Below, piece after piece: positions 1 to 64,000 of a stretch of 64,000 nt of DNA (its first letter is position 1; the number at the start of each line of letters is the position of its first letter). The translations under genes and the position numbers were made by a program. The notes under the pieces are model-generated. The model made no database searches, was not told the DNA's origin, and saw only the letters and a list, made by a program, of their open reading frames with translations. Source of the DNA: Anaerolineaceae bacterium (GTDB lineage Bacteria > Chloroflexota > Anaerolineae > Aggregatilineales > Phototrophicaceae); assembly GCA_002699585.1 (NCBI GenBank), contig PABP01000013.1:1-64000 (forward strand), given 5' to 3'.

Positions 1-3000
1 CGCCTGCTTGTGGATAGGTAAAGGTGGCCGTGGCATCACTGCTATCGGGTGCACCATCGCCGTTGAAGTCCCATGACAGGCTTTCCACATCGCCCGTCGA
101 CGTACTGCTGAAAGTGACAGTTAGCGGGGCGGTGCCGCTGGTCGGGTCAGCTGTGAAGCTAGCAACAGGTGCCACAGGCGCGGCGCTCACGCTGATCGTC
201 TTGGTTGCAGTGTCTGACACCCCGTTGTTATCCAACAAGAGGGACACTGTATACTCGCCTGCTTCCTGGTAGGTGAAGGTAGCTGTTGTATCGGTCGTGT
301 TGTCGACAATTCCGTCACTATCAAAGTCCCAGGAGAAGGCCGTATAGGTATCAGCCGGGGTCGTGATCGAGAAGGTGACTTGCAACGGTGCAGTACCAGA
401 TTCCGGTTGAGCATCAAAGGTGACGTTAGGGGCTTCTGGCGGCGCAGGTTCACTCACTGTGATTTGCTGCACTGCCGATCCGACAAGACCATTTCTGATT
501 ACATACAAAACCGCTGAATAGGTCCCTGGCTGCTCATAGGTATGGGTAACTTCTGTATCGCTTGAATTATCAACTGTTCCATCGTTATCGAAATCCCAAG
601 TAAACGTATCATAGTTCGTGGGATCTGTATCATTGGTGAATGTAACTGTCAATGGGGCAGGGCCACTGCTCACGTCAACTGAGAGCATTGCCGTTGGGGG
701 CTGCGGAGCTTCATTCACGGTGATAGTCTGTGACATGCTATCTGATTGTCCTGCACCGTTTACCGTGAAAGTCGCATTGTATTCACCAGGCTGATTATAG
801 GTAAATTGGGCGCTCAGATCACTCGTATTGTCGATGATGCCATCGCCGTCAAAGTCCCAGGCGAAGCTCTCAACTGTACCCGATGGATTGCCCGTAAATG
901 TGACAGTTAGCGGCGCGTTACCACTGCTGAAATCGGTTGAGAAATCAGCGACAGGTGGTGAAGGCTCGTCCACTGTGATTGTCGTAGAGACGCTATTTTC
1001 TCCACCGGGGCCAATAGCCTTCAAACTCGCAACGAATTGACCCGAACTTTGGTATTCAAAGGTTGGGCTTATATCCGTGCTATCGACAGTCCCATCGTTG
1101 TCGAAGTCCCACTCATAGTTGGTGATGTCGCCGAACGACTGGTTCTCAAACGTTACGGACAGCGGAGCCAAGCCACTGGTGGGAACGGCATTGAAAGCGG
1201 CAGTTGGCGGGAAGAACTCAACGTCTTCGTCAACGGTGATTGGCAAACTGTAACTGTCTTCGCCAACAGGATTTGTGACCAACAGGCTCGCTTCATAAGT
1301 CCCGGCTGCTTCATAAACAAAGGTTGGGTTAGAGGCTTCACTATCGACGATACCGTCGCCGTTGAAGTCCCAGGCAAAGGTCAGTTCGCTGCCCACCGAC
1401 GTATTTGTGAAGATCACTGATAGCGGAGCTTCACCAACAGTTGGATTGGCTTCAAAGCTGGCCGTGGGCGGCTCCAACGGCGTCAGCACAGTAATTGTCG
1501 CTTGTGCTGTTGTTGTGCCACCAGGCCCTGTCGCAGCTAAACGCGCTGTATACGTACCGGAATTCACAAAAGTGAAGCTTGGGCTTTCGGCTGTGCTATC
1601 TGTGATGCCATCGTTGTTGAAATCCCAACTATAGCTGGTCGCGTCTCCAGTTGTCGTATTGGTGAAGTCTACCGTAAGCGGGGCATCACCTGTATCCGTT
1701 GATACATCAAAACTGGCAACTGGGGCATTAACTGGCTGGGAAGCTGTAATCGATGTGTTGGTCGTACTCTGACCACCAGGACCAAGGGCCGTCATAAAGA
1801 CATTGAACGTCCCCGGTTCCTGGAACACATAGGTTGGATCACGATCTGTACTATCGGTAATACCATCCCCATCAAAGTCCCATAAAAACTGGGACGTCTC
1901 ACCAGTCGTTGTGTTGTTGAACGTGACAGTTAGCGGCACTTCGCCGCTGGCGACACTCGGCTGGAATCCGGCTACTGGGGCCGGAACCTGTGGATTTTCT
2001 ACTGTGATCTGGCGCACAGCCTGATTGGTTCCACCGGGGCCAATTACCTGCAAGATAACATTGTAGGTGCCGACATCATCAAATGTATGCGTGGGGCTGT
2101 TGGCTGTACTTGTTTCGCCATCGCCAAAGTCCCATGTACTGGTTGTGTAACTACCTGTTGTCGTGTTCGTGAATGTGACTGCAAGTGGCGCTTCGCCACT
2201 AGTCGGAGACGCATCAAATGAAGCTGCCGGTGCGGCTGGGCTGGTCACGTTGATCTGTCTGGATACATTGGCAGTACCACCTGGGCCAGCAACACGCAGT
2301 GTCACTGTATAGACACCAGGAGACTGATATGTGTGAACCGGGTTAGCTTGATTGCTGTTGCCCGTATCACCAAATTCCCAGGAGTAGCTTGAAATCTGCC
2401 CCTGTGAAAGGTTGCTAAAGCGCACAACCAGCGGCGCATTACCCGATGTGCGATCCTGGGTGAAGGCCGCAATCGGGCGCGGAATAGTTTGCGTATTAGT
2501 CGGTACAGGCGTCGGCTGCTGATTACGCACATGGATATTCCCGGCTGTCGTAATTTCCTGGCGGCCATCTCGCAAGAACACGCGCAGCCGCAGTTGGTAC
2601 ACGCCATCGGGCGATGCAGCCGTGTTCGTGTTCCAAATGCCAAGGCCGCCATTTAGAACCGGTTGCTGGACAATGCCCGTAATTGGGAACCAAAGGTTAT
2701 TCGGATTGGGATCAGGGCCGTATTCAAGCCGATACTGCAAAAAGTTAGGGTGAATGGCTGAACCGAGTACCTGGACATTGCCTGATGCAATATTACCGGG
2801 GATCGGCGACAGAATAATAATGCTGACAGGCACAGTCGTTGAGGTGGGTAGGGCAGGTGGCAACTGCGCTGTCGGGAAGACGGCCACGGACGTTGCCTGC
2901 GATACCGTCGGGAACTGCGGCGGCGTGACTGTGACAAATGCCTGGGTTGGCACTGCACCATCTGGCAGTAACGTGCGCGTTGGTGCTGCACCCGTTGCCG

Positions 3001-3121
3001 AGGGAGCAGGGGTGAGTGTCGCTTCTGCGTCACCAGCGCCCAGATTACAGGCACCCAACACAAAAGCGGCCAACAGACCTAACAAAAACAATAAATACAC
3101 TCGACCAAATCTGCGCCGCAT
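1..3121 (-). CDS. PKD-repeat surface lipoprotein (3' part beyond window)
   Basis: An uninterrupted reading frame runs from an ATG at 3121-3119 to the left edge, so the C-terminus is missing (about 1040 codons seen). The N-terminus has a basic start, a hydrophobic stretch and a lipobox ending LGAC, so it is probably a lipid-anchored exported protein. A Thr/Pro-rich linker follows, then an Ig-like region (about residues 80-190). From about residue 213 there are at least ten PKD domains, about 86 residues each, the tenth cut by the edge. Each has the APL-V-F core, a W-[DE]-F strand and a G-[TEVQ]-[YF] strand. Units 3-10 carry an acidic D-x-[DN]-x-D-G-x-x-D loop. PKD domains usually mediate protein or polysaccharide contacts on the cell surface. 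No catalytic domain is visible. A TATAAT box lies at 3165-3160 on this strand. A role in adhesion or envelope architecture is inferred. Confidence 0.9.
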   Translation of the reverse strand, partial: MRRRFGRVYLLFLLGLLAAFVLGACNLGAGDAEATLTPAPSATGAAPTRTLLPDGAVPTQAFVTVTPPQFPTVSQATSVAVFPTAQLPPALPTSTTVPVSIIILSPIPGNIASGNVQVLGSAIHPNFLQYRLEYGPDPNPNNLWFPITGIVQQPVLNGGLGIWNTNTAASPDGVYQLRLRVFLRDGRQEITTAGNIHVRNQQPTPVPTNTQTIPRPIAAFTQDRTSGNAPLVVRFSNLSQGQISSYSWEFGDTGNSNQANPVHTYQSPGVYTVTLRVAGPGGTANVSRQINVTSPAAPAASFDASPTSGEAPLAVTFTNTTTGSYTTSTWDFGDGETSTANSPTHTFDDVGTYNVILQVIGPGGTNQAVRQITVENPQVPAPVAGFQPSVASGEVPLTVTFNNTTTGETSQFLWDFDGDGITDSTDRDPTYVFQEPGTFNVFMTALGPGGQSTTNTSITASQPVNAPVASFDVSTDTGDAPLTVDFTNTTTGDATSYSWDFNNDGITDSTAESPSFTFVNSGTYTARLAATGPGGTTTAQATITVLTPLEPPTASFEANPTVGEAPLSVIFTNTSVGSELTFAWDFNGDGIVDSEASNPTFVYEAAGTYEASLLVTNPVGEDSYSLPITVDEDVEFFPPTAAFNAVPTSGLAPLSVTFENQSFGDITNYEWDFDNDGTVDSTDISPTFEYQSSGQFVASLKAIGPGGENSVSTTITVDEPSPPVADFSTDFSSGNAPLTVTFTGNPSGTVESFAWDFDGDGIIDNTSDLSAQFTYNQPGEYNATFTVNGAGQSDSMSQTITVNEAPQPPTAMLSVDVSSGPAPLTVTFTNDTDPTNYDTFTWDFDNDGTVDNSSDTEVTHTYEQPGTYSAVLYVIRNGLVGSAVQQITVSEPAPPEAPNVTFDAQPESGTAPLQVTFSITTPADTYTAFSWDFDSDGIVDNTTDTTATFTYQEAGEYTVSLLLDNNGVSDTATKTISVSAAPVAPVASFTADPTSGTAPLTVTFSSTSTGDVESLSWDFNGDGAPDSSDATATFTYPQAG

Positions 3122-3235
3122 GTCCGCTACCTTTGACTTCGTATGGATATTCGTAATGTATTATAGCGAATGTTACACATCTTTACCCGACGACTGAAAT
3201 GCGCTTTCAAGTCGCTTCTTACATCCAATCTTAAC

Positions 3236-3264
3236 TTGTGTGTAAAATTGCCTTCCGCTAAACT
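3236..3264 (+). promoter_or_regulatory. Sigma-70-like promoter, probably giving a leaderless mRNA
   Basis: TTGTGT (3236-3241) and TAAACT (3259-3264) are separated by 17 bases. The -10 box ends only 7 bases before the ATG at 3272, and there is no Shine-Dalgarno sequence. Transcription would start at or next to the start codon. Confidence 0.5.
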
Positions 3265-3271
3265 GTATATT

Positions 3272-3973
3272 ATGAAAGCGTTAATTGTTGATGACGAACA
3301 AGATATCCGTGAAGCTCTAGGCCGCAAACTGCGTCGTGAGGGCTTTGAAGTGATCGTGTGCGCTAATGGGTTGGAAGGATTAAAGTCTTTCCATAGCGAA
3401 CGACCTGATATTGTCGTACTCGATATTGTTATGCCGGGTGAGATGAATGGACTGACAGTCTCCAAACGCATACGCGAGGTCGCTGATACGCCCATCATGA
3501 TGCTATCCTCACAGGCCATTACTGAACAAGATGTGATTGATGGGTTAAATGCAGGGGCAGATGAGTATCTCATCAAGCCGATCCGTCTGAATGAGTTTGT
3601 CGCTAGGATACAAGCCTTACTCCGCCGCGCCCAATCAGCCATTTCTCAGACTGAGCAGACTTATGATGATGGTTACCTCAATGTGGATTTGCATCGTCGC
3701 CATGTGTATGTTCAGGGCCGTAAAGTCCATTTGACGCCAACCGAATTCAAATTGTTGGCTGTTTTGATGGAGAACGCAGGTCGTGTTGTCAATCAGCGCG
3801 ATCTATTGGAGCAAGTTTGGGGTCGCGAGTACATTGATGACGTCTACTATCCGCGCGTCTATGTCAGTCAGCTACGTCGCAAAATAGAGGCCGACCCTGG
3901 TAATCCTGCCTATATTCTCACCGAACACCGCGTAGGGTATCGCTTCGAAAAGCACAATGGCAGAAGCGATTAA
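3272..3973 (+). CDS. OmpR/PhoB-family response regulator
   Basis: A 233-residue two-component transcription regulator. The receiver domain (about 1-120) has the acidic pair D7-D8, phosphoacceptor D51 in the VVLDIVMPG strand, S79/S80 and conserved K102 in the IKP motif. A winged-helix DNA-binding domain (about 130-230) follows, with the GRVV-RDLL-VWG signature and the RVGYRF wing. A longer frame begins at 3170. ATG 3272 is preferred because the receiver fold begins there and a promoter-like element sits directly upstream. The sensor kinase gene begins 41 bases after the stop, so the two very probably form one system. Target genes cannot be told from the sequence. The adjacent secreted propeller or the divergent PKD lipoprotein are possible. 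Confidence 0.93.
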   Translation: MKALIVDDEQDIREALGRKLRREGFEVIVCANGLEGLKSFHSERPDIVVLDIVMPGEMNGLTVSKRIREVADTPIMMLSSQAITEQDVIDGLNAGADEYLIKPIRLNEFVARIQALLRRAQSAISQTEQTYDDGYLNVDLHRRHVYVQGRKVHLTPTEFKLLAVLMENAGRVVNQRDLLEQVWGREYIDDVYYPRVYVSQLRRKIEADPGNPAYILTEHRVGYRFEKHNGRSD

Positions 3974-4014
3974 GCATGCTAGTCCAATAGGTCCGCATCT
4001 CCCTGGATGCCGCT

Positions 4015-6219
4015 ATGCTGTCATTTAATCCCTTCATTTTCATTGTCAATGTTTGCACGCTGGCGTTAGCGCTGGCGTTTTTGCTTTTAATCCTATGGTA
4101 CGATGCTCGATCGGCTGTTAACCAGCTTGTCGCACTGCTGCTCAGCTTCACCATCGCCTGGAACCTGGGGGCCATCCTTATTGAAGTGAGCCAGTCTTTT
4201 GAAGTAAATAACTTATTCTTCGAGCTCGGGAACTTCCTGACGCAGGTCGGATTTGTTGCCTCAAATGCGTTGCTCTATGCGTTACTGATGCGTGCCGTGG
4301 GTATCACGTTTCGCTTCTTTATGCCGATTGCACTATCCGCGTTAGCTGTATTGATTGGGTATAACGCGCTATTGATCCTTAGCAGCAATATGCCACAGCA
4401 GTTGCAGGTGACGTCGATCAATCCGTTTTTTATCCTGCTATTCTCGATCATGTCGTTGCTCATCATCTGGCGGTATCGTCAAAGCAACCTGTCGCGGCTG
4501 CTTGTCATCGGCAGTGTTGTCGTTGTGATAGGGCATATGTCCAGCCTATTGAACACCTCCTTGGGACTGGGTGCACTGTCAACAACTATTGGCAGCATCG
4601 GTACACTGATTATCGCTGTTAGTCTCATTCGTAGTGCCATCATTCTGCCTCTGCACAGCCAGGAATCTCAGATAAAAGCGCTGCACGACGTCAACCTATC
4701 CATTACCAAACGTGCTACAGAGACCAACGCCTTGCAAGGCATTGTCAATCAAGCTGCTCAATGGCTTAATGCAGATGCAGCAGCCATCTTTAAAGTAGAT
4801 GGTGAGCAAATGCGGTTGGTCGCCGGCTACCAGTTGCCGAGCACTCTGGACGACTATCATGTTCAGCAAGGTGAGGGCATTGTTGGCCAATTGATGATTG
4901 ATCAGAAGTCCAGGTTAGTTCGCCAATACGATGGTGACGATTTCTTTCTGGATAAACAGGTCGTTGGGTCAATCCTGGCAGTGCCGCTCATTTACGACCA
5001 GAAAGTCATCGGCGGGTTGATCATCCTCTGCGGACGCTACAGTAAAATATTCCAGGAAGACGACCTACACCAGGCGGAACTTCTAGCTGCCCAGGCTGCG
5101 GTCTCCATGTCTGTGAACGATCTGTTCCTACAGCAAACATCGCTCGTTCAAAGCCTGACAGAAGCACATAACCAATTACACGCTGTAATTTCCAGTACTG
5201 AAAATCCGGTTATCGCTGTTAATCGATCGCTGGAGATTATCTTCGCCAACGTCAAAGCTCAGGATGTGCTGCAATTGGAGGAGGAAGATCAGGGACGTTC
5301 CATTATGGGGATGGTCGATGTCGATCTAATCCCGCCTGACCTGAAAAAAGTCATCAAAGTCACACGTGCGGGTGGCACATACTCATCCACAGTCAGCATT
5401 GCGGATCGTGAGTATCTATGTCAAATTGCCAAACTAGGTGCAGATCGCATCGAAGGCTGGGTCGCGGTGCTCAATGATGTCACAGAGTTAAAAGAGTTGG
5501 ACCGCGTTAAGAGCGAGATGGTCCGTATGACCAGCCATGATTTGAAAAATCCTATTCAGGCCGCATTGGCCAATCTCGATCTGCTGCGTGATGACATCGA
5601 GCATGCAACGGTCGTTGCTGAAACCAAATCGGAAATCGACCTATCGATTGGCAATATCGAACGCCAGTTAAGTAATATGGAGCGCATCATCAGCGGCATC
5701 CTGGACCTGGAGCGCGTCAAAGCAAGTGGTCTAAACTGGGAAATCTGCCAAGCTGACGTTGTGGTGAATAACGCCCTGGAAATGCTCCAGCCGATAGCCG
5801 ACATGAAATCTATCCGATTTGACAACAAAATTACAGCTGATCGTCTGACTTTTGTGGGTGATAAAGTCCAGTTTGAGCGCGCTATTGCAAACTTAGTTGA
5901 GAATGCGATTAAATTTACGCCAGAAAATGGATGTGTATCCGTCCATGTGTATAATGATGCAGATGACATCATATTTGAAATATCCGATACGGGAATTGGT
6001 ATCCCTGAAACGATGCAAGACCATATCTTCGAGCGTTTTTATCGAGGCGAACAACCCGGTGCTGAAGACATCAGCGGTACAGGGCTGGGACTCAGTCTTG
6101 TACGAACCGTATTGGAAAAACATCAGGGGCGTATCTGGCTCAAAAGTGAAGTCGGTGCCGGAACGACCTTTTATGTCTCTGTGCAACATCAGCCCGAATC
6201 AACAATCCAGTTACGCTAG
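4015..6219 (+). CDS. Membrane sensor histidine kinase (7TM-GAF-PAS-HisKA-HATPase)
   Basis: A 734-residue kinase. The first about 210 residues form a series of hydrophobic segments resembling the 7TM sensor module of histidine kinases. A GAF domain (about 235-370), a PAS-like domain (about 390-490), a HisKA dimerisation domain with phospho-accepting H508 in SHDLKNP, and a HATPase domain follow. The HATPase has N-box ENAIKFT, G1 box DTGIGIP and G2 box GTGLGLS. All catalytic motifs look intact, so it should autophosphorylate. The response regulator just upstream is the likely partner. The Shine-Dalgarno is weak, which suggests translation coupled to transcription from the regulator. The signal sensed is unknown. 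Confidence 0.93.
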   Translation: MLSFNPFIFIVNVCTLALALAFLLLILWYDARSAVNQLVALLLSFTIAWNLGAILIEVSQSFEVNNLFFELGNFLTQVGFVASNALLYALLMRAVGITFRFFMPIALSALAVLIGYNALLILSSNMPQQLQVTSINPFFILLFSIMSLLIIWRYRQSNLSRLLVIGSVVVVIGHMSSLLNTSLGLGALSTTIGSIGTLIIAVSLIRSAIILPLHSQESQIKALHDVNLSITKRATETNALQGIVNQAAQWLNADAAAIFKVDGEQMRLVAGYQLPSTLDDYHVQQGEGIVGQLMIDQKSRLVRQYDGDDFFLDKQVVGSILAVPLIYDQKVIGGLIILCGRYSKIFQEDDLHQAELLAAQAAVSMSVNDLFLQQTSLVQSLTEAHNQLHAVISSTENPVIAVNRSLEIIFANVKAQDVLQLEEEDQGRSIMGMVDVDLIPPDLKKVIKVTRAGGTYSSTVSIADREYLCQIAKLGADRIEGWVAVLNDVTELKELDRVKSEMVRMTSHDLKNPIQAALANLDLLRDDIEHATVVAETKSEIDLSIGNIERQLSNMERIISGILDLERVKASGLNWEICQADVVVNNALEMLQPIADMKSIRFDNKITADRLTFVGDKVQFERAIANLVENAIKFTPENGCVSVHVYNDADDIIFEISDTGIGIPETMQDHIFERFYRGEQPGAEDISGTGLGLSLVRTVLEKHQGRIWLKSEVGAGTTFYVSVQHQPESTIQLR

Positions 6220-6264
6220 TTTTCTAAATCACCCTATTGCACGCTGTTATAAGGATCAAGTCGA

Positions 6265-7260
6265 GTGTCCAGAATATCTGCCGCTATTGTTTTCAGCTTC
6301 CTCGTTATCCTGTCCCTAAATTTATCGGTCGTTCATGCTCAAGATGACGACACGGAGAATGAGTTGGGTATCGTTGAACAGGAAGAAACATTTGAGTTTG
6401 AGGATACGACGCTAGAGCGCACCTTTAACCAGGATGATCTTGGCGTATTGGTCGGTAACGTCCAGCGCCCGAATGGTATCACCTGGTTCGACGGCAATCT
6501 CTATACCGCTTGTAATGGTGATTGGACGCTGTACCAGATCGACGACACAACCGGTGCAACCCAGACATTCATCTTTGGCGTTCAAGATACCCACAGCATG
6601 GAAATTCTCCCGACGGAAGATGGCTTCGATATCTGGGCACCCGATTTTTCAAAAAATGAGATTACTCGTGTCGATCAAGATCGCAGTGCCCCTGAGGCAA
6701 TCACCGATGAGATCGATGGCCCCTGGGGCATTACTTTTTTACCAGACCAAGAATCGTTCCTTGTCACCAGCTTACGACAAAACCAGATTCTTAAGCTCGA
6801 CCTAGAAGGTGAAATCGCGCCACTGGTTGATGGTCTGCGCTCACCGGCTGGCATTGCGTCAGACGAGGCCTACATCTATGTCGCCAACAATGGCAGTGCT
6901 CGTCGTGCGATTGAATGGTTTGACATAAGCGAAGAAGAACCGGAACTTCAATCGCTGGTATCCGGCTTACAAAATGTATCGAATGTGGTTCTTGCTCCAG
7001 ATGAACTGCTCTATTTTACCTACGCATTGGGGACGCGCGGCGTTGTTGGGCGCGTTGATCCCGAAGCTTGCCGTGACGAGGGCTGTTCGAACGAAGACGT
7101 GGAAATCGTGCTATTTACGGAACTACCCGCACCGCTGGCTGGGTTAGCCTTTTCCGATGATATGCGTCTATTTGTGCATACCATCTACCGCCCGGAAATC
7201 TATTGGGTTTCACTCTATGGCGACGTAAGCGAAACTAGCCCAGAATCTGATTCAGATTAA
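6265..7260 (+). CDS. Secreted NHL/SMP-30-like beta-propeller protein
   Basis: A 331-residue protein starting at GTG 6265, with AAGGA nine bases upstream. The signal peptide ends near VVHAQ and is followed by an acidic linker. The rest has recurring beta-propeller blades with motifs such as NGITWFDGNLY, GPWGITFLPD, SPAGIAS and LAGLAFSDD. These resemble NHL, SMP-30 or virginiamycin B lyase-like propellers, which bind ligands or proteins outside the cytoplasm. No catalytic residues can be assigned with confidence. It follows the two-component pair on the same strand by 45 bases and may be co-transcribed. A role as extracytoplasmic ligand-binding partner is inference. Confidence 0.75.
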   Translation: MSRISAAIVFSFLVILSLNLSVVHAQDDDTENELGIVEQEETFEFEDTTLERTFNQDDLGVLVGNVQRPNGITWFDGNLYTACNGDWTLYQIDDTTGATQTFIFGVQDTHSMEILPTEDGFDIWAPDFSKNEITRVDQDRSAPEAITDEIDGPWGITFLPDQESFLVTSLRQNQILKLDLEGEIAPLVDGLRSPAGIASDEAYIYVANNGSARRAIEWFDISEEEPELQSLVSGLQNVSNVVLAPDELLYFTYALGTRGVVGRVDPEACRDEGCSNEDVEIVLFTELPAPLAGLAFSDDMRLFVHTIYRPEIYWVSLYGDVSETSPESDSD

Positions 7261-7263
7261 GCT

Positions 7264-7509
7264 CTATTTGCCCAGGGGTTCCATCAGCAGGATGCCAATC
7301 AGCGCGATGATGATGCCACCATTCTGTAACAGCAGATTGATTGTATGCAGGGTGGCATCAGAACTAGCGCTAAACAATTGCAGGATAGTTGAAACCAAGA
7401 TCAAGACAATGCCGACGATAATCGGCAATCCGCGATTCTTCGCCAACCAAGATGATAGTTGCTGAAGCAATCGGAGGAGAATATTGGATTGGTCGATTTT
7501 CTTAAACAC
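7264..7509 (-). CDS. Small two-TM membrane protein
   Basis: An 81-residue protein with a GTG start at 7509 and AAGAGGG five bases upstream. It has an amphipathic N-terminus and two hydrophobic segments (about 28-48 and 58-76). The stop lies three bases from that of the convergent propeller gene. It follows hflX by 33 bases on the same strand and is probably in that operon. I do not recognise the family. Confidence 0.65.
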   Translation of the reverse strand: MFKKIDQSNILLRLLQQLSSWLAKNRGLPIIVGIVLILVSTILQLFSASSDATLHTINLLLQNGGIIIALIGILLMEPLGK

Positions 7510-7542
7510 AACATCCCTCTTGGTTTCTCTCGTCGATAAGAA

Positions 7543-8859
7543 CTAATCGCTGCTATCTGCTAGATAATCCGCAAAGTAGGCTTCCTGGGTCGCAGGTATT
7601 TCGACATCCAGCAATGTGCCATCTACATCGCTTTCCTGATGTAGAACGCGGCCGACTTCATATAATTTGGCGACCAGATCGCCACGTTGGAACGGGATCT
7701 GTACAGACATCCGCACAAGGCGCTTTGAGAACACCCGCTCAATAGCACTTAGAAGGTCTTCAATGCCTTCGCCTGTTACTGCCGAAACAGCTACCTGCGC
7801 AGCATACAATTCAGAATCGGCAAATGTCGGAATGCCACTGTCTTCGGTGAGGTCGCATTTGTTCCACACAAGAATACGCGGAATCGGCGGCACATCAATT
7901 TCAGCAAGCGTATCTTCAACAACCTCAATATGGGCAGCCACACTTGCATGCGAAATATCGACCACATGCAGCAGCAAAGATGCTTCGGTGATTTCTTCTA
8001 ATGTCGCTCGGAATGCCGCAATAAGCGTTGTTGGTAGTTTCTGAATAAAACCAACCGTATCCGTTAGCAACACCTGGCGTCCAGAAGGCAGGTCCATACG
8101 GCGTGTCGTAGGGTCTAGCGTCGCAAACAGTTGATCACGAGCATACACTGACGCATTGGTTACCCGATTTAGCAGCGTAGATTTCCCAGCATTGGTGTAA
8201 CCCACTAAGGAAATTACCGGTACGCCCGTTTTCTGCCGCTGTTGCCGATGCTGGCGCCGATGAACACGCACGCGCTCTAAATCGCGTTTAATGCGGTCAA
8301 TTTTGCGGCTGATTTCACGTCGGTCGACCTCAAGCTGCGTTTCACCAGGGCCACGCAGACCTACACCGCCCACACCGCTACCAGCAGCGCTACCACCTGC
8401 CTGACGAGCAAGATGCGTCCATTGGCGTGTCAGACGGGGTAGGCGATATTCGTACTGTGCCAGCTCAACTTGCAGCGAGCCTTCTTTAGTTGAGGCATGC
8501 TGCGCAAAGATGTCGAGGATCAACGCAGAGCGGTCCAGCAGTTTGATGTCATTGCCAAATGCTTTGGACAATTCACGCTGATGGCGCGGCGATAATTCAT
8601 CATCGAAGATAACGGCTTCGACATCCAAGTCATTGACAATTTGCTGGATTTCCTCAAGCTTGCCAGTACCGATGAATGTTCCAGGAACGATGGAGTTGAG
8701 GGTTTGCGTCTTCTGTCCGAGGACTTCCATACCAGCCGTCTCTGCTAACAGCGCCAGCTCTGTAAGCGAGTTATCGAGGTCTAAGGCAGCTTCTGTACCC
8801 CGGACATGGACGCCTACCAGATAGGCACGTTCGATTTTAGGGAATTCGTTTTGATGCAA
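7543..8859 (-). CDS. hflX: GTPase HflX
   Basis: A 438-residue ribosome-associated GTPase that splits stalled or stress-inactivated ribosomes. The N-terminal HflX domain is followed by a Gly-rich linker (GSAAGSGVGGVGLRGPGE) typical of the family, then the G domain with G1 GYTNAGKST, G3 DTVGFI and G4 NKCDL. Length is normal. The start is TTG at 8859 with GGAAAG upstream. The gene begins 16 bases after trmFO, so the two tRNA/ribosome-related genes are likely co-transcribed. Confidence 0.95.
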   Translation of the reverse strand: MHQNEFPKIERAYLVGVHVRGTEAALDLDNSLTELALLAETAGMEVLGQKTQTLNSIVPGTFIGTGKLEEIQQIVNDLDVEAVIFDDELSPRHQRELSKAFGNDIKLLDRSALILDIFAQHASTKEGSLQVELAQYEYRLPRLTRQWTHLARQAGGSAAGSGVGGVGLRGPGETQLEVDRREISRKIDRIKRDLERVRVHRRQHRQQRQKTGVPVISLVGYTNAGKSTLLNRVTNASVYARDQLFATLDPTTRRMDLPSGRQVLLTDTVGFIQKLPTTLIAAFRATLEEITEASLLLHVVDISHASVAAHIEVVEDTLAEIDVPPIPRILVWNKCDLTEDSGIPTFADSELYAAQVAVSAVTGEGIEDLLSAIERVFSKRLVRMSVQIPFQRGDLVAKLYEVGRVLHQESDVDGTLLDVEIPATQEAYFADYLADSSD

Positions 8860-8875
8860 AGTCTTTCCAATCTTA

Positions 8876-10255
8876 TTAACTTCGTTGTACTTCCTGATCC
8901 ATCAGAACCGGATCATTGAGCGACTTTATCGATTCAGACAGTTCTGCCAGTGCGCGCTCGGCGTAGGCTCTTTTGCGATCTCGCTTGCCTTTAATGTGCT
9001 TTTCCAATGGCGGGAAGATGCCAAAGTTGGCCTTCATGGGCTGGAAATCTTTGGGTTCCGTATGGGTTACATAATTGGCAAGTGAACCGATCATGGTCGT
9101 AACGGGGGGCACCCAGGACGACTCTCCGCGTAATTGGCGCGCGAGGTTTACTGCTGCCAGCAGGCCAGTCGCAATGTTGCCAGCGTAACCTTCAACACCT
9201 GTAATCTGGCCGCCAAAGTAGAGGTCTTCGCGCTGACGGAACTGCATGGTCGCATTTAGCAGGGTGGGCGCATTGATGAACGTGTTGCGATGCATCTGCC
9301 CTAGCCTAATGAACTCAGCATTTTCCAGCCCAGGGATCATACGCAGAATTTCCGCTTGCTGCCCCCAACGAATATTGGTTTGGAAACCGACGATATTGTA
9401 GAGGCTGCCCGCGAGGTTATCACGCCGGAGTTGCACTACAGCATGAGGTCGCTGATTGGTGTGCGGGTTCCAGATGCCAACCGGGCGCATCGGGCCATAC
9501 GCCAGCGTGTCTGGGCCACGATTGGCAAGCTGCTCAATCGGTACGCATCCTTCAAAGAAGTTTGGGTCTTCCCGCTCAAAGTCGCGCAATTCGGTTGTTT
9601 CTGCCTGGGCCAGGGCCTCAACAAAGCTTTCGTATTGCTCTTTGTCCAATGGGCAATTGATGTAATCGCCATTCTCATCTTCTCCGCGATCATAACGATT
9701 GGCCATAAACGCAATCGACATATCGATGCTGTCGGCTGTCACGATAGGGGAGATGGCATCATAGAAATACAGATAGGATTCGCCTGTTAAAGCAGCGATT
9801 TCCTGCGCCAAGGTCGGCGATGTCAATGGGCCGGTCGCGATAATGGTAGGAATATCTGCCGGAATTGCTGTGACTTCTTCGCGAACAACCTCAATATTGG
9901 GATGGTTGCCAATCGCAGTCGTGACACGCTCTGCGAACTGCTCGCGGTCTACGGCTAAGGCCCCACCGGCAGCAACGGCAGATTCCTCTGCACAGCGGAT
10001 TAGCAGCGATTGCAGCATCTTGAGCTCGTTCTGGAGCAAGCCCGTCGCACGATCAGGCAATTTTGATCCCAGAGAATTACTGCATACAAGCTCACCCAGG
10101 CGATCACTCACATGCGCACCTGTCGTCTTACGAGGACGCATCTCATAGAGTTTTACTTTGAAGTTCCGTTGTGCAAGTTGCCAGGCCGCTTCTGTACCCG
10201 CCAAGCCGCCACCAATTACGATTGCGTCAGTCACCCAGATTCTCATCCCATACAT
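8876..10255 (-). CDS. trmFO: tRNA (uracil-54-C5) methyltransferase TrmFO
   Basis: A folate- and FAD-dependent enzyme forming ribothymidine at position 54 of tRNA, using methylenetetrahydrofolate. The N-terminal FAD motif is [11 protein letters not shown]. The family stretches [30 protein letters not shown] and PMRPVG are all present. About 459 residues from the first ATG (10255). In-frame starts at 10246 (ATG) and 10234 (GTG) lie closer to the Rossmann motif and one of these may be the true start. It lies 79 bases downstream of the plsX-TPR pair and just upstream of hflX. Confidence 0.95.
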
Positions 10256-10334
10256 ACAACAAGTGTTTAACTTATTTTACAGGAGAAACCTGAGAATTGT
10301 GAGACTTGCTCGGTTGATACCGCTATAGCGCTGC

Positions 10335-11456
10335 TTAGGAAGGCGCAACTGTATCGATTTGATCGAGCAAAGTGCTGGCATTTTTGAGGTCAGTTGGCTG
10401 GATGTCTTCGTCGGTTATCAGGTTGTTGAGGATTTTTCTGGCCTCAGCAACATTGCCCAGATCAAAGTTGGCAACAGCGATTTGATAGCGTAAGGTATGT
10501 TCCCAGGGGTTATCCGGGTTGTAGGTCAAAGCAGTGGCATAGGCTTCAATGGCCGCTTCAAACGCGTGCGTCTGCATATAGGCATTGGCCAAGCGTTCAT
10601 GGACACGTGCAGCCGTTACATCCACGCCCATTGGGGGCTTATTGAGCATTAAATAACGCTGTATGACATCAATGACGTCCGAAGGCCGATCACCAAAAGC
10701 GTCAAGGATTTCCGACTGATGTAGCAGCACTTCTGATAGAAGGGTTTTGTCCGTCCCGGTTGATGTCAGTGCAACCGCTTCCTGGCTGACCAAAAGGGCT
10801 TTCGTTAGGTCGGTCTTCATCAAGATGCGCGTCCTGAGTAGCAGCACCTGAATAATCCACTGTTTTGGCAGGTAAGAAGGGTAGGTGTGGAGCGCCTTTG
10901 TCAGCAGGACATCGGACATCGCAGGATTGCGCTGCTCGTAAAAGGCAATGAAGCCCAGCCGTTCATAGATATAAGCAGTTAACTCTGGGATTATGCTGGG
11001 TGCAAAGAGGGCTTTATTTAAGTATTCAATGGCATCAGTTGTTTTGGTAAGAATGAGGTCAATCCGGCCAAGCTGATAGTAAACCCATCCTAGATTATCG
11101 TGCTGCGGCACATTCTCAATAATCCACAAATAGTGTTCCTGGCTTTTGAGCAAGTCCGCTTTATCGGCAAAACCAACCAGTGCCATTTCATAGCGCATGA
11201 GCAAACTATCGGCTAGCAACTCGCGGACTTGAGGGGAATCCCCGGTAACATCATCGATATTGGCAAGCGCATGGTCGATATCGCGTAGTGCCTCTTCTGG
11301 CCGCTGCGTTAGTAGCTTGAGCCGCGCCCGCTGTAGATAGACATGGCTTTTGGTGGTTCCGTCTGGCGTATTCCTCAGCGTCTTAGCAATCAAACTCTCA
11401 GCACGCTTGATTTCGCGCTGTTCTAGTAAGTCCGTAATCTGTGTGATCTGATTCAT
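10335..11456 (-). CDS. TPR-repeat protein
   Basis: A 373-residue soluble protein made of tetratricopeptide-like helical repeats (for example A-LTYNPDNPWEHTLRYQIAVANF near the C-terminus). There is no signal peptide or membrane segment. Its ATG overlaps the plsX stop (ATGA), so translation is coupled to plsX. TPR proteins act as binding scaffolds and no partner can be named from the sequence. Coupling to plsX could indicate a lipid-metabolism or envelope link, but this is inference. Confidence 0.8.
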   Translation of the reverse strand: MNQITQITDLLEQREIKRAESLIAKTLRNTPDGTTKSHVYLQRARLKLLTQRPEEALRDIDHALANIDDVTGDSPQVRELLADSLLMRYEMALVGFADKADLLKSQEHYLWIIENVPQHDNLGWVYYQLGRIDLILTKTTDAIEYLNKALFAPSIIPELTAYIYERLGFIAFYEQRNPAMSDVLLTKALHTYPSYLPKQWIIQVLLLRTRILMKTDLTKALLVSQEAVALTSTGTDKTLLSEVLLHQSEILDAFGDRPSDVIDVIQRYLMLNKPPMGVDVTAARVHERLANAYMQTHAFEAAIEAYATALTYNPDNPWEHTLRYQIAVANFDLGNVAEARKILNNLITDEDIQPTDLKNASTLLDQIDTVAPS

Positions 11457-12469
11457 GGAATAATCTCATCTACAGGTTTCGACTGCGCGAAATGCGACTT
11501 TAAGGCATCGAGTGTGCCACCAGAGACAGCTTTCTGAGCTTGACCAATCGCATTCTTAACGCCCTCAGCGTTTGTGCTGCCATGCCCAATAATGACGACA
11601 CCATCAACGCCCAATAGGGGCGCACCGCCGATCGTATTGGTGTCAAGTCGATCGCGAACACGATACAGGGACGAACGCATAAACAGAGCGCCTATTTTGG
11701 CGAACAAGCTACGATCAACTTCCTGACGTAGCAGCGTCGTAAAGTACCGGATTGAGGACTCAAACGTTTTCAAGAACACGTTACCAACAAATCCATCGAA
11801 TACCAGCACTTCAGCCTTCTGGTTAAGGATTTCCTTTGGCTCAATGTGCCCCACATAGTTGACATCACTCTGCATCAGGAGATCTTGCGCAGATGCAAGT
11901 AGCTGATTGCCTTTACCATGCTCTTCACCAATGGAAAGCGTCGCAACGCGCACCTGATCATAAGCAAGCGCTGTTCGAGCATAAATGCTGCCCATTTCTG
12001 CAAACTGGACCATCCATTCTGGCTTGACATCAGCATTGGCACCAATGTCGAGCAAGATCATTGGCCGATCATAAACAGGATAAATCGCTGTAAGGGCCGG
12101 TCGTTTGACACCTTTGATGCGTTTGAGCGTGTTCAAAGTAGCGATTGCCATCGCTGCGCCTGTATTACCCATCGTGACAAAGGCATCAGCCTGACCGCTT
12201 TTAACCATATTCATGCCCACATGCATGGAAGATTGTTCAAAGCCTTTGGTGACGTCACTGGGCTTTGCAGCCATTTCGATTTCTTGTTTGGCATCAATAA
12301 TCTCGACAGTTATTCCAGCTAAGTCATGTTGCTCTAGCTTTTGTGTTAGTAAAATCTCAGGACCGACGAGGGCAATCTCAACATGATATTCACGGGCTGC
12401 CAGTACTGCGCCCGCAATATCCGGGTCAGGTCGATTGTCGGTCCCCAATGCATCCACGGCGATACGCAT
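11453..12469 (-). CDS. plsX: Phosphate acyltransferase PlsX
   Basis: Converts acyl-ACP and phosphate to acyl-phosphate, the acyl donor for PlsY in membrane phospholipid synthesis. A 338-residue protein with family motifs MRIAVDALGTD-RPDPDI, MGNTGAAMA, RPAL-A, LLDIGAN and the C-terminal VVIIGHGSTNAEGVKNAI. AGGAAA precedes the ATG. It heads an operon-like series with the TPR gene. acpP and fabD/fabH, often neighbours of plsX elsewhere, are absent here. Confidence 0.96.
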   Translation of the reverse strand: MRIAVDALGTDNRPDPDIAGAVLAAREYHVEIALVGPEILLTQKLEQHDLAGITVEIIDAKQEIEMAAKPSDVTKGFEQSSMHVGMNMVKSGQADAFVTMGNTGAAMAIATLNTLKRIKGVKRPALTAIYPVYDRPMILLDIGANADVKPEWMVQFAEMGSIYARTALAYDQVRVATLSIGEEHGKGNQLLASAQDLLMQSDVNYVGHIEPKEILNQKAEVLVFDGFVGNVFLKTFESSIRYFTTLLRQEVDRSLFAKIGALFMRSSLYRVRDRLDTNTIGGAPLLGVDGVVIIGHGSTNAEGVKNAIGQAQKAVSGGTLDALKSHFAQSKPVDEIIP

Positions 12470-12631
12470 GGCTTATTTCCTAGTTTGTACAAAATTGCTA
12501 TGTCTAGTGTACCTAAGAACATTGTCATTATCACAGGATCACTTTTTCGGGCCTTCAGGGTGTTGCCCGTGGTATCAATATGAGGGAGGTAAATTACAGG
12601 CTTTTGTAACACACCAAAGCCGGGTATGGGA

Positions 12632-12659
12632 TTGACACATAGGACCCTATAAGTATAAT
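12632..12659 (+). promoter_or_regulatory. Strong sigma-70 promoter of tRNA-Leu
   Basis: Consensus TTGACA (12632-12637) and TATAAT (12654-12659) with a 16-base spacer, 13 bases upstream of the tRNA. Confidence 0.88.
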
Positions 12660-12672
12660 GCCAAGGAGATTA

Positions 12673-12755
12673 GCCCTGGTGGCGGAACTGGCAGACGCGC
12701 ACGGTTGAGGGCCGTGTCCTTATACGGGGTGGAGGTTCGAGTCCTCTCCAGGGCA
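12673..12755 (+). tRNA. tRNA-Leu(GAG)
   Basis: An 83-base class II tRNA. Acceptor arms GCCCTGG/CCAGGGC pair fully. D stem GCG/CGC. Anticodon stem CACGG/CCGTG with a 7-base loop and anticodon GAG at 12707-12709. A long variable arm and a TTCGAGT T-loop follow, with discriminator A at 12755. CCA is not encoded. Confidence 0.96.
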
Positions 12756-12764
12756 AATAAAGTC

Positions 12765-12792
12765 AAGCTCCTTTACAGGAGCTTTTATATTT
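12765..12792 (+). terminator. Intrinsic terminator after tRNA-Leu
   Basis: AAGCTCCT (12765-12772) and AGGAGCTT (12777-12784) form an 8-bp stem with a TTAC loop, followed by a T-rich tail. Confidence 0.8.
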
Positions 12793-12932
12793 CTCATTTT
12801 CTGCCTGTTGTCATACAGGGCAAAACTTCATTTGCGATAGCATCAAGATGGCTGTAAACTGCGTAATAGACGACCAAGTTCGCTACTCACACGTCGATTA
12901 CAGATTATCATCTACACTCAGGAGAGGCGCAG

Positions 12933-13847
12933 ATGCCTGAATCTTCCGAATTACTGAATGAAGCATTCGAGTTGATTGAAAAGGGGGATTACGCACAGGC
13001 CCGCTTTCTCTTACAGCCGATCCTGGACGAGTCGCCAGATAACGAAGATGCGCTCTGGGTTTATGCACACGCTGTTGAAGATCCAGATGAAGGCCGTGCA
13101 ACTCTTTTGCAGCTTAAACGCCTCAACCCGGATTATCCGGGATTGCAACCTATGTTGGCTCAGGTGGGGCTTGCACAGACACCCACCTACGCCTCTGTCG
13201 AGCCAGTTAGGGACAGTTCTGCTGAAACCACTCAGTCCGATGTTTCTCCTTTATCAGGGGACTTCTCTGACGATGACTTTGATTTCGAGAGCGTAGATGA
13301 AGAAACTATTATCGCGGAATCATCGGGCGGTGGCCGTTCCTGCCTGTATTTAATCCTGGCGGGGCTAATTATTCTGGTCGTCACCTTGTTAATCTTAAAT
13401 GCAGCTGGTATTTTGCAACCCGCTGGCGATGAGTCACAAGGCGTTGACAATCCGACAGCAACTGTCGATCAATCTTCGCAGGCAACTGCAGATACACAGA
13501 ACGTGGCAACAGACCCCTTCGATGCCGCAAGTCTAGCCACCAGTCTGGAAAATGTGAATCTCGCTGAGCAGGGCGTCGAATTATCAGAGACAGCACTGGG
13601 TCAAACGATCATCGTTTATGTCTGCCAATTACCCGGCCCCAACGCGACGGACACAATCCGCACTGTGTTTGAAACTGTAGCTCAACAGGCTGCACTCGGC
13701 GATGCGACCAGCATTGGGGTAGGGCTAACAGATTGCAACACGAATACTGTGTTGCGTTCGCTCGGCACATCTATTGATGCTGCGAAAGCCTATAGCCAGG
13801 GCGAAAGTGATGAAACAACCTTTGAATCGACCTGGCAACCGTTTTAG
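12933..13847 (+). CDS. TPR protein with single membrane anchor
   Basis: A 304-residue protein. AGGAGAGG lies just upstream of the ATG. The N-terminal about 75 residues are TPR-like (ALIEKGDYAQAR, LDESPDNEDALW). An acidic, low-complexity stretch follows, then one transmembrane helix (about 135-158), a Thr/Gln/Ala-rich linker and a C-terminal extracytoplasmic domain of about 90 residues with conserved-looking Cys residues. The TPR end is predicted cytoplasmic. I do not recognise the outer domain. Confidence 0.75.
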   Translation: MPESSELLNEAFELIEKGDYAQARFLLQPILDESPDNEDALWVYAHAVEDPDEGRATLLQLKRLNPDYPGLQPMLAQVGLAQTPTYASVEPVRDSSAETTQSDVSPLSGDFSDDDFDFESVDEETIIAESSGGGRSCLYLILAGLIILVVTLLILNAAGILQPAGDESQGVDNPTATVDQSSQATADTQNVATDPFDAASLATSLENVNLAEQGVELSETALGQTIIVYVCQLPGPNATDTIRTVFETVAQQAALGDATSIGVGLTDCNTNTVLRSLGTSIDAAKAYSQGESDETTFESTWQPF

Positions 13848-13857
13848 CTCTCTTGAG

Positions 13858-15501
13858 CTAGTCTTCAAATTCTTCTTCTAGATCTTCAATCCTAGGCAAA
13901 CGAACCGTCATCGTGGTTCCTTTGCCTAGTTCGCTTTTTACGTCAATTTGCCCACTGTGATTGGTGATGACTTCGTAGCTAATGAAGAGGCCCAATCCTG
14001 TGCCATCTTCCTTGGTGGTAAAGAATGGGTCAAAGATGTTGTTGAGCTGTTTGGCATCAATACCCACGCCCGTATCTGCAAAGTCGAGGAAAATCTCACG
14101 ATCATTGACTTCAGAAGAAATGGTGAGCGTACCGCCATCGGGCATAGCTGCTTTAGAATTCAGTAGGAGGTTCAAGAAGACCTGTTCGAGTTGATCTCGG
14201 TTGCCATGCACGTAAATCGAGGGATCAACACGTATTTCGATGTCGATTTTCTCGTGTTCTAGAAATTTGCGACTGAGTGCAAACACATTCTGCAAGGCAT
14301 CATTGATGTTTACCACTTCCATACTCGGTTGATCTTGTTCACGCTGCCGGGTGAATTGAAGTAAACGCTCAACAATTCGGCTGATGCGCTTGGCACTCTT
14401 GAGTGTTTCTTCAATATCGGATTCTGATATAGCGATGCCACCTTTTAGATCCTCAAGCATATCTTCCATGATGAGCAAAATAGGGGTCAGCGGATTGTTG
14501 ATCTCGTGTGCGATACCGGCAGCCAAGCGACCCACCGACGCCAGCTTTTCTGAGCGTATAAGAAGCTGCTGAGCATCTTCTAACTCGCGTGTTCGCTCCT
14601 GAACCTTTGCCTCTAGTTCATCCGCAAGGTTGGCCTTTAGCTCGTATAGTTCGGCATTCCGTAGGGACAGTGTCGCCTGACGCGCGATGCCCTCAAACAT
14701 GCGCAATCGTGACCCATCGAGCGCATTATTCCCAAGCAGCAGAATGTAACCATGAATCTCATCAGCTAATCTGAGCGTGATAACAGACCCATGAGCATAC
14801 GGGGCATCTATGTAGTTACTCTGGCTGTTATCAAATGATATAGCACCTGATTCGTCACCAATACGATTTGCTATGGGGTGAATATCGACATAGTGGTCAA
14901 TAATTTCGCCATTTGCATAGCTGGCCACATAGTTCGTTACTTGGCCCGTGTCGCCCGTACGATAAATCGCTGCGAACTCGCAAGGCATCAAGTCGATCAC
15001 CAGATATAGTAGCAGCCTGATCAGATCATCAACGCGTAAATTCGTATTGAGTTCTTCACTGACGCGCAGCAGTGCCTCTAAATCTGTCGTGCGCGATTGT
15101 AAGTCCTGGCGCAGGTGATGCGCTTCGATCTTGCTTTTGGCGCGTGCGATGAGTTCGCGTGGCTCAATTGGCTTCGGTATATAGTCATCTGCACCAAGCT
15201 GTAAACCCTGTGCCACATCGTTTGGCTGGTCCTTCGCTGTCACCATAATGGTTGGGATACGGGATGTCGCCTCATGCTGACGAAGGGTCTGTAATACCTC
15301 AAAACCATCCATACCGGGCATCATCACGTCAAGCAAAATGAGGTCGGGAATTAAGCGCTTTGCTTGCTCAATGCCATCGGGGCCGTTATAAGCACACACA
15401 GCCTGGTAACCATAAGACGCGAGCATGCGCGATAATAATTCTGCCGCTGGCTTCTGATCGTCAATTACCAGGACGAGTACTTCTTCTGAATGCTTTGTCA
15501 T
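13858..15501 (-). CDS. Receiver-GAF-histidine kinase (hybrid, soluble)
   Basis: A 547-residue protein. The N-terminal receiver domain has D14-D15, phosphoacceptor D58 in LLDVMMPGMDG and K110 in PKP. A GAF-like domain (about 145-285), a short coiled coil (about 285-320), a HisKA domain with H332 in AHEINNP and a HATPase domain (DTGVGID, GTGLGL) follow. There is no membrane segment, so it is a cytosolic kinase probably controlled by phosphorylation of its own receiver. GGAGA lies eight bases before the ATG. No partner regulator is adjacent. It converges on the TPR membrane gene, ten bases from its stop. Confidence 0.92.
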   Translation of the reverse strand: MTKHSEEVLVLVIDDQKPAAELLSRMLASYGYQAVCAYNGPDGIEQAKRLIPDLILLDVMMPGMDGFEVLQTLRQHEATSRIPTIMVTAKDQPNDVAQGLQLGADDYIPKPIEPRELIARAKSKIEAHHLRQDLQSRTTDLEALLRVSEELNTNLRVDDLIRLLLYLVIDLMPCEFAAIYRTGDTGQVTNYVASYANGEIIDHYVDIHPIANRIGDESGAISFDNSQSNYIDAPYAHGSVITLRLADEIHGYILLLGNNALDGSRLRMFEGIARQATLSLRNAELYELKANLADELEAKVQERTRELEDAQQLLIRSEKLASVGRLAAGIAHEINNPLTPILLIMEDMLEDLKGGIAISESDIEETLKSAKRISRIVERLLQFTRQREQDQPSMEVVNINDALQNVFALSRKFLEHEKIDIEIRVDPSIYVHGNRDQLEQVFLNLLLNSKAAMPDGGTLTISSEVNDREIFLDFADTGVGIDAKQLNNIFDPFFTTKEDGTGLGLFISYEVITNHSGQIDVKSELGKGTTMTVRLPRIEDLEEEFED

Positions 15502-15720
15502 CAGTCTTGTCTCCGTGCGCCTCTATCTTTGACGCTGGTGTGAGCCTCAAATTATTCTGGATACTTATGTCAAGCATTACGCAGCTTTGTGCTTTTGACA
15601 TCACTCTGGCACATTTTAGTAGCGCGTATCATAATGACTACTCATATTCTAATTGCAAAATAACCTATCTGTGTTGTGAGAAGAATAAACATTTCGACAT
15701 AAGCAGAAGAAACGAACCCT

Positions 15721-16911
15721 ATGTCATCGAAGCAATCCGTAATATTCGGCGGTTTTATCGGGCTTTTGCTCGCTCTGGCTTTCGCATTTGGTTTTATCAT
15801 CAATGATTTGGTTGATTTGAATGGTAATCAAATTGCAGTTGCAGCCGATACAGAAGATGCCTATGGTCTCTTATCAGAGACTGAAGATATTTTGCAGCGC
15901 GTCTATTTGCGCGATTTGCCGAGTCCGTCTGCGCGCGCATATGGAGCGATCCGTGGTGTGCTGGATACGCTTGATGATCGGAATACGTTTTTCATTGAAC
16001 CGCCAGTCGCCCAAAGTGAGGCGCATGTTTTAGCCGGAACATATGGTGGGATCGGTGTACAAATTCAACTGAGTGAATCCGGCGATCTATTGCTGTTTCC
16101 GTTTGATGACAGTCCGGCAATGGAAGCTGGTATTCAGGATGGAGACCAACTCATTGCCATCAACACCGGACCCGTCAACTTCAATATGGGACTAGACACC
16201 ATTGACCAGCAGCTCCGTGGTGAAGTCAAAGAGGGTAATGGCGTTGAAATTACTATCATCACGAATGAGGACGGCGAAGAACAAACTTACTATATTGAGT
16301 TTGCTGTTATCAATGTGCCATCAGTTGTATGGCGCGTTCTGGATGAGACAGCCATCGGTTATATCCAGATTTTGCGTTTTACCAACCGGACACCTGATGA
16401 GTTGGATCTCGCTATTGAGGCGTTATCTAATGCCGAGGTTGATGCTTTGGTGCTTGACCTGCGGGACAATAGCGGCGGTTTGCTAGCTGAGTCCATTGAG
16501 GTGGCAAATCGATTCCTGGATGGCGGCGTTGTAACCTATGAAATTCGCCAAAGCAGCGAAGAAACTTTTGAGGCTACTGACGGTGGCTCAGCTGTTAGTT
16601 GGCCTCTGGTTGTACTCGTTAATGATCGCACTGCGAGTGCATCAGAACTTGTTGCAGGTGCAATTCAGGATAATCAACGTGGTATCATTGTTGGCCAGAC
16701 GACATTCGGTAAGGGCACCGTCCAACAAATTTATGTTTTGTCGGATGGCTCATCAATACACGTCACATCGGCTGAATGGCTTACTCCGTCGCGTAGCCAC
16801 ATTGATGGGGTAGGGCTGGTCCCGGACATAGCCATGATACCGGATGAAAACGGCAGAGACGTCGAGCTAGGCGAAGCTGTCCGTCACTTAAATGAATTAC
16901 TCGCTAGTTAA
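15721..16911 (+). CDS. C-terminal processing protease (S41/CtpA family)
   Basis: A 396-residue exported serine protease. An N-terminal transmembrane or uncleaved signal segment (about 7-27) leads into a PDZ domain (GGIGVQIQ; the D-DQLIAI strand). The S41 catalytic core has the nucleophile Ser in NDRTASASE and the general-base Lys in TFGKGTVQ, separated by the usual distance. Family members trim C-termini of periplasmic or secreted proteins. It is followed after 20 bases by smpB, a common arrangement in several phyla. The 219-base upstream region is divergent with the hybrid kinase and shows no convincing promoter. Confidence 0.93.
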   Translation: MSSKQSVIFGGFIGLLLALAFAFGFIINDLVDLNGNQIAVAADTEDAYGLLSETEDILQRVYLRDLPSPSARAYGAIRGVLDTLDDRNTFFIEPPVAQSEAHVLAGTYGGIGVQIQLSESGDLLLFPFDDSPAMEAGIQDGDQLIAINTGPVNFNMGLDTIDQQLRGEVKEGNGVEITIITNEDGEEQTYYIEFAVINVPSVVWRVLDETAIGYIQILRFTNRTPDELDLAIEALSNAEVDALVLDLRDNSGGLLAESIEVANRFLDGGVVTYEIRQSSEETFEATDGGSAVSWPLVVLVNDRTASASELVAGAIQDNQRGIIVGQTTFGKGTVQQIYVLSDGSSIHVTSAEWLTPSRSHIDGVGLVPDIAMIPDENGRDVELGEAVRHLNELLAS

Positions 16912-16931
16912 TAGCAGGCAGAGAATATCCA

Positions 16932-17417
16932 ATGGCAAAAAAATCTCAACAGCAAGGCAGCGGCGACGGGCGAAAAATTGTCAGTCGCAATCGGCGTGCC
17001 AGGCATGATTACAATTTAGAAAAATCCTACGATGCCGGATTGGTCTTGATGGGGTCTGAGATCAAATCGATCCGCGACAACAAGGTCAACTTGGCAGATG
17101 GTTTTGTGCAGGAACGTGGTGGCGAACTATGGCTTATGAATACTCACATCGCACCATATGAAAAGGCGCATACCTACGGGCACACAGATCCGCGTCGACC
17201 AAGGAAGCTGCTCTTGCATAAGCGCGAGATCAACCAGATTATCACGCAAATACGCGAAAGCAGTTATACAGCGGTACCAACAACGCTCTATCTGGAGCGT
17301 GGACTGGCAAAAGTGGAAATCGCAATTGCGCGAGGTAAGCGGATGTACGATAAACGACAGGCCATTGCTAAACGTGATGCCCAACGCGATATTGAGCGAG
17401 CACTTCGCAATCGATAG
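16932..17417 (+). CDS. smpB: SsrA-binding protein SmpB
   Basis: A 161-residue partner of tmRNA in ribosome rescue. Family motifs are present: VSRNRRARHDY, YDAGLVLMGSEIKSIR, LHK-EI and the basic C-terminal tail with KRMYDKR and the final RALRNR. The tail normally inserts into the empty mRNA channel. It directly follows the S41 protease gene. The tmRNA gene itself is not in the window. Confidence 0.97.
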   Translation: MAKKSQQQGSGDGRKIVSRNRRARHDYNLEKSYDAGLVLMGSEIKSIRDNKVNLADGFVQERGGELWLMNTHIAPYEKAHTYGHTDPRRPRKLLLHKREINQIITQIRESSYTAVPTTLYLERGLAKVEIAIARGKRMYDKRQAIAKRDAQRDIERALRNR

Positions 17418-17431
17418 GTTTCGCCCGGTCT

Positions 17432-18226
17432 ATGAAGCAAACTATACCGTCTTCCATATTAGCAATTAATAACCTGGCTACCGACGAAAAGGTAGGCATC
17501 TATGCGCGGTTGATCCCTGAGTGGATTTTTGATGAATTCGGGATTGATCGGGCTTCGTTTTGCAAAGATGGCCAGCGTGTCATTGACTTCCAGTGCAAGG
17601 CACATAGCCGCTCTGTCGAAATTACGGTTAAACGAGCTGCTTCTGACCAGGACCCTATGCTCTACCTCAATATGGCCGATACCCTTTATCAGCAACTCCA
17701 TGTCTTGCTGGTTGTCTTTAACGATATGGATAGCAAAAGATACAATATCGATGTCGACCAGGCCGGAAACCCTACATTCCTGGGCACATCGTCTCGCAAC
17801 ATCACTGAGGAAATCGCAGCTATGGAGGCGGGTCTCGGCCCTGGGCAAATCAGAAAAGGCCTACGCGCCTTCAAGAATGCTGTTCCAATCTTTGAAGATT
17901 TTATCATTGGCATGGGCCATGATTTATTCCTCATTGAGCCACTGGCATATCATAATGCCATCCTCTTTGAGAAATATGGATTTAACTACACTCAGGGAAA
18001 ACAGGAGATGCAGAAAATCCATGATGAGTTCCAGCCGGGTGGGCGACTACATGATGCGCTCAACAATGACAACCCTTTCCGTCACCAAGAGGCCTGGAAG
18101 ACCGTAAGAGGGCGGTCCTGGGCGATCCATGATGGCATTCTTGGGTATAAGTTTTCAGGTGCGCAGATGTACAAGCGCGTGGGCCACCACGCAGATGTAA
18201 ATACGTTCCCCGATGCCATCTGGTAA
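17432..18226 (+). CDS. Unknown protein overlapping STAND ATPase gene
   Basis: A 264-residue soluble protein, rich in His and aromatic residues toward the C-terminus (DGILGYKFSGAQMYKRVGHH). There is no signal peptide, membrane segment or motif I can assign. A short run, YHNAILFEKYGF, resembles the last strand of GNAT acetyltransferases, but the acetyl-CoA loop is not evident and I do not call it one. The gene starts 14 bases after smpB, and its last 14 bases overlap the start of the NB-ARC/TPR ATPase gene, so expression of the pair is likely coupled. Function unknown. Confidence 0.7.
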   Translation: MKQTIPSSILAINNLATDEKVGIYARLIPEWIFDEFGIDRASFCKDGQRVIDFQCKAHSRSVEITVKRAASDQDPMLYLNMADTLYQQLHVLLVVFNDMDSKRYNIDVDQAGNPTFLGTSSRNITEEIAAMEAGLGPGQIRKGLRAFKNAVPIFEDFIIGMGHDLFLIEPLAYHNAILFEKYGFNYTQGKQEMQKIHDEFQPGGRLHDALNNDNPFRHQEAWKTVRGRSWAIHDGILGYKFSGAQMYKRVGHHADVNTFPDAIW

Positions 18227-20627
18227 TATCACTCAACAAGCGGTTATTACTCCAGACTCGATCCGTGATGCGTTCAATGCTATTACGCGCCCCTTTGATG
18301 CCGACGTGGCCTTTCTCTATTCTTCGCTGGTCGAAGAATATCTACAGAATCCCAAGTATGATCGTATTGGGCCAAAAAGTAGTCGCCTGAATGCGATGTC
18401 AGATGTCATATTTGATGTCATGTCTGAAAGCCTGGGTAAAACCCGGCGAGCAGTAGGCGTTGAACCCCTCCCGGATGTGTCCCAACAAAATATCATTGCG
18501 AATATAAAAGCCGATGCCCAGGCTCATCACTTAGAATTGGCCATTCTTTCATGTTACTTCTATCGTTACGCGGCAAACCATCGCATTGAGTCGAATACCG
18601 AGTTCGCAAGTATTGTAGGTAAGAGCGTTCGTGACGTCCAAAGGCTGTTAAAACGTGGGCTACCACGAGTAGTACGGCAGTTTATCAACGCTGAACATGC
18701 GAGCCAACATCGCACCCAACGCGCACGCATCATCGCACAACTTCCAGACCATCGGCAGCATATTGGCCGTGATCGTCTGATACATGAAATAGCCGAGCTA
18801 ATCCGCACGCAAAATCATAGCTTCATGATTTTAAGTGGTCCACCTGGGATAGGGAAAACCGCAGTTGCCTGCGCGGCTATCCGAGAGGCGCTAGATACGC
18901 ATACCTTCGAAGCTTTCGTCTGGATAGATCGGCCAGAAAGCATCGAAAATATTAAGCAAACGATTCAATCAGCAGTAGAAGCGCCAGTTGACGACACGAC
19001 AGCGTTTAGGGTGTTTGCGCAACGTGTTAGCGTATTACTTGTCATTGATGACGCACAGTTATCTTCAAATCAATTAGCAGAATGTATGCACTTATTGGCA
19101 TACTGCCATGTGTTATTGACAATGCAACGCGCACCACACGCACTCCAACCGCATGCCAAGCTCATCCCGCTACATGATCTTTCTGACGATGATGCGCGCT
19201 CAATTGCTTTGGAAATCGCCCTGGAAAATGGTGCGGATCCTATAACTGCTGAACAAGCTGCTGACAAGGCCCTCGCAGAGGCGGGTGGTAATCCACAACG
19301 CATTCAATGGCTGACAAATCGCTATATTAGCGGATATGAACTTATCGCGATAAATAACCATGTCATCCAATCGACTTTGACGCATGATGATGCCATATTT
19401 TCCAGTCTCGTCTTGTTGTGTCTGGTAAATAAAACAGGCATCTCGGAAGAGGATCTTTCAAGAATACAAGCACCTATATCCCTTCGATCAGCACGGGCGT
19501 TGGTGCGCAGTACATTGGTCTATTATCGAAACGGTCGCTTCCATGCAGAAAACAGCATTATCAAACTGGTCACTAGCCAGGGACAGCCGCTATCAGTACG
19601 CCAGGAAGTGGGTAGGGTAGTTAACATCACTCTAAACCATCTACAGCACTTACCAGAGCAGCTGCGTATTACGATCAGTGACAGCCTTGTTACTGATCGA
19701 TGGTTAGCCAATGAATATTGGGACTCTATCTCCTTTATGGCCCGATTTCATCACTTAGCACGGGAGAGCGACCAGCTTGCAGCATGGCTCAATGCATTCC
19801 TCGGTTATGTGGATACGGTAGAGCAGCCGGATGGCATGCTGTATACGAGCTTAGCTTCCGTTCTTCGCAGGCAGAACAAGCACGAGGCAGCGATTGCCGC
19901 TACAACTGAGGCGATCAGAGTATGTGGCGCCGCGGGGGATTTTGTTGGCGTAGGGTGGGGCACTGCTGAGCTTGGTGCAATCTACTTGGCATCAAGCCAT
20001 TATGAAAACGCTGCTCAAGCGCTTCAGGATGCTCTAGATTACGCCCAGCGTTTAAGTGAGCTGAATTTATTGCATTTTGTCCACAGCTTACTCGCAAAGC
20101 TCTTCCTGGAATTAGAAGACTATCCATCTGCTGCGGAACACATATCCATTGCCCCTCAGTCATGGACAACCTTAGTAATGCAATGTGACATTGCAACACG
20201 ATTGGGTAGGTGGGGTCAAGCTCAGCAGGTACTCAAGCTCATGGATACCAACCTTATGAAGCAGCCAGAAGTGCAAACTACAAAGGCAGCGGAACTAGTA
20301 TTACTCAAAGGGCATTTATACTTTGCTCAAGGGTTGTATCAGCAAGCAGCATCCTTCTACCAGTTGGCTGCTGAGAAATTTGGTATTGCGCAACAGTTTT
20401 TGAAGCAGGCCAGAGCCATGACAAACGCGAGTGCCTGCTTTGTGCAAGACGAACACAGACGAGAAGAAGGTATTCGTATGCTAATTAGTTTATTGCACCA
20501 ACAGCAGCAATTGAATGACGCAGTTGGCATGGCAGCTACCCGAAAAAACCTCGAATATGCACAATTTTTGGCACACAGCGGTGATCACACAGATGAGCGT
20601 CTTGACGAGCAAGATACAGACCAGTAA
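18213..20627 (+). CDS. STAND (NB-ARC-like) ATPase with TPR C-terminus
   Basis: An 804-residue protein. Residues about 1-170 form a helical N-terminal region ending in a helix-turn-helix-like element (FASIVGKSVRDVQRLL). The NTPase module has a GRD motif (HIGRDRL, near 187), Walker A GPPGIGKTA and Walker B-like VLLVIDDAQ. A winged helix-like segment follows, then TPR repeats from about residue 500 to the end. This is the STAND architecture: a switch ATPase in which the repeat region senses a ligand. Such proteins serve as transcription regulators or in anti-phage defence. No nuclease, TIR or protease effector is seen, so a regulatory role is at least as likely. The ATG lies inside the upstream unknown gene. 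Confidence 0.85.
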   Translation: MPSGNITQQAVITPDSIRDAFNAITRPFDADVAFLYSSLVEEYLQNPKYDRIGPKSSRLNAMSDVIFDVMSESLGKTRRAVGVEPLPDVSQQNIIANIKADAQAHHLELAILSCYFYRYAANHRIESNTEFASIVGKSVRDVQRLLKRGLPRVVRQFINAEHASQHRTQRARIIAQLPDHRQHIGRDRLIHEIAELIRTQNHSFMILSGPPGIGKTAVACAAIREALDTHTFEAFVWIDRPESIENIKQTIQSAVEAPVDDTTAFRVFAQRVSVLLVIDDAQLSSNQLAECMHLLAYCHVLLTMQRAPHALQPHAKLIPLHDLSDDDARSIALEIALENGADPITAEQAADKALAEAGGNPQRIQWLTNRYISGYELIAINNHVIQSTLTHDDAIFSSLVLLCLVNKTGISEEDLSRIQAPISLRSARALVRSTLVYYRNGRFHAENSIIKLVTSQGQPLSVRQEVGRVVNITLNHLQHLPEQLRITISDSLVTDRWLANEYWDSISFMARFHHLARESDQLAAWLNAFLGYVDTVEQPDGMLYTSLASVLRRQNKHEAAIAATTEAIRVCGAAGDFVGVGWGTAELGAIYLASSHYENAAQALQDALDYAQRLSELNLLHFVHSLLAKLFLELEDYPSAAEHISIAPQSWTTLVMQCDIATRLGRWGQAQQVLKLMDTNLMKQPEVQTTKAAELVLLKGHLYFAQGLYQQAASFYQLAAEKFGIAQQFLKQARAMTNASACFVQDEHRREEGIRMLISLLHQQQQLNDAVGMAATRKNLEYAQFLAHSGDHTDERLDEQDTDQ

Positions 20628-20641
20628 AATACCCCTCATTA

Positions 20642-20714
20642 GCCCCATTCGTCTAGTGGCCTAGGACGCCGCCCTCTCAAGGCGGAAACAGGAGTTCGAG
20701 TCTCCTATGGGGTA
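20642..20714 (+). tRNA. tRNA-Glu(CTC)
   Basis: A 73-base tRNA. Acceptor GCCCCAT/ATGGGGT includes a G1-U72 wobble. Anticodon stem CCGCC/GGCGG with loop CTCTCAA and anticodon CTC at 20676-20678. GTTCGAGTC T-arm and discriminator A. It lies 14 bases after the STAND gene and no separate promoter is obvious, so it may be processed from read-through. CCA is not encoded. Confidence 0.94.
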
Positions 20715-20719
20715 TCACC

Positions 20720-20742
20720 AAAGCCCCAATATGGGGCTTTTT
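20720..20742 (+). terminator. Intrinsic terminator after tRNA-Glu
   Basis: AAAGCCCC (20720-20727) and GGGGCTTT (20733-20740) form an 8-bp stem with loop AATAT, then TT. Confidence 0.82.
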
Positions 20743-20760
20743 GATTAGCATTGCTCTTTA

Positions 20761-20776
20761 TTGCATATACGTGCAA
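20761..20776. promoter_or_regulatory. Inverted repeat upstream of ATPase gene
   Basis: TTGCA-N6-TGCAA is a perfect 5-bp-arm dyad, followed by an AT-rich stretch with a repeated TTATAT. It lies 62 bases upstream of the ATPase start. It may be an operator or a promoter element; the cognate regulator is unknown. Confidence 0.3.
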
Positions 20777-20837
20777 TTATATGTAGTTATATACGCAGTA
20801 CTTTTATCATGAGTAATACACTAACGAGGTGAGTATC

Positions 20838-21908
20838 GTGCGCCAGCAGAGCTTGACCTTTCGACAGAAGGAAACGCAGTACGTTATTGGCCGCTGGATG
20901 GCTAATGAGTCATGTAGTCTCGTTGGTGTCGGCAGCATTGGCAAATCCAATCTTCTGCGCCATCTAGCTGATCCTAAAGTGTATGCGCGCTACGGTGATC
21001 CCTCACGCAAAATCAAAACGCTGAATCTGGACCCGTACTTACTCGGCCCTTTGCCAAGCGAACCTGATCCGCAGTTCCGCATTTGGTCAGCTTATGAGTT
21101 GATGATGCATCGGCTCTATTTAGCTTTTTATCCTTTTGAAGAGTTTGGGAAAGATGCATCGATTTTTTACGATGCCTATCAAGCACTGCAGGATGGGACA
21201 AATCCCCTATTCGCCTACATGGGCATCCGCTACTTTGAATTGGGTCTCCAATTTCTTCTGACACATGGTTATCAAATCGTGTTCATGTTCGACGAGTTCG
21301 ATGCGTGGCTGCGACTTATGCCTGCTGCATTTTTCCAGGGGCTGCGTGGCTTGCGTGACAACTACAAGTCTCAGCTCATGTATTTAACGTTTACGCGTAA
21401 GCCGCTACTCAGTTTGATCGAGAACGAGGACCAACGGCGCGAGTTAGAGCCATTCTACGAGCTTCTCATTGACAATACGCTCTTTGTAGGACCCTACTCT
21501 ACAGAGGATGCCGTCGGTATGCTCAATCGCCTTGAGGCGCGTCACCAAATGCAACTTGCGCAGCACGCCAAGCAGTACTTGCTGAAGGCTACCGGCCACC
21601 ATGCAGGTCTGATCAGAGCAGCCTTCAAAGCACGCGACGTTCTCGATAACCTGCCATCTAACTATGATTATTGGAAAGCCGTTGCGGCTCTTGCCAAACA
21701 AGCTAACGTGCAAACAGAAGCCAACGTCATTCTCGAAAGCCTCTCAGAGAATGAACTACAGGCGTTACGGAGCATTATCAAAGGCACACTCACTGAAAAT
21801 CAGACTGCCTTTATCCCTACGTTGATTGAGAAAGGACTTATTGCCACGGATGCTGCCACACGTAAGCTAAGCATCGTGCCTGATGTCCTGGTGCCCATCC
21901 TGCGGTAA
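20838..21908 (+). CDS. AAA/STAND-type P-loop ATPase with C-terminal winged helix
   Basis: About 356 residues from GTG 20838, chosen because GAGGTGAG lies four bases upstream. An alternative GTG at 20829 would overlap that site. Walker A is GVGSIGKSN and Walker B is VFMFDEFD. A C-terminal segment (LSENELQALR to the end) looks like a winged helix. It resembles the archaeal/Chloroflexota-type ATPases related to ORC/STAND, whose roles are mostly unknown. The yigZ gene begins directly at its stop. Confidence 0.75.
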   Translation: MRQQSLTFRQKETQYVIGRWMANESCSLVGVGSIGKSNLLRHLADPKVYARYGDPSRKIKTLNLDPYLLGPLPSEPDPQFRIWSAYELMMHRLYLAFYPFEEFGKDASIFYDAYQALQDGTNPLFAYMGIRYFELGLQFLLTHGYQIVFMFDEFDAWLRLMPAAFFQGLRGLRDNYKSQLMYLTFTRKPLLSLIENEDQRRELEPFYELLIDNTLFVGPYSTEDAVGMLNRLEARHQMQLAQHAKQYLLKATGHHAGLIRAAFKARDVLDNLPSNYDYWKAVAALAKQANVQTEANVILESLSENELQALRSIIKGTLTENQTAFIPTLIEKGLIATDAATRKLSIVPDVLVPILR

Positions 21909-22514
21909 ATGAACATGCCCTACCTTATCCCCACAGCAGAGTACCAGAGTGAGATAGAGATAAAGCGATCGAGGTTTATCTCTATTGCTGCCTTCGCTGA
22001 TACGGTTGCCTCAGCAAAAGCGTTTATTCGTCATGCTCAGGATGTACTGCCTGGGGCTAACCATTATGTTTACGCCTATCGCATCGGCTACGACAAGACA
22101 GTTACTGAAGGTATGAGTGATGCGGGTGAACCCAGCGGAACAGCAGGTCCGCCTACCCTGGCTGTTGTGCGTGGCACAGACATTGGTGATGTGGTGCTCG
22201 TCACAGCGCGGTATTTTGGAGGCACCAAACTAGGTACGGGGGGCCTTGTTCGGGCCTATACGGAATCAGCACAGGTCTGCTTTGAAGGCCTGCCAACTGC
22301 ACTAAAAGTCGAGAAGACAGAGATCAAGCTACTGATACCCTACCGTTTCTATGATCTCATCCAGCGCGACTTACCAAATTATGAAGCGGAAGTAATTGAC
22401 ACCGAATTTGCTGAGGATGTGACACTCAGCGTACGTTTACCGCTCGCGCACGCTGAGTCCTTTAGTGCCTATCTAGTCGAAATAACTGCTGGCGCCGTCA
22501 TCTTGCAGGATTGA
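21909..22514 (+). CDS. YigZ/IMPACT family protein
   Basis: A 201-residue protein with the UPF0029 N-terminal domain (IKRSRFI, ANHYVYAYRIG, SDAGEPSGTAGPP, ARYFGGTKLGTGGLVRAY) and a DUF1949-like ferredoxin-fold C-terminus. IMPACT relatives in eukaryotes modulate GCN2, and the bacterial role is not established. Its ATG follows the ATPase stop with no gap, and its TGA abuts exactly the stop of the convergent TPR gene. Confidence 0.93.
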   Translation: MNMPYLIPTAEYQSEIEIKRSRFISIAAFADTVASAKAFIRHAQDVLPGANHYVYAYRIGYDKTVTEGMSDAGEPSGTAGPPTLAVVRGTDIGDVVLVTARYFGGTKLGTGGLVRAYTESAQVCFEGLPTALKVEKTEIKLLIPYRFYDLIQRDLPNYEAEVIDTEFAEDVTLSVRLPLAHAESFSAYLVEITAGAVILQD

Positions 22515-24560
22515 TTATTCTTCGTCATCAATGCCGCTGGAAAGTGTTGTCGCAATATGGCGCTTAAGCTGACCCAGCGAGGCATCACGAGGTGCGATGA
22601 GTTCCGCTCGACCAATAAACTCACGGGCATCATCATGCTGGTCATTATCAAATAACATCTGCCCTGCTCTCACCAGCAAAGGTACATAAGCGGGTGCGCT
22701 GGCCAATCCCTTGTTCAGATATTCAAAAGCAAGCTCTTTTTCGCCAGTCTCCCAAAAGTTCTTGCTGAGCAGTTCCATTACGTCCGGGTGCCCCTCTACA
22801 ACCTTATCCGCATCCAACAACACTTCGATACTTGATTCTTCATCATCGTTCAGCGCATACGCACGAGCTAAGGCCGTATAGGCATCAACAAACGAAGGTG
22901 CTTCTTCAATGACTTCTTCCAAGAACTCAAGATCGGAGTCTGAAGGTACGTTGTCGGCATCGATCTTCGCCACAATCTCAGCAAAACGAAATTCAAAGTC
23001 AGAATTGAGGGCAATCAAGCGTTGCATTTCGATTTCCGCTTGAATGTCATTGTCGTCTGTCTTTTGCGCGGCAGCATCTAGGGTGCTGAGAGCTTTGTCG
23101 TTCTCGTAATCCAGGATATACATACTCGCCAACGTAATGAGTTGCTCAGCGTCAGAGTCCAGATTGATATGTTTTTCTGCAATTGCGACCCCTGGCTCGA
23201 CGTCATCCATATCCTCTAATTCGTCGATTAAGTCGGTGATATAACGGCGCTCGACATCTTCTTTGAGAATTGTCTCGAATTGCCGCCAGAACTTGTCCTC
23301 ATCAACGTATTTGAGAAGCAATGCTTGACTGAAGCGCCCCCGTAATGTGGGCTGGATGGCTAATGCGCGATCATAGGCCTCTATAGCTTCTCGCTCATAG
23401 CGTAGCTCATCAGTCGCCTCAATTAAAACGAGGTCCGGTTTTTCAATATGAATTGTGCCTGTGCGTAATGCAATATGGAGATAAGTGGCATAATCCACAA
23501 AAAGATCGTTGTCAGTTATGCTACCTTTGCTGATGACCCCCTGAAGCGTTGCAATCGCGTTTTCAGCGTTATTCATAGCAATTTGCTTGGCGGCTATCGC
23601 ACGAGCAAGCCAAAGACTGTCTAAGTGAGTATTACGGGATTCCTCAAGAAACCGAAAAGCAACTTGTGTATAGCCTGCAGCCCACAGAGCGTTAGCCAGA
23701 ATAATCGTAGCAGCGGGATCATAATCCCACTTGGTAAGGACGCTGGGGATTTCATCCTGGATCCAGTCACCAATGACAACATACCCTGGCAAAAAACTGC
23801 GAGCGATAGCATCGGCTGCAATGCGAATGAGCGCAGGGTTGTCAGCTGCGTCGACTAAATCTAACAAGTCTTCAAGAATAGCGTCATCCTCCCAATCCCA
23901 TTCCCATAGATGGAGAAATAACTTTGCTTCCCATTCAAAGAGCTTTTTAGCAAATTGCTCCGCGAGTTCTGCCTCGCTGATAGTCAGCGGTAGTGACCTG
24001 TCACGCCTTTCATCGTCTGCGCCGATTAGATCAGCTAGTTTTATTGCGACTTCTGGCAGCAGCGTAACCAACCCACCCCAATCAGACGCATTCCAGGACA
24101 ATGTCGTTTCTTCTTCGTCCTCATCTTCGACCAGATCATTCTCGATGGTCAAGCTGAATTTGAGTCCCTCACCTTCCTGAGTGATGTTCCCACTGATGGC
24201 GACATTTTCTGTCAGATCATCAAGTTGCCAGTCATCGACATCAAACTGACTGTCTTTAGCATCTAGCTCGTAAGCTTCAGTATCTGCCCCATCGAGGTTA
24301 AGCGGCAGTCGATAGACAGTGACATCGGCCCACTTCTCCAGCAAATAGCTCAGGATTGCCCATACTGCCATGCCCTTCTCAGGTGACGCACTACAAGTAA
24401 TTGGCCATAAGCCAATACGATACGGGAACTGCTGCTGAGCGACTACCTGGCTCAAATTGGATACAGAGCCAAACACAGCCGTATCTTGCTGCGTCCTGAC
24501 TGCTTTCACTTTACTCATGATAAGATTACGTGTAAGTTCAGAAAAAGATTCACTACTCAC
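22515..24560 (-). CDS. Large TPR-repeat protein
   Basis: A 681-residue, strongly acidic soluble protein with a GTG start at 24560 (AAAGG seven bases upstream). Residues about 30-220 form a globular N-terminal domain I do not recognise. The rest consists of TPR-like helical pairs, clearest at ELAFEYLNKGLASAPAYVP near the C-terminus. There is no signal peptide. It is likely an interaction scaffold. Confidence 0.75.
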   Translation of the reverse strand: MSSESFSELTRNLIMSKVKAVRTQQDTAVFGSVSNLSQVVAQQQFPYRIGLWPITCSASPEKGMAVWAILSYLLEKWADVTVYRLPLNLDGADTEAYELDAKDSQFDVDDWQLDDLTENVAISGNITQEGEGLKFSLTIENDLVEDEDEEETTLSWNASDWGGLVTLLPEVAIKLADLIGADDERRDRSLPLTISEAELAEQFAKKLFEWEAKLFLHLWEWDWEDDAILEDLLDLVDAADNPALIRIAADAIARSFLPGYVVIGDWIQDEIPSVLTKWDYDPAATIILANALWAAGYTQVAFRFLEESRNTHLDSLWLARAIAAKQIAMNNAENAIATLQGVISKGSITDNDLFVDYATYLHIALRTGTIHIEKPDLVLIEATDELRYEREAIEAYDRALAIQPTLRGRFSQALLLKYVDEDKFWRQFETILKEDVERRYITDLIDELEDMDDVEPGVAIAEKHINLDSDAEQLITLASMYILDYENDKALSTLDAAAQKTDDNDIQAEIEMQRLIALNSDFEFRFAEIVAKIDADNVPSDSDLEFLEEVIEEAPSFVDAYTALARAYALNDDEESSIEVLLDADKVVEGHPDVMELLSKNFWETGEKELAFEYLNKGLASAPAYVPLLVRAGQMLFDNDQHDDAREFIGRAELIAPRDASLGQLKRHIATTLSSGIDDEE

Positions 24561-24666
24561 AATTTAGCCTTTTACGTTCTTCTAGTTCGATCAATCAATG
24601 GGTTCAATATTACTTCTTAGTGTGCCTGTGTGCTAGAACGATATCTGCAAGCAATATCTGCAAATC

Positions 24667-24692
24667 AAAAAGCGCCCACATCAGTAGGCGCT
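24667..24692 (-). terminator. Intrinsic terminator of SH3-repeat gene
   Basis: On the minus strand AGCGCC-N10-GGCGCT is followed by TTTTTGATTTG. It lies 25 bases after the stop of the SH3-repeat gene. Confidence 0.75.
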
Positions 24693-24716
24693 CTCTAAAC
24701 GAGTGTCTATTGGAAT

Positions 24717-26657
24717 TTAGCTGCCAAATGTGATGACAGGCACCGAAGCGTAGTCGCCGCGGAATAGGACGAACTGATTGTTCACCCAGCCCCGCCCGAA
24801 GACGCCTTCAACATAGAACCATACGCCATCCGCGGTGCGTCCAACAGCAGCCAACTCTGTGCCACCTGGCACTGTCGCAACAACACCAAAGCCCGCACTT
24901 GGGCCACTACGAACATTCAAATAGCCCGTATTGACCACAATGCGATTGCCAGTTGCAACCATGTCAACCGAGGTTGACGTTGAACCATTGCTTACAGCAC
25001 TCGGTGAGATTCCAGTACAAACACTGGTGACGCCTTCACGCGGGACGATAACCTCGGCCAGGACCAACCCAACGGTCCCATCCTGTAGTTCAAAGATGGT
25101 GAAATCGCCACGACGGCCTACGATATAACCCTCAGTGCCGTTCGGTAGCAGGAAGGAATCACGATTGGCGATGCCATCAAAACGAATCGGATGTTCACCA
25201 ACTGTCACGCCAACCTGATCGTTGCCACATTCCAGCAAGCGCAATTCGACAGCATCCATCCAACCCGCAGCAACACCTTCGATACTCACGTAGTACCAGA
25301 TGGTGCCATCAACCGTTTCCTGGTCTAGCAGTGGATAGATGGTGCCAGGGTCATTGGGCACACTTGTGAAGGTGTGCATCGAGTCATAAGAGGGTTCGGC
25401 ATACATATCCTTACCCAGCAGGGATACACCCGTCACCTGACGTCCACTGGAGACACTCGGGGCTGAGCCACCGCCCTGTCCCAGGGAAGCCACACTACCG
25501 GGTGCGATGATAACCGCATCGTTAATCAGCGGAACGCTGCTGTAATCACCCCGGAACAAGATGAACTCGTTATTGATCCAGCCACGCCCGAAGACGCCTT
25601 CAACCAGCATCCAAACATCGTCATTGGCGCGACCAGCGACAGCTAACTCGGTGCCACCCGGTACTGTCGCAACGATAGCATACTCTGCGCCTGGGCCAGT
25701 GCGGATGTTCAGGAAACCTGTATTAACGATTGCCAGGTTCGCCGGACGTACGGGTTGGGTAACAACGCCCCCACCCTGGCCGAGTGAGCTGTTGGGGTTC
25801 ACGATGGCTGGCAAATTGTCACATACTGAGACCACATCATCTGAGCGGGGCGCAACAGCGTTGACATCAACCAAACCCAACGTGCCATCTGGCATCTTAA
25901 AGCGATAGTACACGTTGTTGACACCACCAAAGCCCAGCAGCAGGCCTTCAACACCTGGGGGCAGCAAATAGCTATCCTGATTGGAAATGCCCTCAAAACG
26001 AATGGGCGTTTCTGATGTTGTGACGCCAACAGTTTCCGGGCCACAGTCGAGAATGCGAATATCAACTGCATCCATCCAACCTGAGCCAACACCGGCCACA
26101 CTCACCAGATACCAGATCGTGCCATCGACTGTACGCTGATCGAGCAGCGGATACACCGTAAAAGGATCGTTAGGCACACTGGTGCTGACATGCATCGAAT
26201 CATAGTCGGGCTGGGCATACATATCTTTGCCCAACAGCGACACACCCGTTACGCCTGATCCGTAGACAGATATGACACCCACACCGACCGCGCCTGTTGT
26301 CGTGACAACCTGGCTGGCGGCATCAATGTAGGCCACATTTGTGAAGTCGCCACGCGGTAGTGTAAAGGTGATGTTCACCCAACCAGCACCAACTTCTGTA
26401 GAAACCTGGTACCAGACATCATCACCGGCTGCTCCTAATACAGGAAGTTCACTGCCACCGACTACTGTTGCCAGAATCGGATAGCTTACCCCAGGACCAG
26501 TGCGAACATTTAAAAAGCTAGTATTTACGACGAGTTTCGGCTGCGCGAAAGTGACACGGCCTGTGTCAGTCTGCGCGATAACCGGCATACTCACTACGAG
26601 GCCCAGCATCAGTGCTACTACTAAAGTTAATAGCACAATGCGGTTTTGAGGTCTCAT
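24717..26657 (-). CDS. Secreted SH3-repeat protein with internal duplication
   Basis: About 646 residues from ATG 26657, with AGGAGGG four bases upstream. A frame extension to 26681 lacks such a site. The signal peptide ends at about VIAQ. Domain order is SH3b-1 (about 32-100), module B-1 (about 135-265), SH3b-2 (about 305-370), module B-2 (about 405-530), SH3b-3 (about 570-640). The SH3b units share NTGFLN-RTGPG, VPGGTEL and GRGW-N-FILFRGDY. Module B copies share SLLGKDMYA, SMH, SVPNDP, PLLDQ-TVDGTIWY and GWMDAV. Bacterial SH3b domains usually bind peptidoglycan or other wall polymers. No enzymatic domain is visible. It is divergent from the L,D-transpeptidase gene, which fits cell envelope work. 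Confidence 0.88.
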   Translation of the reverse strand: MRPQNRIVLLTLVVALMLGLVVSMPVIAQTDTGRVTFAQPKLVVNTSFLNVRTGPGVSYPILATVVGGSELPVLGAAGDDVWYQVSTEVGAGWVNITFTLPRGDFTNVAYIDAASQVVTTTGAVGVGVISVYGSGVTGVSLLGKDMYAQPDYDSMHVSTSVPNDPFTVYPLLDQRTVDGTIWYLVSVAGVGSGWMDAVDIRILDCGPETVGVTTSETPIRFEGISNQDSYLLPPGVEGLLLGFGGVNNVYYRFKMPDGTLGLVDVNAVAPRSDDVVSVCDNLPAIVNPNSSLGQGGGVVTQPVRPANLAIVNTGFLNIRTGPGAEYAIVATVPGGTELAVAGRANDDVWMLVEGVFGRGWINNEFILFRGDYSSVPLINDAVIIAPGSVASLGQGGGSAPSVSSGRQVTGVSLLGKDMYAEPSYDSMHTFTSVPNDPGTIYPLLDQETVDGTIWYYVSIEGVAAGWMDAVELRLLECGNDQVGVTVGEHPIRFDGIANRDSFLLPNGTEGYIVGRRGDFTIFELQDGTVGLVLAEVIVPREGVTSVCTGISPSAVSNGSTSTSVDMVATGNRIVVNTGYLNVRSGPSAGFGVVATVPGGTELAAVGRTADGVWFYVEGVFGRGWVNNQFVLFRGDYASVPVITFGS

Positions 26658-26683
26658 TGAACCCTCCTGTGGACTTCCCATGG

Positions 26684-26695
26684 TAGATTAATCTA
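26684..26695. promoter_or_regulatory. Perfect 12-bp palindrome before SH3-repeat gene
   Basis: TAGATTAATCTA lies 27 bases upstream of the SH3-protein start, in the divergent region shared with the L,D-transpeptidase gene. It could be an operator, but a short AT-rich palindrome can arise by chance. Confidence 0.3.
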
Positions 26696-26906
26696 TTGAA
26701 TGATTCAGTAAAACATATCTGCTTAACAGTATAAGCTGACGCCTATTAATCAGCAAATAGATTTCTCAATTTATTACGATGCCCAAACATCCGGTGCAGC
26801 GTAGCCTTTGCGTCAGGTTCGCGTTACTTAGGCGTTTGTTGCACTTCCATCGATGTCCCATTACGATGAAAACATAGAAACCCAGAATCCTATCGAGGAA
26901 GCACCT

Positions 26907-27968
26907 ATGTACCGACCTACCCTTTTACTTATCTTGTTTGTGTTGGCGAACGTGTTTGGCAGTGTTATCTATGCACAGGATGACAACTGTGCGCAGGATT
27001 GCACAACGCCAAGCTACGGCTTAACAGCGTCTGAATTGGCCGAAATCGAAGACGTACCCCTCAACTATCTAGACCCCAATCAGACCTTGATGCATGATCG
27101 CCGTTATATGAGCGTTACCGGCACAACAACAGTCTACGATGCGCCGGGCGGAAACGTCATCAGGACAATCGATCAAGGCTTCAACTATGTGACCGCGCTC
27201 GAAGATGCGGATGGTTGGACACGCATAAATGGCGATGAGTGGGTCCAGACAGCGAATCTAACAGATGTGAATTGGAATGTTTCTGCGTTTACAGGCATCG
27301 TCTTGCCAGAAGAAATGCCTACTTACACAATTGCATGGGCACTCGTCAATATGTATCCGAGTAAAATCCCAGGCGGCACACCATCCGAAGATTTCGATTT
27401 GATCTATCGCTACACGGAACTGCATATCTTCGCGACTGAAACTGTAGATGGGTTTCGCTGGTATCAGATTGGGCCGGACATGTGGGTTCATCAGCATCGT
27501 GTCGCCAAGATTATACCTCTTACGGAAAAGCCCGAAGGCGTCGATACAGAACAGTGGATCAGCATTGATCTATATGAGCAAGTTCTCATTGCTTATGAAA
27601 ACGAACGCCCTGTATTCGCTACCCTGGTTGCTACAGGCCTGGATCGGTGGCCGACCTACGAAGGCACATTCCGTATTTACTATCGTGCACGGCGAGAATT
27701 CATGAGTTGGGGAACGGTTGGTGATGACTATTATTCACTGGAAGAAGTTCCCTGGACAATGTACTTCGACGACGGCAGAGCTTTGCACGGGGCCTACTGG
27801 CATGATGGATTTGGCTATCGCCGGAGTCATGGGTGCGTCAACATGAGCATTACGGATGCACACTGGCTGTACCAGTGGGTTGCAGAAATCATGGGGTCGC
27901 AAGCATCACCCGATATTGAAGAAGGTCCGTTTGTACACGTTTATAGCAGCGGGACCTACGACTCATAG
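26907..27968 (+). CDS. Exported L,D-transpeptidase (YkuD)
   Basis: About 353 residues from ATG 26907, with GAGGAAG upstream; the longer frame from 26853 lacks a ribosome site. The signal peptide ends at IYAQ. An SH3-like region (about 75-125) and a second beta domain precede the C-terminal YkuD domain. The YkuD domain has the catalytic motif H-GAYWH and SHGCVNM, whose Cys is the nucleophile forming 3-3 peptide cross-links in peptidoglycan or attaching proteins to it. All catalytic residues appear intact. Confidence 0.92.
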   Translation: MYRPTLLLILFVLANVFGSVIYAQDDNCAQDCTTPSYGLTASELAEIEDVPLNYLDPNQTLMHDRRYMSVTGTTTVYDAPGGNVIRTIDQGFNYVTALEDADGWTRINGDEWVQTANLTDVNWNVSAFTGIVLPEEMPTYTIAWALVNMYPSKIPGGTPSEDFDLIYRYTELHIFATETVDGFRWYQIGPDMWVHQHRVAKIIPLTEKPEGVDTEQWISIDLYEQVLIAYENERPVFATLVATGLDRWPTYEGTFRIYYRARREFMSWGTVGDDYYSLEEVPWTMYFDDGRALHGAYWHDGFGYRRSHGCVNMSITDAHWLYQWVAEIMGSQASPDIEEGPFVHVYSSGTYDS

Positions 27969-28007
27969 TCTAAAATCTTCCTATCGCTAATGGACAAGAT
28001 GAACCAC

Positions 28008-28040
28008 AAAAGGGACGCGACAATCGCGTCCCTTTTGAAT
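28008..28040 (+). terminator. Strong intrinsic terminator after L,D-transpeptidase gene
   Basis: A 13-bp stem, AAAAGGGACGCGA (28008-28020) with TCGCGTCCCTTTT (28024-28036), loop CAA, followed by a T-rich tail. Confidence 0.88.
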
Positions 28041-28240
28041 TTTGGCATTTTTGCATGAATTATTTTTAGTTAGACAAAGGAAGAATGTCACAATTGTGTT
28101 TGGCGGATTTGTCATACACTTTTACTGGTTTTTATTAAGAGCTATTCACTCCATAGGGTCGGTGGGGATATTGCATCGATATTCTGGAATTTGTTGGTTG
28201 CACGCCGTTTGTTTCAACTTGGATCACAAGGATCAGCATT

Positions 28241-29011
28241 ATGACAGCTACAAAAGCAGGATCGCTACGTGGCACAGAGATCGCGACAACTCAAGTAAGC
28301 GCAGATAATTATCGTGCGCTGTATCAAATCGGATGGATCGCAGCCATTATTTCAGTGCTACTGGGTGTGCTGGAAATTGCCCTGACAATGTTGCCGAATG
28401 GCACGTCAGATAATATGAGCAGCATAAACGATTGGTTCCTGCTGTTACAAGATGATACCTTCATGGGCTTGCGAGATCTCGGCCTGGTCAATCTCGGACT
28501 CGTGATGGCGGGCGTCATGCTGTATCTCGCTCTTTATTTGGTTTTACGACGTGCCAACCCCAGTTGGGCGCTGGTCGGGCTGGTAATGTACCTGATGGGT
28601 TCAGCGATCTTCTTCGCCACCAATCGCGCCTTCCCGTTGCTTGACCTGAGCAATCAATATACGCTTGCCTCCAGCGCATCACAGCGAGCGACTTTAGAAG
28701 CCGCGGGACAGGCTTTACTCTCCGTCGGGCAAAGCCACACGCCGGGAACGTTTCTCGCCTTTTTTATCAGCGGTGCGGCCGGTATTGCGATGTCGATTGC
28801 GATGCTATCCAGCGCCGAGTTCAGCAAAATTGTGGCATGGATCGGCATTGTGGGATCGATTGGTTTGGTCATTTATGAGATCAGCAATGACTTTATGATC
28901 GGCGTCGGTGGTTCTGTGATGGGCATCGCTACAGTTGGCGGCATCCTGACGCTGATCTGGCAGGTTGTTGTAGCATGGAAATTGTATAAACTGAGTACAA
29001 GCACGGCATAG
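28241..29011 (+). CDS. DUF4386-like integral membrane protein
   Basis: A 256-residue protein with about six transmembrane segments, arranged as in DUF4386 proteins (YQIGWIAAIISVLLGVLEIA near the start; EISNDFMIG and WKLYKLS near the end). ACAAGGATC lies upstream of the ATG. Function of the family is unknown. It stands alone between two terminators. Confidence 0.75.
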   Translation: MTATKAGSLRGTEIATTQVSADNYRALYQIGWIAAIISVLLGVLEIALTMLPNGTSDNMSSINDWFLLLQDDTFMGLRDLGLVNLGLVMAGVMLYLALYLVLRRANPSWALVGLVMYLMGSAIFFATNRAFPLLDLSNQYTLASSASQRATLEAAGQALLSVGQSHTPGTFLAFFISGAAGIAMSIAMLSSAEFSKIVAWIGIVGSIGLVIYEISNDFMIGVGGSVMGIATVGGILTLIWQVVVAWKLYKLSTSTA

Positions 29012-29043
29012 CGTTTATACGTTCCTGATTTAGGTTTTGTACA

Positions 29044-29076
29044 ATCCGCGAGTATATTTGCGGATCGTTTTGTTTT
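29044..29076 (+). terminator. Intrinsic terminator after DUF4386 gene
   Basis: ATCCGC (29044-29049) and GCGGAT (29060-29065) form a 6-bp stem with an AT-rich loop, followed by CGTTTTGTTTT. Confidence 0.65.
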
Positions 29077-29199
29077 AGTCGGGTCATTTTCCCGCTGATT
29101 TTTTATGTAGACCGTTTTGCATATTGCACTGATACAAAAGCCGTTTATCATCTACTATCATTAGCATCCACGGATCACACTCAACCCAGGTTACATAGC

Positions 29200-30561
29200 A
29201 TGAGCTATGATTTATCCCATGTGCTCAGTCAATATCTGGAAAAATCCGGATATGAGCGAAAAGATGTTTCTGTCATCCAGCCAGCAGATATTTTTCTGAC
29301 ACGCGCAGGTGACATTATTATTGAACGCCTATTTAGCTTCGAGCGTCATGGCCGATTGCTGGCTTTGAGGCCGGAATTTACGTCAGCAGCCGCACGGCAG
29401 TATGCAAGCGGTCATTATACTGGACCGCAGCGCTGGTTTTTCTCTGGTCCGATTTTTGAAGACTTGTCTGATACCCCATTCCAAAACCAGCGTCCCAGCG
29501 TCGGTGCAGAATTCTTGAATGCAACGGGCATAGCAGCCGATTTTGAAGTAATGCGTACAGTTGTTGGGGGCATCCAGCAGACAGACCTCGTCAACTGGAA
29601 ATTGGTCATTGGCCATGCAGCTTTACAGAAGCATATTATGGGCCAGCAAGGCCTCGACCATCATCAATACCGCTTACTGCTCAACCAACGGGAAACACTA
29701 AAGTCGCAAGGCATAAAAGCCGTTGAGGCTAAACTACGTTCGATGGTTGTAGAAGCTACCGATGGCCCTGCCAAACAGCTCAACGAAGCTACTTCAGAGA
29801 TTTCTGCGCAGCACATGCTAGACGTGCTGCTGGATTCGACGCAATATGGCTCGACAATGGGCAACCGAACCCGTAAAGACATCGCGCAGCGCATTCTGGC
29901 AAAGCATCAGCGTAACCAGGATCTTGATGTTCTGCTACATGGTCTAGAAGTGTTCGCGAAATGGACAAACTTGCGAGGCGAACCCTCTGAGGTGATAGAA
30001 GCTGTTGCAACCATGCTCACTCCAGATGATGCAGAAGGCCACCAGTATCTCGAAGAATGGCAATCCACTGTCAATCTCTTGGTAAGTAGCGGCATTCCTG
30101 AGTCACAGATCATTTTGCAGCCGAATCTAGCACGCAATTGGGAATACTACACGGGCATTGTCTTTGGTATTGAGGTCGATGAAACCTATGTGGCTGCTGG
30201 TGGTCGTTATGATGACCTGGCGACCTTGATTAACTACGATGCTGTTGCGATTCCGGCTGTCGGGTTTTCATATTACATTGATAGCTTGAAGGAATTCTTG
30301 CCTGAGCCTGAAAAATCACCCATTTTGGAGATTGTTTCGACAGCTGAAGCCATTGCTGCTGGACAGATAGCGGCTGAGTTTCTCAGGTCAAATGGCATTA
30401 TGGCAATTCTCACGCTAACTGATGAAAGCACAAGCAAAGATACTGCGAAAACCATCCAAACTCGTACAGACAATGAGATCGTCTACCAAGGCATCTCCTA
30501 CCCCATAACTGATCTGGACCCATTGCTAACTGCACTAGGCGCTATAACATATGACCAATGA
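29200..30561 (+). CDS. hisZ: ATP phosphoribosyltransferase regulatory subunit HisZ (HisRS paralogue)
   Basis: A 453-residue class II aminoacyl-tRNA synthetase-like protein. Motif 3 is clear (AAGGRYDDLA) and the histidine-binding region appears as NWEYYTGIVFG. Motif 2 is altered (GPIFEDLSDTPFQNQRPSVGAEF) and lacks the Arg pattern of true HisRS, so it is unlikely to charge tRNA. A reduced anticodon-binding-like domain remains at the C-terminus. HisZ normally activates and feedback-regulates the short form of HisG. The downstream hisG overlaps by 11 bases. Alternative: a divergent HisRS, judged unlikely from motif 2 and the hisG linkage. Confidence 0.85.
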   Translation: MSYDLSHVLSQYLEKSGYERKDVSVIQPADIFLTRAGDIIIERLFSFERHGRLLALRPEFTSAAARQYASGHYTGPQRWFFSGPIFEDLSDTPFQNQRPSVGAEFLNATGIAADFEVMRTVVGGIQQTDLVNWKLVIGHAALQKHIMGQQGLDHHQYRLLLNQRETLKSQGIKAVEAKLRSMVVEATDGPAKQLNEATSEISAQHMLDVLLDSTQYGSTMGNRTRKDIAQRILAKHQRNQDLDVLLHGLEVFAKWTNLRGEPSEVIEAVATMLTPDDAEGHQYLEEWQSTVNLLVSSGIPESQIILQPNLARNWEYYTGIVFGIEVDETYVAAGGRYDDLATLINYDAVAIPAVGFSYYIDSLKEFLPEPEKSPILEIVSTAEAIAAGQIAAEFLRSNGIMAILTLTDESTSKDTAKTIQTRTDNEIVYQGISYPITDLDPLLTALGAITYDQ

Positions 30562-31555
30562 TTTTACGTTCGCCCTACCCAGCAAAGGCGCAATTGCGGA
30601 ACCGACTCTTAACTTCCTACGTGATAGTGGGCTAAAGGTCGTCAAACCCAATCCGCGCCAGTATACAGGCGATATTCCAGCAATTGATGGCCTGTCAGTT
30701 CTTTTCCAACGCGCGAAAGATGTGCTCTATAAAGTCAGCGATGGGACAGCCCAACTGGGCGTCACAGGCTATGACATCGTGCGAGAGAATCCCAGTGACG
30801 ATATCGTTATTATTAACGATAAGTTGGGATACGGGCATTGCAGCTTAGTCGTGGCTGTACCTGAGTCATGGGTCGATGTCGAAAATATGCAGGACCTTGT
30901 CGAGGTCGCTAACGACCTGCGCGACAAAAAACAGAAGAACCTGCGCGTCGCGACTACGTTTCCGTTCTTGACGCGCCAGTTCCTGCACAAGCACCATATT
31001 CATCACTTCACGATTGTCAAAGCAGATGGCGCAATTGAAGCTGCGCCAACCATCGGCTATGCGGACATCATTGTCGATCTGACTCAGACAGGCACGACCC
31101 TACGAGAAAATCATCTCAAGATGCTGCCGGATGGCAGTATTATCGACTCAGAAGCCTGCTTAATTGGCAATCGACCTGCATTTGAAGCGCATCCAGAGCT
31201 ATTTGACATCACCAAAGTACTGCTTGAATATATGGATGCCGCGATGCATGCCCGCCAGATCTATCAGGTGACAGTCGACATCCAGGGCAAAAGCAGCGAA
31301 GACATTGCCAAGCGCATCCTGGAACATCCGTTAACACGCGGCTTGATTGGGCCAACGCTGGCACCGATTTATACCAGCGAACCCGGCACATGGTACTCAG
31401 CGACGTTAACAATCAAGCACAAAGACATCCTGCAGGCCGTTAATCACCTGATTTCTATTGGTGGACGCCACGCAGTTGTGATGCCTTCGCGCTATGTGTT
31501 TATGGAAGCTTCAGAGACTTATCAAAAGCTTCTCGCGCAGTTAGGTCGTGCTTAG
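30551..31555 (+). CDS. hisG: ATP phosphoribosyltransferase HisG (long form)
   Basis: Catalyses the first step of histidine synthesis, ATP plus PRPP to phosphoribosyl-ATP. At 334 residues it includes both catalytic lobes (ALPSKGAIAEPT, GVTGYDIV, PRPP loop DLTQTGTTLREN) and a C-terminal about 100-residue domain (MDAAMHARQIYQVTVDI to the end), matching the regulatory domain of long-form HisG. Short HisG enzymes lack this and use HisZ instead. Its start lies inside hisZ, and its stop overlaps the convergent phosphotransferase gene by 15 bases. Confidence 0.93.
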   Translation: MTNDFTFALPSKGAIAEPTLNFLRDSGLKVVKPNPRQYTGDIPAIDGLSVLFQRAKDVLYKVSDGTAQLGVTGYDIVRENPSDDIVIINDKLGYGHCSLVVAVPESWVDVENMQDLVEVANDLRDKKQKNLRVATTFPFLTRQFLHKHHIHHFTIVKADGAIEAAPTIGYADIIVDLTQTGTTLRENHLKMLPDGSIIDSEACLIGNRPAFEAHPELFDITKVLLEYMDAAMHARQIYQVTVDIQGKSSEDIAKRILEHPLTRGLIGPTLAPIYTSEPGTWYSATLTIKHKDILQAVNHLISIGGRHAVVMPSRYVFMEASETYQKLLAQLGRA

Positions 31556-32803
31556 GCTCGCTTCGACCTCGTCGAGAGTTTGGTCGATCAAGCTGCGCGT
31601 ACCCTGGCTTTCGGACCCCATTTCGACAGCCATCGACAGGCCCAACAAGCTAATACCTGGCGGAAACCGATTATTGTCTGCCAGGTTCATCGTCAGCAGC
31701 GGGCAGCACATCAGCGCTGATTTTAGATAAGCACGCCAATCCGCAGGCAACCAATTCTTTTGTGTCAGCATGTGGACGATGGGCTGTAACACGCGATCTG
31801 ATTTGGATTTAAGGAAAATGTGTCGGACTTCTGGCAGATGATAGTCATGTTCTACAATCCAGGTATCACCATCTCTCGTTATCGTGATATGGGTTTGGGC
31901 ATCCTTCACCTGAGGATGGTACATCCACATGGCGAAGACATTATGAAAAAGCGGCTTGGTGAGGTCGAGCAGTGGGTGATGGTGGCCCGCGAAGGCCGGA
32001 TCAAAATATAACAGTGTCGGCGGCTGGGGGTGTTCTTTGAGGAATACGTTACCGTTATGAGCATCACCATGGCCAATGACCGCCGAACCCTCCTGCGCTG
32101 GTTCTAGCAATTTATTAGCCCTGCTCACAATATCTGCGAGCGTTTCCTCATACTGCTGGCCATTGATGACCCACTTTACGCCAGCAACCTCGCCCATTGT
32201 TGATGTCATACCCGGCAGTTGAATCGGAATATCACTGCTTGCGTGGGCAATGTCACCGTAAAAACGCATCAACCGACCACGAACTAACCTGTGATGAAAC
32301 AATTGATGTACAGGTGATTGGGCGGCTTCTTCTGCTGTTTGCCAGATAAGCGTATTTTGATAGTGCTGCAACAGACGATCATCTGAGCGATTTTGAGCGC
32401 CTGTTAAAACATCAAGCAGATCACTCTGATTGTTTTCAATGGTCCAGGCCACATCAAATACAGACAGGTCATCGATGACTTCATAGACCAGCATTTGCTT
32501 ACCCGGTTCTTCCGAACGATAAATCGGCTGGATGACGTTGTAGCCAGCTTTTGCCAGCATCTCCGCATTGTAGTATTCCTCAATGACGGTATCCGTCTCC
32601 GTGTGGGACTTGAAGAAATACTTGGTTCCATCAGCGAGATGCATAAATCCATTGAAAGAATTGAGCGAAACAGCCGACGGACGCAGTTCAATGGACGTAA
32701 TGTCAAAAGGAAGTTCACGCTGCATGAAACCGAGGAGCAGCGTTTCCGCTGCCCCCAGGTCTTCACTTTGCAGATCACGGACTTGCTGCAAAACATCCGA
32801 CAT
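31541..32803 (-). CDS. Phosphotransferase of the APH/choline kinase-like superfamily
   Basis: A 420-residue protein with the aminoglycoside phosphotransferase-fold catalytic loop HGDAHNGNVF and the metal-binding DPAFAG that stands for DFD/DxD. An upstream lobe has YFFKSHTE. The substrate cannot be told: choline, sugar, homoserine or a small-molecule antibiotic are all possible in this superfamily. Its ATG overlaps the hisD stop (TAATG), so it is translated with hisD. Confidence 0.78.
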   Translation of the reverse strand: MSDVLQQVRDLQSEDLGAAETLLLGFMQRELPFDITSIELRPSAVSLNSFNGFMHLADGTKYFFKSHTETDTVIEEYYNAEMLAKAGYNVIQPIYRSEEPGKQMLVYEVIDDLSVFDVAWTIENNQSDLLDVLTGAQNRSDDRLLQHYQNTLIWQTAEEAAQSPVHQLFHHRLVRGRLMRFYGDIAHASSDIPIQLPGMTSTMGEVAGVKWVINGQQYEETLADIVSRANKLLEPAQEGSAVIGHGDAHNGNVFLKEHPQPPTLLYFDPAFAGHHHPLLDLTKPLFHNVFAMWMYHPQVKDAQTHITITRDGDTWIVEHDYHLPEVRHIFLKSKSDRVLQPIVHMLTQKNWLPADWRAYLKSALMCCPLLTMNLADNNRFPPGISLLGLSMAVEMGSESQGTRSLIDQTLDEVEASLSTT

Positions 32804-34119
32804 TAGTCGCGTTCCTTGAGGATTTCGTTGCGCAGGCGCAGGGCCATCGCGTGAGCTGGGAAACCCTCATAGTCAGCGAGGATAGCGACATCTTCGTGCA
32901 AGCGTTCATAACCTTCGCGAGAGAGATAACCTACCCCGCTGCGCTTCAGGAAGTCCTGAACACTGACCGATGAGAAAGTACGCGCAAAACCACCTGTCGG
33001 TAGAATCGCGTTCAGGCCGAGGGCGTAGTTGGCTGTTGGGATAGGTGTTAAGTCGCCAAGCAGGATTTCGCCAGCGTTTTTGAGCTTTTGCAGCGCGATA
33101 AATGGATCTTGGACAAGGACTTCGAGATGCTCGGGCGCATAGTCGTTGACGAAAGCAATCGACTCATCCAGGCTTTCGGTCAACATGATACCACCATATT
33201 TGCTGAGAACTGTTTCCACAAATTCTTGACGCCATTCTGGGAGCTGGGCAATATAGTCCGGCAGGATTGCCAGGGCAGCATCAGCGACCTGTTTACTATG
33301 CGTCACCAGCAATGCTGCCGAATCCGGGCCATGTTCGGCCTCGACAAGTAAGTCGAGTGCGGCCAAGCGCGGGTCAACGTGTTCGTCAGCCAGGATGATG
33401 GATTCACTGGGGCCAGCCGGAAGGCCCACATCAATCTTATTACTGACAAGTCGCTTAGCTGCCGAAACATAGCTGCTGCCGGGACCAACAGCTTTCTGTA
33501 CAGGGGCAATCGTATCTGTGCCGTAAGCGATAGCTGCAATCGCCTGGATACCACCGACAGCATAGACTTCATCAATGCCACAGATTTCCGCGCCAACCAG
33601 CGTCGCATCATTGGCTTTGCCCTCTGGGCTTGGCGGCGTCACAACGCAGATGCGAGGCACACCCGCCACTTTAGCCGGAACGCCGAGCATCAGCATGACC
33701 GACGGAAAATAGCCCTTACCACTTGGCACCGTCAGGGCGACGCTGGAAATTGGCGATACCTTTTCGCCAGCCATGATGCCCGGTTTGACGGTCGTGAACC
33801 ACATTTCTTCTGGCATCTGCTCTTCGTGGAAGCGACGAATATTGTCGTAAGCGGCTTCGATGGCCTGGATGAGGCGCGGCTCCAAACGAGCGCGGGCTGC
33901 AGCGAAGTCTTCGGGTTTAGCCTTGAGTAGTTCAACACTGGCATTTTCCGTGTCGTATTTGCGCGAGTATTTGACAACAGCTTCGTCACCATTTTCCCGA
34001 ATATCATCGATAATACCCTGGGCCAGCGGGAACAAATCCTGAATATCTTGCTCGGCACGCGTCATAATCGTAGCGCGTTGTTCGTCGGTAAGGTCTTTGA
34101 GTTTCATGTATTGGATCAT
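32803..34119 (-). CDS. hisD: Histidinol dehydrogenase HisD
   Basis: Zinc enzyme oxidising histidinol to histidine in two NAD-dependent steps. A 438-residue protein with family signatures GKGYFPSVMLM, VVTPPSPEGK, GGIQAIAAIAYGT, GPGSSYVSAAKRLV, AGPSE, EAEHGPDSAALLVT and the C-terminal PTANYALGLNAILPTGG-ART. The ATG at 34119 has a weak site; an ATG four codons on is an alternative. It is separated from hisZG by one gene and on the opposite strand, so the pathway is not in one operon here. Confidence 0.96.
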   Translation of the reverse strand: MIQYMKLKDLTDEQRATIMTRAEQDIQDLFPLAQGIIDDIRENGDEAVVKYSRKYDTENASVELLKAKPEDFAAARARLEPRLIQAIEAAYDNIRRFHEEQMPEEMWFTTVKPGIMAGEKVSPISSVALTVPSGKGYFPSVMLMLGVPAKVAGVPRICVVTPPSPEGKANDATLVGAEICGIDEVYAVGGIQAIAAIAYGTDTIAPVQKAVGPGSSYVSAAKRLVSNKIDVGLPAGPSESIILADEHVDPRLAALDLLVEAEHGPDSAALLVTHSKQVADAALAILPDYIAQLPEWRQEFVETVLSKYGGIMLTESLDESIAFVNDYAPEHLEVLVQDPFIALQKLKNAGEILLGDLTPIPTANYALGLNAILPTGGFARTFSSVSVQDFLKRSGVGYLSREGYERLHEDVAILADYEGFPAHAMALRLRNEILKERD

Positions 34120-34130
34120 GATGCCGCTTT

Positions 34131-34160
34131 CTATTGATTAGCTTGCTATTGATTAGCTTG
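34131..34160. repeat. 15-bp perfect tandem duplication
   Basis: CTATTGATTAGCTTG occurs twice in direct succession (34131-34145, 34146-34160), 12 bases upstream of hisD. Confidence 0.8.
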
Positions 34161-34240
34161 CGTATTGGATGAGCCTGATTGGTAAATAAAAAGCGCAGGA
34201 CAGTGTTGCCCCGCGCCATTTTACTCTATGAGGATCGTTC

Positions 34241-35437
34241 TTAGGAACGAACAGGTTCTACGACTTCTGAACGGCGTCGTGAACCATCCCAGCGAATATC
34301 CGGCACGAGGATGTCGATTTTCGTGCGTATACGATCAGCATGATGTCGCAGATCTTCAAGGATCAACTTCACTTCTGATTTGACATCCTGTGAAGGCACA
34401 TAGCCTATCGCATCCAGATTTTCTCGAATGGGATTGTAGTAATGCTGCTCTAGTTCGCCACGGGGGTTGTCGTAATGGCTGATGGTGACATCCATGCCGA
34501 GGTCTTTACCGACTTCCTGCACGATTTCAGCCAATTTCACAATAGAGTAGGATTCCGCGAACTGGTTAAAGACACGAAATTCGCCTTCTTCCGGTGGGTT
34601 TTCCACGGCAAGTTGCAGGCAGCGCATGGAATCACGCAGTGGCAAGAAACCACGAACCATTGTACCCGCACCATAGAGCGTTAATGGATGATCGACAACA
34701 GCTTGAGCACAGAAGCGATTCATGGCTGTACCAAAGCTCTGGTCGAAATCGAAGCGCGTACACAGGCGAGGATCATCGCCCATACCAGGCCACTGTGTCC
34801 CGAAGACGACGCCCTGCATGATGTCTGTTGCACGTATGCCCCAGATTTTGCTGGCAAACATCGTATTGTGGGAATCGTGGACTTTACTCTGGTGATACCA
34901 GCTACCCGCCTGACGTGGGAACGGCAAACGATCTTTACGGCCCCGGTACTCTACTTCGAAGAAGCCTTCGGGAATATCAACATTGGGCTGGCCATATTCC
35001 CCCATTGTACCCAATTTAACGAGATGCGCCTGGGGTGCCACTTCTTTGATAGCCCAGAGGATGTTCATGTTGGTGGTGATATTGTTTACTTGCGTCCAAA
35101 CGCTGTGCTTCTGGTCGATCATGGAGTACGGTGCAGACGGCATTTGGGCCAGATGGACAACTGCATCTGGTTGGAACTCCGCAATAAAGTTCTTCACAAA
35201 GTCATAATCGCATAGGTCGCCAACCCGAAAATCAAGTTCCGTTCCATATTGCTCTTTAAAAGCCGCAAGACGGTCACCATGATCATAAACAGGGAGCGCA
35301 CTCATGCTGTTGACTTCAGCAACCCATTCGCGGCGCAGCAATTTGTCAGCGCCGGCAACTTCATGACCCTGGGATGTGAGGTACTGTGCCAAGGCCCATC
35401 CCAAATAGCCATCGATACCGGCGATAAATACTTTCAT
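34241..35437 (-). CDS. sqdB: UDP-sulfoquinovose synthase (SQD1/SqdB)
   Basis: A 398-residue NAD-dependent short-chain dehydrogenase-like enzyme converting UDP-glucose and sulfite to UDP-sulfoquinovose, the headgroup donor of the sulfolipid SQDG. NAD motif GIDGYLGW at the N-terminus, then QMPSAPYSMID, GTMGEYGQPN, and the active-site stretch SWYHQSKVHDSHN with YxxxK. IRATD-MQGVVFG follows. These are the distinctive SQD1 motifs, not those of general epimerases. ATG 35437 is chosen because GGAGTC lies just upstream and the NAD fold starts there. The glycosyltransferase that finishes SQDG is not in the window. Confidence 0.93.
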   Translation of the reverse strand: MKVFIAGIDGYLGWALAQYLTSQGHEVAGADKLLRREWVAEVNSMSALPVYDHGDRLAAFKEQYGTELDFRVGDLCDYDFVKNFIAEFQPDAVVHLAQMPSAPYSMIDQKHSVWTQVNNITTNMNILWAIKEVAPQAHLVKLGTMGEYGQPNVDIPEGFFEVEYRGRKDRLPFPRQAGSWYHQSKVHDSHNTMFASKIWGIRATDIMQGVVFGTQWPGMGDDPRLCTRFDFDQSFGTAMNRFCAQAVVDHPLTLYGAGTMVRGFLPLRDSMRCLQLAVENPPEEGEFRVFNQFAESYSIVKLAEIVQEVGKDLGMDVTISHYDNPRGELEQHYYNPIRENLDAIGYVPSQDVKSEVKLILEDLRHHADRIRTKIDILVPDIRWDGSRRRSEVVEPVRS

Positions 35438-35547
35438 CAGAGACTCCGATGTGTTCTGAATACCTATACAAATCAACACAGATAGTGTGTTGACGTTACT
35501 CTTCTAGAATCTAAACGTCATGAGTCTAGCCAAGGCCCTTATGGATG

Positions 35548-36630
35548 TCAAGGAAGCGCCACAGCAACTTCTGGTTGGAAGTTGTGTAAGTAGCCAGACA
35601 CTGCCAGTAACTCCGCATTGAGAACACTGGAACCCGCCGCCCCACGAATCGTGTTATGTGACAGCGCTGCGAATTTATAGCCTAGAACAGTGCACTCCCG
35701 CAGTCGGCCAATCGACGTCATCATGCCACCGCCGGCATTCCGATCTCGGCGTGGTTGGGGCCGATCAACCTGTGGTAAATATTGTAATGGTCGCTCTGGC
35801 GCAGACGGCAGCATCGCAACACGTTCATCGCCTGTATAACCTTCCCACGCGGCAATAACATCATCAATAGCTGGCTTTGAAGCAAGGTCAATGGAAACGT
35901 TCACCAAGTGGCCATCAATGACGGGTACGCGGGTACATGTTGCGCTGACGAGCATCTCGTAAGGCAGCACCCTTGCATCACTATACGCGCCCAGCATCTT
36001 TATCGATTCAGTTTCCATCTTGTCTTCGTCGGATGGTACATAGGGAATCACGTTCGCAATAATATCCAGAGAAGCGACACCCGGATAACCTGCCCCACTG
36101 ATAGCCTGCTCCGAAACGACAATGACGCGCTCAATACCAAACTGACGCAGCGGAGCCAGCGCCATCACAAGCGGCATGACCGTGCAATTACTGTTGGCGA
36201 CAAGTGCGCCAGTATCCCAACCGCGATTAGCGCGCTGGATATCGATTAAGCTGACGTGGTCCGCGTTGATTTCCGGCAGCAGCAAAGGAACATCAGCAGC
36301 CATGCGATGAGCCGAGGCATTGGTGCAGACCACATGCCCTTCTGATGCCAACTGTGGCTCACGGTCAACAGCAGCTTCTTTAGGTAATGCGCTGAAGACG
36401 AGTAGTGAATCTAGCTTGGCATCGAGAGGCTTAACAACAATATCGGTAACCGAAGACGGCGGATTGCCATCCAGCACCCAGTTGACAGCTTCGCCATATT
36501 TTTTCCCGGCGCTGGACTTGCCAACCAGCTCGGCAACCCGGAACCAGGGATGACCGTCCAGGAGTTGGATAAAGCGCTGCCCAACGGCACCTGTCGCACC
36601 CAAAATCGCCACATCAAGTTTGCTATGCAT
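35548..36630 (-). CDS. asd: Aspartate-semialdehyde dehydrogenase
   Basis: About 360 residues. Reduces aspartyl phosphate to the semialdehyde in synthesis of Lys, Thr, Met and diaminopimelate. NADP motif GATGAVGQRF; catalytic Cys in SNCTVMP; SEQAISGAGYPG; C-terminal LSHNTIRGAAGSSVLNAELL. The sequence style and the long insert correspond to the archaeal/fungal-type enzyme rather than the E. coli type. ATG 36630 (GAGGT upstream) is preferred to a longer frame from 36663. Monocistronic as far as seen. Confidence 0.94.
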   Translation of the reverse strand: MHSKLDVAILGATGAVGQRFIQLLDGHPWFRVAELVGKSSAGKKYGEAVNWVLDGNPPSSVTDIVVKPLDAKLDSLLVFSALPKEAAVDREPQLASEGHVVCTNASAHRMAADVPLLLPEINADHVSLIDIQRANRGWDTGALVANSNCTVMPLVMALAPLRQFGIERVIVVSEQAISGAGYPGVASLDIIANVIPYVPSDEDKMETESIKMLGAYSDARVLPYEMLVSATCTRVPVIDGHLVNVSIDLASKPAIDDVIAAWEGYTGDERVAMLPSAPERPLQYLPQVDRPQPRRDRNAGGGMMTSIGRLRECTVLGYKFAALSHNTIRGAAGSSVLNAELLAVSGYLHNFQPEVAVALP

Positions 36631-36733
36631 GAATGTATACCTCGTAGGTGAGCTAGCCCTCAAATCCAGGGTTCACTAAGACTGAGGGGACTTGACGAGA
36701 AAGTTGCACCATCGTATCACTCAAAGGTGCTAT

Positions 36734-36762
36734 TTGACAACGTCATAACCAGAACTTACAAT
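36734..36762 (+). promoter_or_regulatory. Promoter of SufR-like regulator gene
   Basis: TTGACA (36734-36739), 17-base spacer, TACAAT (36757-36762), 44 bases upstream of the ATG. Confidence 0.75.
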
Positions 36763-36805
36763 TTTTCTGAAAACGGTCTGCTAAATTCGGTTGGGGTGAC
36801 CTCAT

Positions 36806-37450
36806 ATGCCATATGAGATGCAAGATACACGGCGCAAGATCATCGATATTTTGCGGGAAAATAACCAGGCAACAGTCGATACAATTGTCAACTACCTAGC
36901 TGATAACTACGATCAGGAGCTCACTGCAGTCACAGTTCGACATCATCTCAACATTCTACAAGAGGATAATCTGGTTCGTTCTGATACACTTAAGCACCGC
37001 ACTTCGCCAGGGCGTCCCCAGCGGCTTTACGAATTGACATCCCAGGCAGAGGAGCATTTCCCCAGTAATTACCAACATCTGGTGGCATCGTTATTGCGAG
37101 AATTGCGCGCGACGCTGCCAGAAGAGCAAAGCAATGTAATACTCGAAGGGGCTGCGCTGACGATGGCCCACGAGGCGCAGATCCCAAAACACATGGATCT
37201 CGGCGAACGCCTCACGTATGCTGTCCGGTATTTAAATGAACACGGCTATGATGCCGATTACGAACCCGTTGATGATGGCTATCTGCTTCATACACGCAAC
37301 TGCCCTTATCACTCTTTGGCAAAGGGAGAAGACGGGTTGTGCCAACTCGATATGCGCTTGATTGCTGCCATGCTGGGGGCTATTCCCAGGATGACAGCCC
37401 ATATGGCACAGGGCGATAATGCGTGTTCCTATTTGATCCCGACTGAATGA
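36806..37450 (+). CDS. SufR-like Fe-S-sensing winged-helix regulator
   Basis: A 214-residue protein. The N-terminal winged helix (about 5-75; ATVDTIVNYL, TVRHHLNILQEDNLV) resembles ArsR/DeoR-type regulators and SufR. The C-terminal domain has three Cys spaced C-x12-C-x27-C (NCPYH, GLCQLD, NACSY), which fits the cluster-binding pattern of SufR proteins, some of which use three Cys. SufR represses Fe-S assembly genes when it holds a 4Fe-4S cluster. An A-type carrier gene with an operator-like dyad lies 115 bases downstream, which supports the assignment. Cluster binding itself is inferred. Confidence 0.83.
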   Translation: MPYEMQDTRRKIIDILRENNQATVDTIVNYLADNYDQELTAVTVRHHLNILQEDNLVRSDTLKHRTSPGRPQRLYELTSQAEEHFPSNYQHLVASLLRELRATLPEEQSNVILEGAALTMAHEAQIPKHMDLGERLTYAVRYLNEHGYDADYEPVDDGYLLHTRNCPYHSLAKGEDGLCQLDMRLIAAMLGAIPRMTAHMAQGDNACSYLIPTE

Positions 37451-37496
37451 CATTGTTATAGCATTACATTGGTATTGAAGAAGAGCGTCTTTTAAA

Positions 37497-37526
37497 TTGA
37501 CGGTCGTAGCAGAACTACGATATAAT
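37497..37526 (+). promoter_or_regulatory. Promoter of A-type carrier gene with embedded operator
   Basis: TTGACG (37497-37502) and TATAAT (37521-37526) flank an 18-base spacer. From 37504 to 37520 the spacer is a perfect inverted repeat, TCGTAG-N5-CTACGA. A dimeric protein bound there would cover the promoter. The SufR-like protein encoded upstream is the obvious candidate. Confidence 0.75.
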
Positions 37527-37565
37527 CTTAATCACAAATCATAGTAAAAGCAGGAGCTGCCAGTC

Positions 37566-37991
37566 ATGGCTGTTATTGAAGAACCTCAAACAACACAAGT
37601 TGAAGAAGCTGTACTGGTGGTCACACCATCCGCAGTTGATGTTATCAAGAACTTGCTTGAACAGCGTAACATCCCAGGTTATGCCCTGCGTGTGTTTGTC
37701 ACAGGTGGCGGCTGCTCTGGTTTGCAGTACGGCATGTCCTTTGAAGAAGGCCCCCAGGATAACGATGCGGTCGTCAGCGTGGACGATGTCACCCTGCTTG
37801 TTGACCCCACCAGCCTGGTCTACCTCAAGGGCGCAACCATCGATTTCGTCGATAGCTTGATTGGTGGCGGTTTCCGTATTGATAACCCCAACGCCATTTC
37901 TCAATGTGGTTGCGGCACGTCCTTTAAGGCGGATGGCAGCCCGGAAGCGGATGCGTGCGGTTGCGGTGGTACTTGCGGCAGCAGCTACTAA
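37566..37991 (+). CDS. A-type iron-sulfur carrier (IscA/ErpA/SufA family)
   Basis: A 141-residue protein that delivers Fe-S clusters to apo-enzymes. The family Cys residues are present: GGGCSGLQYG and the C-terminal CGCGTSF. Two features stand out: an N-terminal extension of about 17 residues, and an extra C-terminal tail with three more Cys (DACGCGGTCGSSY). AGGAGCTGCC precedes the ATG. Likely controlled by the SufR-like regulator next to it. Which subfamily (IscA, ErpA or SufA) it belongs to cannot be settled here. Confidence 0.93.
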   Translation: MAVIEEPQTTQVEEAVLVVTPSAVDVIKNLLEQRNIPGYALRVFVTGGGCSGLQYGMSFEEGPQDNDAVVSVDDVTLLVDPTSLVYLKGATIDFVDSLIGGGFRIDNPNAISQCGCGTSFKADGSPEADACGCGGTCGSSY

Positions 37992-38013
37992 GCCCAATGT
38001 CATTAGAGATAGG

Positions 38014-38040
38014 ACGCCTGCTTTTGCAGGCGTTTTTTTT
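38014..38040 (+). terminator. Intrinsic terminator after A-type carrier gene
   Basis: ACGCCTGC (38014-38021) and GCAGGCGT (38026-38033) form an 8-bp stem with a TTTT loop and a run of T. Confidence 0.92.
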
Positions 38041-38055
38041 ATTCTCCTGATTGGG

Positions 38056-38814
38056 TCATCGACGCAAGAACGAGACAAATAACCCTAGCATCCCACCTAT
38101 TGCCAGGAGCGTAATCGGGACAATCGGTGGCACGTTGCCTTCCGAGAACGTTGTCAGAATTTCACCGACTGTATCTGGCGTTGCCGTGGGTAGGGCGATT
38201 CCACTAGGTGTGGGCGTCCGCCGATCAATTGAGAATTCCGCCGGATAGGTAAAGGTCGGCAAGACACCACCCGGCAGCCCTGCGCCGCCATCACTGGTTT
38301 CGACATCCAGTGAGCGAGGCGATCCCGCATCTTCGGTTACATTCGCCTCTGGGGTTGTTGCCAGGATACCTGCTGGTGCTGTCGGTGTGGCAAAAGGATC
38401 GATATCTACAATAGCAGCCTGGTTGCCATCGATAGTCACAAGATCACTGTAGACCCAGGCGCGACCATTGGGCGAACCATCAAAAAAGAACTGATACCAA
38501 CTGAAATAGCGCCCAGTGACAATATAACTCACGTCCGGTTCGAGCGTGCCAATGATGGCGCCATCTTCTACATCTGGCAAACTGCGGACATTCGCGCTTT
38601 CGGCATTCAGAAGCAATGAGACCGGATTCTCTAAAGTCGCTGTAGGCGTTGGCGTGACGGTTGAGATGGTGACTTCGGTAGGCAATGCAGCCTGCGTTGG
38701 CAACTCAATAACAACTGGGGTCGGTGATGGACCCTGGGCTTGCGCTTGCCCTACTAACCCGCCAAAGCACAACACAAACAGCAACACGAAAACGTACGTA
38801 AATCGATACTTCAT
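38056..38814 (-). CDS. Exported SH3-like protein with C-terminal membrane anchor
   Basis: A 252-residue protein. Signal peptide (1-26, ending AQAQG), Thr/Pro-rich linker, SH3b-like domain (about 65-130; NAESANVRSLPDVEDG, WYQFFF, GRAWVYSDLV), a second low-complexity linker, then a transmembrane helix and two Arg at the extreme C-terminus (FVSFLRR). Topology: outside domain tethered by its tail. It follows the LysM/M23 gene by 11 bases and is probably in its operon. A wall-binding role is inferred. Confidence 0.78.
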   Translation of the reverse strand: MKYRFTYVFVLLFVLCFGGLVGQAQAQGPSPTPVVIELPTQAALPTEVTISTVTPTPTATLENPVSLLLNAESANVRSLPDVEDGAIIGTLEPDVSYIVTGRYFSWYQFFFDGSPNGRAWVYSDLVTIDGNQAAIVDIDPFATPTAPAGILATTPEANVTEDAGSPRSLDVETSDGGAGLPGGVLPTFTYPAEFSIDRRTPTPSGIALPTATPDTVGEILTTFSEGNVPPIVPITLLAIGGMLGLFVSFLRR

Positions 38815-38825
38815 GAGATTCGTCT

Positions 38826-40433
38826 TTAACGTTGGATCTGATTGATGGGATTGTCGCGGCCTTGCTCTGCCTGGACGACTTCATCGCCGCGCGTCATAAA
38901 TCCCTGGTATTCAAGATTGTTCCACGAAGATACTTGCCAGTCATCCATGACAAATGAGGGTGCAGCAAAAGTACAACTAGTACAATCCGCAGGCAGCCAT
39001 TCGCCATTGTAACGGCGAGCGACGTGTAAATGGGTCGCTGTGGAAAATCCGCCTGCGCACGAAGCGTGCCCAATTGGATCGCCGACCTGCACAGTCGTTC
39101 CCTGGGCGACACGATCTACCGAGGCAATATGCAAGTAATTGAAGGTCCAGCCCGTACGCTCATCGCCGTCGCCATCCAGGTCAATGACGACGGCGCCATC
39201 ATCACTGCGAGCAATGACGCCATCGGCTGCAGCGCGTACCCAGGACTCCGATACATAACAGAATGAACTGCCAGCGGGGCGCTCATCCGGTGGCGCGAAG
39301 TCAATCGCGGCCCAACCACTGCCATTACCCCAGCCACCATGTGGTCCGCCTGTAAAGAACCAGATTTCCCCGGCTGCAAAAGGTAATGCCAGTTCAGGTT
39401 GATCTAGGCCAAGGGGAACCAGATCTGACGCGACGGTCGCTTGTGGATCGCCAAAGAGGCGGCTGTAGACGGCATAAAAGCCATTCGGGCTGATGTCATA
39501 CTGCCAACGTACGGGTTCTGAATTCAGGCTAAGGAAGTACTGAAGAGCGGCGGTTGCCGCATTGATCTGCGTCGCATACAGGTAACGCTCACCAGAAGCG
39601 AAGGAGATGGTGGTGTTGCCATTGTATTTGTAACCGTAATATCCCCGACTGAGTTCGTTGGCGACCCAGCCAAGCTGTTTATAGAGGCCAGCACGATCAA
39701 TCGCCCCGGACTCTTCCAGACTGATGACAGGATGATCGAGCAATGTTTCTAAGGGCTGCGAGTTAGACAACCAGCCAGCGCGGTATTCCAGCATGGCCAG
39801 CAGCAAACGCGGATCGACGCTATTCTCCAGGGCGACACGCTCGACAATTGCCGCTGCATCAAGCGTATCAAACTGTTCTACGCCATTGTCCAGGCTCGTG
39901 CGGACGTCATCAGTCACCTGACGGATATAACCGGGCTGCTGAGCGACGAAAGCAACAACATCGAAGCCAATGCTCTGAGGTCCCCGCACAAAGAGACTAT
40001 CCGGCAAAATGATGAAATTAGCTGTTTGCTCCGTGGTGACTGCGGGGAGATTCAACACCTGCCCTACTGAAATAATGTCCGGGTTGACCAGGTCGTTTTG
40101 GGCAAGCAAGGCATCGACTGTGACATTATAGCGCTCGGCAATGATCGAGAGCGTTTCCCCCGCCTGGACAATGTGCGTCGTTGCGAAAGCATCGGTCATT
40201 GTCGAACTGCTGCTAACAACGGATTCCTCTACAACAATTTGGTTATCCACATCTGGCGCCTGTGGCGGTTGGACGCTATCCGCAGTTGATGAGGCTCCCG
40301 ATGAGACAACAGGTTGTGGCGTTGAGGTGATAACAACAATGGTCGGTGCTGGTTGGCACCCAACACCGATCATCATGAGGACACAAATTAGGAGAAAGAA
40401 CTGTTTACGCAAGTTTATTCGCCATAACTCCAT
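38826..40433 (-). CDS. LysM-M23 family peptidoglycan hydrolase, lipoprotein
   Basis: A 535-residue protein with lipobox IGVGC near residue 26. A LysM domain (about 88-132; HIVQAGETLSIIAERYNV, GQVLNLP) binds glycan. The middle about 200 residues are unassigned. The C-terminal M23-type domain has the HLHVARRYNG motif with the HxH zinc ligands and GHASCAG nearby. The first zinc ligand region (GPHGGWG) is consistent with, but not a perfect match to, the family. Probably an endopeptidase or an amidase-activating regulator. Its start lies within the end of the upstream TolB-like gene. Confidence 0.82.
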   Translation of the reverse strand: MELWRINLRKQFFLLICVLMMIGVGCQPAPTIVVITSTPQPVVSSGASSTADSVQPPQAPDVDNQIVVEESVVSSSSTMTDAFATTHIVQAGETLSIIAERYNVTVDALLAQNDLVNPDIISVGQVLNLPAVTTEQTANFIILPDSLFVRGPQSIGFDVVAFVAQQPGYIRQVTDDVRTSLDNGVEQFDTLDAAAIVERVALENSVDPRLLLAMLEYRAGWLSNSQPLETLLDHPVISLEESGAIDRAGLYKQLGWVANELSRGYYGYKYNGNTTISFASGERYLYATQINAATAALQYFLSLNSEPVRWQYDISPNGFYAVYSRLFGDPQATVASDLVPLGLDQPELALPFAAGEIWFFTGGPHGGWGNGSGWAAIDFAPPDERPAGSSFCYVSESWVRAAADGVIARSDDGAVVIDLDGDGDERTGWTFNYLHIASVDRVAQGTTVQVGDPIGHASCAGGFSTATHLHVARRYNGEWLPADCTSCTFAAPSFVMDDWQVSSWNNLEYQGFMTRGDEVVQAEQGRDNPINQIQR

Positions 40434-41746
40434 ACAGCGAAGCCGCCGTGACCAATCGCTATCGGCAGCGCCGTAACGTCTAATACATTGCGTATTTGTA
40501 CTAGAGAAACCATGCTGTCTTCAAGCATCAATTCTGGATAGACGATATATTGGCTATCTGGCGACCAGATGTTATGGCTCTGGGCGAACTGGTCAAAATA
40601 AAGAATCATGTAGATGAGGCCGGGTGTAGGAAGAAACGGCTCAAATGTCGTACTCAAGTCTGATTCGATGTCTAGCACGTTCCACGACAATGCAAAGTCA
40701 GACTGGATAGGTTGGAATTCGCCGGGTGTATATTGCACGTATTGGTGCTGCGCTGATGGATTACTGGCGCTATCACCGCCGGCAATGGCAGGCGTAACAT
40801 AGGCGAGTTTGCTACTATCCGGCGACCAGAAGAAAGCAACAATATCCCTTAGGACTGTCTGGCTGATGATGCCGCCTGTGGTGGAATCAACCACGAGCAA
40901 TGGACCATAGCCGTTGTCGTCAAGCACACGATAAGCTACATATTGGCCATCAGGTGACCAGGAAAAAGATAGACTTCCAACAAGGTTCTCCGCAAGAATT
41001 GTCACGTCACCTTCTTCCAGGATAACGAGGTTGGTCCGCCTGGGCCCGTCGCCTGGTAGACCCAATAAGATGCGATGATCAACTGGCGACCAATGCGGGG
41101 CCTGGAATGCGCCTGATGTGCGTTGGTCCAACGACTCATCAACATCGCCCAGCGCACCGGAGTAAATCGACAAGCGGCGATTGTTGCGATGAAATGCGAG
41201 TTGGGATGCATCTGGACTCCAACTGTAATAGAAAGGCGACCCCATCGCGACAATATCAACTTGAGCGTCCTCGCGTGTATCGCGGACCATCGTTAGATTG
41301 AGTCCACCTGTTTGGACACTGTTAACCAGCATGGCCAGTTCGCGACAGGTCGCATCATCGCAGGAGGCAGGCGCCCACGCGGCATATATCACACTCTCGC
41401 CTACCGCATCAAATACCAACCGACCGGGTGAGACCGCGTCCGAAGAAATATAGGCAGATGTGTTGAAGTCGGTCGCAAACTCTAAATCACAGCAGAAATA
41501 AGCGAGGCGACCATCCTTACTCCAGGTGGGCCACTGATAGCGTACTGTTGAGGATGCATTATCTGTCAGGTCGACCGTTTCTTCAGTCGCAGCATCAAAA
41601 ACGTGAATATTAAAGTCGTCGCCGACATATGCAATTCGGCCCGGTATATCGCTTCCATTGGTTTCTTGGAGGGCAATGACGGGTAAAGCGAGTGAGAAGA
41701 TAAACAGCAGTATAAAAAGTGGTGTGTAACGGTGAATAAAGCGCAT
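40415..41746 (-). CDS. Exported TolB/WD40-like beta-propeller protein
   Basis: A 443-residue protein with a signal peptide (about 1-26). It has repeated blades with the TolB-type signature W-SPD (WSPDASQLAFHR, WSPDGQYVAYR, WSPDSSKLAYV, WSPDSQYIVYP). Such propellers act as protein-interaction platforms. GGAGCC precedes the ATG. It heads a three-gene series (propeller, LysM/M23, SH3/TM) on the minus strand, all envelope proteins. Confidence 0.82.
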   Translation of the reverse strand: MRFIHRYTPLFILLFIFSLALPVIALQETNGSDIPGRIAYVGDDFNIHVFDAATEETVDLTDNASSTVRYQWPTWSKDGRLAYFCCDLEFATDFNTSAYISSDAVSPGRLVFDAVGESVIYAAWAPASCDDATCRELAMLVNSVQTGGLNLTMVRDTREDAQVDIVAMGSPFYYSWSPDASQLAFHRNNRRLSIYSGALGDVDESLDQRTSGAFQAPHWSPVDHRILLGLPGDGPRRTNLVILEEGDVTILAENLVGSLSFSWSPDGQYVAYRVLDDNGYGPLLVVDSTTGGIISQTVLRDIVAFFWSPDSSKLAYVTPAIAGGDSASNPSAQHQYVQYTPGEFQPIQSDFALSWNVLDIESDLSTTFEPFLPTPGLIYMILYFDQFAQSHNIWSPDSQYIVYPELMLEDSMVSLVQIRNVLDVTALPIAIGHGGFAVWSYGE

Positions 41747-41849
41747 GGCGCAGGCTCCATTACCTGTTGGGCATGCAGATGAGACCTAGTATACTATGCA
41801 GAATAATGAGACGTTTTACTTTCTATAGAACAACTTAGGAGATACTCAG

Positions 41850-42176
41850 ATGCCTAGTCAAGATGAAGTCGCTCAAGTCTTCCCAGAGATGGTCGAGCGT
41901 TTCCAGCCACAGAAGGCAGGCGACATGAATACAACGATCTTTTTCGATCTCAGTGGAGATAATGGGGGCCAATACTGGGTAAAGATCGCGGATGGTGCAG
42001 TTGAACATGGCACCGGACAAACCACTGCTGATATGACGGTGCGGTCATCAGCGGATGATTTCTACGATCTCATCAATGGCGACCTGAACCCCATGAATGC
42101 TGTCATGTTTGGTAAAGTCAAGGTGTCCGATGTCGGCATCGGCATGAAGATGATGAACGTTTTCAACCTGGGCTAG
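41850..42176 (+). CDS. SCP2 sterol-binding-domain protein
   Basis: A 108-residue single-domain protein of the SCP2 family (FFDLSGDNGGQYWVKIADG, DMTVRSSADDFYDLINGDLNPM, KVKVSDVGIGMKMM). SCP2 domains have a hydrophobic tunnel that binds lipids or acyl-CoA. AGGAGA lies upstream of the ATG. Stand-alone gene followed by a terminator. Confidence 0.88.
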   Translation: MPSQDEVAQVFPEMVERFQPQKAGDMNTTIFFDLSGDNGGQYWVKIADGAVEHGTGQTTADMTVRSSADDFYDLINGDLNPMNAVMFGKVKVSDVGIGMKMMNVFNLG

Positions 42177-42216
42177 ATGCATGCTCCACTGCCCATGTCA
42201 ATAGCACCAGATAGCA

Positions 42217-42247
42217 AAAATGGCCGCAACAATGCGGCCATTTTTTT
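42217..42247. terminator. Bidirectional terminator
   Basis: TGGCCGCA (42221-42228) and TGCGGCCA (42233-42240) with an A-run before and a T-run after. It can serve the SCP2 gene and the convergent HEAT gene. Confidence 0.88.
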
Positions 42248-42270
42248 GCACGATATGTGAGTCGACGTTG

Positions 42271-43293
42271 TTAGTCGTCGAGCGGCATGTCAAAGTTGCC
42301 GATGAGCAGGTCGCCACTCAATAAGCCGGCGTTACCGATAGCATCTTCAATGACTTCTAGCAGGACTTCATCACCTTCGGACTCGGCATCTTCCAACGCA
42401 TTTTCTAACATACGCATAGCTTCACGCCCACCGATTTCACCCAGTGCCCAGATGATAGCCGACCTGGTATCGAGGTCCGCGTCTTCATATATGTGTGCGA
42501 AAGCGGGAACAGCTTCCTCTAGCTGCAACTCGCCGGCGGCACGGGCGGCAATGGCCTGAATATCGACATCGTTGCTGGAAAGTTCTTCCAGCACATGGTC
42601 TGACCAGCGCTCATCGCAACTACGCCCCATTGCCACAATTGCACTACGGCGTAGCTCGTTTTCGCCTGCGCTATAAGCCTGATCGATGTGTGTAGCCACA
42701 TCAGAATGACTGCAATTGGCGATAGCTTCCAGGGAAGCGGCACGCAGCAGCGTATCCGTCTGTGGGCTATTCAAGAGCGATAGCAAATGCTCCCGAACAG
42801 GTTGAACATAACGGTCGGTGATTTTGCCAAGTTCGGCAAGCAGTACGAAATTGCCAAGTGCACGACTGGCATTAATCTGTGTCGGCAAATCCTGATCAGT
42901 CATCAGGACGTGGCGCAGTGCACTGAGTGCTGTCAGCGTTTCACTTTCGTACAGGAGTTCGACAGCCGTACGGCGAACAGTCGTATCGGTATCGTCATGA
43001 AGGACCATGATGCCGATTGGTTCGAAATTAAGTTCGAGGTTGCTGTAGGCTGCATCGATCATCATTTGCAGCAAAAGCTGGCGCTGGGTCGTGTCCATCA
43101 GATCCCAGACTTTGTGGAAATCACGAATTTGCGAGTCTATCAGGCCAGACAGACCATACAGAATTTCCGGGTCGGGCATATTGCCTTCGTTTGAGCTAAG
43201 TTGCTGAATCGCCTCTTCAAAGGTCGGGTAACGCTCAAGCTCAACGTCGTTGAATTGATCATTGAATTGTGTTGATGTGTTAGATGTATCCAT
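42271..43293 (-). CDS. HEAT-repeat protein
   Basis: A 340-residue acidic soluble protein of HEAT/PBS-lyase-like helical repeats (TVRRTAVELLYES, LRRSAIVAMGRS, DIQAIAARAAGEL, DTRSAIIWALGEIGG). ATG 43293 is chosen; a TTG one codon upstream abuts the GAGGA site. It lies 50 bases downstream of rseP on the same strand. Likely a protein-binding scaffold; partner unknown. Confidence 0.82.
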   Translation of the reverse strand: MDTSNTSTQFNDQFNDVELERYPTFEEAIQQLSSNEGNMPDPEILYGLSGLIDSQIRDFHKVWDLMDTTQRQLLLQMMIDAAYSNLELNFEPIGIMVLHDDTDTTVRRTAVELLYESETLTALSALRHVLMTDQDLPTQINASRALGNFVLLAELGKITDRYVQPVREHLLSLLNSPQTDTLLRAASLEAIANCSHSDVATHIDQAYSAGENELRRSAIVAMGRSCDERWSDHVLEELSSNDVDIQAIAARAAGELQLEEAVPAFAHIYEDADLDTRSAIIWALGEIGGREAMRMLENALEDAESEGDEVLLEVIEDAIGNAGLLSGDLLIGNFDMPLDD

Positions 43294-43343
43294 CAATCCT
43301 CACACGTCCTGTGAACTATTGACTGTATTACGTTATTGCTCCC

Positions 43344-44816
43344 TTAAACCGGTATGGTAAAGGGATTGATGAGATCGTAAATGATAATGAGTACGGCCAG
43401 CGCCAGAATGATATAGAGGCCAATACGAATAATCGCAGCTTCTATGCGGATAGGTACCGGCTTACCGCGCACCAGTTCAATGAGCACGAACAGAATGCGG
43501 CCGCCATCCAATGGCGGGAACGGCAGCAAGTTTGTGATACCCAGGAAAATGCTAACCATCGCGATGAAGTTTAGGATGAGGCCCGGTGTGCCATCGTTGA
43601 TACTCCGCTGCAAGAACTCTGCACCAATGCGACTAATCCCCACCACGCTAACCGGACGTGCTTCTTCCGGGCTGATGGTGCCCTCGATCAACTGCTTGGG
43701 CAGTGTGATGACGGTCCCAATAATGTTTCCTGTTTGGTTGAAGCCATAGGCAATGGCTTTGTCGAGCGGCTGCGGGATCATCTTCTCCTGCGGGACACTG
43801 GGTGCGAAGCTGGTGCCATCGGCTGTGAAGTACAGTGATTCAATGGCAATACCAATTCGGCCCTCCCCTTCTGGTGGGTTCACGCGCGGGGTCAATCTTG
43901 TCTCATAGGTTTCGCCATCGCGCATATAGCCCAGGGTTACAGGCGTACCCGCCTGACCAATAGTTGCTTCGATCAAAGAACCAGACGGATCAGCAAAATC
44001 AGGCGCAATGCCATTGAAACTCACGATCACATCACCGGGTTCCAGGCCTGATTCATCGGCTGGTGAGTCCAGCGCAACAGTCCGAATATGAACACCTGCC
44101 TGCATTGACAGGTCTGCTGCATTGACTGTTACAGTGTAGGGTTCGCCTGTTTCGTAACGCACCATGTCGAGCGTGATGTCACCCGTGCTCTCTATGACAA
44201 GTAGGGCGAATTCGCTGGTGGATTGGAAAAGCTCACCGTCAACGCGCTCAATGACATCCCCATACGTGATACCTGCCTGGGCAAAGGTACTATCCGGCTC
44301 CAATGTGATAATTTGCGAACGCGCGCCCACAACTTCCGGCAGGCCAAGCAGCGCAACGATAATAAATAGCATGATCGCTGATACCACGTTAGCTAACGCC
44401 CCGGCTGCCATAAAGAAAATGCGGGCGGCGGCACTGGCATCCTGCACGCTGACCATATCTTCATCGGCGACACCGCGCTCACGAAGCGTGGCGCGCATGT
44501 CTTCGACCTCATGTTTGGGCTTTTCGTCTAGTTCGTCGCCCTCATCATCGTCTTCAACTGGTCCAGCCATGTCTTCGCCAAGTGGGAGTACATAACCGCC
44601 AATCGGCAGCCAGTTAATGACGATGTCAGTTTCTCCCCAGCGGAACAGCCGAGCCATGCGTGGCGGCCAGCCAACTGCAAATTCCAGCACGCTAATGCCT
44701 GCTAGCTTGGCTGCAAGGAAATGCCCTAATTCGTGGATGATGATGGCTGGGATCAAGACCAGCGCGAATGCCAAGACTGACATCAGGAATTCGTTTTGAA
44801 ACAGGCCTTCAAACAT
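43344..44816 (-). CDS. rseP: Site-2 intramembrane metalloprotease RseP (M50)
   Basis: A 490-residue membrane protease that cleaves transmembrane proteins such as anti-sigma factors. The first membrane segment holds the zinc motif HELGH. The third Zn ligand lies in LLPFPPLDGGRI near the C-terminus. Two PDZ-like domains (about 165-235 and 238-310) lie between. An acidic insert of about 30 residues (PVEDDDEGDELDEK), unusual in length, follows the first GxxxP region. The catalytic residues are intact. No substrate anti-sigma factor is nearby. Confidence 0.94.
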   Translation of the reverse strand: MFEGLFQNEFLMSVLAFALVLIPAIIIHELGHFLAAKLAGISVLEFAVGWPPRMARLFRWGETDIVINWLPIGGYVLPLGEDMAGPVEDDDEGDELDEKPKHEVEDMRATLRERGVADEDMVSVQDASAAARIFFMAAGALANVVSAIMLFIIVALLGLPEVVGARSQIITLEPDSTFAQAGITYGDVIERVDGELFQSTSEFALLVIESTGDITLDMVRYETGEPYTVTVNAADLSMQAGVHIRTVALDSPADESGLEPGDVIVSFNGIAPDFADPSGSLIEATIGQAGTPVTLGYMRDGETYETRLTPRVNPPEGEGRIGIAIESLYFTADGTSFAPSVPQEKMIPQPLDKAIAYGFNQTGNIIGTVITLPKQLIEGTISPEEARPVSVVGISRIGAEFLQRSINDGTPGLILNFIAMVSIFLGITNLLPFPPLDGGRILFVLIELVRGKPVPIRIEAAIIRIGLYIILALAVLIIIYDLINPFTIPV

Positions 44817-45036
44817 GAACTGTTACCTAACAACTGTCGAGCGGGTTTATGGAGCGCAAGAGATAAGCCTAGCAGTGATCTTGCATACGACCACTTTTAG
44901 CATTATAAGCGGGACATTGAGCCAGTGACAAGCAAACAATCTATTAGAACTTCCAACGATCACCCCACGTTTGCAATCAGAATGAGTGAAAGACTGTTGT
45001 CTTGTGGGGGGCAGCCATTCGCTTCAGAAAGGCAAA

Positions 45037-45056
45037 GGGCGCAAATAGATGCGCCC
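45037..45056 (-). terminator. Terminator of mevalonate decarboxylase-like gene
   Basis: GGGCGCA and TGCGCCC form a 7-bp stem with a 6-base loop, 40 bases after the stop on the minus strand, followed by TTTGCCTTTC. Confidence 0.6.
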
Positions 45057-45095
45057 AGTTTTATTGGTTTGATGGACCTGAGCCTACCGGGACAC

Positions 45096-46067
45096 TTAGC
45101 TGATAATTTCAGCCGCGCCACCAGGTGAGGTCATACGAACTTCGCCTACTTCTGACAGGTTCTGTAGGCGATTTCTTACCTCTTCAGCAGCATCCGCGGT
45201 ACACAGGCAATGTACATTGGGACCCGCATCGAGCGTATAGCAGACGTTGAGACCCTCCCGACGCCATTCCGGGACCAGATGCATGATTTCCAGCGATGTG
45301 GGCTGCCAGTAGAACAATGGGGGGCGACTGGTCATCATGACAGCATGCATCAGGTTGCTATCTTCTTCAACCACCGTCGCCAGGGAAGAAAAGTCACGAT
45401 CTAGTAACGCTTGACGGCAGACATCGAAACGAGCCTGAGCGCCAGCGACCCGTGCTGGTTGTAAGTCGCTGGTAAAAGCGGTGCGATGCCCAGCCTGCGA
45501 TCCGGTCTTTTTATGTTCTGTGCTGACGACAGCAATGACGTCGTGCAGATCCCAATGGTCGGGTGCAGCGAAGGACTGTGCATAACTCTCTTCATGGGTA
45601 TCGGCAGCGAACCACTCCACAAAGCCACCGGGCACAGATCGCGAGGCCGACCCGGACCCCATCCGAGCAATGGTCGAGAGTTCGCGCTCAGATAGCTGGA
45701 CATCGGCAGCCGCTACTGCCGCTACCGTCAGTGCAGCAAAGGCAGCAGCTGATGAAGCAATGCCCGCCCCCATCGGAAAGTTGTTTTCAGATTGGACGCG
45801 CGCACGGGTCGTCATGTTCAGCCGTGAGCGAACACGATCCAGATGATTGCTGACCCGCATACGAGCCTCTTCAGCGGCAGGTTCGCCGTTGATGTCCAAG
45901 CTGTCTGATGTCAGATCGTCCGTCCACTCGACAGTCGTCTGGGTATAGACCCCGGCCAGGTTCATGCTAAGTGACGGGTTGCTGGGCAAGCGCAAATTAT
46001 CATCACGGTTGCCCCAGTACTTGATGAAGGCGATATTGGGATGCGCACGGGCAGTTGCTTTTTGCAT
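45096..46067 (-). CDS. Mevalonate decarboxylase family; probably phosphomevalonate decarboxylase
   Basis: A 323-residue GHMP-fold decarboxylase. ATG 46067 (AGGAC upstream) precedes ARAHPNIAFIKYWGN. K16 matches the catalytic Lys of diphosphomevalonate decarboxylases (DMD), and the Asp of LDAGPN and the ATP loop AGIASSAAAF are present. SGSASRSVPGG also matches. The second Lys of the usual KYWGK motif, which contacts the diphosphate in DMD, is Asn (N20) here. The neighbouring isopentenyl phosphate kinase makes sense only if this enzyme yields isopentenyl monophosphate. I therefore favour phosphomevalonate decarboxylase, as described for Roseiflexus and haloarchaea. Classical DMD remains the alternative. 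Confidence 0.82.
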   Translation of the reverse strand: MQKATARAHPNIAFIKYWGNRDDNLRLPSNPSLSMNLAGVYTQTTVEWTDDLTSDSLDINGEPAAEEARMRVSNHLDRVRSRLNMTTRARVQSENNFPMGAGIASSAAAFAALTVAAVAAADVQLSERELSTIARMGSGSASRSVPGGFVEWFAADTHEESYAQSFAAPDHWDLHDVIAVVSTEHKKTGSQAGHRTAFTSDLQPARVAGAQARFDVCRQALLDRDFSSLATVVEEDSNLMHAVMMTSRPPLFYWQPTSLEIMHLVPEWRREGLNVCYTLDAGPNVHCLCTADAAEEVRNRLQNLSEVGEVRMTSPGGAAEIIS

Positions 46068-46141
46068 GAGTGAGTGTCCTATGGCAGATGAACGCAAAGA
46101 ATGAACTGGATTTTACCTGTCTGTGCCCTGAGCACTAGGGC

Positions 46142-46169
46142 TTGTTGTCACATTGACGTGATCTATAAT
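46142..46169 (+). promoter_or_regulatory. Probable promoter of ubiA-mvk-ipk operon
   Basis: TTGTTG (46142-46147), 16-base spacer, TATAAT (46164-46169), 33 bases before the GTG start at 46202. Confidence 0.5.
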
Positions 46170-46201
46170 CTCATGAGAATTACCCCTAGTGGAGGCTGCG
46201 C

Positions 46202-47104
46202 GTGCGAGCACTCTTAGGTCTCATTCGTACCATGCGACCCAGACAATGGACGAAGAATGTCTTATTTGTCTATCCAGCGATCATTTTTGATGGCCAGTTA
46301 TTCCAGCCAGAACCGTTCCTGGAAGTGACGGTTGCAGCTATTTTGCTGATCCTAGTTTCAGGATCTGTGTATGTCATGAACGATCTGGTGGATATAGAGC
46401 GGGACCGCGCCCATCCTAAAAAGAAGGAGCGCCCCCTGCCCTCTGGCGAGTTGCCTGTACCCGTTGCTATCGCCAGCGCAATTTTGATACCGTCTGTGGC
46501 CATTATCATTGCCTTATTGTGGGACCCAGGACTGGCATTTGTCCTGTTCGTTTATCTTGTCGTACAGATTGCATATTCATTCTACTTAAAGAACATCGTC
46601 ATTCTGGATGTACTGGCGGTGACAGCCGGATTTATACTGCGAGTCATCGCAGGGATCGTCGTGATCCAGGTCGCCAATATTTCTCCCTGGCTTTTTGCCT
46701 GTGCTGGGTTGTTAGCCCTATTTCTGGTTGTCGGCAAGCGTCGGCAGGAATATGTCAGCCTGGGCGAACGGGCTGTCCTGACACGCCCTATCTTCAAGTA
46801 TTACAATCTGCCGCTGCTGGATGACATGCTGCGCATGGTGATGACATCGACCTTCATCACGTATGTGTTGTATACGATTGAAGTCGATATCGTGACTTAC
46901 TTTGACATCAATCTGGCACTGTTGACGGTGCCGTTTGTTATATATGGTTTGTTTTATTATATGTATCTGATCCATGTTAAAGGCGAAGGCAGCGCGCCGG
47001 ATGAACTGCTGCTGCATGATCGCAACTTGCAGGTCGCTATTGGTCTGTGGGGCTTGACCTTCGTCATCTTGATTTATGTGCTGCCCATTCTCATTGCAGG
47101 TTAG
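46202..47104 (+). CDS. UbiA prenyltransferase, decaprenyl-phosphate phosphoribosyltransferase-like
   Basis: A 300-residue membrane enzyme with about eight or nine transmembrane helices. The first Asp-rich motif is NDLVDIERDRAHPKKKERPL. The start MRPRQWTKNVLFVYP and the second region (VLDVLAVTAGFILRVIAG, SPWL, VGKRRQEY) closely resemble the DPPR synthases that transfer phosphoribosyl from PRPP to a polyprenyl phosphate (mycobacterial Rv3806c type). These feed arabinose-containing cell-surface glycans. The GTG start has GGAGG six bases upstream. The mevalonate kinase gene follows after three bases, so isoprenoid precursor supply and use are in one operon. Confidence 0.85.
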   Translation: MRALLGLIRTMRPRQWTKNVLFVYPAIIFDGQLFQPEPFLEVTVAAILLILVSGSVYVMNDLVDIERDRAHPKKKERPLPSGELPVPVAIASAILIPSVAIIIALLWDPGLAFVLFVYLVVQIAYSFYLKNIVILDVLAVTAGFILRVIAGIVVIQVANISPWLFACAGLLALFLVVGKRRQEYVSLGERAVLTRPIFKYYNLPLLDDMLRMVMTSTFITYVLYTIEVDIVTYFDINLALLTVPFVIYGLFYYMYLIHVKGEGSAPDELLLHDRNLQVAIGLWGLTFVILIYVLPILIAG

Positions 47105-47107
47105 ACA

Positions 47108-48043
47108 ATGCCTGACCCGACTTTAGACACGACCGCACCTGCGAAAATTATCCTTTTTGGCGAACACGCTGTTGTCTACGGTGAGCCAGCTATTGCTGTA
47201 CCCGTCGCTAGCTTGCAAGCCAGTGCTGCTATCCAGCCCAGTGAAGATGGATTCAAGATCATCGCGCATGATCTGGATGCGGCAATTGTTCGCTATGACC
47301 CGCAGCTTATCAAAGAACCCCTGCAACGGACACTGACCCTGCTCCAGCAGCATACCGGTCAATCGCTACCCGATGTCGAAATTCATCTGCGCTCAACGAT
47401 CCCGATGGCCAGTGGCCTGGGCAGTGGCGCAGCCATCTCGACAGCATTGGCACGGGCTGTCAGTGCGGCGATGGAGTCTCCCCTATCCAATGAAACTCTT
47501 AACGGTATCATTTTCGAAGTTGAAAAGATTCATCATGGTACGCCGAGCGGCATCGACAACACAGTGATCGTGTATGAGCAGCCAATTTATTACGTGCGCA
47601 ATCAACCGATTGAACGACTGAAGATCGAACAACACTTTAAGCTTATTATTGGGGACACGGGCAAAAAGGCGCTGACACACGTCGCGGTGGGTGACGTACG
47701 TAAACTCATGGAAGCGCAGCCAGAGCAAACGCAGCAACGTATCAGCGCTATCGGTGAGATTGCCACAGCCGCACGAGTAGCCATTGAACATGGGCATATC
47801 GCTGATCTGGGTCAATTGATGCACGAAAACCACCGTTTGTTAAAAGAGCTAACTGTTTCTTCCTCGGATCTGAACCGCTTTGTTGAAGCAGCGTTGGAAG
47901 CTGGAGCCATTGGGGCCAAGATGAGCGGTGGCGGTCGCGGGGGTAACATGATTGCACTGGTGGATGAGCGACACAGCCAAGCTGTGATGCAGGCACTACG
48001 GGACGCGGGTGCTGTCAACCTCATTGAAACGATTGTTTGCTGA
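47108..48043 (+). CDS. mvk: Mevalonate kinase
   Basis: A 311-residue GHMP kinase phosphorylating mevalonate at C5. Motif 1 KIILFGEHAVVYGEPAIAVP; ATP loop IPMASGLGSGAAIS; Asp in GTPSGIDNTV; motif 3 AGAIGAKMSGGGRGGNMIAL. All are intact. It begins three bases after ubiA and is followed after 27 bases by the isopentenyl phosphate kinase gene. No phosphomevalonate kinase gene is nearby. Confidence 0.95.
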   Translation: MPDPTLDTTAPAKIILFGEHAVVYGEPAIAVPVASLQASAAIQPSEDGFKIIAHDLDAAIVRYDPQLIKEPLQRTLTLLQQHTGQSLPDVEIHLRSTIPMASGLGSGAAISTALARAVSAAMESPLSNETLNGIIFEVEKIHHGTPSGIDNTVIVYEQPIYYVRNQPIERLKIEQHFKLIIGDTGKKALTHVAVGDVRKLMEAQPEQTQQRISAIGEIATAARVAIEHGHIADLGQLMHENHRLLKELTVSSSDLNRFVEAALEAGAIGAKMSGGGRGGNMIALVDERHSQAVMQALRDAGAVNLIETIVC

Positions 48044-48070
48044 AGCAAAAAAACTAGGAGCCAACCCCCT

Positions 48071-48856
48071 ATGATTACCCTGGTCAAGTTTGGCGGGTCG
48101 CTGATTACGGATAAGAATGTCGCATCCAGTTATCGCCAAGCTATTGTTGAGCGATTGGCCCAAGAAATCCAGGCAGCGCGGACCGCTAACCCCAATATGC
48201 AGCTCATTATCGGCAATGGCAGCGGATCGTTCGGGCACGTGGAAGCCGCCAAGTACGGCACGATGGCCGGGGTAGAATCCGCAGAAGACTGGCTGGGGTT
48301 CACAAAAGTTGCGGCGGTCGCGTCGGAAATTGGGCAGTATGTAGCACAAACGCTATCCGCAGCGGATATTCCAGTGTTGCGGGTGCAGCCCAGTGCCAGC
48401 GTAATTGCCAGAGATGGCCTTATCCAGGCGATGGCACTGGATAACATTCAAACAGCGCTGACGCGTGGGCTGGTTCCGCTGGTGCATGGTGACGTAGCCT
48501 TCGATCACGTTCGTGGGGGAACGATCACATCTACAGAGACTGTTTTCTCATATCTGGCGAAACACTTGCCAGTCGAGCGGATCCTGCTGCTGGGAACTGA
48601 AGATGGCGTTTATGATGCGGAAAAGCGCACCATCAGTCATATTACCGCTGAGAACCTGGAGAGCTATCGAGCGGCGCTAGGTGGTTCTGACGGCATCGAC
48701 GTGACGGGTGGCATGCTAACCAAGGTAATGGACATGTTGACGCTAGCTTCTGTCCGGCCCGGTTTGCAGGTGCGCGTCATGAATGGCACGGTACCTGATT
48801 TGCTGACAAATACCCTACTCTACAAAAGCAGCCCCGGTACGCTTATCACCCATTAG
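48071..48856 (+). CDS. ipk: Isopentenyl phosphate kinase
   Basis: A 261-residue amino-acid-kinase-fold enzyme that converts isopentenyl phosphate to isopentenyl diphosphate. LVKFGGSLITDK at the N-terminus; GNGSGSFGHVEAAKYG with the His that marks IPK; PLVHGDVAFD; LLGTEDGVY; GIDVTGGMLTKV. AGGAG is 10 bases upstream of the ATG. With mevalonate kinase and the decarboxylase it completes the alternative lower mevalonate route. Its stop overlaps the convergent permease gene by 11 bases. Confidence 0.94.
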   Translation: MITLVKFGGSLITDKNVASSYRQAIVERLAQEIQAARTANPNMQLIIGNGSGSFGHVEAAKYGTMAGVESAEDWLGFTKVAAVASEIGQYVAQTLSAADIPVLRVQPSASVIARDGLIQAMALDNIQTALTRGLVPLVHGDVAFDHVRGGTITSTETVFSYLAKHLPVERILLLGTEDGVYDAEKRTISHITAENLESYRAALGGSDGIDVTGGMLTKVMDMLTLASVRPGLQVRVMNGTVPDLLTNTLLYKSSPGTLITH

Positions 48857-49637
48857 TGTGTTTGTCTCGCTGGGTGACAATGCGATTGAGCAGCATCATG
48901 GTCACAATGATGGCGAGGCCAGGAGGCAAAGCTGGCCAGGGCGTCAGCCGGAAGCTGTTCCGCGCCTCGGCAAGCATCACACCCCAATCGGCTGTACCCG
49001 GCGATTGAAAGCCCAGGAAAGCCAGCGCCGCCCCGTTCATAATGGCATAACCAAAGACCACCAGGCCATACGTTAACAGGAGCGGCGTGAGCATACGCAA
49101 GACATGGACGCGCACACGATGCCAACTCGTTGCACCCATCGCGTATGAGGCCAGCATGTAGTCCGTCAGCAAGACCTGCTGTGTTGCTGTCCTGACGATA
49201 AGGGCGACGGGTGCTATCTGGGTAATGCCGATAGCAGCAATCAATGCGCCACTCCCCCGCCCCAGCAAAGTCAATAACACAAGTGCAAGCAGCAGTCCGG
49301 GAATCGCAAGCATGGCGTTAATCAATGCGACCAGCAAGCGATCTACAATTGATCGGCTGATGGCACTGACAATACCTAAAGCGCTGCCAATGGTCATGGC
49401 GATGAACGTGCTTAATCCAGCTTGCAGGAGCGTGTTCTGACCGCCATACAACAAGCGTGACCAGATATCACGGCCCAGGTAATCGGTACCAAGCAAATAA
49501 TCGGCTGATGGCAGGCGTAACTGCTGATCCGGGTGGGTTTGCGTGGGACTGGCAGATGTCAACAGCGGCGGCAGGAGCAAAAAGCATATCAACCAGAATA
49601 TTAAGGCGAGCATAATACGTCGGGAAGAGACACGCAT
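48846..49637 (-). CDS. Peptide/nickel-type ABC transporter permease (DppC-like)
   Basis: A 263-residue inner-membrane permease with about six transmembrane helices and the EAA-type loop (ASYAMGATSWHRVRVHVLR). The N-terminal LLGTDYLGRDIWSRLLYG is the DppC/OppC signature. Its ATG is one base after the dppB-like stop. It would carry peptides, opines or nickel, depending on the binding protein. Confidence 0.9.
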   Translation of the reverse strand: MRVSSRRIMLALIFWLICFLLLPPLLTSASPTQTHPDQQLRLPSADYLLGTDYLGRDIWSRLLYGGQNTLLQAGLSTFIAMTIGSALGIVSAISRSIVDRLLVALINAMLAIPGLLLALVLLTLLGRGSGALIAAIGITQIAPVALIVRTATQQVLLTDYMLASYAMGATSWHRVRVHVLRMLTPLLLTYGLVVFGYAIMNGAALAFLGFQSPGTADWGVMLAEARNSFRLTPWPALPPGLAIIVTMMLLNRIVTQRDKHTNG

Positions 49638-49638
49638 A

Positions 49639-50538
49639 CTAAGATGAACCCTGGCGTATGCGCGGGTCGAGCAGCGCGACGCCGAAGTCTGAGATTAAGG
49701 TTAGCACGGTGTAGATGATGGCCATCAGCAGCACAATGCCCTGCACTACGGGATAATCCTGCAGCAAAGTCGCTCGCAGGAGAACGCTACCGATGCCTGT
49801 GCGCTGAAAGATACTCTCAGTGATCACAGTACCGCTGAGCAAATAGCCGAATTGCAGAACGATCACAGGCAGAAGTGTCGCTAAGATCGGTTGCAGGATG
49901 TGCTTCTGGCGAATCGTCCTGGGCAAAAGGCCCTGGGAACGGGCGACGGTGACATAAGGCTGCTTTAGAGCGTCATGCAGTTGGGTACGCACCATACGCG
50001 CCAACCCGCTGCTGACATGGAACCCCAGCACTGTGGCTGGAATCCATAACTGGTTGCGTAAGTCATCCACCCAAAAAGCGACAACAAACACAACCAGCGT
50101 GCCCGTCCAGTAAATAGGCACTGCCAACGATAAGTCAATTAACAAAGCAGATACATGCCGGATGAGGTTAAGCTGACCAAAGACCGCGAGATACCCCAGC
50201 AAAAAGCCGAGGAGTGTCGCGACCAACATGCTGCTGACAGCTAGCTGGAACGTCGGTAGTGCTTGTTGCGCGATCATGATCGTTACAGGTAAGCCTGTAT
50301 AGAGCGAAGTTCCCCAATCGCCAGCGCTAATGCCACGCCAGTATGTGATGTACTGAGTCGCAAGTGGTTGGTCCAGGCCGAGCAACTCACGCTGATACTC
50401 AGCTTGGCTGGACGATAATCCAGCCTCCCCTGCTTGCGCCGATACCGGATCACCCGGTAGGATACGCAGCGCTACGAAGGCCAGCGTCGTCGCCAGCCAG
50501 ATTGTGGCTATAGCTGATAGAATGCGGGCAACAAGCAC
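49639..50538 (-). CDS. Peptide/nickel-type ABC transporter permease (DppB-like)
   Basis: A 299-residue permease with the DppB start (ATTLAFVALRILPGDP) and C-terminal features (SGTVITESIFQRTGIG, ATLLQDYPVVQGIVL). The GTG start at 50538 has AGGG upstream. Eight bases separate it from the binding-protein gene. It pairs with the downstream DppC-like subunit. Confidence 0.9.
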   Translation of the reverse strand: MLVARILSAIATIWLATTLAFVALRILPGDPVSAQAGEAGLSSSQAEYQRELLGLDQPLATQYITYWRGISAGDWGTSLYTGLPVTIMIAQQALPTFQLAVSSMLVATLLGFLLGYLAVFGQLNLIRHVSALLIDLSLAVPIYWTGTLVVFVVAFWVDDLRNQLWIPATVLGFHVSSGLARMVRTQLHDALKQPYVTVARSQGLLPRTIRQKHILQPILATLLPVIVLQFGYLLSGTVITESIFQRTGIGSVLLRATLLQDYPVVQGIVLLMAIIYTVLTLISDFGVALLDPRIRQGSS

Positions 50539-50546
50539 ATTCGTCC

Positions 50547-52172
50547 CTACTGTTCCTCAGCCACGACCGAGGCATTAACCATCAACGGGAACCAACCATA
50601 GGCATCGAAGGACAAGCCACGAATTGTTGAGCGATGGGCGTTCAGGTTGACAGTGTCACGTATCGGCAGGATGAGGGCTTGCTGCATAATAATGGCCTGG
50701 GCTGTCCCATACTGAAAACTGCGGTCGTCTTCGTCCTGGGTGGAAATGGCATTGGCAAGTGCCGTATCTAGATTGGGGTCGGCATAGCCTGTCCAGTTTT
50801 GTTCGCTTGTGCTCATGAAGCTATCAATCAAGTAACTGGGTTGCAGACCATACGAACTAAAGGCGACCAAGTTGTATTCTGCTTCGCCGATTTTATCCAT
50901 GAGGCCAGCGAAACCCGGTACGGGTTCGATGACAGCCTGAATGCCGACGGCTGCCCACTGGTCACGTAAGAGTTGCGCCACTTCTGGGAGCTGGCTCCAC
51001 GGTGGTTGGACAATACGAATGATCAACGGGTCGCCATTGAGGTCAAGCATGTCATCATCGTCACTATCGGCATAACCAGCGCTGGAAAGCAGTGCTATCG
51101 CCTGGGCCGGATTATAGTCATAAACGCCCTGTACGCCGGAGTTGTAGTACAGGCTGGATGCTGAGATCGGTCCCCAAGCAACTGGAGAGAAGCCCTGGAA
51201 GATCGATTCAACAATGGCTTCGCGATCAGTAGCATAAAGCAATGCCTGCCGGACAGCGAGGTTATCTGTGGGCGCAACGGTCGTGTTCATGTAGAACTGT
51301 AATGGTTGGCCGGGAATCGCTACTGGCTCTAGCTGAACTTCGGCGTTATTGGACAAGGAGCTACCATCAGCAGGCAGCAACTCGCCCATGATGTCGGCTT
51401 CACCGGATTCCAGGGCAACGGAGCGCGTGGCCGCATCATCAAAGAAGCGGTATTCGATAACGTCGATTGTGTCCTCTTCCGGCGGCGTGTAGAAACTTGG
51501 CCCCCATGTGTAATCGGTGTTGCGCTCAATCACGATACGATCACCAGGGATATATTCCACGAAGCGATACGGGCCAGTACCGACCTGATGATACTGGTAC
51601 AAGAGGGTGTTGTATTCTTCCATACCGGGCAGCGCGTTGACTGTAGCCAATGCCGATGGGCTGGCAATGCCGAGGTAAACCTGAGCGAGGCCATCAAGCA
51701 GAGGCGCATAGGGTCGATTGAGTTCGATTTCAAAGGTGTAGTCATTGGGAACGCGGTATGCGACAATAGGCCCCAGTAGGCTGCGAGCCTTTTGCGAGAG
51801 CGTGTCAGGATAGACGATACGGTCAAAGTTGAGCCGGACCGACTCGGCATTCATGGGCGTGCCATCGTGAAAGGCAACGTCCTGGCGCAAGTTGAAGGTA
51901 TAGAGCAGGCCATCCTCTGAGATGGTCCAGCTTTCAGCTAATCCGGGGACAAACTCACGGGTGGTTGGGTCGCGATAAACCAGGGTGTCATACACTTGGC
52001 GCAGGACGATGCCCAACTCCGACGATTGGTTAATATGCGGATCAATGCCACTCACCTGGAGCGTCAGACCGTAAATGATGCGGTTCTGGGCTGGAGCTTC
52101 TGAAGGCGGTGCACTGCATGCAGCCAGTACCGTCATGACTAAAACAAGGGTTGCAATTGATCGGCGGCCCAT
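50547..52172 (-). CDS. Extracellular solute-binding lipoprotein, family 5
   Basis: About 541 residues from ATG 52172, with AAGGA upstream; a longer frame to 52262 has no site and would bury the signal peptide. Lipobox LAACS. The family-5 body has IDPHINQSSELG, VYDTLVYRD, LAESWTISEDGLLYTFNLR, VAFHDGTPMNAESV and the C-terminal GLSFDAYGWF. It binds peptides or similar ligands for the DppBC-like permeases. No ATPase genes (DppD/F) are in the window, so the ATPases must come from elsewhere. Confidence 0.91.
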   Translation of the reverse strand: MGRRSIATLVLVMTVLAACSAPPSEAPAQNRIIYGLTLQVSGIDPHINQSSELGIVLRQVYDTLVYRDPTTREFVPGLAESWTISEDGLLYTFNLRQDVAFHDGTPMNAESVRLNFDRIVYPDTLSQKARSLLGPIVAYRVPNDYTFEIELNRPYAPLLDGLAQVYLGIASPSALATVNALPGMEEYNTLLYQYHQVGTGPYRFVEYIPGDRIVIERNTDYTWGPSFYTPPEEDTIDVIEYRFFDDAATRSVALESGEADIMGELLPADGSSLSNNAEVQLEPVAIPGQPLQFYMNTTVAPTDNLAVRQALLYATDREAIVESIFQGFSPVAWGPISASSLYYNSGVQGVYDYNPAQAIALLSSAGYADSDDDDMLDLNGDPLIIRIVQPPWSQLPEVAQLLRDQWAAVGIQAVIEPVPGFAGLMDKIGEAEYNLVAFSSYGLQPSYLIDSFMSTSEQNWTGYADPNLDTALANAISTQDEDDRSFQYGTAQAIIMQQALILPIRDTVNLNAHRSTIRGLSFDAYGWFPLMVNASVVAEEQ

Positions 52173-52357
52173 ATATATCCTTTGCTCAGTTATCGTCTGC
52201 GGCGATTGGGTAGCATGTGTGCGCTTCTCATTATGGCCAGTGACCAAATGGCGGGTGACCAAGTCATAGTGTTATGACATTGTAGTGGCCAGCGCACCAT
52301 GTGCAAGACTGGAACAGGCCGCATCAGACAACAGTCTGCATAACATTTGGAGATTCT

Positions 52358-53266
52358 ATGTCATTTTCTACCCCACCCCTGATTGCACCACCTAAAGAAG
52401 ATGTCATCTATCCTTACCGACGGGTGTGGCGCAGTCTCATACAAGAAACCATCATCACAGTAGGGATTTGTGGTGTGACGTTTGTGGTCTACCAATTTAT
52501 CGGACTGAATTTACCGGAATTGGTCGAAAGCGGGTTTGTCCTCATTCTGGCATTGCTGCCGTTGATCCTATGGATATTGTTTTCGAGATTTGCAGAGACT
52601 CGCGTTCCCGTTCCACGAGTGGGACTCAACACGACGCTGGGGCTATCGGCATTGGCAGCGGCGGCGATTGGTGTGCCATTGGTGAATACGGTGATTCAGC
52701 CGAGTGACTGGCTTTCACTAGAATCGGCACCAACGCGCATATTCGGCTATATGTTGACTGCCGGAATTGTACAGGAATTCATCAAGTTCATGGTTGTGCG
52801 ATATGTATCCGGGCCACGCGCTCTACGCATCCGTGAGGACAGCATTGCCTATTGTATCGCTTCAGCGGTCGGTTATATGACGGTGCTCAACCTATTTTAC
52901 GTTTTTAACCATCCTGCTGCTGGGCCGGACATGGTTAGCTTGCGTGTGCTGCACTATATGTCGATCAATGTGGCTGGTAGTCTCATCATGAGCTATGGCA
53001 TCGCGCAAACATGGTTTGGCCGCGTTAGCCCGCTGCTGATGCCCTTCACGTTACTGGCGGCGGCATTCATCAATGGTCTAGTGATTCCACTGCGGTCGGG
53101 CCTCGCCAATGCGTCCCTGCTATTGTCAGGTGCCAGTGCTAGCCCACTGTTCAGCGTAGCCTTTAGTTCCGGCATTGTATTCGTCGCGATTGGGCTGGTG
53201 TTGTTCTTCTATCGCGTGGTAGAAGAACAGGAACGCATCTCTAGAGAATCCGGGAGCCTGACATGA
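52358..53266 (+). CDS. PrsW-like polytopic membrane protein, active site altered
   Basis: About 302 residues from ATG 52358 (GGAG upstream), with roughly eight transmembrane helices. The overall layout recalls the PrsW family of membrane-embedded proteases. The usual EExxK is QEFIK here, and the Glu expected in the next helix (GF-xxE-N) is replaced in VGYMTVLNLFYV. It may therefore be a non-catalytic relative or another family. Its stop overlaps the next gene by four bases (ATGA). Confidence 0.55.
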   Translation: MSFSTPPLIAPPKEDVIYPYRRVWRSLIQETIITVGICGVTFVVYQFIGLNLPELVESGFVLILALLPLILWILFSRFAETRVPVPRVGLNTTLGLSALAAAAIGVPLVNTVIQPSDWLSLESAPTRIFGYMLTAGIVQEFIKFMVVRYVSGPRALRIREDSIAYCIASAVGYMTVLNLFYVFNHPAAGPDMVSLRVLHYMSINVAGSLIMSYGIAQTWFGRVSPLLMPFTLLAAAFINGLVIPLRSGLANASLLLSGASASPLFSVAFSSGIVFVAIGLVLFFYRVVEEQERISRESGSLT

Positions 53267-53859
53267 TTCTCAATAACCCCTCCCCTGGTCGGCCCCTGAC
53301 GCAGACACAGCGCTGGTCCACGTTGTTTACGATCATCCTGGCGCTGGTGATGCTGGGCATCGGCCTGAACATGCGCGCTCAGATTACAGGTGCGGTCGCG
53401 GCGTATGAAGATACGCGCATTGGCATCCGTCTCAATTATCCTGAGGGCTGGCTGCTGGATACCAACAGCAGCGACTATGTGTTTCGTATTCGTGATATGA
53501 CGCGCGCTGGCTTTAAGACAACAATTCAGATTTCTGTGCGACCCGTCAGTTCAGCGACGACAGAGCGCAATGTTGCTGACCAATTGGCGCGTAGTCGTGT
53601 GTTGACACTACAAGACTATCGCGTTCTGAATATCGGCATGGGCACGCTGGGAGAAATCCCGGTGGAGATCGTGCGTTATACCTATAATGACCAGAGTACG
53701 AGCCCGTTTTTGCAGAGCTTTTCGACGGTCGTTGAGGGCCTCGATATTCTGACGATTCAGCGCGGTCAGGCGATCATCATCAGCTTCCGTGCTGAGGCTG
53801 ACTCATTTGATGACGAGTACCCTATCTTTGAAACGTTTCTGAATGATCTGGAATTTTAG
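53263..53859 (+). CDS. Membrane-anchored PsbP/DUF1795-like protein
   Basis: A 198-residue protein with one N-terminal transmembrane helix (about 21-40) and an extracytoplasmic domain. The start of that domain, RIGIRLNYPEGWLLD, is typical of PsbP/DUF1795 folds. ATGA overlap with the PrsW-like gene and one-base separation from the protease gene mark a three-gene translationally coupled unit. Function unknown. Confidence 0.72.
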   Translation: MILNNPSPGRPLTQTQRWSTLFTIILALVMLGIGLNMRAQITGAVAAYEDTRIGIRLNYPEGWLLDTNSSDYVFRIRDMTRAGFKTTIQISVRPVSSATTERNVADQLARSRVLTLQDYRVLNIGMGTLGEIPVEIVRYTYNDQSTSPFLQSFSTVVEGLDILTIQRGQAIIISFRAEADSFDDEYPIFETFLNDLEF

Positions 53860-53860
53860 T

Positions 53861-56155
53861 ATGTGGCAATCCATTCGATCTACTCTAGGCCATTGGGTAC
53901 GCCTGCTTGGTTGGTGCAGCCTGTTGCTGCTCATGATTAGCGGACCCTATCACGCGCAGGAAACGGCTGTTTCGCCGGATCAAGATGTGGACCGTCTAAA
54001 ACGTGCGACGGTGTTCATCACCCAGGTGGAAAGCGAAAATCTGACGACAACCTGCGTCGGGACAGGAACGCTGGTCAGCTACGATGGGCTGATTTTGACG
54101 AATGCGCATCATACCGTTCTGAGTGAATCCTGCCCTGGCGACATCCTGTTTATCGCGCTGACGTTAAATGTTGGTGAACCGCCTGTGCCCAAGTACCGGG
54201 CTGAGGTCGTTCAGTCAGACATTGGGTTGGACCTGGCGCTGCTGCGCATTACACAAGACTTTGACGGTCGTTTATTGGAGCGCGACAGCCTGCCGATTTT
54301 GCCTTTTGTGCCCCTGGCAAGTGAACTCACTGTGGGAATCGACGATACGATCACAATGATCGGCTACCCGGATATTGGCAACAGCGAGTTAAGTTCGTTA
54401 CGAGGGACATTGACTTCTTTTGTGGCTGAGCGCAGCGGCGGTGAGCAATCCTGGCTAAAGGTGCGTACAGTCGACGCAGAGTCCATACCTGGCACAATGA
54501 GTGGCGGTGGGGTCTTCTCCCGTGCAGGTGAACTGGTTGGCGTCCTCACGTCTGCACCCGTTCCTTCGGGGACATCTTCCAGCGACTGTGTCGTCATCGA
54601 AGATTCCAATATTGATGGGTTTATCAATAACAATGATCGCTGTGTGCCCCTGGGTGGCTTCATCAGCGTGGCACGGTCGATTGAATCCGCACAGCCGCTG
54701 GTTCAGGCTGGTTCGCTGAGCTTACAGCTTAACACGCTTACTACCCCTACATTCAGCGTGCAGACGCAGGGCGAGCCGTCTATCAGTACGCCCTTCTTCG
54801 CCCCAGCGGTTGTAAACAACCAGCCAACGACGGTGCTTCGGTCTGCTCCAGCAGGCACGGATAGTCTGTTCCTGTTTTTCGACTATCGTAATATGACACC
54901 AGAGACGGTTTACGAAGTGCGTGTAACCGTCGACGGGCTACCCAATGAAGCCCTGAGCCTGCCGCCTGTGCGTTGGAGCGGTGGAACAAGCGGCCTTTGG
55001 TATATCGGGACAGCGGGACAAACGCGCCCGAATGGCCGTTATGGGTATCGCGTATTTGTTGACGGTGAATTAGCCGCAGAAGCCCCAGGTATTGAAGTTG
55101 GCGGGCCAGCATTGGAAGCGCCCCAATTCAGCAATGTGACCTTTGGGCTGCTAGACGAGAACGGCAACCTGGGCGGCTCAGGTTATGTACTGCCTACAGG
55201 GAATACAGCCACCGCGCGCTTTATCCATCGCAATATGACGGCGGGACAATCCTGGACGTCCATCTGGTCGTTCAATGGGCAGCGCATTACCTCATCACAG
55301 GTAACAGGCGCATGGCAAGATACGGGAGACATCAACGCCGCGATTACCAACTTACAACCTGCTGGCGGCTTACAACCAGGTAATTATCGGCTGGAGCTAT
55401 TTATCGATAATTCACTGTCTGCGCTGGGTGATTTTATTGTGGCCGGCTCACAGGTTGGGCCGCTGGCGCGTGTCTTTACCAATATTGAGTTCCGGCGCGC
55501 GGAAAGCCTGACTGCGGAACCCGTGAGAACACCGGGTACGAACTACCCTGATGGTGCGCACACGGTCTATGCTTATTTTGACTGGGAACAGATTGAGGCG
55601 GGTACTCTATGGACGCTGCAATGGTCCGTGGATAATCAAGTCTTCTATCGGCAGACGGTGCCCTGGAGTGCGCCACCTTCCGGTGAAGACTATACGATGC
55701 AGCTCACAGCTCCTGGTGGACTGCCTGATGGCACTTATAAACTGGAACTGCTCATCAATGATGTACTGCTGGCGGAAAGCGAAGTCAGCATCGGCATTGG
55801 CCAGCTACCTATTGACCGCTTTAACCAGTCTGATGGTGTACGGCTGCGCGGCCAGATCGTGGATGTGGAAACCAACGAGGGCATCGAGGGCGTGGCTTTC
55901 TTGTTGATTAGCGAGCTGTTCTCGATTGAAGACTTCGTATGGGAAGAGAATCAACTGTATGCGCTGGCCATCACTGATCGTGAAGGTTACTTCGAAGTTG
56001 ATCGCCCATTGGAGTTTGACTCGCCTTATAGCGTGCTGGTTGAGGTGGATGGCTACTTACCGCTGGGCGTCGATGGCTTTGAAATATCGCGGGAGCGGCT
56101 AGCAGAAGAAGGCGGTAATCCATTCGAATTGCTCATTGAACTCACCCGCGACTAA
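53861..56155 (+). CDS. Secreted trypsin-like serine protease with beta-domain tail
   Basis: About 764 residues. ATG 53861 follows the previous stop by one base; an in-frame ATG at 53843 is also possible. The signal peptide ends near YHAQ. A trypsin/HtrA-like domain (about 40-270) has the triad His in TNAHHT, Asp in GLDLALLRI and Ser in GTMSGGGVF. Two or three repeated beta domains (NMTPETVY, NMTAGQSW, DWEQIEAGTLW; each ending in a D-GTYKLEL or NYRLEL strand) and a C-terminal carboxypeptidase-regulatory-like domain (LRGQIVDVETNEGI, DREGYFEV) follow. The tail probably binds substrate or surface. Confidence 0.85.
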   Translation: MWQSIRSTLGHWVRLLGWCSLLLLMISGPYHAQETAVSPDQDVDRLKRATVFITQVESENLTTTCVGTGTLVSYDGLILTNAHHTVLSESCPGDILFIALTLNVGEPPVPKYRAEVVQSDIGLDLALLRITQDFDGRLLERDSLPILPFVPLASELTVGIDDTITMIGYPDIGNSELSSLRGTLTSFVAERSGGEQSWLKVRTVDAESIPGTMSGGGVFSRAGELVGVLTSAPVPSGTSSSDCVVIEDSNIDGFINNNDRCVPLGGFISVARSIESAQPLVQAGSLSLQLNTLTTPTFSVQTQGEPSISTPFFAPAVVNNQPTTVLRSAPAGTDSLFLFFDYRNMTPETVYEVRVTVDGLPNEALSLPPVRWSGGTSGLWYIGTAGQTRPNGRYGYRVFVDGELAAEAPGIEVGGPALEAPQFSNVTFGLLDENGNLGGSGYVLPTGNTATARFIHRNMTAGQSWTSIWSFNGQRITSSQVTGAWQDTGDINAAITNLQPAGGLQPGNYRLELFIDNSLSALGDFIVAGSQVGPLARVFTNIEFRRAESLTAEPVRTPGTNYPDGAHTVYAYFDWEQIEAGTLWTLQWSVDNQVFYRQTVPWSAPPSGEDYTMQLTAPGGLPDGTYKLELLINDVLLAESEVSIGIGQLPIDRFNQSDGVRLRGQIVDVETNEGIEGVAFLLISELFSIEDFVWEENQLYALAITDREGYFEVDRPLEFDSPYSVLVEVDGYLPLGVDGFEISRERLAEEGGNPFELLIELTRD

Positions 56156-56163
56156 AGGATGAT

Positions 56164-56964
56164 ATGGTGGCTAAACGTAAAGAACGCCTGGATGTGATGC
56201 TGGTCGAGCGCGGATTGGTGGAGAGCCGATCTAAGGCGCAGGCGCTGATTATGGCCGGGGAAGTCATGGTGAATGGTCAGCGTGTCGATAAAGCCGGAAC
56301 ACGATTGGCAGATGACGTTAAGATCAATGTGAAGGAGCAGCCGCCGTTTGTCAGCCGTGGCGGAGAAAAACTCGCCTGGGCCTTGGAGACGTTCGCTATC
56401 GATGTGAGTGATCTCGTGGCAGCAGATGTTGGTGCAAGTACCGGGGGGTTCACGGATTGCTTGCTACAAAACGGTATATCCCGCGTGTATGCCATCGATG
56501 TAGGTTATGGGCAGTTGGCGCATAAGCTGCGTATTGATGAGCGTGTAGTCGTCATAGAGCGAACGAATGCCCGTTATGTGGATAGCCTGGACGAGCCAAT
56601 TGATCTATGTGTGATTGATGCATCGTTTATCTCCCTACGGTTGATCCTACCCCAGGTCGTGAAGTGGCTAAAGTCTACTGGTCAGGTGGTAGCACTGATT
56701 AAGCCGCAGTTCGAGGCGGGGAAGTCCCAGGTCGGTAAAGGTGGCGTTGTCAAAGATCAGGGTGTGCACGAAGCCATCCTTACGGATATTCTGACGTTTA
56801 GCCAGGAAACAGGCTTCCATGTCGCCGGACTGACGACCTCCCCTATTAAGGGCCTGAAGGAAGGCAATACGGAGTTCTTGGTGTGGTTACGTACAGAAGT
56901 CATAGAGAGTGAGAACGATATTGCCAAGATGGTTCAGGATGTACTGAGCGTGAACAATTCCTGA
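56164..56964 (+). CDS. tlyA: rRNA 2'-O-methyltransferase TlyA
   Basis: A 266-residue S4-plus-FtsJ-fold enzyme that in other bacteria methylates 16S/23S rRNA cytidines. The N-terminal S4 RNA-binding domain (KERLDVMLVERGLVESR, AGEVMVNGQ) precedes SAM motif I (VAADVGASTGGFTDCLLQ). DVGYGQL, LIKPQFEAG and TTSPIKGLKEGNTEFL follow. Older annotations call it hemolysin A. AAAGGA precedes the ATG by a few bases. Confidence 0.94.
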   Translation: MVAKRKERLDVMLVERGLVESRSKAQALIMAGEVMVNGQRVDKAGTRLADDVKINVKEQPPFVSRGGEKLAWALETFAIDVSDLVAADVGASTGGFTDCLLQNGISRVYAIDVGYGQLAHKLRIDERVVVIERTNARYVDSLDEPIDLCVIDASFISLRLILPQVVKWLKSTGQVVALIKPQFEAGKSQVGKGGVVKDQGVHEAILTDILTFSQETGFHVAGLTTSPIKGLKEGNTEFLVWLRTEVIESENDIAKMVQDVLSVNNS

Positions 56965-57062
56965 GAGACACTACAAGCCCCTACTTGATTTATCTATTCA
57001 GGCTTGCTTGCAACCGCTATAATTAGGTTATCAACCAATGACCTGCTTTCCCTGAGACAGAT

Positions 57063-58868
57063 ATGACACAATCTCACATTCGCAATTTTTCGATCATCGC
57101 ACACGTTGACCACGGTAAGAGTACGCTTGCTGATAGACTGCTCGAACAGACAGAGACAGTCGCTGATCGCGAGATGCAAGCGCAACTGCTAGATAGTATG
57201 GATTTAGAACGTGAACGCGGTGTGACCATCAAGGCATCCGCTGTGCGTATGAACTACAAAGCCAGAGATGGCCAAACCTATGTGATCAACCTCATTGATA
57301 CACCTGGCCATGTGGACTTCACGTATGAGGTCAGCCGGGCTTTGCAAGCGTGTGAAGGTGCCCTGCTGGTAGTCGATGCCAGTCAGGGAGTCGAAGCACA
57401 GACGCTGACGAATGTGTACCTGGCTTTGGAACAGGACTTAGAGATCATCCCGGTGGTGAACAAGATTGACTTGCCAGCCGCACAGCCGGATGAAATCGCG
57501 CAGGAGCTGGAAGACCTGATCGGGATCCCGGCTGAGAATATCCTGCGAATTTCCGCGAAGAGCGGTATTGGCGTCAGTGATGTACTGGAACAGGTTGTGA
57601 GAGATGTGCCACCCCCCAGTGGTGACGCTGATGGTCCAGCGCGTGCATTGGTATTTGACTCGCATTATGACCAATACAAGGGCGTGATTGCATACGTTCG
57701 TGTGATCGATGGCACGCTATCCAAACGGGATATGATGCGGTTGATGGCGACAGAAGCTAAGTTCGAGCCGGTTGAGATTGGCGTATTTAGTCCGATCATG
57801 TTCCCGGTTGAAAAGCTGGAAGCCGGTGAGGTGGGTTATGTCGCTACGGGCTTAAAAACGATCAAAGAATGCCGTGTGGGTGATACCATCACACTGGCCA
57901 CAAAAGGGGCAGAAAAACCGCTACCTGGCTATGAGCAGGCCAAGCCAATGGTATTCGCAGGTATCTACCCGACTGATAACGATGATTATCACGATCTAAG
58001 AGATGCTCTGGAAAAACTGCAACTTAATGATGCTTCGCTGGTTTATGAACCGGAGACATCGCAGGCGTTGAATTTTGGCTTTCGCGTCGGTTTCCTGGGG
58101 CTGTTCCATATGGAGATTGTTCAGGAGCGGCTGGAACGCGAGTATGACCTCGATATCCTGGCAACGGCCCCCAGCGTAAAGTATGAGGTCGTCAAAAAAG
58201 ATGGCAGCCGTATATTCATCGACAGCCCAGCACAGCTACCCGATGAAAATGCCATTGATGAAATCAGAGAACCCTGGATGAAGATCCAGATCTATACGCC
58301 GCAGACCTACATCGGTCCGATTATGGACCTGGTCATAAAGAAGCGCGGTGAAGTGGTCACAACCGAGTATCTGGATGCAACCCGCGTCATTATGCACTAT
58401 CGGATGCCGCTGGCTGAGCTGATTGTCGATTTTTACGATCGCCTGAAGAGCATCACCCAAGGCTATGCCAGCCTAGATTACCAGATAGATGAGTACCAGA
58501 CTGATGATCTGGTCAAGCTGGATGTGCTGGTGAATAACGAGCCGATTGATGCCCTGGCAATGATCGTACATCGGGACCATGCTTACCATAAGGGCCAGAA
58601 GCTGGTCACAAAGCTGAAAGAACTGATCCCGCGCCAGATGTTCGCGGTGCCAATTCAGGCGGCTGTGGGCAAGCGCGTGATTTCCCGTGCTAACGTCAAG
58701 GCTATGCGTAAAGACGTACTGGCAAAGTGCTACGGCGGCGATATTACGCGCAAGAAGAAACTGCTCGAAAAGCAGAAAAAAGGCAAGAAGCGCATGAAGA
58801 TGGTCGGCTCAGTAGAAGTGCCACAGGAAGCATTTATGGCCTTGCTCAGCCTGGATGATGACGACTAG
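57063..58868 (+). CDS. lepA: Translation elongation factor 4 (LepA)
   Basis: A 601-residue ribosomal GTPase with GTP motifs AHVDHGKST, the RGVTIKA switch, DTPGHVDF and NKIDLPAA. The LepA-specific [19 protein letters not shown] and the C-terminal domain with [23 protein letters not shown] are present. Its length and all motifs are normal. The TAG stop sits in a CTAG palindrome whose other strand is the TAG of the convergent gene. Confidence 0.97.
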
Positions 58869-59434
58869 AAATCAGATTGGACCAAATCGGCTAAGCGAGC
58901 GGGAATATAGCCAGAGGTCGCCAGCGCACGCGCTATAGCAGGGATATCCAGCAGCAGATGAACGGGCTTGTCACTTGAGGGTGACAGGCCCGTCGTGTAT
59001 ATGGCGATGATAGCGACCACATCTAACCCCACGCCACTGGCCTCTGCAAGCAAGGATTCATCGGCTAGGCTGGTAGCAGCATCGTCGATAATCAAGCAAG
59101 TGGGATGGCCCACGTCATATGCGCCGACAAGATCCAGAACCGGATTGCCTGTATCGCGGCCATGATAGACCAACGGCACACGCGAGGCAAAGCTCGTGGC
59201 CTGGGCAACATGCTGGGCATCCCCTTTGCGGCTTAGCAAACGGTCGATGGCCATGTTTGAGATGTGCTGCTGCCCCATCTGCCCTAGCTGCCAAAGCATA
59301 TCCGGGTACGAGGGCAACAAAGCTGTGTTCAACTTCCAGGAGCGTTCCGTATTTGCTTCCACAAAATGCCCGAACTGGAGCAATCCGGTTTGCAGCAAGC
59401 TGAGTGCGAGTTGATCTGTTGTCTGCGATGTCAT
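58865..59434 (-). CDS. Degenerate orotate phosphoribosyltransferase-like protein
   Basis: A 189-residue protein that resembles Pyr[21 protein letters not shown] matches the OPRT start, and [14 protein letters not shown] sits where the PRPP loop (VDDVVTTGTS) is expected. The loop lacks the T-x-G-x-S pattern. The region where OPRT has its K-x-x-K Lys residues ([10 protein letters not shown]) has no Lys. The enzyme is therefore probably not an active OPRT. Its ATG overlaps the stop of the PyrF-like gene (ATGA), so the two subunits are likely co-made, in the order of the fused PyrF-PyrE proteins of some bacteria. Role unknown. Confidence 0.72.
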
Positions 59435-59988
59435 GAAGACTCTTTCATGGCGATGAGCGCCGCCCGAACCTGATCCGCGAAATCCTCGCCAAGACCAGCC
59501 AGCAGCATGCGGTCATCTGTCACACGAAGGGCTAAATCCGGCGCTAAGGAGAGTGTTTGCCCTGATATATCCACATCAGCCTGAAACGCCGCATATGGCG
59601 CGTTAGCGCGATAATGAGGTACATCTTCAGGGCGATAGAGCGTCACGCAGTCTACATCGAATGCAGTACGTTCTAGCATCGGTGCGTAAGCTGTCCCAAC
59701 GAAAGGGCCATGCAGAAGTTTCAGTGTTTCCTGGCCAATAATGCCGATGATCCTTTCCAGCGAACGCGCACCGGGAGCAGACATCGCCATAAACGATGCA
59801 AAGTCCAGCACATACGCACAAACCAGATCAGCAGTTGCGTCTACAATGGCGCGACAGTATGGCAGGAAGGGGTCATCGTAACGCTGGATGGGCAGCGGCA
59901 ATGCCGCCACCCTGGGATTCAAGAATAAGGCAATGTCCGTGTCGCGCTCGGCCTGTAGCGCACGTAGATGCGTGTAAAAATCTGCCAT
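59431..59988 (-). CDS. Degenerate, shortened OMP decarboxylase-like protein
   Basis: A 185-residue protein. The N-terminal 75 residues follow the type 2 PyrF pattern: PFLPYCRAIVDATADLVCAY matches the F-FNRAIIDATADLVCAYKP region. The substrate motif GLDPD is FLNPR here, and the Lys of AYKP is Val. The catalytic D-x-K-x-x-D-I motif is absent, and the protein is much shorter than a PyrF (about 270). The C-terminal half is not recognisable. It directly abuts cinA (TAAATG) and overlaps the PyrE-like gene. Probably a non-catalytic relative. Confidence 0.72.
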   Translation of the reverse strand: MADFYTHLRALQAERDTDIALFLNPRVAALPLPIQRYDDPFLPYCRAIVDATADLVCAYVLDFASFMAMSAPGARSLERIIGIIGQETLKLLHGPFVGTAYAPMLERTAFDVDCVTLYRPEDVPHYRANAPYAAFQADVDISGQTLSLAPDLALRVTDDRMLLAGLGEDFADQVRAALIAMKESS

Positions 59989-61239
59989 TTAGCCGGCTTC
60001 ACTTTCCTTGAACATGCGCCAAGCACGCGAGAGTGCCCAGCGGGTCGGCCAACTGCGCGCCAGATCGTAACGTGCGCCAAAGCCATAACCGCGTGATGAC
60101 ACTTCTCCGTTGACGAAAACTGCAACTGCAGTCGCATGCTCAACATCTGAACCTTCGCTAACATCTGGCAGGCTGAGCACAGCAATCGCCATATCCGTGT
60201 TATTCTGCTCCGCGAGATAAGCTGCAAAACGTTGGGCATTGTCGCGCAGCGTCTGCGTGTGGTCGTAGGACATAGACGCATCGATCACGGTGTGCTCAGG
60301 ATGCTCGTAATTATGAGACCAGACAATTTGCTGGGCTGTCTCCCCTGGCAGGCGACCAATGATGACGTTGTCGATGCCTGATTCCAGCAAAGCAACGGTG
60401 TGTCCGTTAGCAATCAGGTAACGGCTTATGACTGTTTCAATCGTGTCGCTATCTTCACCGAAAATGAATTCGCCTGCCCTCTCATAGACTCGTCCAGCCA
60501 TATCGCTGAGCATGTCGTCGGCGGTGGCTAAGTCATCGGCTTTGGCCGTGATACGTATGTCAATAACACCCTGATGCGCCGCCAAACCAATCGAGGGATT
60601 GCTGTGGTTGAGCAAGTCATCACCCAGGAGGTCATCGAGTGAGCTTTCACCGATACCTGCAGACTTGAGTGTACGCGCCTTGATGATGCCGAGCTTATAA
60701 CGATCACGCAGCAGCGGGATAACAGCCGTCTCCATCAGGAATTTCATTTCACGGGGGACGCCAGGCAGGCTAATGATAATTTTACCGTCTGCATTTTCCG
60801 CCATGAACGACGGTGCTGTACCAACCGGATTAGGAATTACAACGGCATTTTCCGGCAGATAAGCCTGCCGCTTGTTGTTTTCCGTGATGGTAGCGCGGAA
60901 GGTAGCGAAGCGCTCTTTAATTGCTTCAAAAAGCGATTCATGGTAGACCAGTTCAGTACCAATGGCGCGCGCAACGGCTTCGCGTGTCATATCATCAACG
61001 GTAGGGCCAAGTCCACCACAGGTAATCACGACATCGGCACGGCTAAGGGCGATGGTCAGTGCCTGGACGATGCGGTCGATATTGTCGCCAACACTGGTCA
61101 TAAAATAGAGATTGATACCAAGATCACGCAATTGTTGGGCGAGATAAACAGAATTGGTATCCGTGAGTGCACCCAGAAGCAGTTCCGTGCCAATTGCGAC
61201 TACTTCAGCATTTACATTATCCGCTATTGTGTGCGTCAT
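59989..61239 (-). CDS. cinA: CinA-like protein with degenerate C-terminal amidase domain
   Basis: A 416-residue protein. The N-terminal MoaB/MogA-like domain (about 8-175) is well conserved: AEVVAIGTELLLGALTDTNS, CGGLGPTVDDMTREAVA, GTAPSF, SLPGVPREMKFL. This domain hydrolyses dinucleotides such as ADP-ribose or NAD-derived compounds in homologues. The C-terminal PncC-type nicotinamide-nucleotide amidase domain keeps the fold order, but the catalytic ESCTGG is ESGIDN here and later motifs are also lost. GAGGATGA precedes the ATG. It leads the operon with the two degenerate pyrimidine-enzyme relatives. Confidence 0.88.
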   Translation of the reverse strand: MTHTIADNVNAEVVAIGTELLLGALTDTNSVYLAQQLRDLGINLYFMTSVGDNIDRIVQALTIALSRADVVITCGGLGPTVDDMTREAVARAIGTELVYHESLFEAIKERFATFRATITENNKRQAYLPENAVVIPNPVGTAPSFMAENADGKIIISLPGVPREMKFLMETAVIPLLRDRYKLGIIKARTLKSAGIGESSLDDLLGDDLLNHSNPSIGLAAHQGVIDIRITAKADDLATADDMLSDMAGRVYERAGEFIFGEDSDTIETVISRYLIANGHTVALLESGIDNVIIGRLPGETAQQIVWSHNYEHPEHTVIDASMSYDHTQTLRDNAQRFAAYLAEQNNTDMAIAVLSLPDVSEGSDVEHATAVAVFVNGEVSSRGYGFGARYDLARSWPTRWALSRAWRMFKESEAG

Positions 61240-61609
61240 CGGTCATCCTCAATTCGTCATAGTAAAAACCAGTAGATAAAATATCAACAAGCCGTATTGA
61301 GTGCAGTTACAGGCTACATCACAGGGCAACCTCATTTTACATTGGGTATGACGTTGTGTTTAGGTCGGGGCTAACCCAGAATAGGCAAAGATATAGGACC
61401 ATTTTGGATGGCGACAAGCGAACTACCAGAGTATCATGAATATATATGCAGAACGTCACGTTAGAATGTTTTGCATTTTTGTTTTTTACGTTTATAATCT
61501 CCCCATCAACAGTATCGTGCTGTGCGCAAAATATTTGTGCAAAGTACACATACTGTTACTCAAAAATATCATTCAAGTATGACGTCCATGCATGGATTGG
61601 AGGACACCT
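61240..61609. other. Intergenic region, divergent regulatory stretch
   Basis: About 370 bases between divergent cinA and the UgpC-like gene without a convincing coding frame. AT-rich from 61430 on. It holds the 19-base dyad described separately. No consensus promoter can be placed with confidence. Confidence 0.6.
61523..61541. promoter_or_regulatory. Operator-like dyad upstream of UgpC-type ATPase gene
   Basis: TGCGCAAA-ATA-TTTGTGCA, an inverted repeat with one mismatched position per 8-base arm. It lies 69 bases before the GTG start. It could bind a sugar-responsive LacI- or GntR-type regulator. The regulator is not in the window. Confidence 0.4.
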
Positions 61610-62755
61610 GTGGCTAGTGTAACGTTTGATCATGTCTACAAGCGTTTCGGAGATGTAACGGTTGTGACTGATCTCAATATTGAGATTCATGATAAAGAAT
61701 TTATTGTTTTCGTCGGGCCCTCTGGTTGTGGTAAATCAACCAGCCTGCGTATGCTTGCAGGTCTCGAAGAGATTACTGAAGGTCGCATTATGATTGGTGA
61801 TCGCGTTGTCAATAACGTGGCACCAAAAGATCGTGACATCGCCATGGTGTTCCAGAGCTACGCTCTGTATCCTCACATGACTGTGTACGACAATATGGCC
61901 TTTGGTCTCAAGCTGCGCAAGACCCCCAAGCAGGTCATTGACGAACGTGTACACGAAGCTGCCAAGAGCCTCGGCATTGAACACTTGCTGGATCGCCGCC
62001 CACGCCAACTGTCTGGTGGTCAGCGCCAGCGTGTTGCAGTCGGCCGTGCTATCGTTCGTGAACCAGCCGTGTTCTTGATGGACGAACCGCTTTCAAACCT
62101 GGATGCGAAGTTGCGCGTTGAAGCACGCTCCTTCATCAGCAAGCTGCACCAACGCCTGGAAACAACCTTCATCTACGTGACGCATGACCAAGTCGAAGCT
62201 ATGACTATGGGTACGCGCATCGTGGTTTTGAACGCAGGCCGCTTGCAGCAGATCGACTCTCCATTTAATCTGTACCACAATCCATACAACGTCTTCGTCG
62301 GTGGCTTTATCGGCAGCCCGTCGATGAACTTCTTCGACGCCAAATTGCTACCGGGCGAAGGCGACGCGATTATCGTCGATACAGGCGTCTTCCAGCTGAA
62401 CGTACCGCCGAGCCGTGCAGAACCGTATCGTGGTTATGTCGGCAAAGAGGTTATTCTTGGTGTGCGTCCAGAAGATATTCATGACATCAACTACCAGCCG
62501 CCCGGCATCACCCCGGCGAACATTGAAGCCAATGTCGAGGTCATCGAGCAGATGGGCCACGAGATGATTATGTACCTCGAAGAAGGTGGCAAGAACTTCA
62601 TCGCGCGTACTGATCCGCGTACAACCGCCGTTGTAGGTGGCCGTTTGGGCGTCGTCCTGAACCTGGACAACATGCACGTCTTCGACCGTGACACCGAACT
62701 GTCCCTGGCTTATGAGTACAAGAAAGAACAGGTCGGTAACGAAGTTCCTAGCTAA
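61610..62755 (+). CDS. ugpC: Sugar ABC transporter ATP-binding subunit (MalK/UgpC family)
   Basis: A 381-residue ATPase. GTG 61610 is chosen since GGAGG lies six bases upstream and the domain starts ASVTFDHVYKRFGD. Walker A GPSGCGKST, Q-loop MVFQSYALYPH, signature LSGGQRQRVAVGRA, Walker B VFLMDEPLSNLD and H-loop THDQVEAM are all intact. The C-terminal MOP/OB regulatory domain (LGVRPEDI) is typical. In many Gram-positive and Chloroflexota genomes one such orphan ATPase energises several sugar importers. No permease or binding protein gene adjoins it, which fits that shared role. Confidence 0.94.
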   Translation: MASVTFDHVYKRFGDVTVVTDLNIEIHDKEFIVFVGPSGCGKSTSLRMLAGLEEITEGRIMIGDRVVNNVAPKDRDIAMVFQSYALYPHMTVYDNMAFGLKLRKTPKQVIDERVHEAAKSLGIEHLLDRRPRQLSGGQRQRVAVGRAIVREPAVFLMDEPLSNLDAKLRVEARSFISKLHQRLETTFIYVTHDQVEAMTMGTRIVVLNAGRLQQIDSPFNLYHNPYNVFVGGFIGSPSMNFFDAKLLPGEGDAIIVDTGVFQLNVPPSRAEPYRGYVGKEVILGVRPEDIHDINYQPPGITPANIEANVEVIEQMGHEMIMYLEEGGKNFIARTDPRTTAVVGGRLGVVLNLDNMHVFDRDTELSLAYEYKKEQVGNEVPS

Positions 62756-62776
62756 ACTAGGGGTTTTCAAGAAAAC

Positions 62777-62806
62777 AAAGAGCCGTCCAAGTTGGACGGC
62801 TCTTTT
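62777..62806. terminator. Bidirectional intrinsic terminator
   Basis: AAAGAGCCGTCC (62777-62788) and GGACGGCTCTTT (62794-62805) form a 12-bp stem with loop AAGTT. T-rich tails occur on both strands. It can serve the UgpC-like gene and the convergent DUF35 gene. Confidence 0.88.
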
Positions 62807-62875
62807 TGCGTTAGCAGGTATCGGATGCACAATAACCTGTTTAGCAGCAATATACTTTGAGGTTTGCTTAGCTGG

Positions 62876-63175
62876 CTAGCTGAGTACCTTACGGAACTTA
62901 TAGCCATAAACGATCATGCCGTTCGGGCCTTCCGTAGCCAGACGGCGCGTCACCATCTCAACACGGTCCCCAATGGCGATATCGCCTTCAATATCGGTCA
63001 ATTGCGCGGTAACAAGCTGACCTTCATCTAGCTTGACCAGTGCAATAGCGTACGGTGCATAAGCTTCGAAGCCTGCGGGCGGATCCTGCACGACTGTAAA
63101 GCTATAGACTTGGCCATAGCCAGAAAAGGCTACAGCTTTCCCTTGCTCTACAACCTCGTTTAGTGACGTGACCAT
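62876..63175 (-). CDS. DUF35 OB-fold protein (stand-alone)
   Basis: A 99-residue protein equal to the OB-fold half of Zn-ribbon/OB-fold DUF35 proteins: GQVYSFTVVQDPPAGFE, APYAIALVKLDEG, VTAQLTD, GDRVEMVTR and GMIVYGYKF. Such proteins bind acyl-CoA and bridge thiolase with partner enzymes. The ribbon half, normally N-terminal in the same protein, is a separate upstream frame ended by one in-frame stop. GAGG seven bases before the ATG allows independent translation. Confidence 0.8.
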   Translation of the reverse strand: MVTSLNEVVEQGKAVAFSGYGQVYSFTVVQDPPAGFEAYAPYAIALVKLDEGQLVTAQLTDIEGDIAIGDRVEMVTRRLATEGPNGMIVYGYKFRKVLS

Positions 63176-63187
63176 ACAGTGCCTCGG

Positions 63188-63373
63188 TTACGCGACGCGA
63201 ACAGCCGCGCGCTTCTCGTTTGATACCACTTCTTCGGTGACATCCGCTGTTACGTTGTCGTCGTTCAATTCTTGTTCAGGGCGATTCAGCATACCAAGGT
63301 TGCCATTGCTGAGGCGCACGCCGTGTAAGCGGTAAAGTTGATGTTTCATGCGCCAGTGACGTGGTACTTGCAT
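63188..63373 (-). CDS. Cys-less remnant of DUF35 N-terminal segment
   Basis: A 61-residue frame from ATG 63373 (AGGAGC upstream) beginning MQVPRHWRMKHQLYRLHGVR, the usual beginning of DUF35 proteins before the zinc ribbon. None of the ribbon Cys residues is present; the expected CxxC region reads LSNGNLG. It is in the same frame as the OB-fold gene, separated by one TAA (63190-63188) and 12 bases. It is either a small independent protein or a broken N-terminus. Confidence 0.6.
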   Translation of the reverse strand: MQVPRHWRMKHQLYRLHGVRLSNGNLGMLNRPEQELNDDNVTADVTEEVVSNEKRAAVRVA

Positions 63374-63558
63374 GAGTCTGCTCCTTATCATGCTTTCTTA
63401 TACAATCGACCCTAAATGTCATGGCCGATAATCTTACGCTAAATTACGTATTTACATGTGCATTATTGCACAAACTGTGACGATAGTACTCAATTGTTGC
63501 TGTCAAAAGCTCTCATGAGAGGCTATCAGACTGCCAAACGCTATCAAATGTGACCTTT

Positions 63559-64000
63559 TTAGCGGTTTTCAGACGATAGCGCATGGGTGATAGCTGTTGA
63601 ACCCAAGCCACCTAAATTCTGGATGAGAATCGTCTTAGCGTTGTCTACCTGGTTGTCACCAGCGCGGCCATTGATCTGCAAGCAAGCCTCTACGGCCTGA
63701 TAGACACCAGCAGCCCCGGCAGGATTACCCCGGCTCTTCATGCCACCAAAGGTGCTCATAGGGCGCTTGCCCTGCAAGCCGATGGCTGCCCCATCGTCGT
63801 TGGCCAATACCCAGCCCTTGCCACGTTCGGTCAAGCCCATCGCTTCCGCCGACAGAGCCGTCAGGATGGTAAAGGTATCGTTGAGTTCAAAGGCACTGAT
63901 GTCATCGACGCCGAGACCACTTTGATCGAGAACTTTTTCAGTCGATGAGGCCACAGCAGATAAGCGCAACATATCCTTGCGTTCTTGAAGCATGAAGGCA
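63559..64000 (-). CDS. Thiolase, C-terminal part (continues beyond window)
   Basis: About 147 residues of the C-terminal lobe of an archaeal/SCP2-type thiolase. The frame is open at the right edge. ELNDTF corresponds to the NEAF/HDAF motif. The GHPxGATG motif is GNPAGAAG, so the catalytic His is Asn. The final strand reads QNLGGLGSTAITHAL, as in archaeal-type thiolases that lack the second Cys. The active-site Cys would lie outside the window. With the DUF35 genes 186 bases downstream it recalls the thiolase/HMG-CoA synthase/DUF35 complex. Confidence 0.85.
   Translation of the reverse strand, partial: AFMLQERKDMLRLSAVASSTEKVLDQSGLGVDDISAFELNDTFTILTALSAEAMGLTERGKGWVLANDDGAAIGLQGKRPMSTFGGMKSRGNPAGAAGVYQAVEACLQINGRAGDNQVDNAKTILIQNLGGLGSTAITHALSSENR

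Follow-up and report, generated by a model that had tools for sequence, protein, structure and literature searches.

A SufR paralog encoded next to hesB in the 64,000-nt stretch of DNA analysed here (hereafter the window) is likely to repress hesB, the suf operon and sufT through a candidate operator, RAY-N4-RTC, placed just upstream of the -35 box. This reading is drawn from homology of the regulator and its cysteines, a common motif at a fixed promoter position, cross-prediction between promoters, and loss of the motif together with the regulator, all of which are seen in the sequences themselves.

The regulator gene (36806-37450, forward strand) encodes a protein of 214 aa and is flanked by a divergent asd-like gene, named by eye, and by hesB/erpA. 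The true start may be 36818 instead of 36806, because relatives start at the residue equivalent to M5. The initial annotation had called the product SufR-like and pointed to a C-x12-C-x27-C pattern in it, and both statements hold. The cysteines (C166-x12-C179-x27-C207) are invariant in 30/30 aligned relatives, a few rows showing small indels in the intervals, and their spacing is that of the essential cysteines of Mycobacterium tuberculosis SufR (Rv1460), the suf operon repressor described in the accessible text of PMC6034842 as requiring C203, C216 and C244. Profile searches gave a full-length TIGR02702 match (67.8 bits over residues 7-211) and an HTH_5 match of 24.3 bits, above the cut-off of 22. 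The protein thus has the winged-HTH N-terminus, the C-terminal extension and the conserved cysteines with Rv1460 spacing that characterize the broad SufR family, while its score places it outside the cyanobacterial SufR equivalog TIGR02702, whose curated cut-off is 178.8 bits. The predicted structure is an HTH fold (mean pLDDT 82.4, pTM 0.59); HTH proteins were the sole kind of match in a structure search, and the two matches of the sequence to solved structures were at the HTH level. We consider that the protein is probably an Fe-S-binding, SufR-like repressor.

Relatives of the regulator were found in 43/61 genomes, own genome counted, the sole match in one of them (G050) being of the suf-linked type. 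hesB directly follows the regulator in 26/30 fetched loci. In three loci of family f7 (L020, L023 and L030), the hesB-clade regulator is followed by another ORF, by eye a glycosyltransferase, and not by hesB. SufR-like proteins occur in 155/301 Chloroflexota genomes at E up to 1e-20, the phylum being taken from named relatives, whose loci are almost all MAGs labelled Anaerolineae, Aggregatilineales or Chloroflexi (80 kept of 106 loci). Two close relatives come from entries titled Pleurocapsa minor (L242, JAHHHY010000001.1) and Bacteroidetes bacterium (L243, JAPUDW010000368.1), which are probably mislabelled bins.

The neighbouring gene (37566-37991, forward strand, 141 aa) had been annotated as an Fe-S carrier, and profile searches agree: it matches the ErpA model NF010147 at 120.5 bits (cut-off 117) and PF01521 at 66.6 bits (cut-off 26.3), as a HesB/ErpA-type A-type carrier. 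Its promoter, on the forward strand, consists of a -35 box TTGACG (37497-37502) and a -10 box TATAAT (37521-37526), both aligned across 26 relatives' promoters, own included, and separated by an 18-bp spacer (37503-37520). The dyad TCGTAG-CAGAA-CTACGA occupies 37504-37520 on the forward strand, spacer positions 2-18, exactly as annotated, and had been proposed as the operator. The proposal failed on comparison, and the dyad is probably a product of chance. TCGTAG-N5-CTACGA occurs once in the whole 6.7 Mb genome (the backwards-read control pattern occurs 3 times), and neither other Fe-S genes nor orthologous promoters carry it. At the same distance from the -35 box, all six pairs are found in 1/19 family hesB promoters, that of the window, and in 0/35 further ones; the other 18 family hesB promoters show 0-3/6 pairs (1/6 in the congener), 15 family suf promoters 0-3/6 and the 35 further orthologous hesB promoters 0-5/6. 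The comparison of the family promoters used a fixed distance and would miss dyads displaced by one or two bases where the spacer is 17 bp long. The arms of TCGTAG-N5-CTACGA are nevertheless perfect over 6 bp and lie exactly inside the hesB spacer, this species carries an imperfect copy of the upstream operator, and of the 115 promoter-like combinations of site and spacer counted over the two strands (54 + 61) no other has a 6-bp dyad in its spacer, so that one could think of a new second site peculiar to the window's species. We regard an operator role of either kind as very unlikely: the dyad is missing from 18/18 other family hesB promoters, congener included, from 35/35 further ones and from the rest of the genome, and its frequency is compatible with chance. 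An 18-bp spacer allows 28 dyad placements, hence 28 x 4^-6 = 0.007 dyads each and at most about 0.8 expected by our own arithmetic, and the window contains 23 perfect 6-N5-6 dyads. The dyad is also not repeated at the regulator's own putative promoter, TTGACA-N17-TACAAT (36734-36762, forward strand; -35 at 36734-36739, -10 at 36757-36762, read from the sequence), as had been noted.

When hesB promoters were aligned on the -35 box, a common arrangement appeared, RAY-N4-RTC followed by 7 bp and TTGAC, with its centre 12.5 bp upstream of the -35 box and about 27 bp upstream of the centre of the spacer dyad. In the window, ortholog comparison and the models described below place this candidate operator at 37478-37491 on the forward strand (AAGAA-GAGC-GTCTT), with the RTC half at 37487-37489; the site is imperfect, having GAA in place of RAY. 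A fuller dyad, TTTATGAT-N4-ATCATAAA, is found in suf promoters. The genome's own suf promoter, which has no regulator gene adjacent, reads GAT-AGGT-ATC, 7 bp, TTGACA; it precedes an operon in which sufB and sufD were identified by PF01458 and sufC, sufS, sufU and a Rieske-type gene by eye. A sufT-like gene, which we take to be of the DUF59 type, was matched in 35 loci and is divergent from sufC in all 34 where sufC was also fetched; in many of these loci the dyad faces sufT on the opposite strand. In G006 and G026, where a CorA-like gene (by eye) lies upstream of sufT, sufT retains its own element copy, and G026 has a second copy beyond the CorA-like gene near the contig end, which presumably belongs to sufC. 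At the regulator's own promoter the element has no clear counterpart, and model R1 gives no match there.

The case for this operator rests on comparison, because the pattern RAY-N4-RTCW-N6-TTGAC has 4 matches in the window for 3.9 expected, so that the window's site on its own is at chance level. Among dyad axes, the one lying 12.5 bp upstream of the -35 box came first, alone or in a tie, in three promoter sets (family hesB, n=19; family suf, n=15; order suf, n=17), while for order hesB promoters the axis at -13.5 ranked above that at -12.5. Shuffling of partner half-sites reached the observed pairing in 2/2000 trials for family hesB, 12/2000 for order suf and 13/2000 for order hesB (n=7); the values for family suf (162/2000) and for the pooled 34 rows (152/2000) are not clear on their own, and the suf group without regulator (7 rows, G007 among them) gave 1006/2000. 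Both half-sites were found in 15/35 further hesB promoters outside the training set, some of them from genomes already in the analysis, and in only 5/18 of the more distant ones; this set was obtained from 80 loci, of which 27 had no usable adjacent hesB, and from the resulting 53 promoters, of which 18 repeated known ones. With a position matrix built on suf promoters, the hesB promoters of the family scored higher than a background of 169 promoter-like sites (Mann-Whitney 2e-10, a value that ignores relatedness, with other true element copies among the top background sites). Promoter rows are related throughout, hence these counts are not independent events.

Two other patterns were rejected as operators. 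A genome scan located GTC-N9-GAC, which overlaps the -35 box, 6 times and its backwards control 14 times; of the five places other than hesB, two were read (L034 and L037), and neither is beside a recognised Fe-S gene. CAAC-N6-GTTG, the cyanobacterial SufR site as given in the accessible parts of PMC13421787 and PMC8593673, had 39 matches with at most one mismatch for 28.7 expected. None lies at these promoters, whether in 37451-37565 or in the region upstream of the regulator, in keeping with the earlier suggestion of a specificity different from that of Cyanobacteria.

Cross-prediction connects the hesB and suf promoters. Model R1 was trained on 30 hesB and suf promoters, both own sites included, with L018 and three shifted suf promoters excluded. 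Across the own genome it recovered suf (E 3.4e-7), hesB (2.7e-5) and the sufT strand (0.055), followed by noise at 6.2. Model R2, trained on 16 hesB promoters from other genera, ranked the suf/sufT region first in the own genome (E 0.0039) and the window's hesB second (0.0062). Model R3, trained on 21 suf promoters from other genera, found suf in the own genome (E 3.5e-8) and recovered hesB in 8/10 regulator-bearing genomes, missing the own hesB promoter at E up to 1 and also that of G003. In 18 regulator-bearing genomes the best R1 match had an E value of 0.0021 or lower, including the only two that contributed no training row, G002 (2.3e-6) and G016 (0.0021); in six regulator-less hesB genomes the best was 0.28, and three had no match at all. 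As candidates for additional regulon members, five weak matches (G001, G004, two in G009, G022) were rejected, no Fe-S assembly gene being linkable to them.

These six family genomes have kept hesB and lack the regulator; profile searches gave no match in them, apart from two short HTH-level ones in G013. In the regulator group, the RTC half-site stands at its fixed place in 18/19 promoters of hesB and 11/15 of suf, against 0/6 and 0/6 in the regulator-less genomes. Of the four suf promoters without it in the former, three look shifted. Of the 21 family genomes in which the regulator was matched, 19 form the hesB set (G002 and G014 excluded), and the suf group of 15 takes in G036, a genome that yielded neither hesB nor the regulator. 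Sixteen family genomes have no regulator match; 10 of these also have no hesB match, were taken as likely assembly gaps and were excluded, and one of them, G007, has a suf promoter with RAY but TTC for RTC. In a SufB tree the six regulator-less genomes amount to four separate changes, each of them required by starred branches: G013; G011 (beside G029); G017 with G033; and G019 with G035 (beside G009). The regulator is gone from the G011 and G013 loci, where hesB still has the asd-like/pheA-like gene as its neighbour. The G+C content of regulator-less loci is 0.56-0.62, against 0.44-0.59 in ten others, but G029 (0.57) and G016 (0.59) retain the element despite high G+C. The hesB and suf promoters of the regulator-less genomes have lost the dyad but retain strong -35 and -10 hexamers, which is what the loss of a repressor would predict.

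From these observations we infer DNA binding, dimerization, cluster loading and repression by the regulator. In Fe-S sufficient cells, the cluster-loaded protein would bind as a dimer to the A/T-flanked RAY-N4-RTC, about 12.5 bp upstream of the -35 box and centred at about -47 relative to the assumed start site. Bound there, it would keep RNA polymerase off a near-consensus promoter, because the operator flanks reach the -35 box. The predicted targets are the adjacent hesB/erpA, the distant sufCBDSU operon and the divergent sufT-like gene, which loss of the cluster would release together. The available text on characterised SufR proteins likewise assigns repression to the cluster-loaded form (PMC6034842, PMC8593673, PMC13421787). 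Control of the adjacent carrier gene by the regulator, as initially annotated, is supported as probable.

Judging from the co-loss pattern and a survey of Rrf2 proteins, it is improbable that the common element is bound by another iron or Fe-S regulator (Fur, DtxR or Rrf2) and that the SufR-like protein has a different role. In favour of such a regulator, the A/T-rich element bears a loose resemblance to Fur sites, a weak R1 match (L189, G001:C1:4967420-4967445, TGATGAT-CATT-ATCATCA, E 0.073) precedes a gene resembling a DtxR-type metal regulator, and sub-cut-off Rrf2 matches, short HTH stretches, occur in 6/10 regulator-bearing and 0/6 regulator-less genomes. However, Rrf2 scored above cut-off in 0/16 genomes against 12/14 controls (the best Rrf2/IscR match, PF02082, in the own genome has 29.5 bits, under the cut-off of 30), four regulator-bearing genomes in which the element is present show no Rrf2 match, however weak, and the element vanishes at both promoters along with the SufR-like gene in four lineages. 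Its place just upstream of the -35 box, at about -47 from an assumed start, would also suit an activator or the polymerase alpha subunit, and its flanks are as A/T-rich as those of an UP element would be. We nonetheless doubt that the protein is an activator or the element a mere A/T-rich UP element strengthening the promoter: the RTC and RAY half-sites with partner covariation in hesB promoters are more than A/T richness, the regulator-less promoters kept strong hexamers after losing the element, and SufR proteins characterised so far act as repressors in the accessible accounts (PMC6034842, PMC8593673).

Within Anaerolineae, two SufR paralogs can be distinguished. In a tree of 49 regulators, 21 hesB-linked proteins are separate from 15 suf-linked ones with a split of 99/95, 13 unlinked rows being uncounted. 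The hesB-linked regulator shares the broad family and the operator class with the suf-linked SufR of families f2, f4, f9, f12 and f15, but belongs to the other clade. The suf-linked gene is divergent from sufC wherever both were fetched, and the region between the two was compared in 8 loci outside the order: 5 of them have ATCATAAATATTGAC, and 7 have GTCAATAT on the far side. No second, suf-linked SufR copy was found in 37 family genomes, several of them incomplete assemblies, except for a long-branch 49-bit match in G024. Most simply, the suf operator would either have been taken over by the hesB-linked paralog or have been shared by it all along. We lean slightly towards a replacement, in which the hesB-linked paralog of the window's family took the place of a lost suf-linked SufR and retained the class of operator ancestral for suf, a RAY-N4-RTC that extends to the -35 box, uniting hesB, sufCBDSU and sufT in one tiny regulon with its own specificity that was dismantled, operators included, four times. 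This would represent a network under an Fe-S repressor that lies outside Cyanobacteria and Actinobacteria and has a DNA specificity of its own.

Unlike Rv1460, whose gene lies in the suf operon, the window's regulator is linked to hesB and the suf operon lies elsewhere in the genome. Cyanobacterial SufR (Synechocystis sll0088) resembles it in its HTH domain, C-terminal cysteines, full-length TIGR02702 match and control of Fe-S biogenesis, but differs in profile score and operator and in being encoded beside sufBCDS; its ligands are given differently in two reviews (PMC8593673, PMC13421787), as C164/C171/C206 and as C-X12-C-X13-C-X14-C. In Myxococcus xanthus, RisR is described as an Fe-S regulator of two Fe-S operons acting through GAC-N7-GTC near the promoter (PMC9973013, accessible part). 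The likeness lies in one regulator, two Fe-S operons and a dyad near the promoter, whereas RisR belongs to the Rrf2 family and its dyad has another spacing. A listing-level literature search, largely confined to open-access papers, recognised no published SufR regulon for Chloroflexota. For one Chloroflexota family we can propose a minimal regulon and a concrete new operator, with a DNA specificity that is directly testable, and the regulator losses offer a natural series for the fate of promoters once a repressor disappears.

Two further observations concern the suf loci. The sufB loci of G003, G006, G012, G028, G029, G042, G048 and G050 contain SufB ORFs of 853-1250 aa in which the core is split by insertions, presumably inteins. 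In genus g16 the dyad of the suf promoters (L078 and L084) is shifted, and that of L084, TTTTATCAT-CGGC-ATGATAAAA, is a 9-bp perfect inverted repeat.
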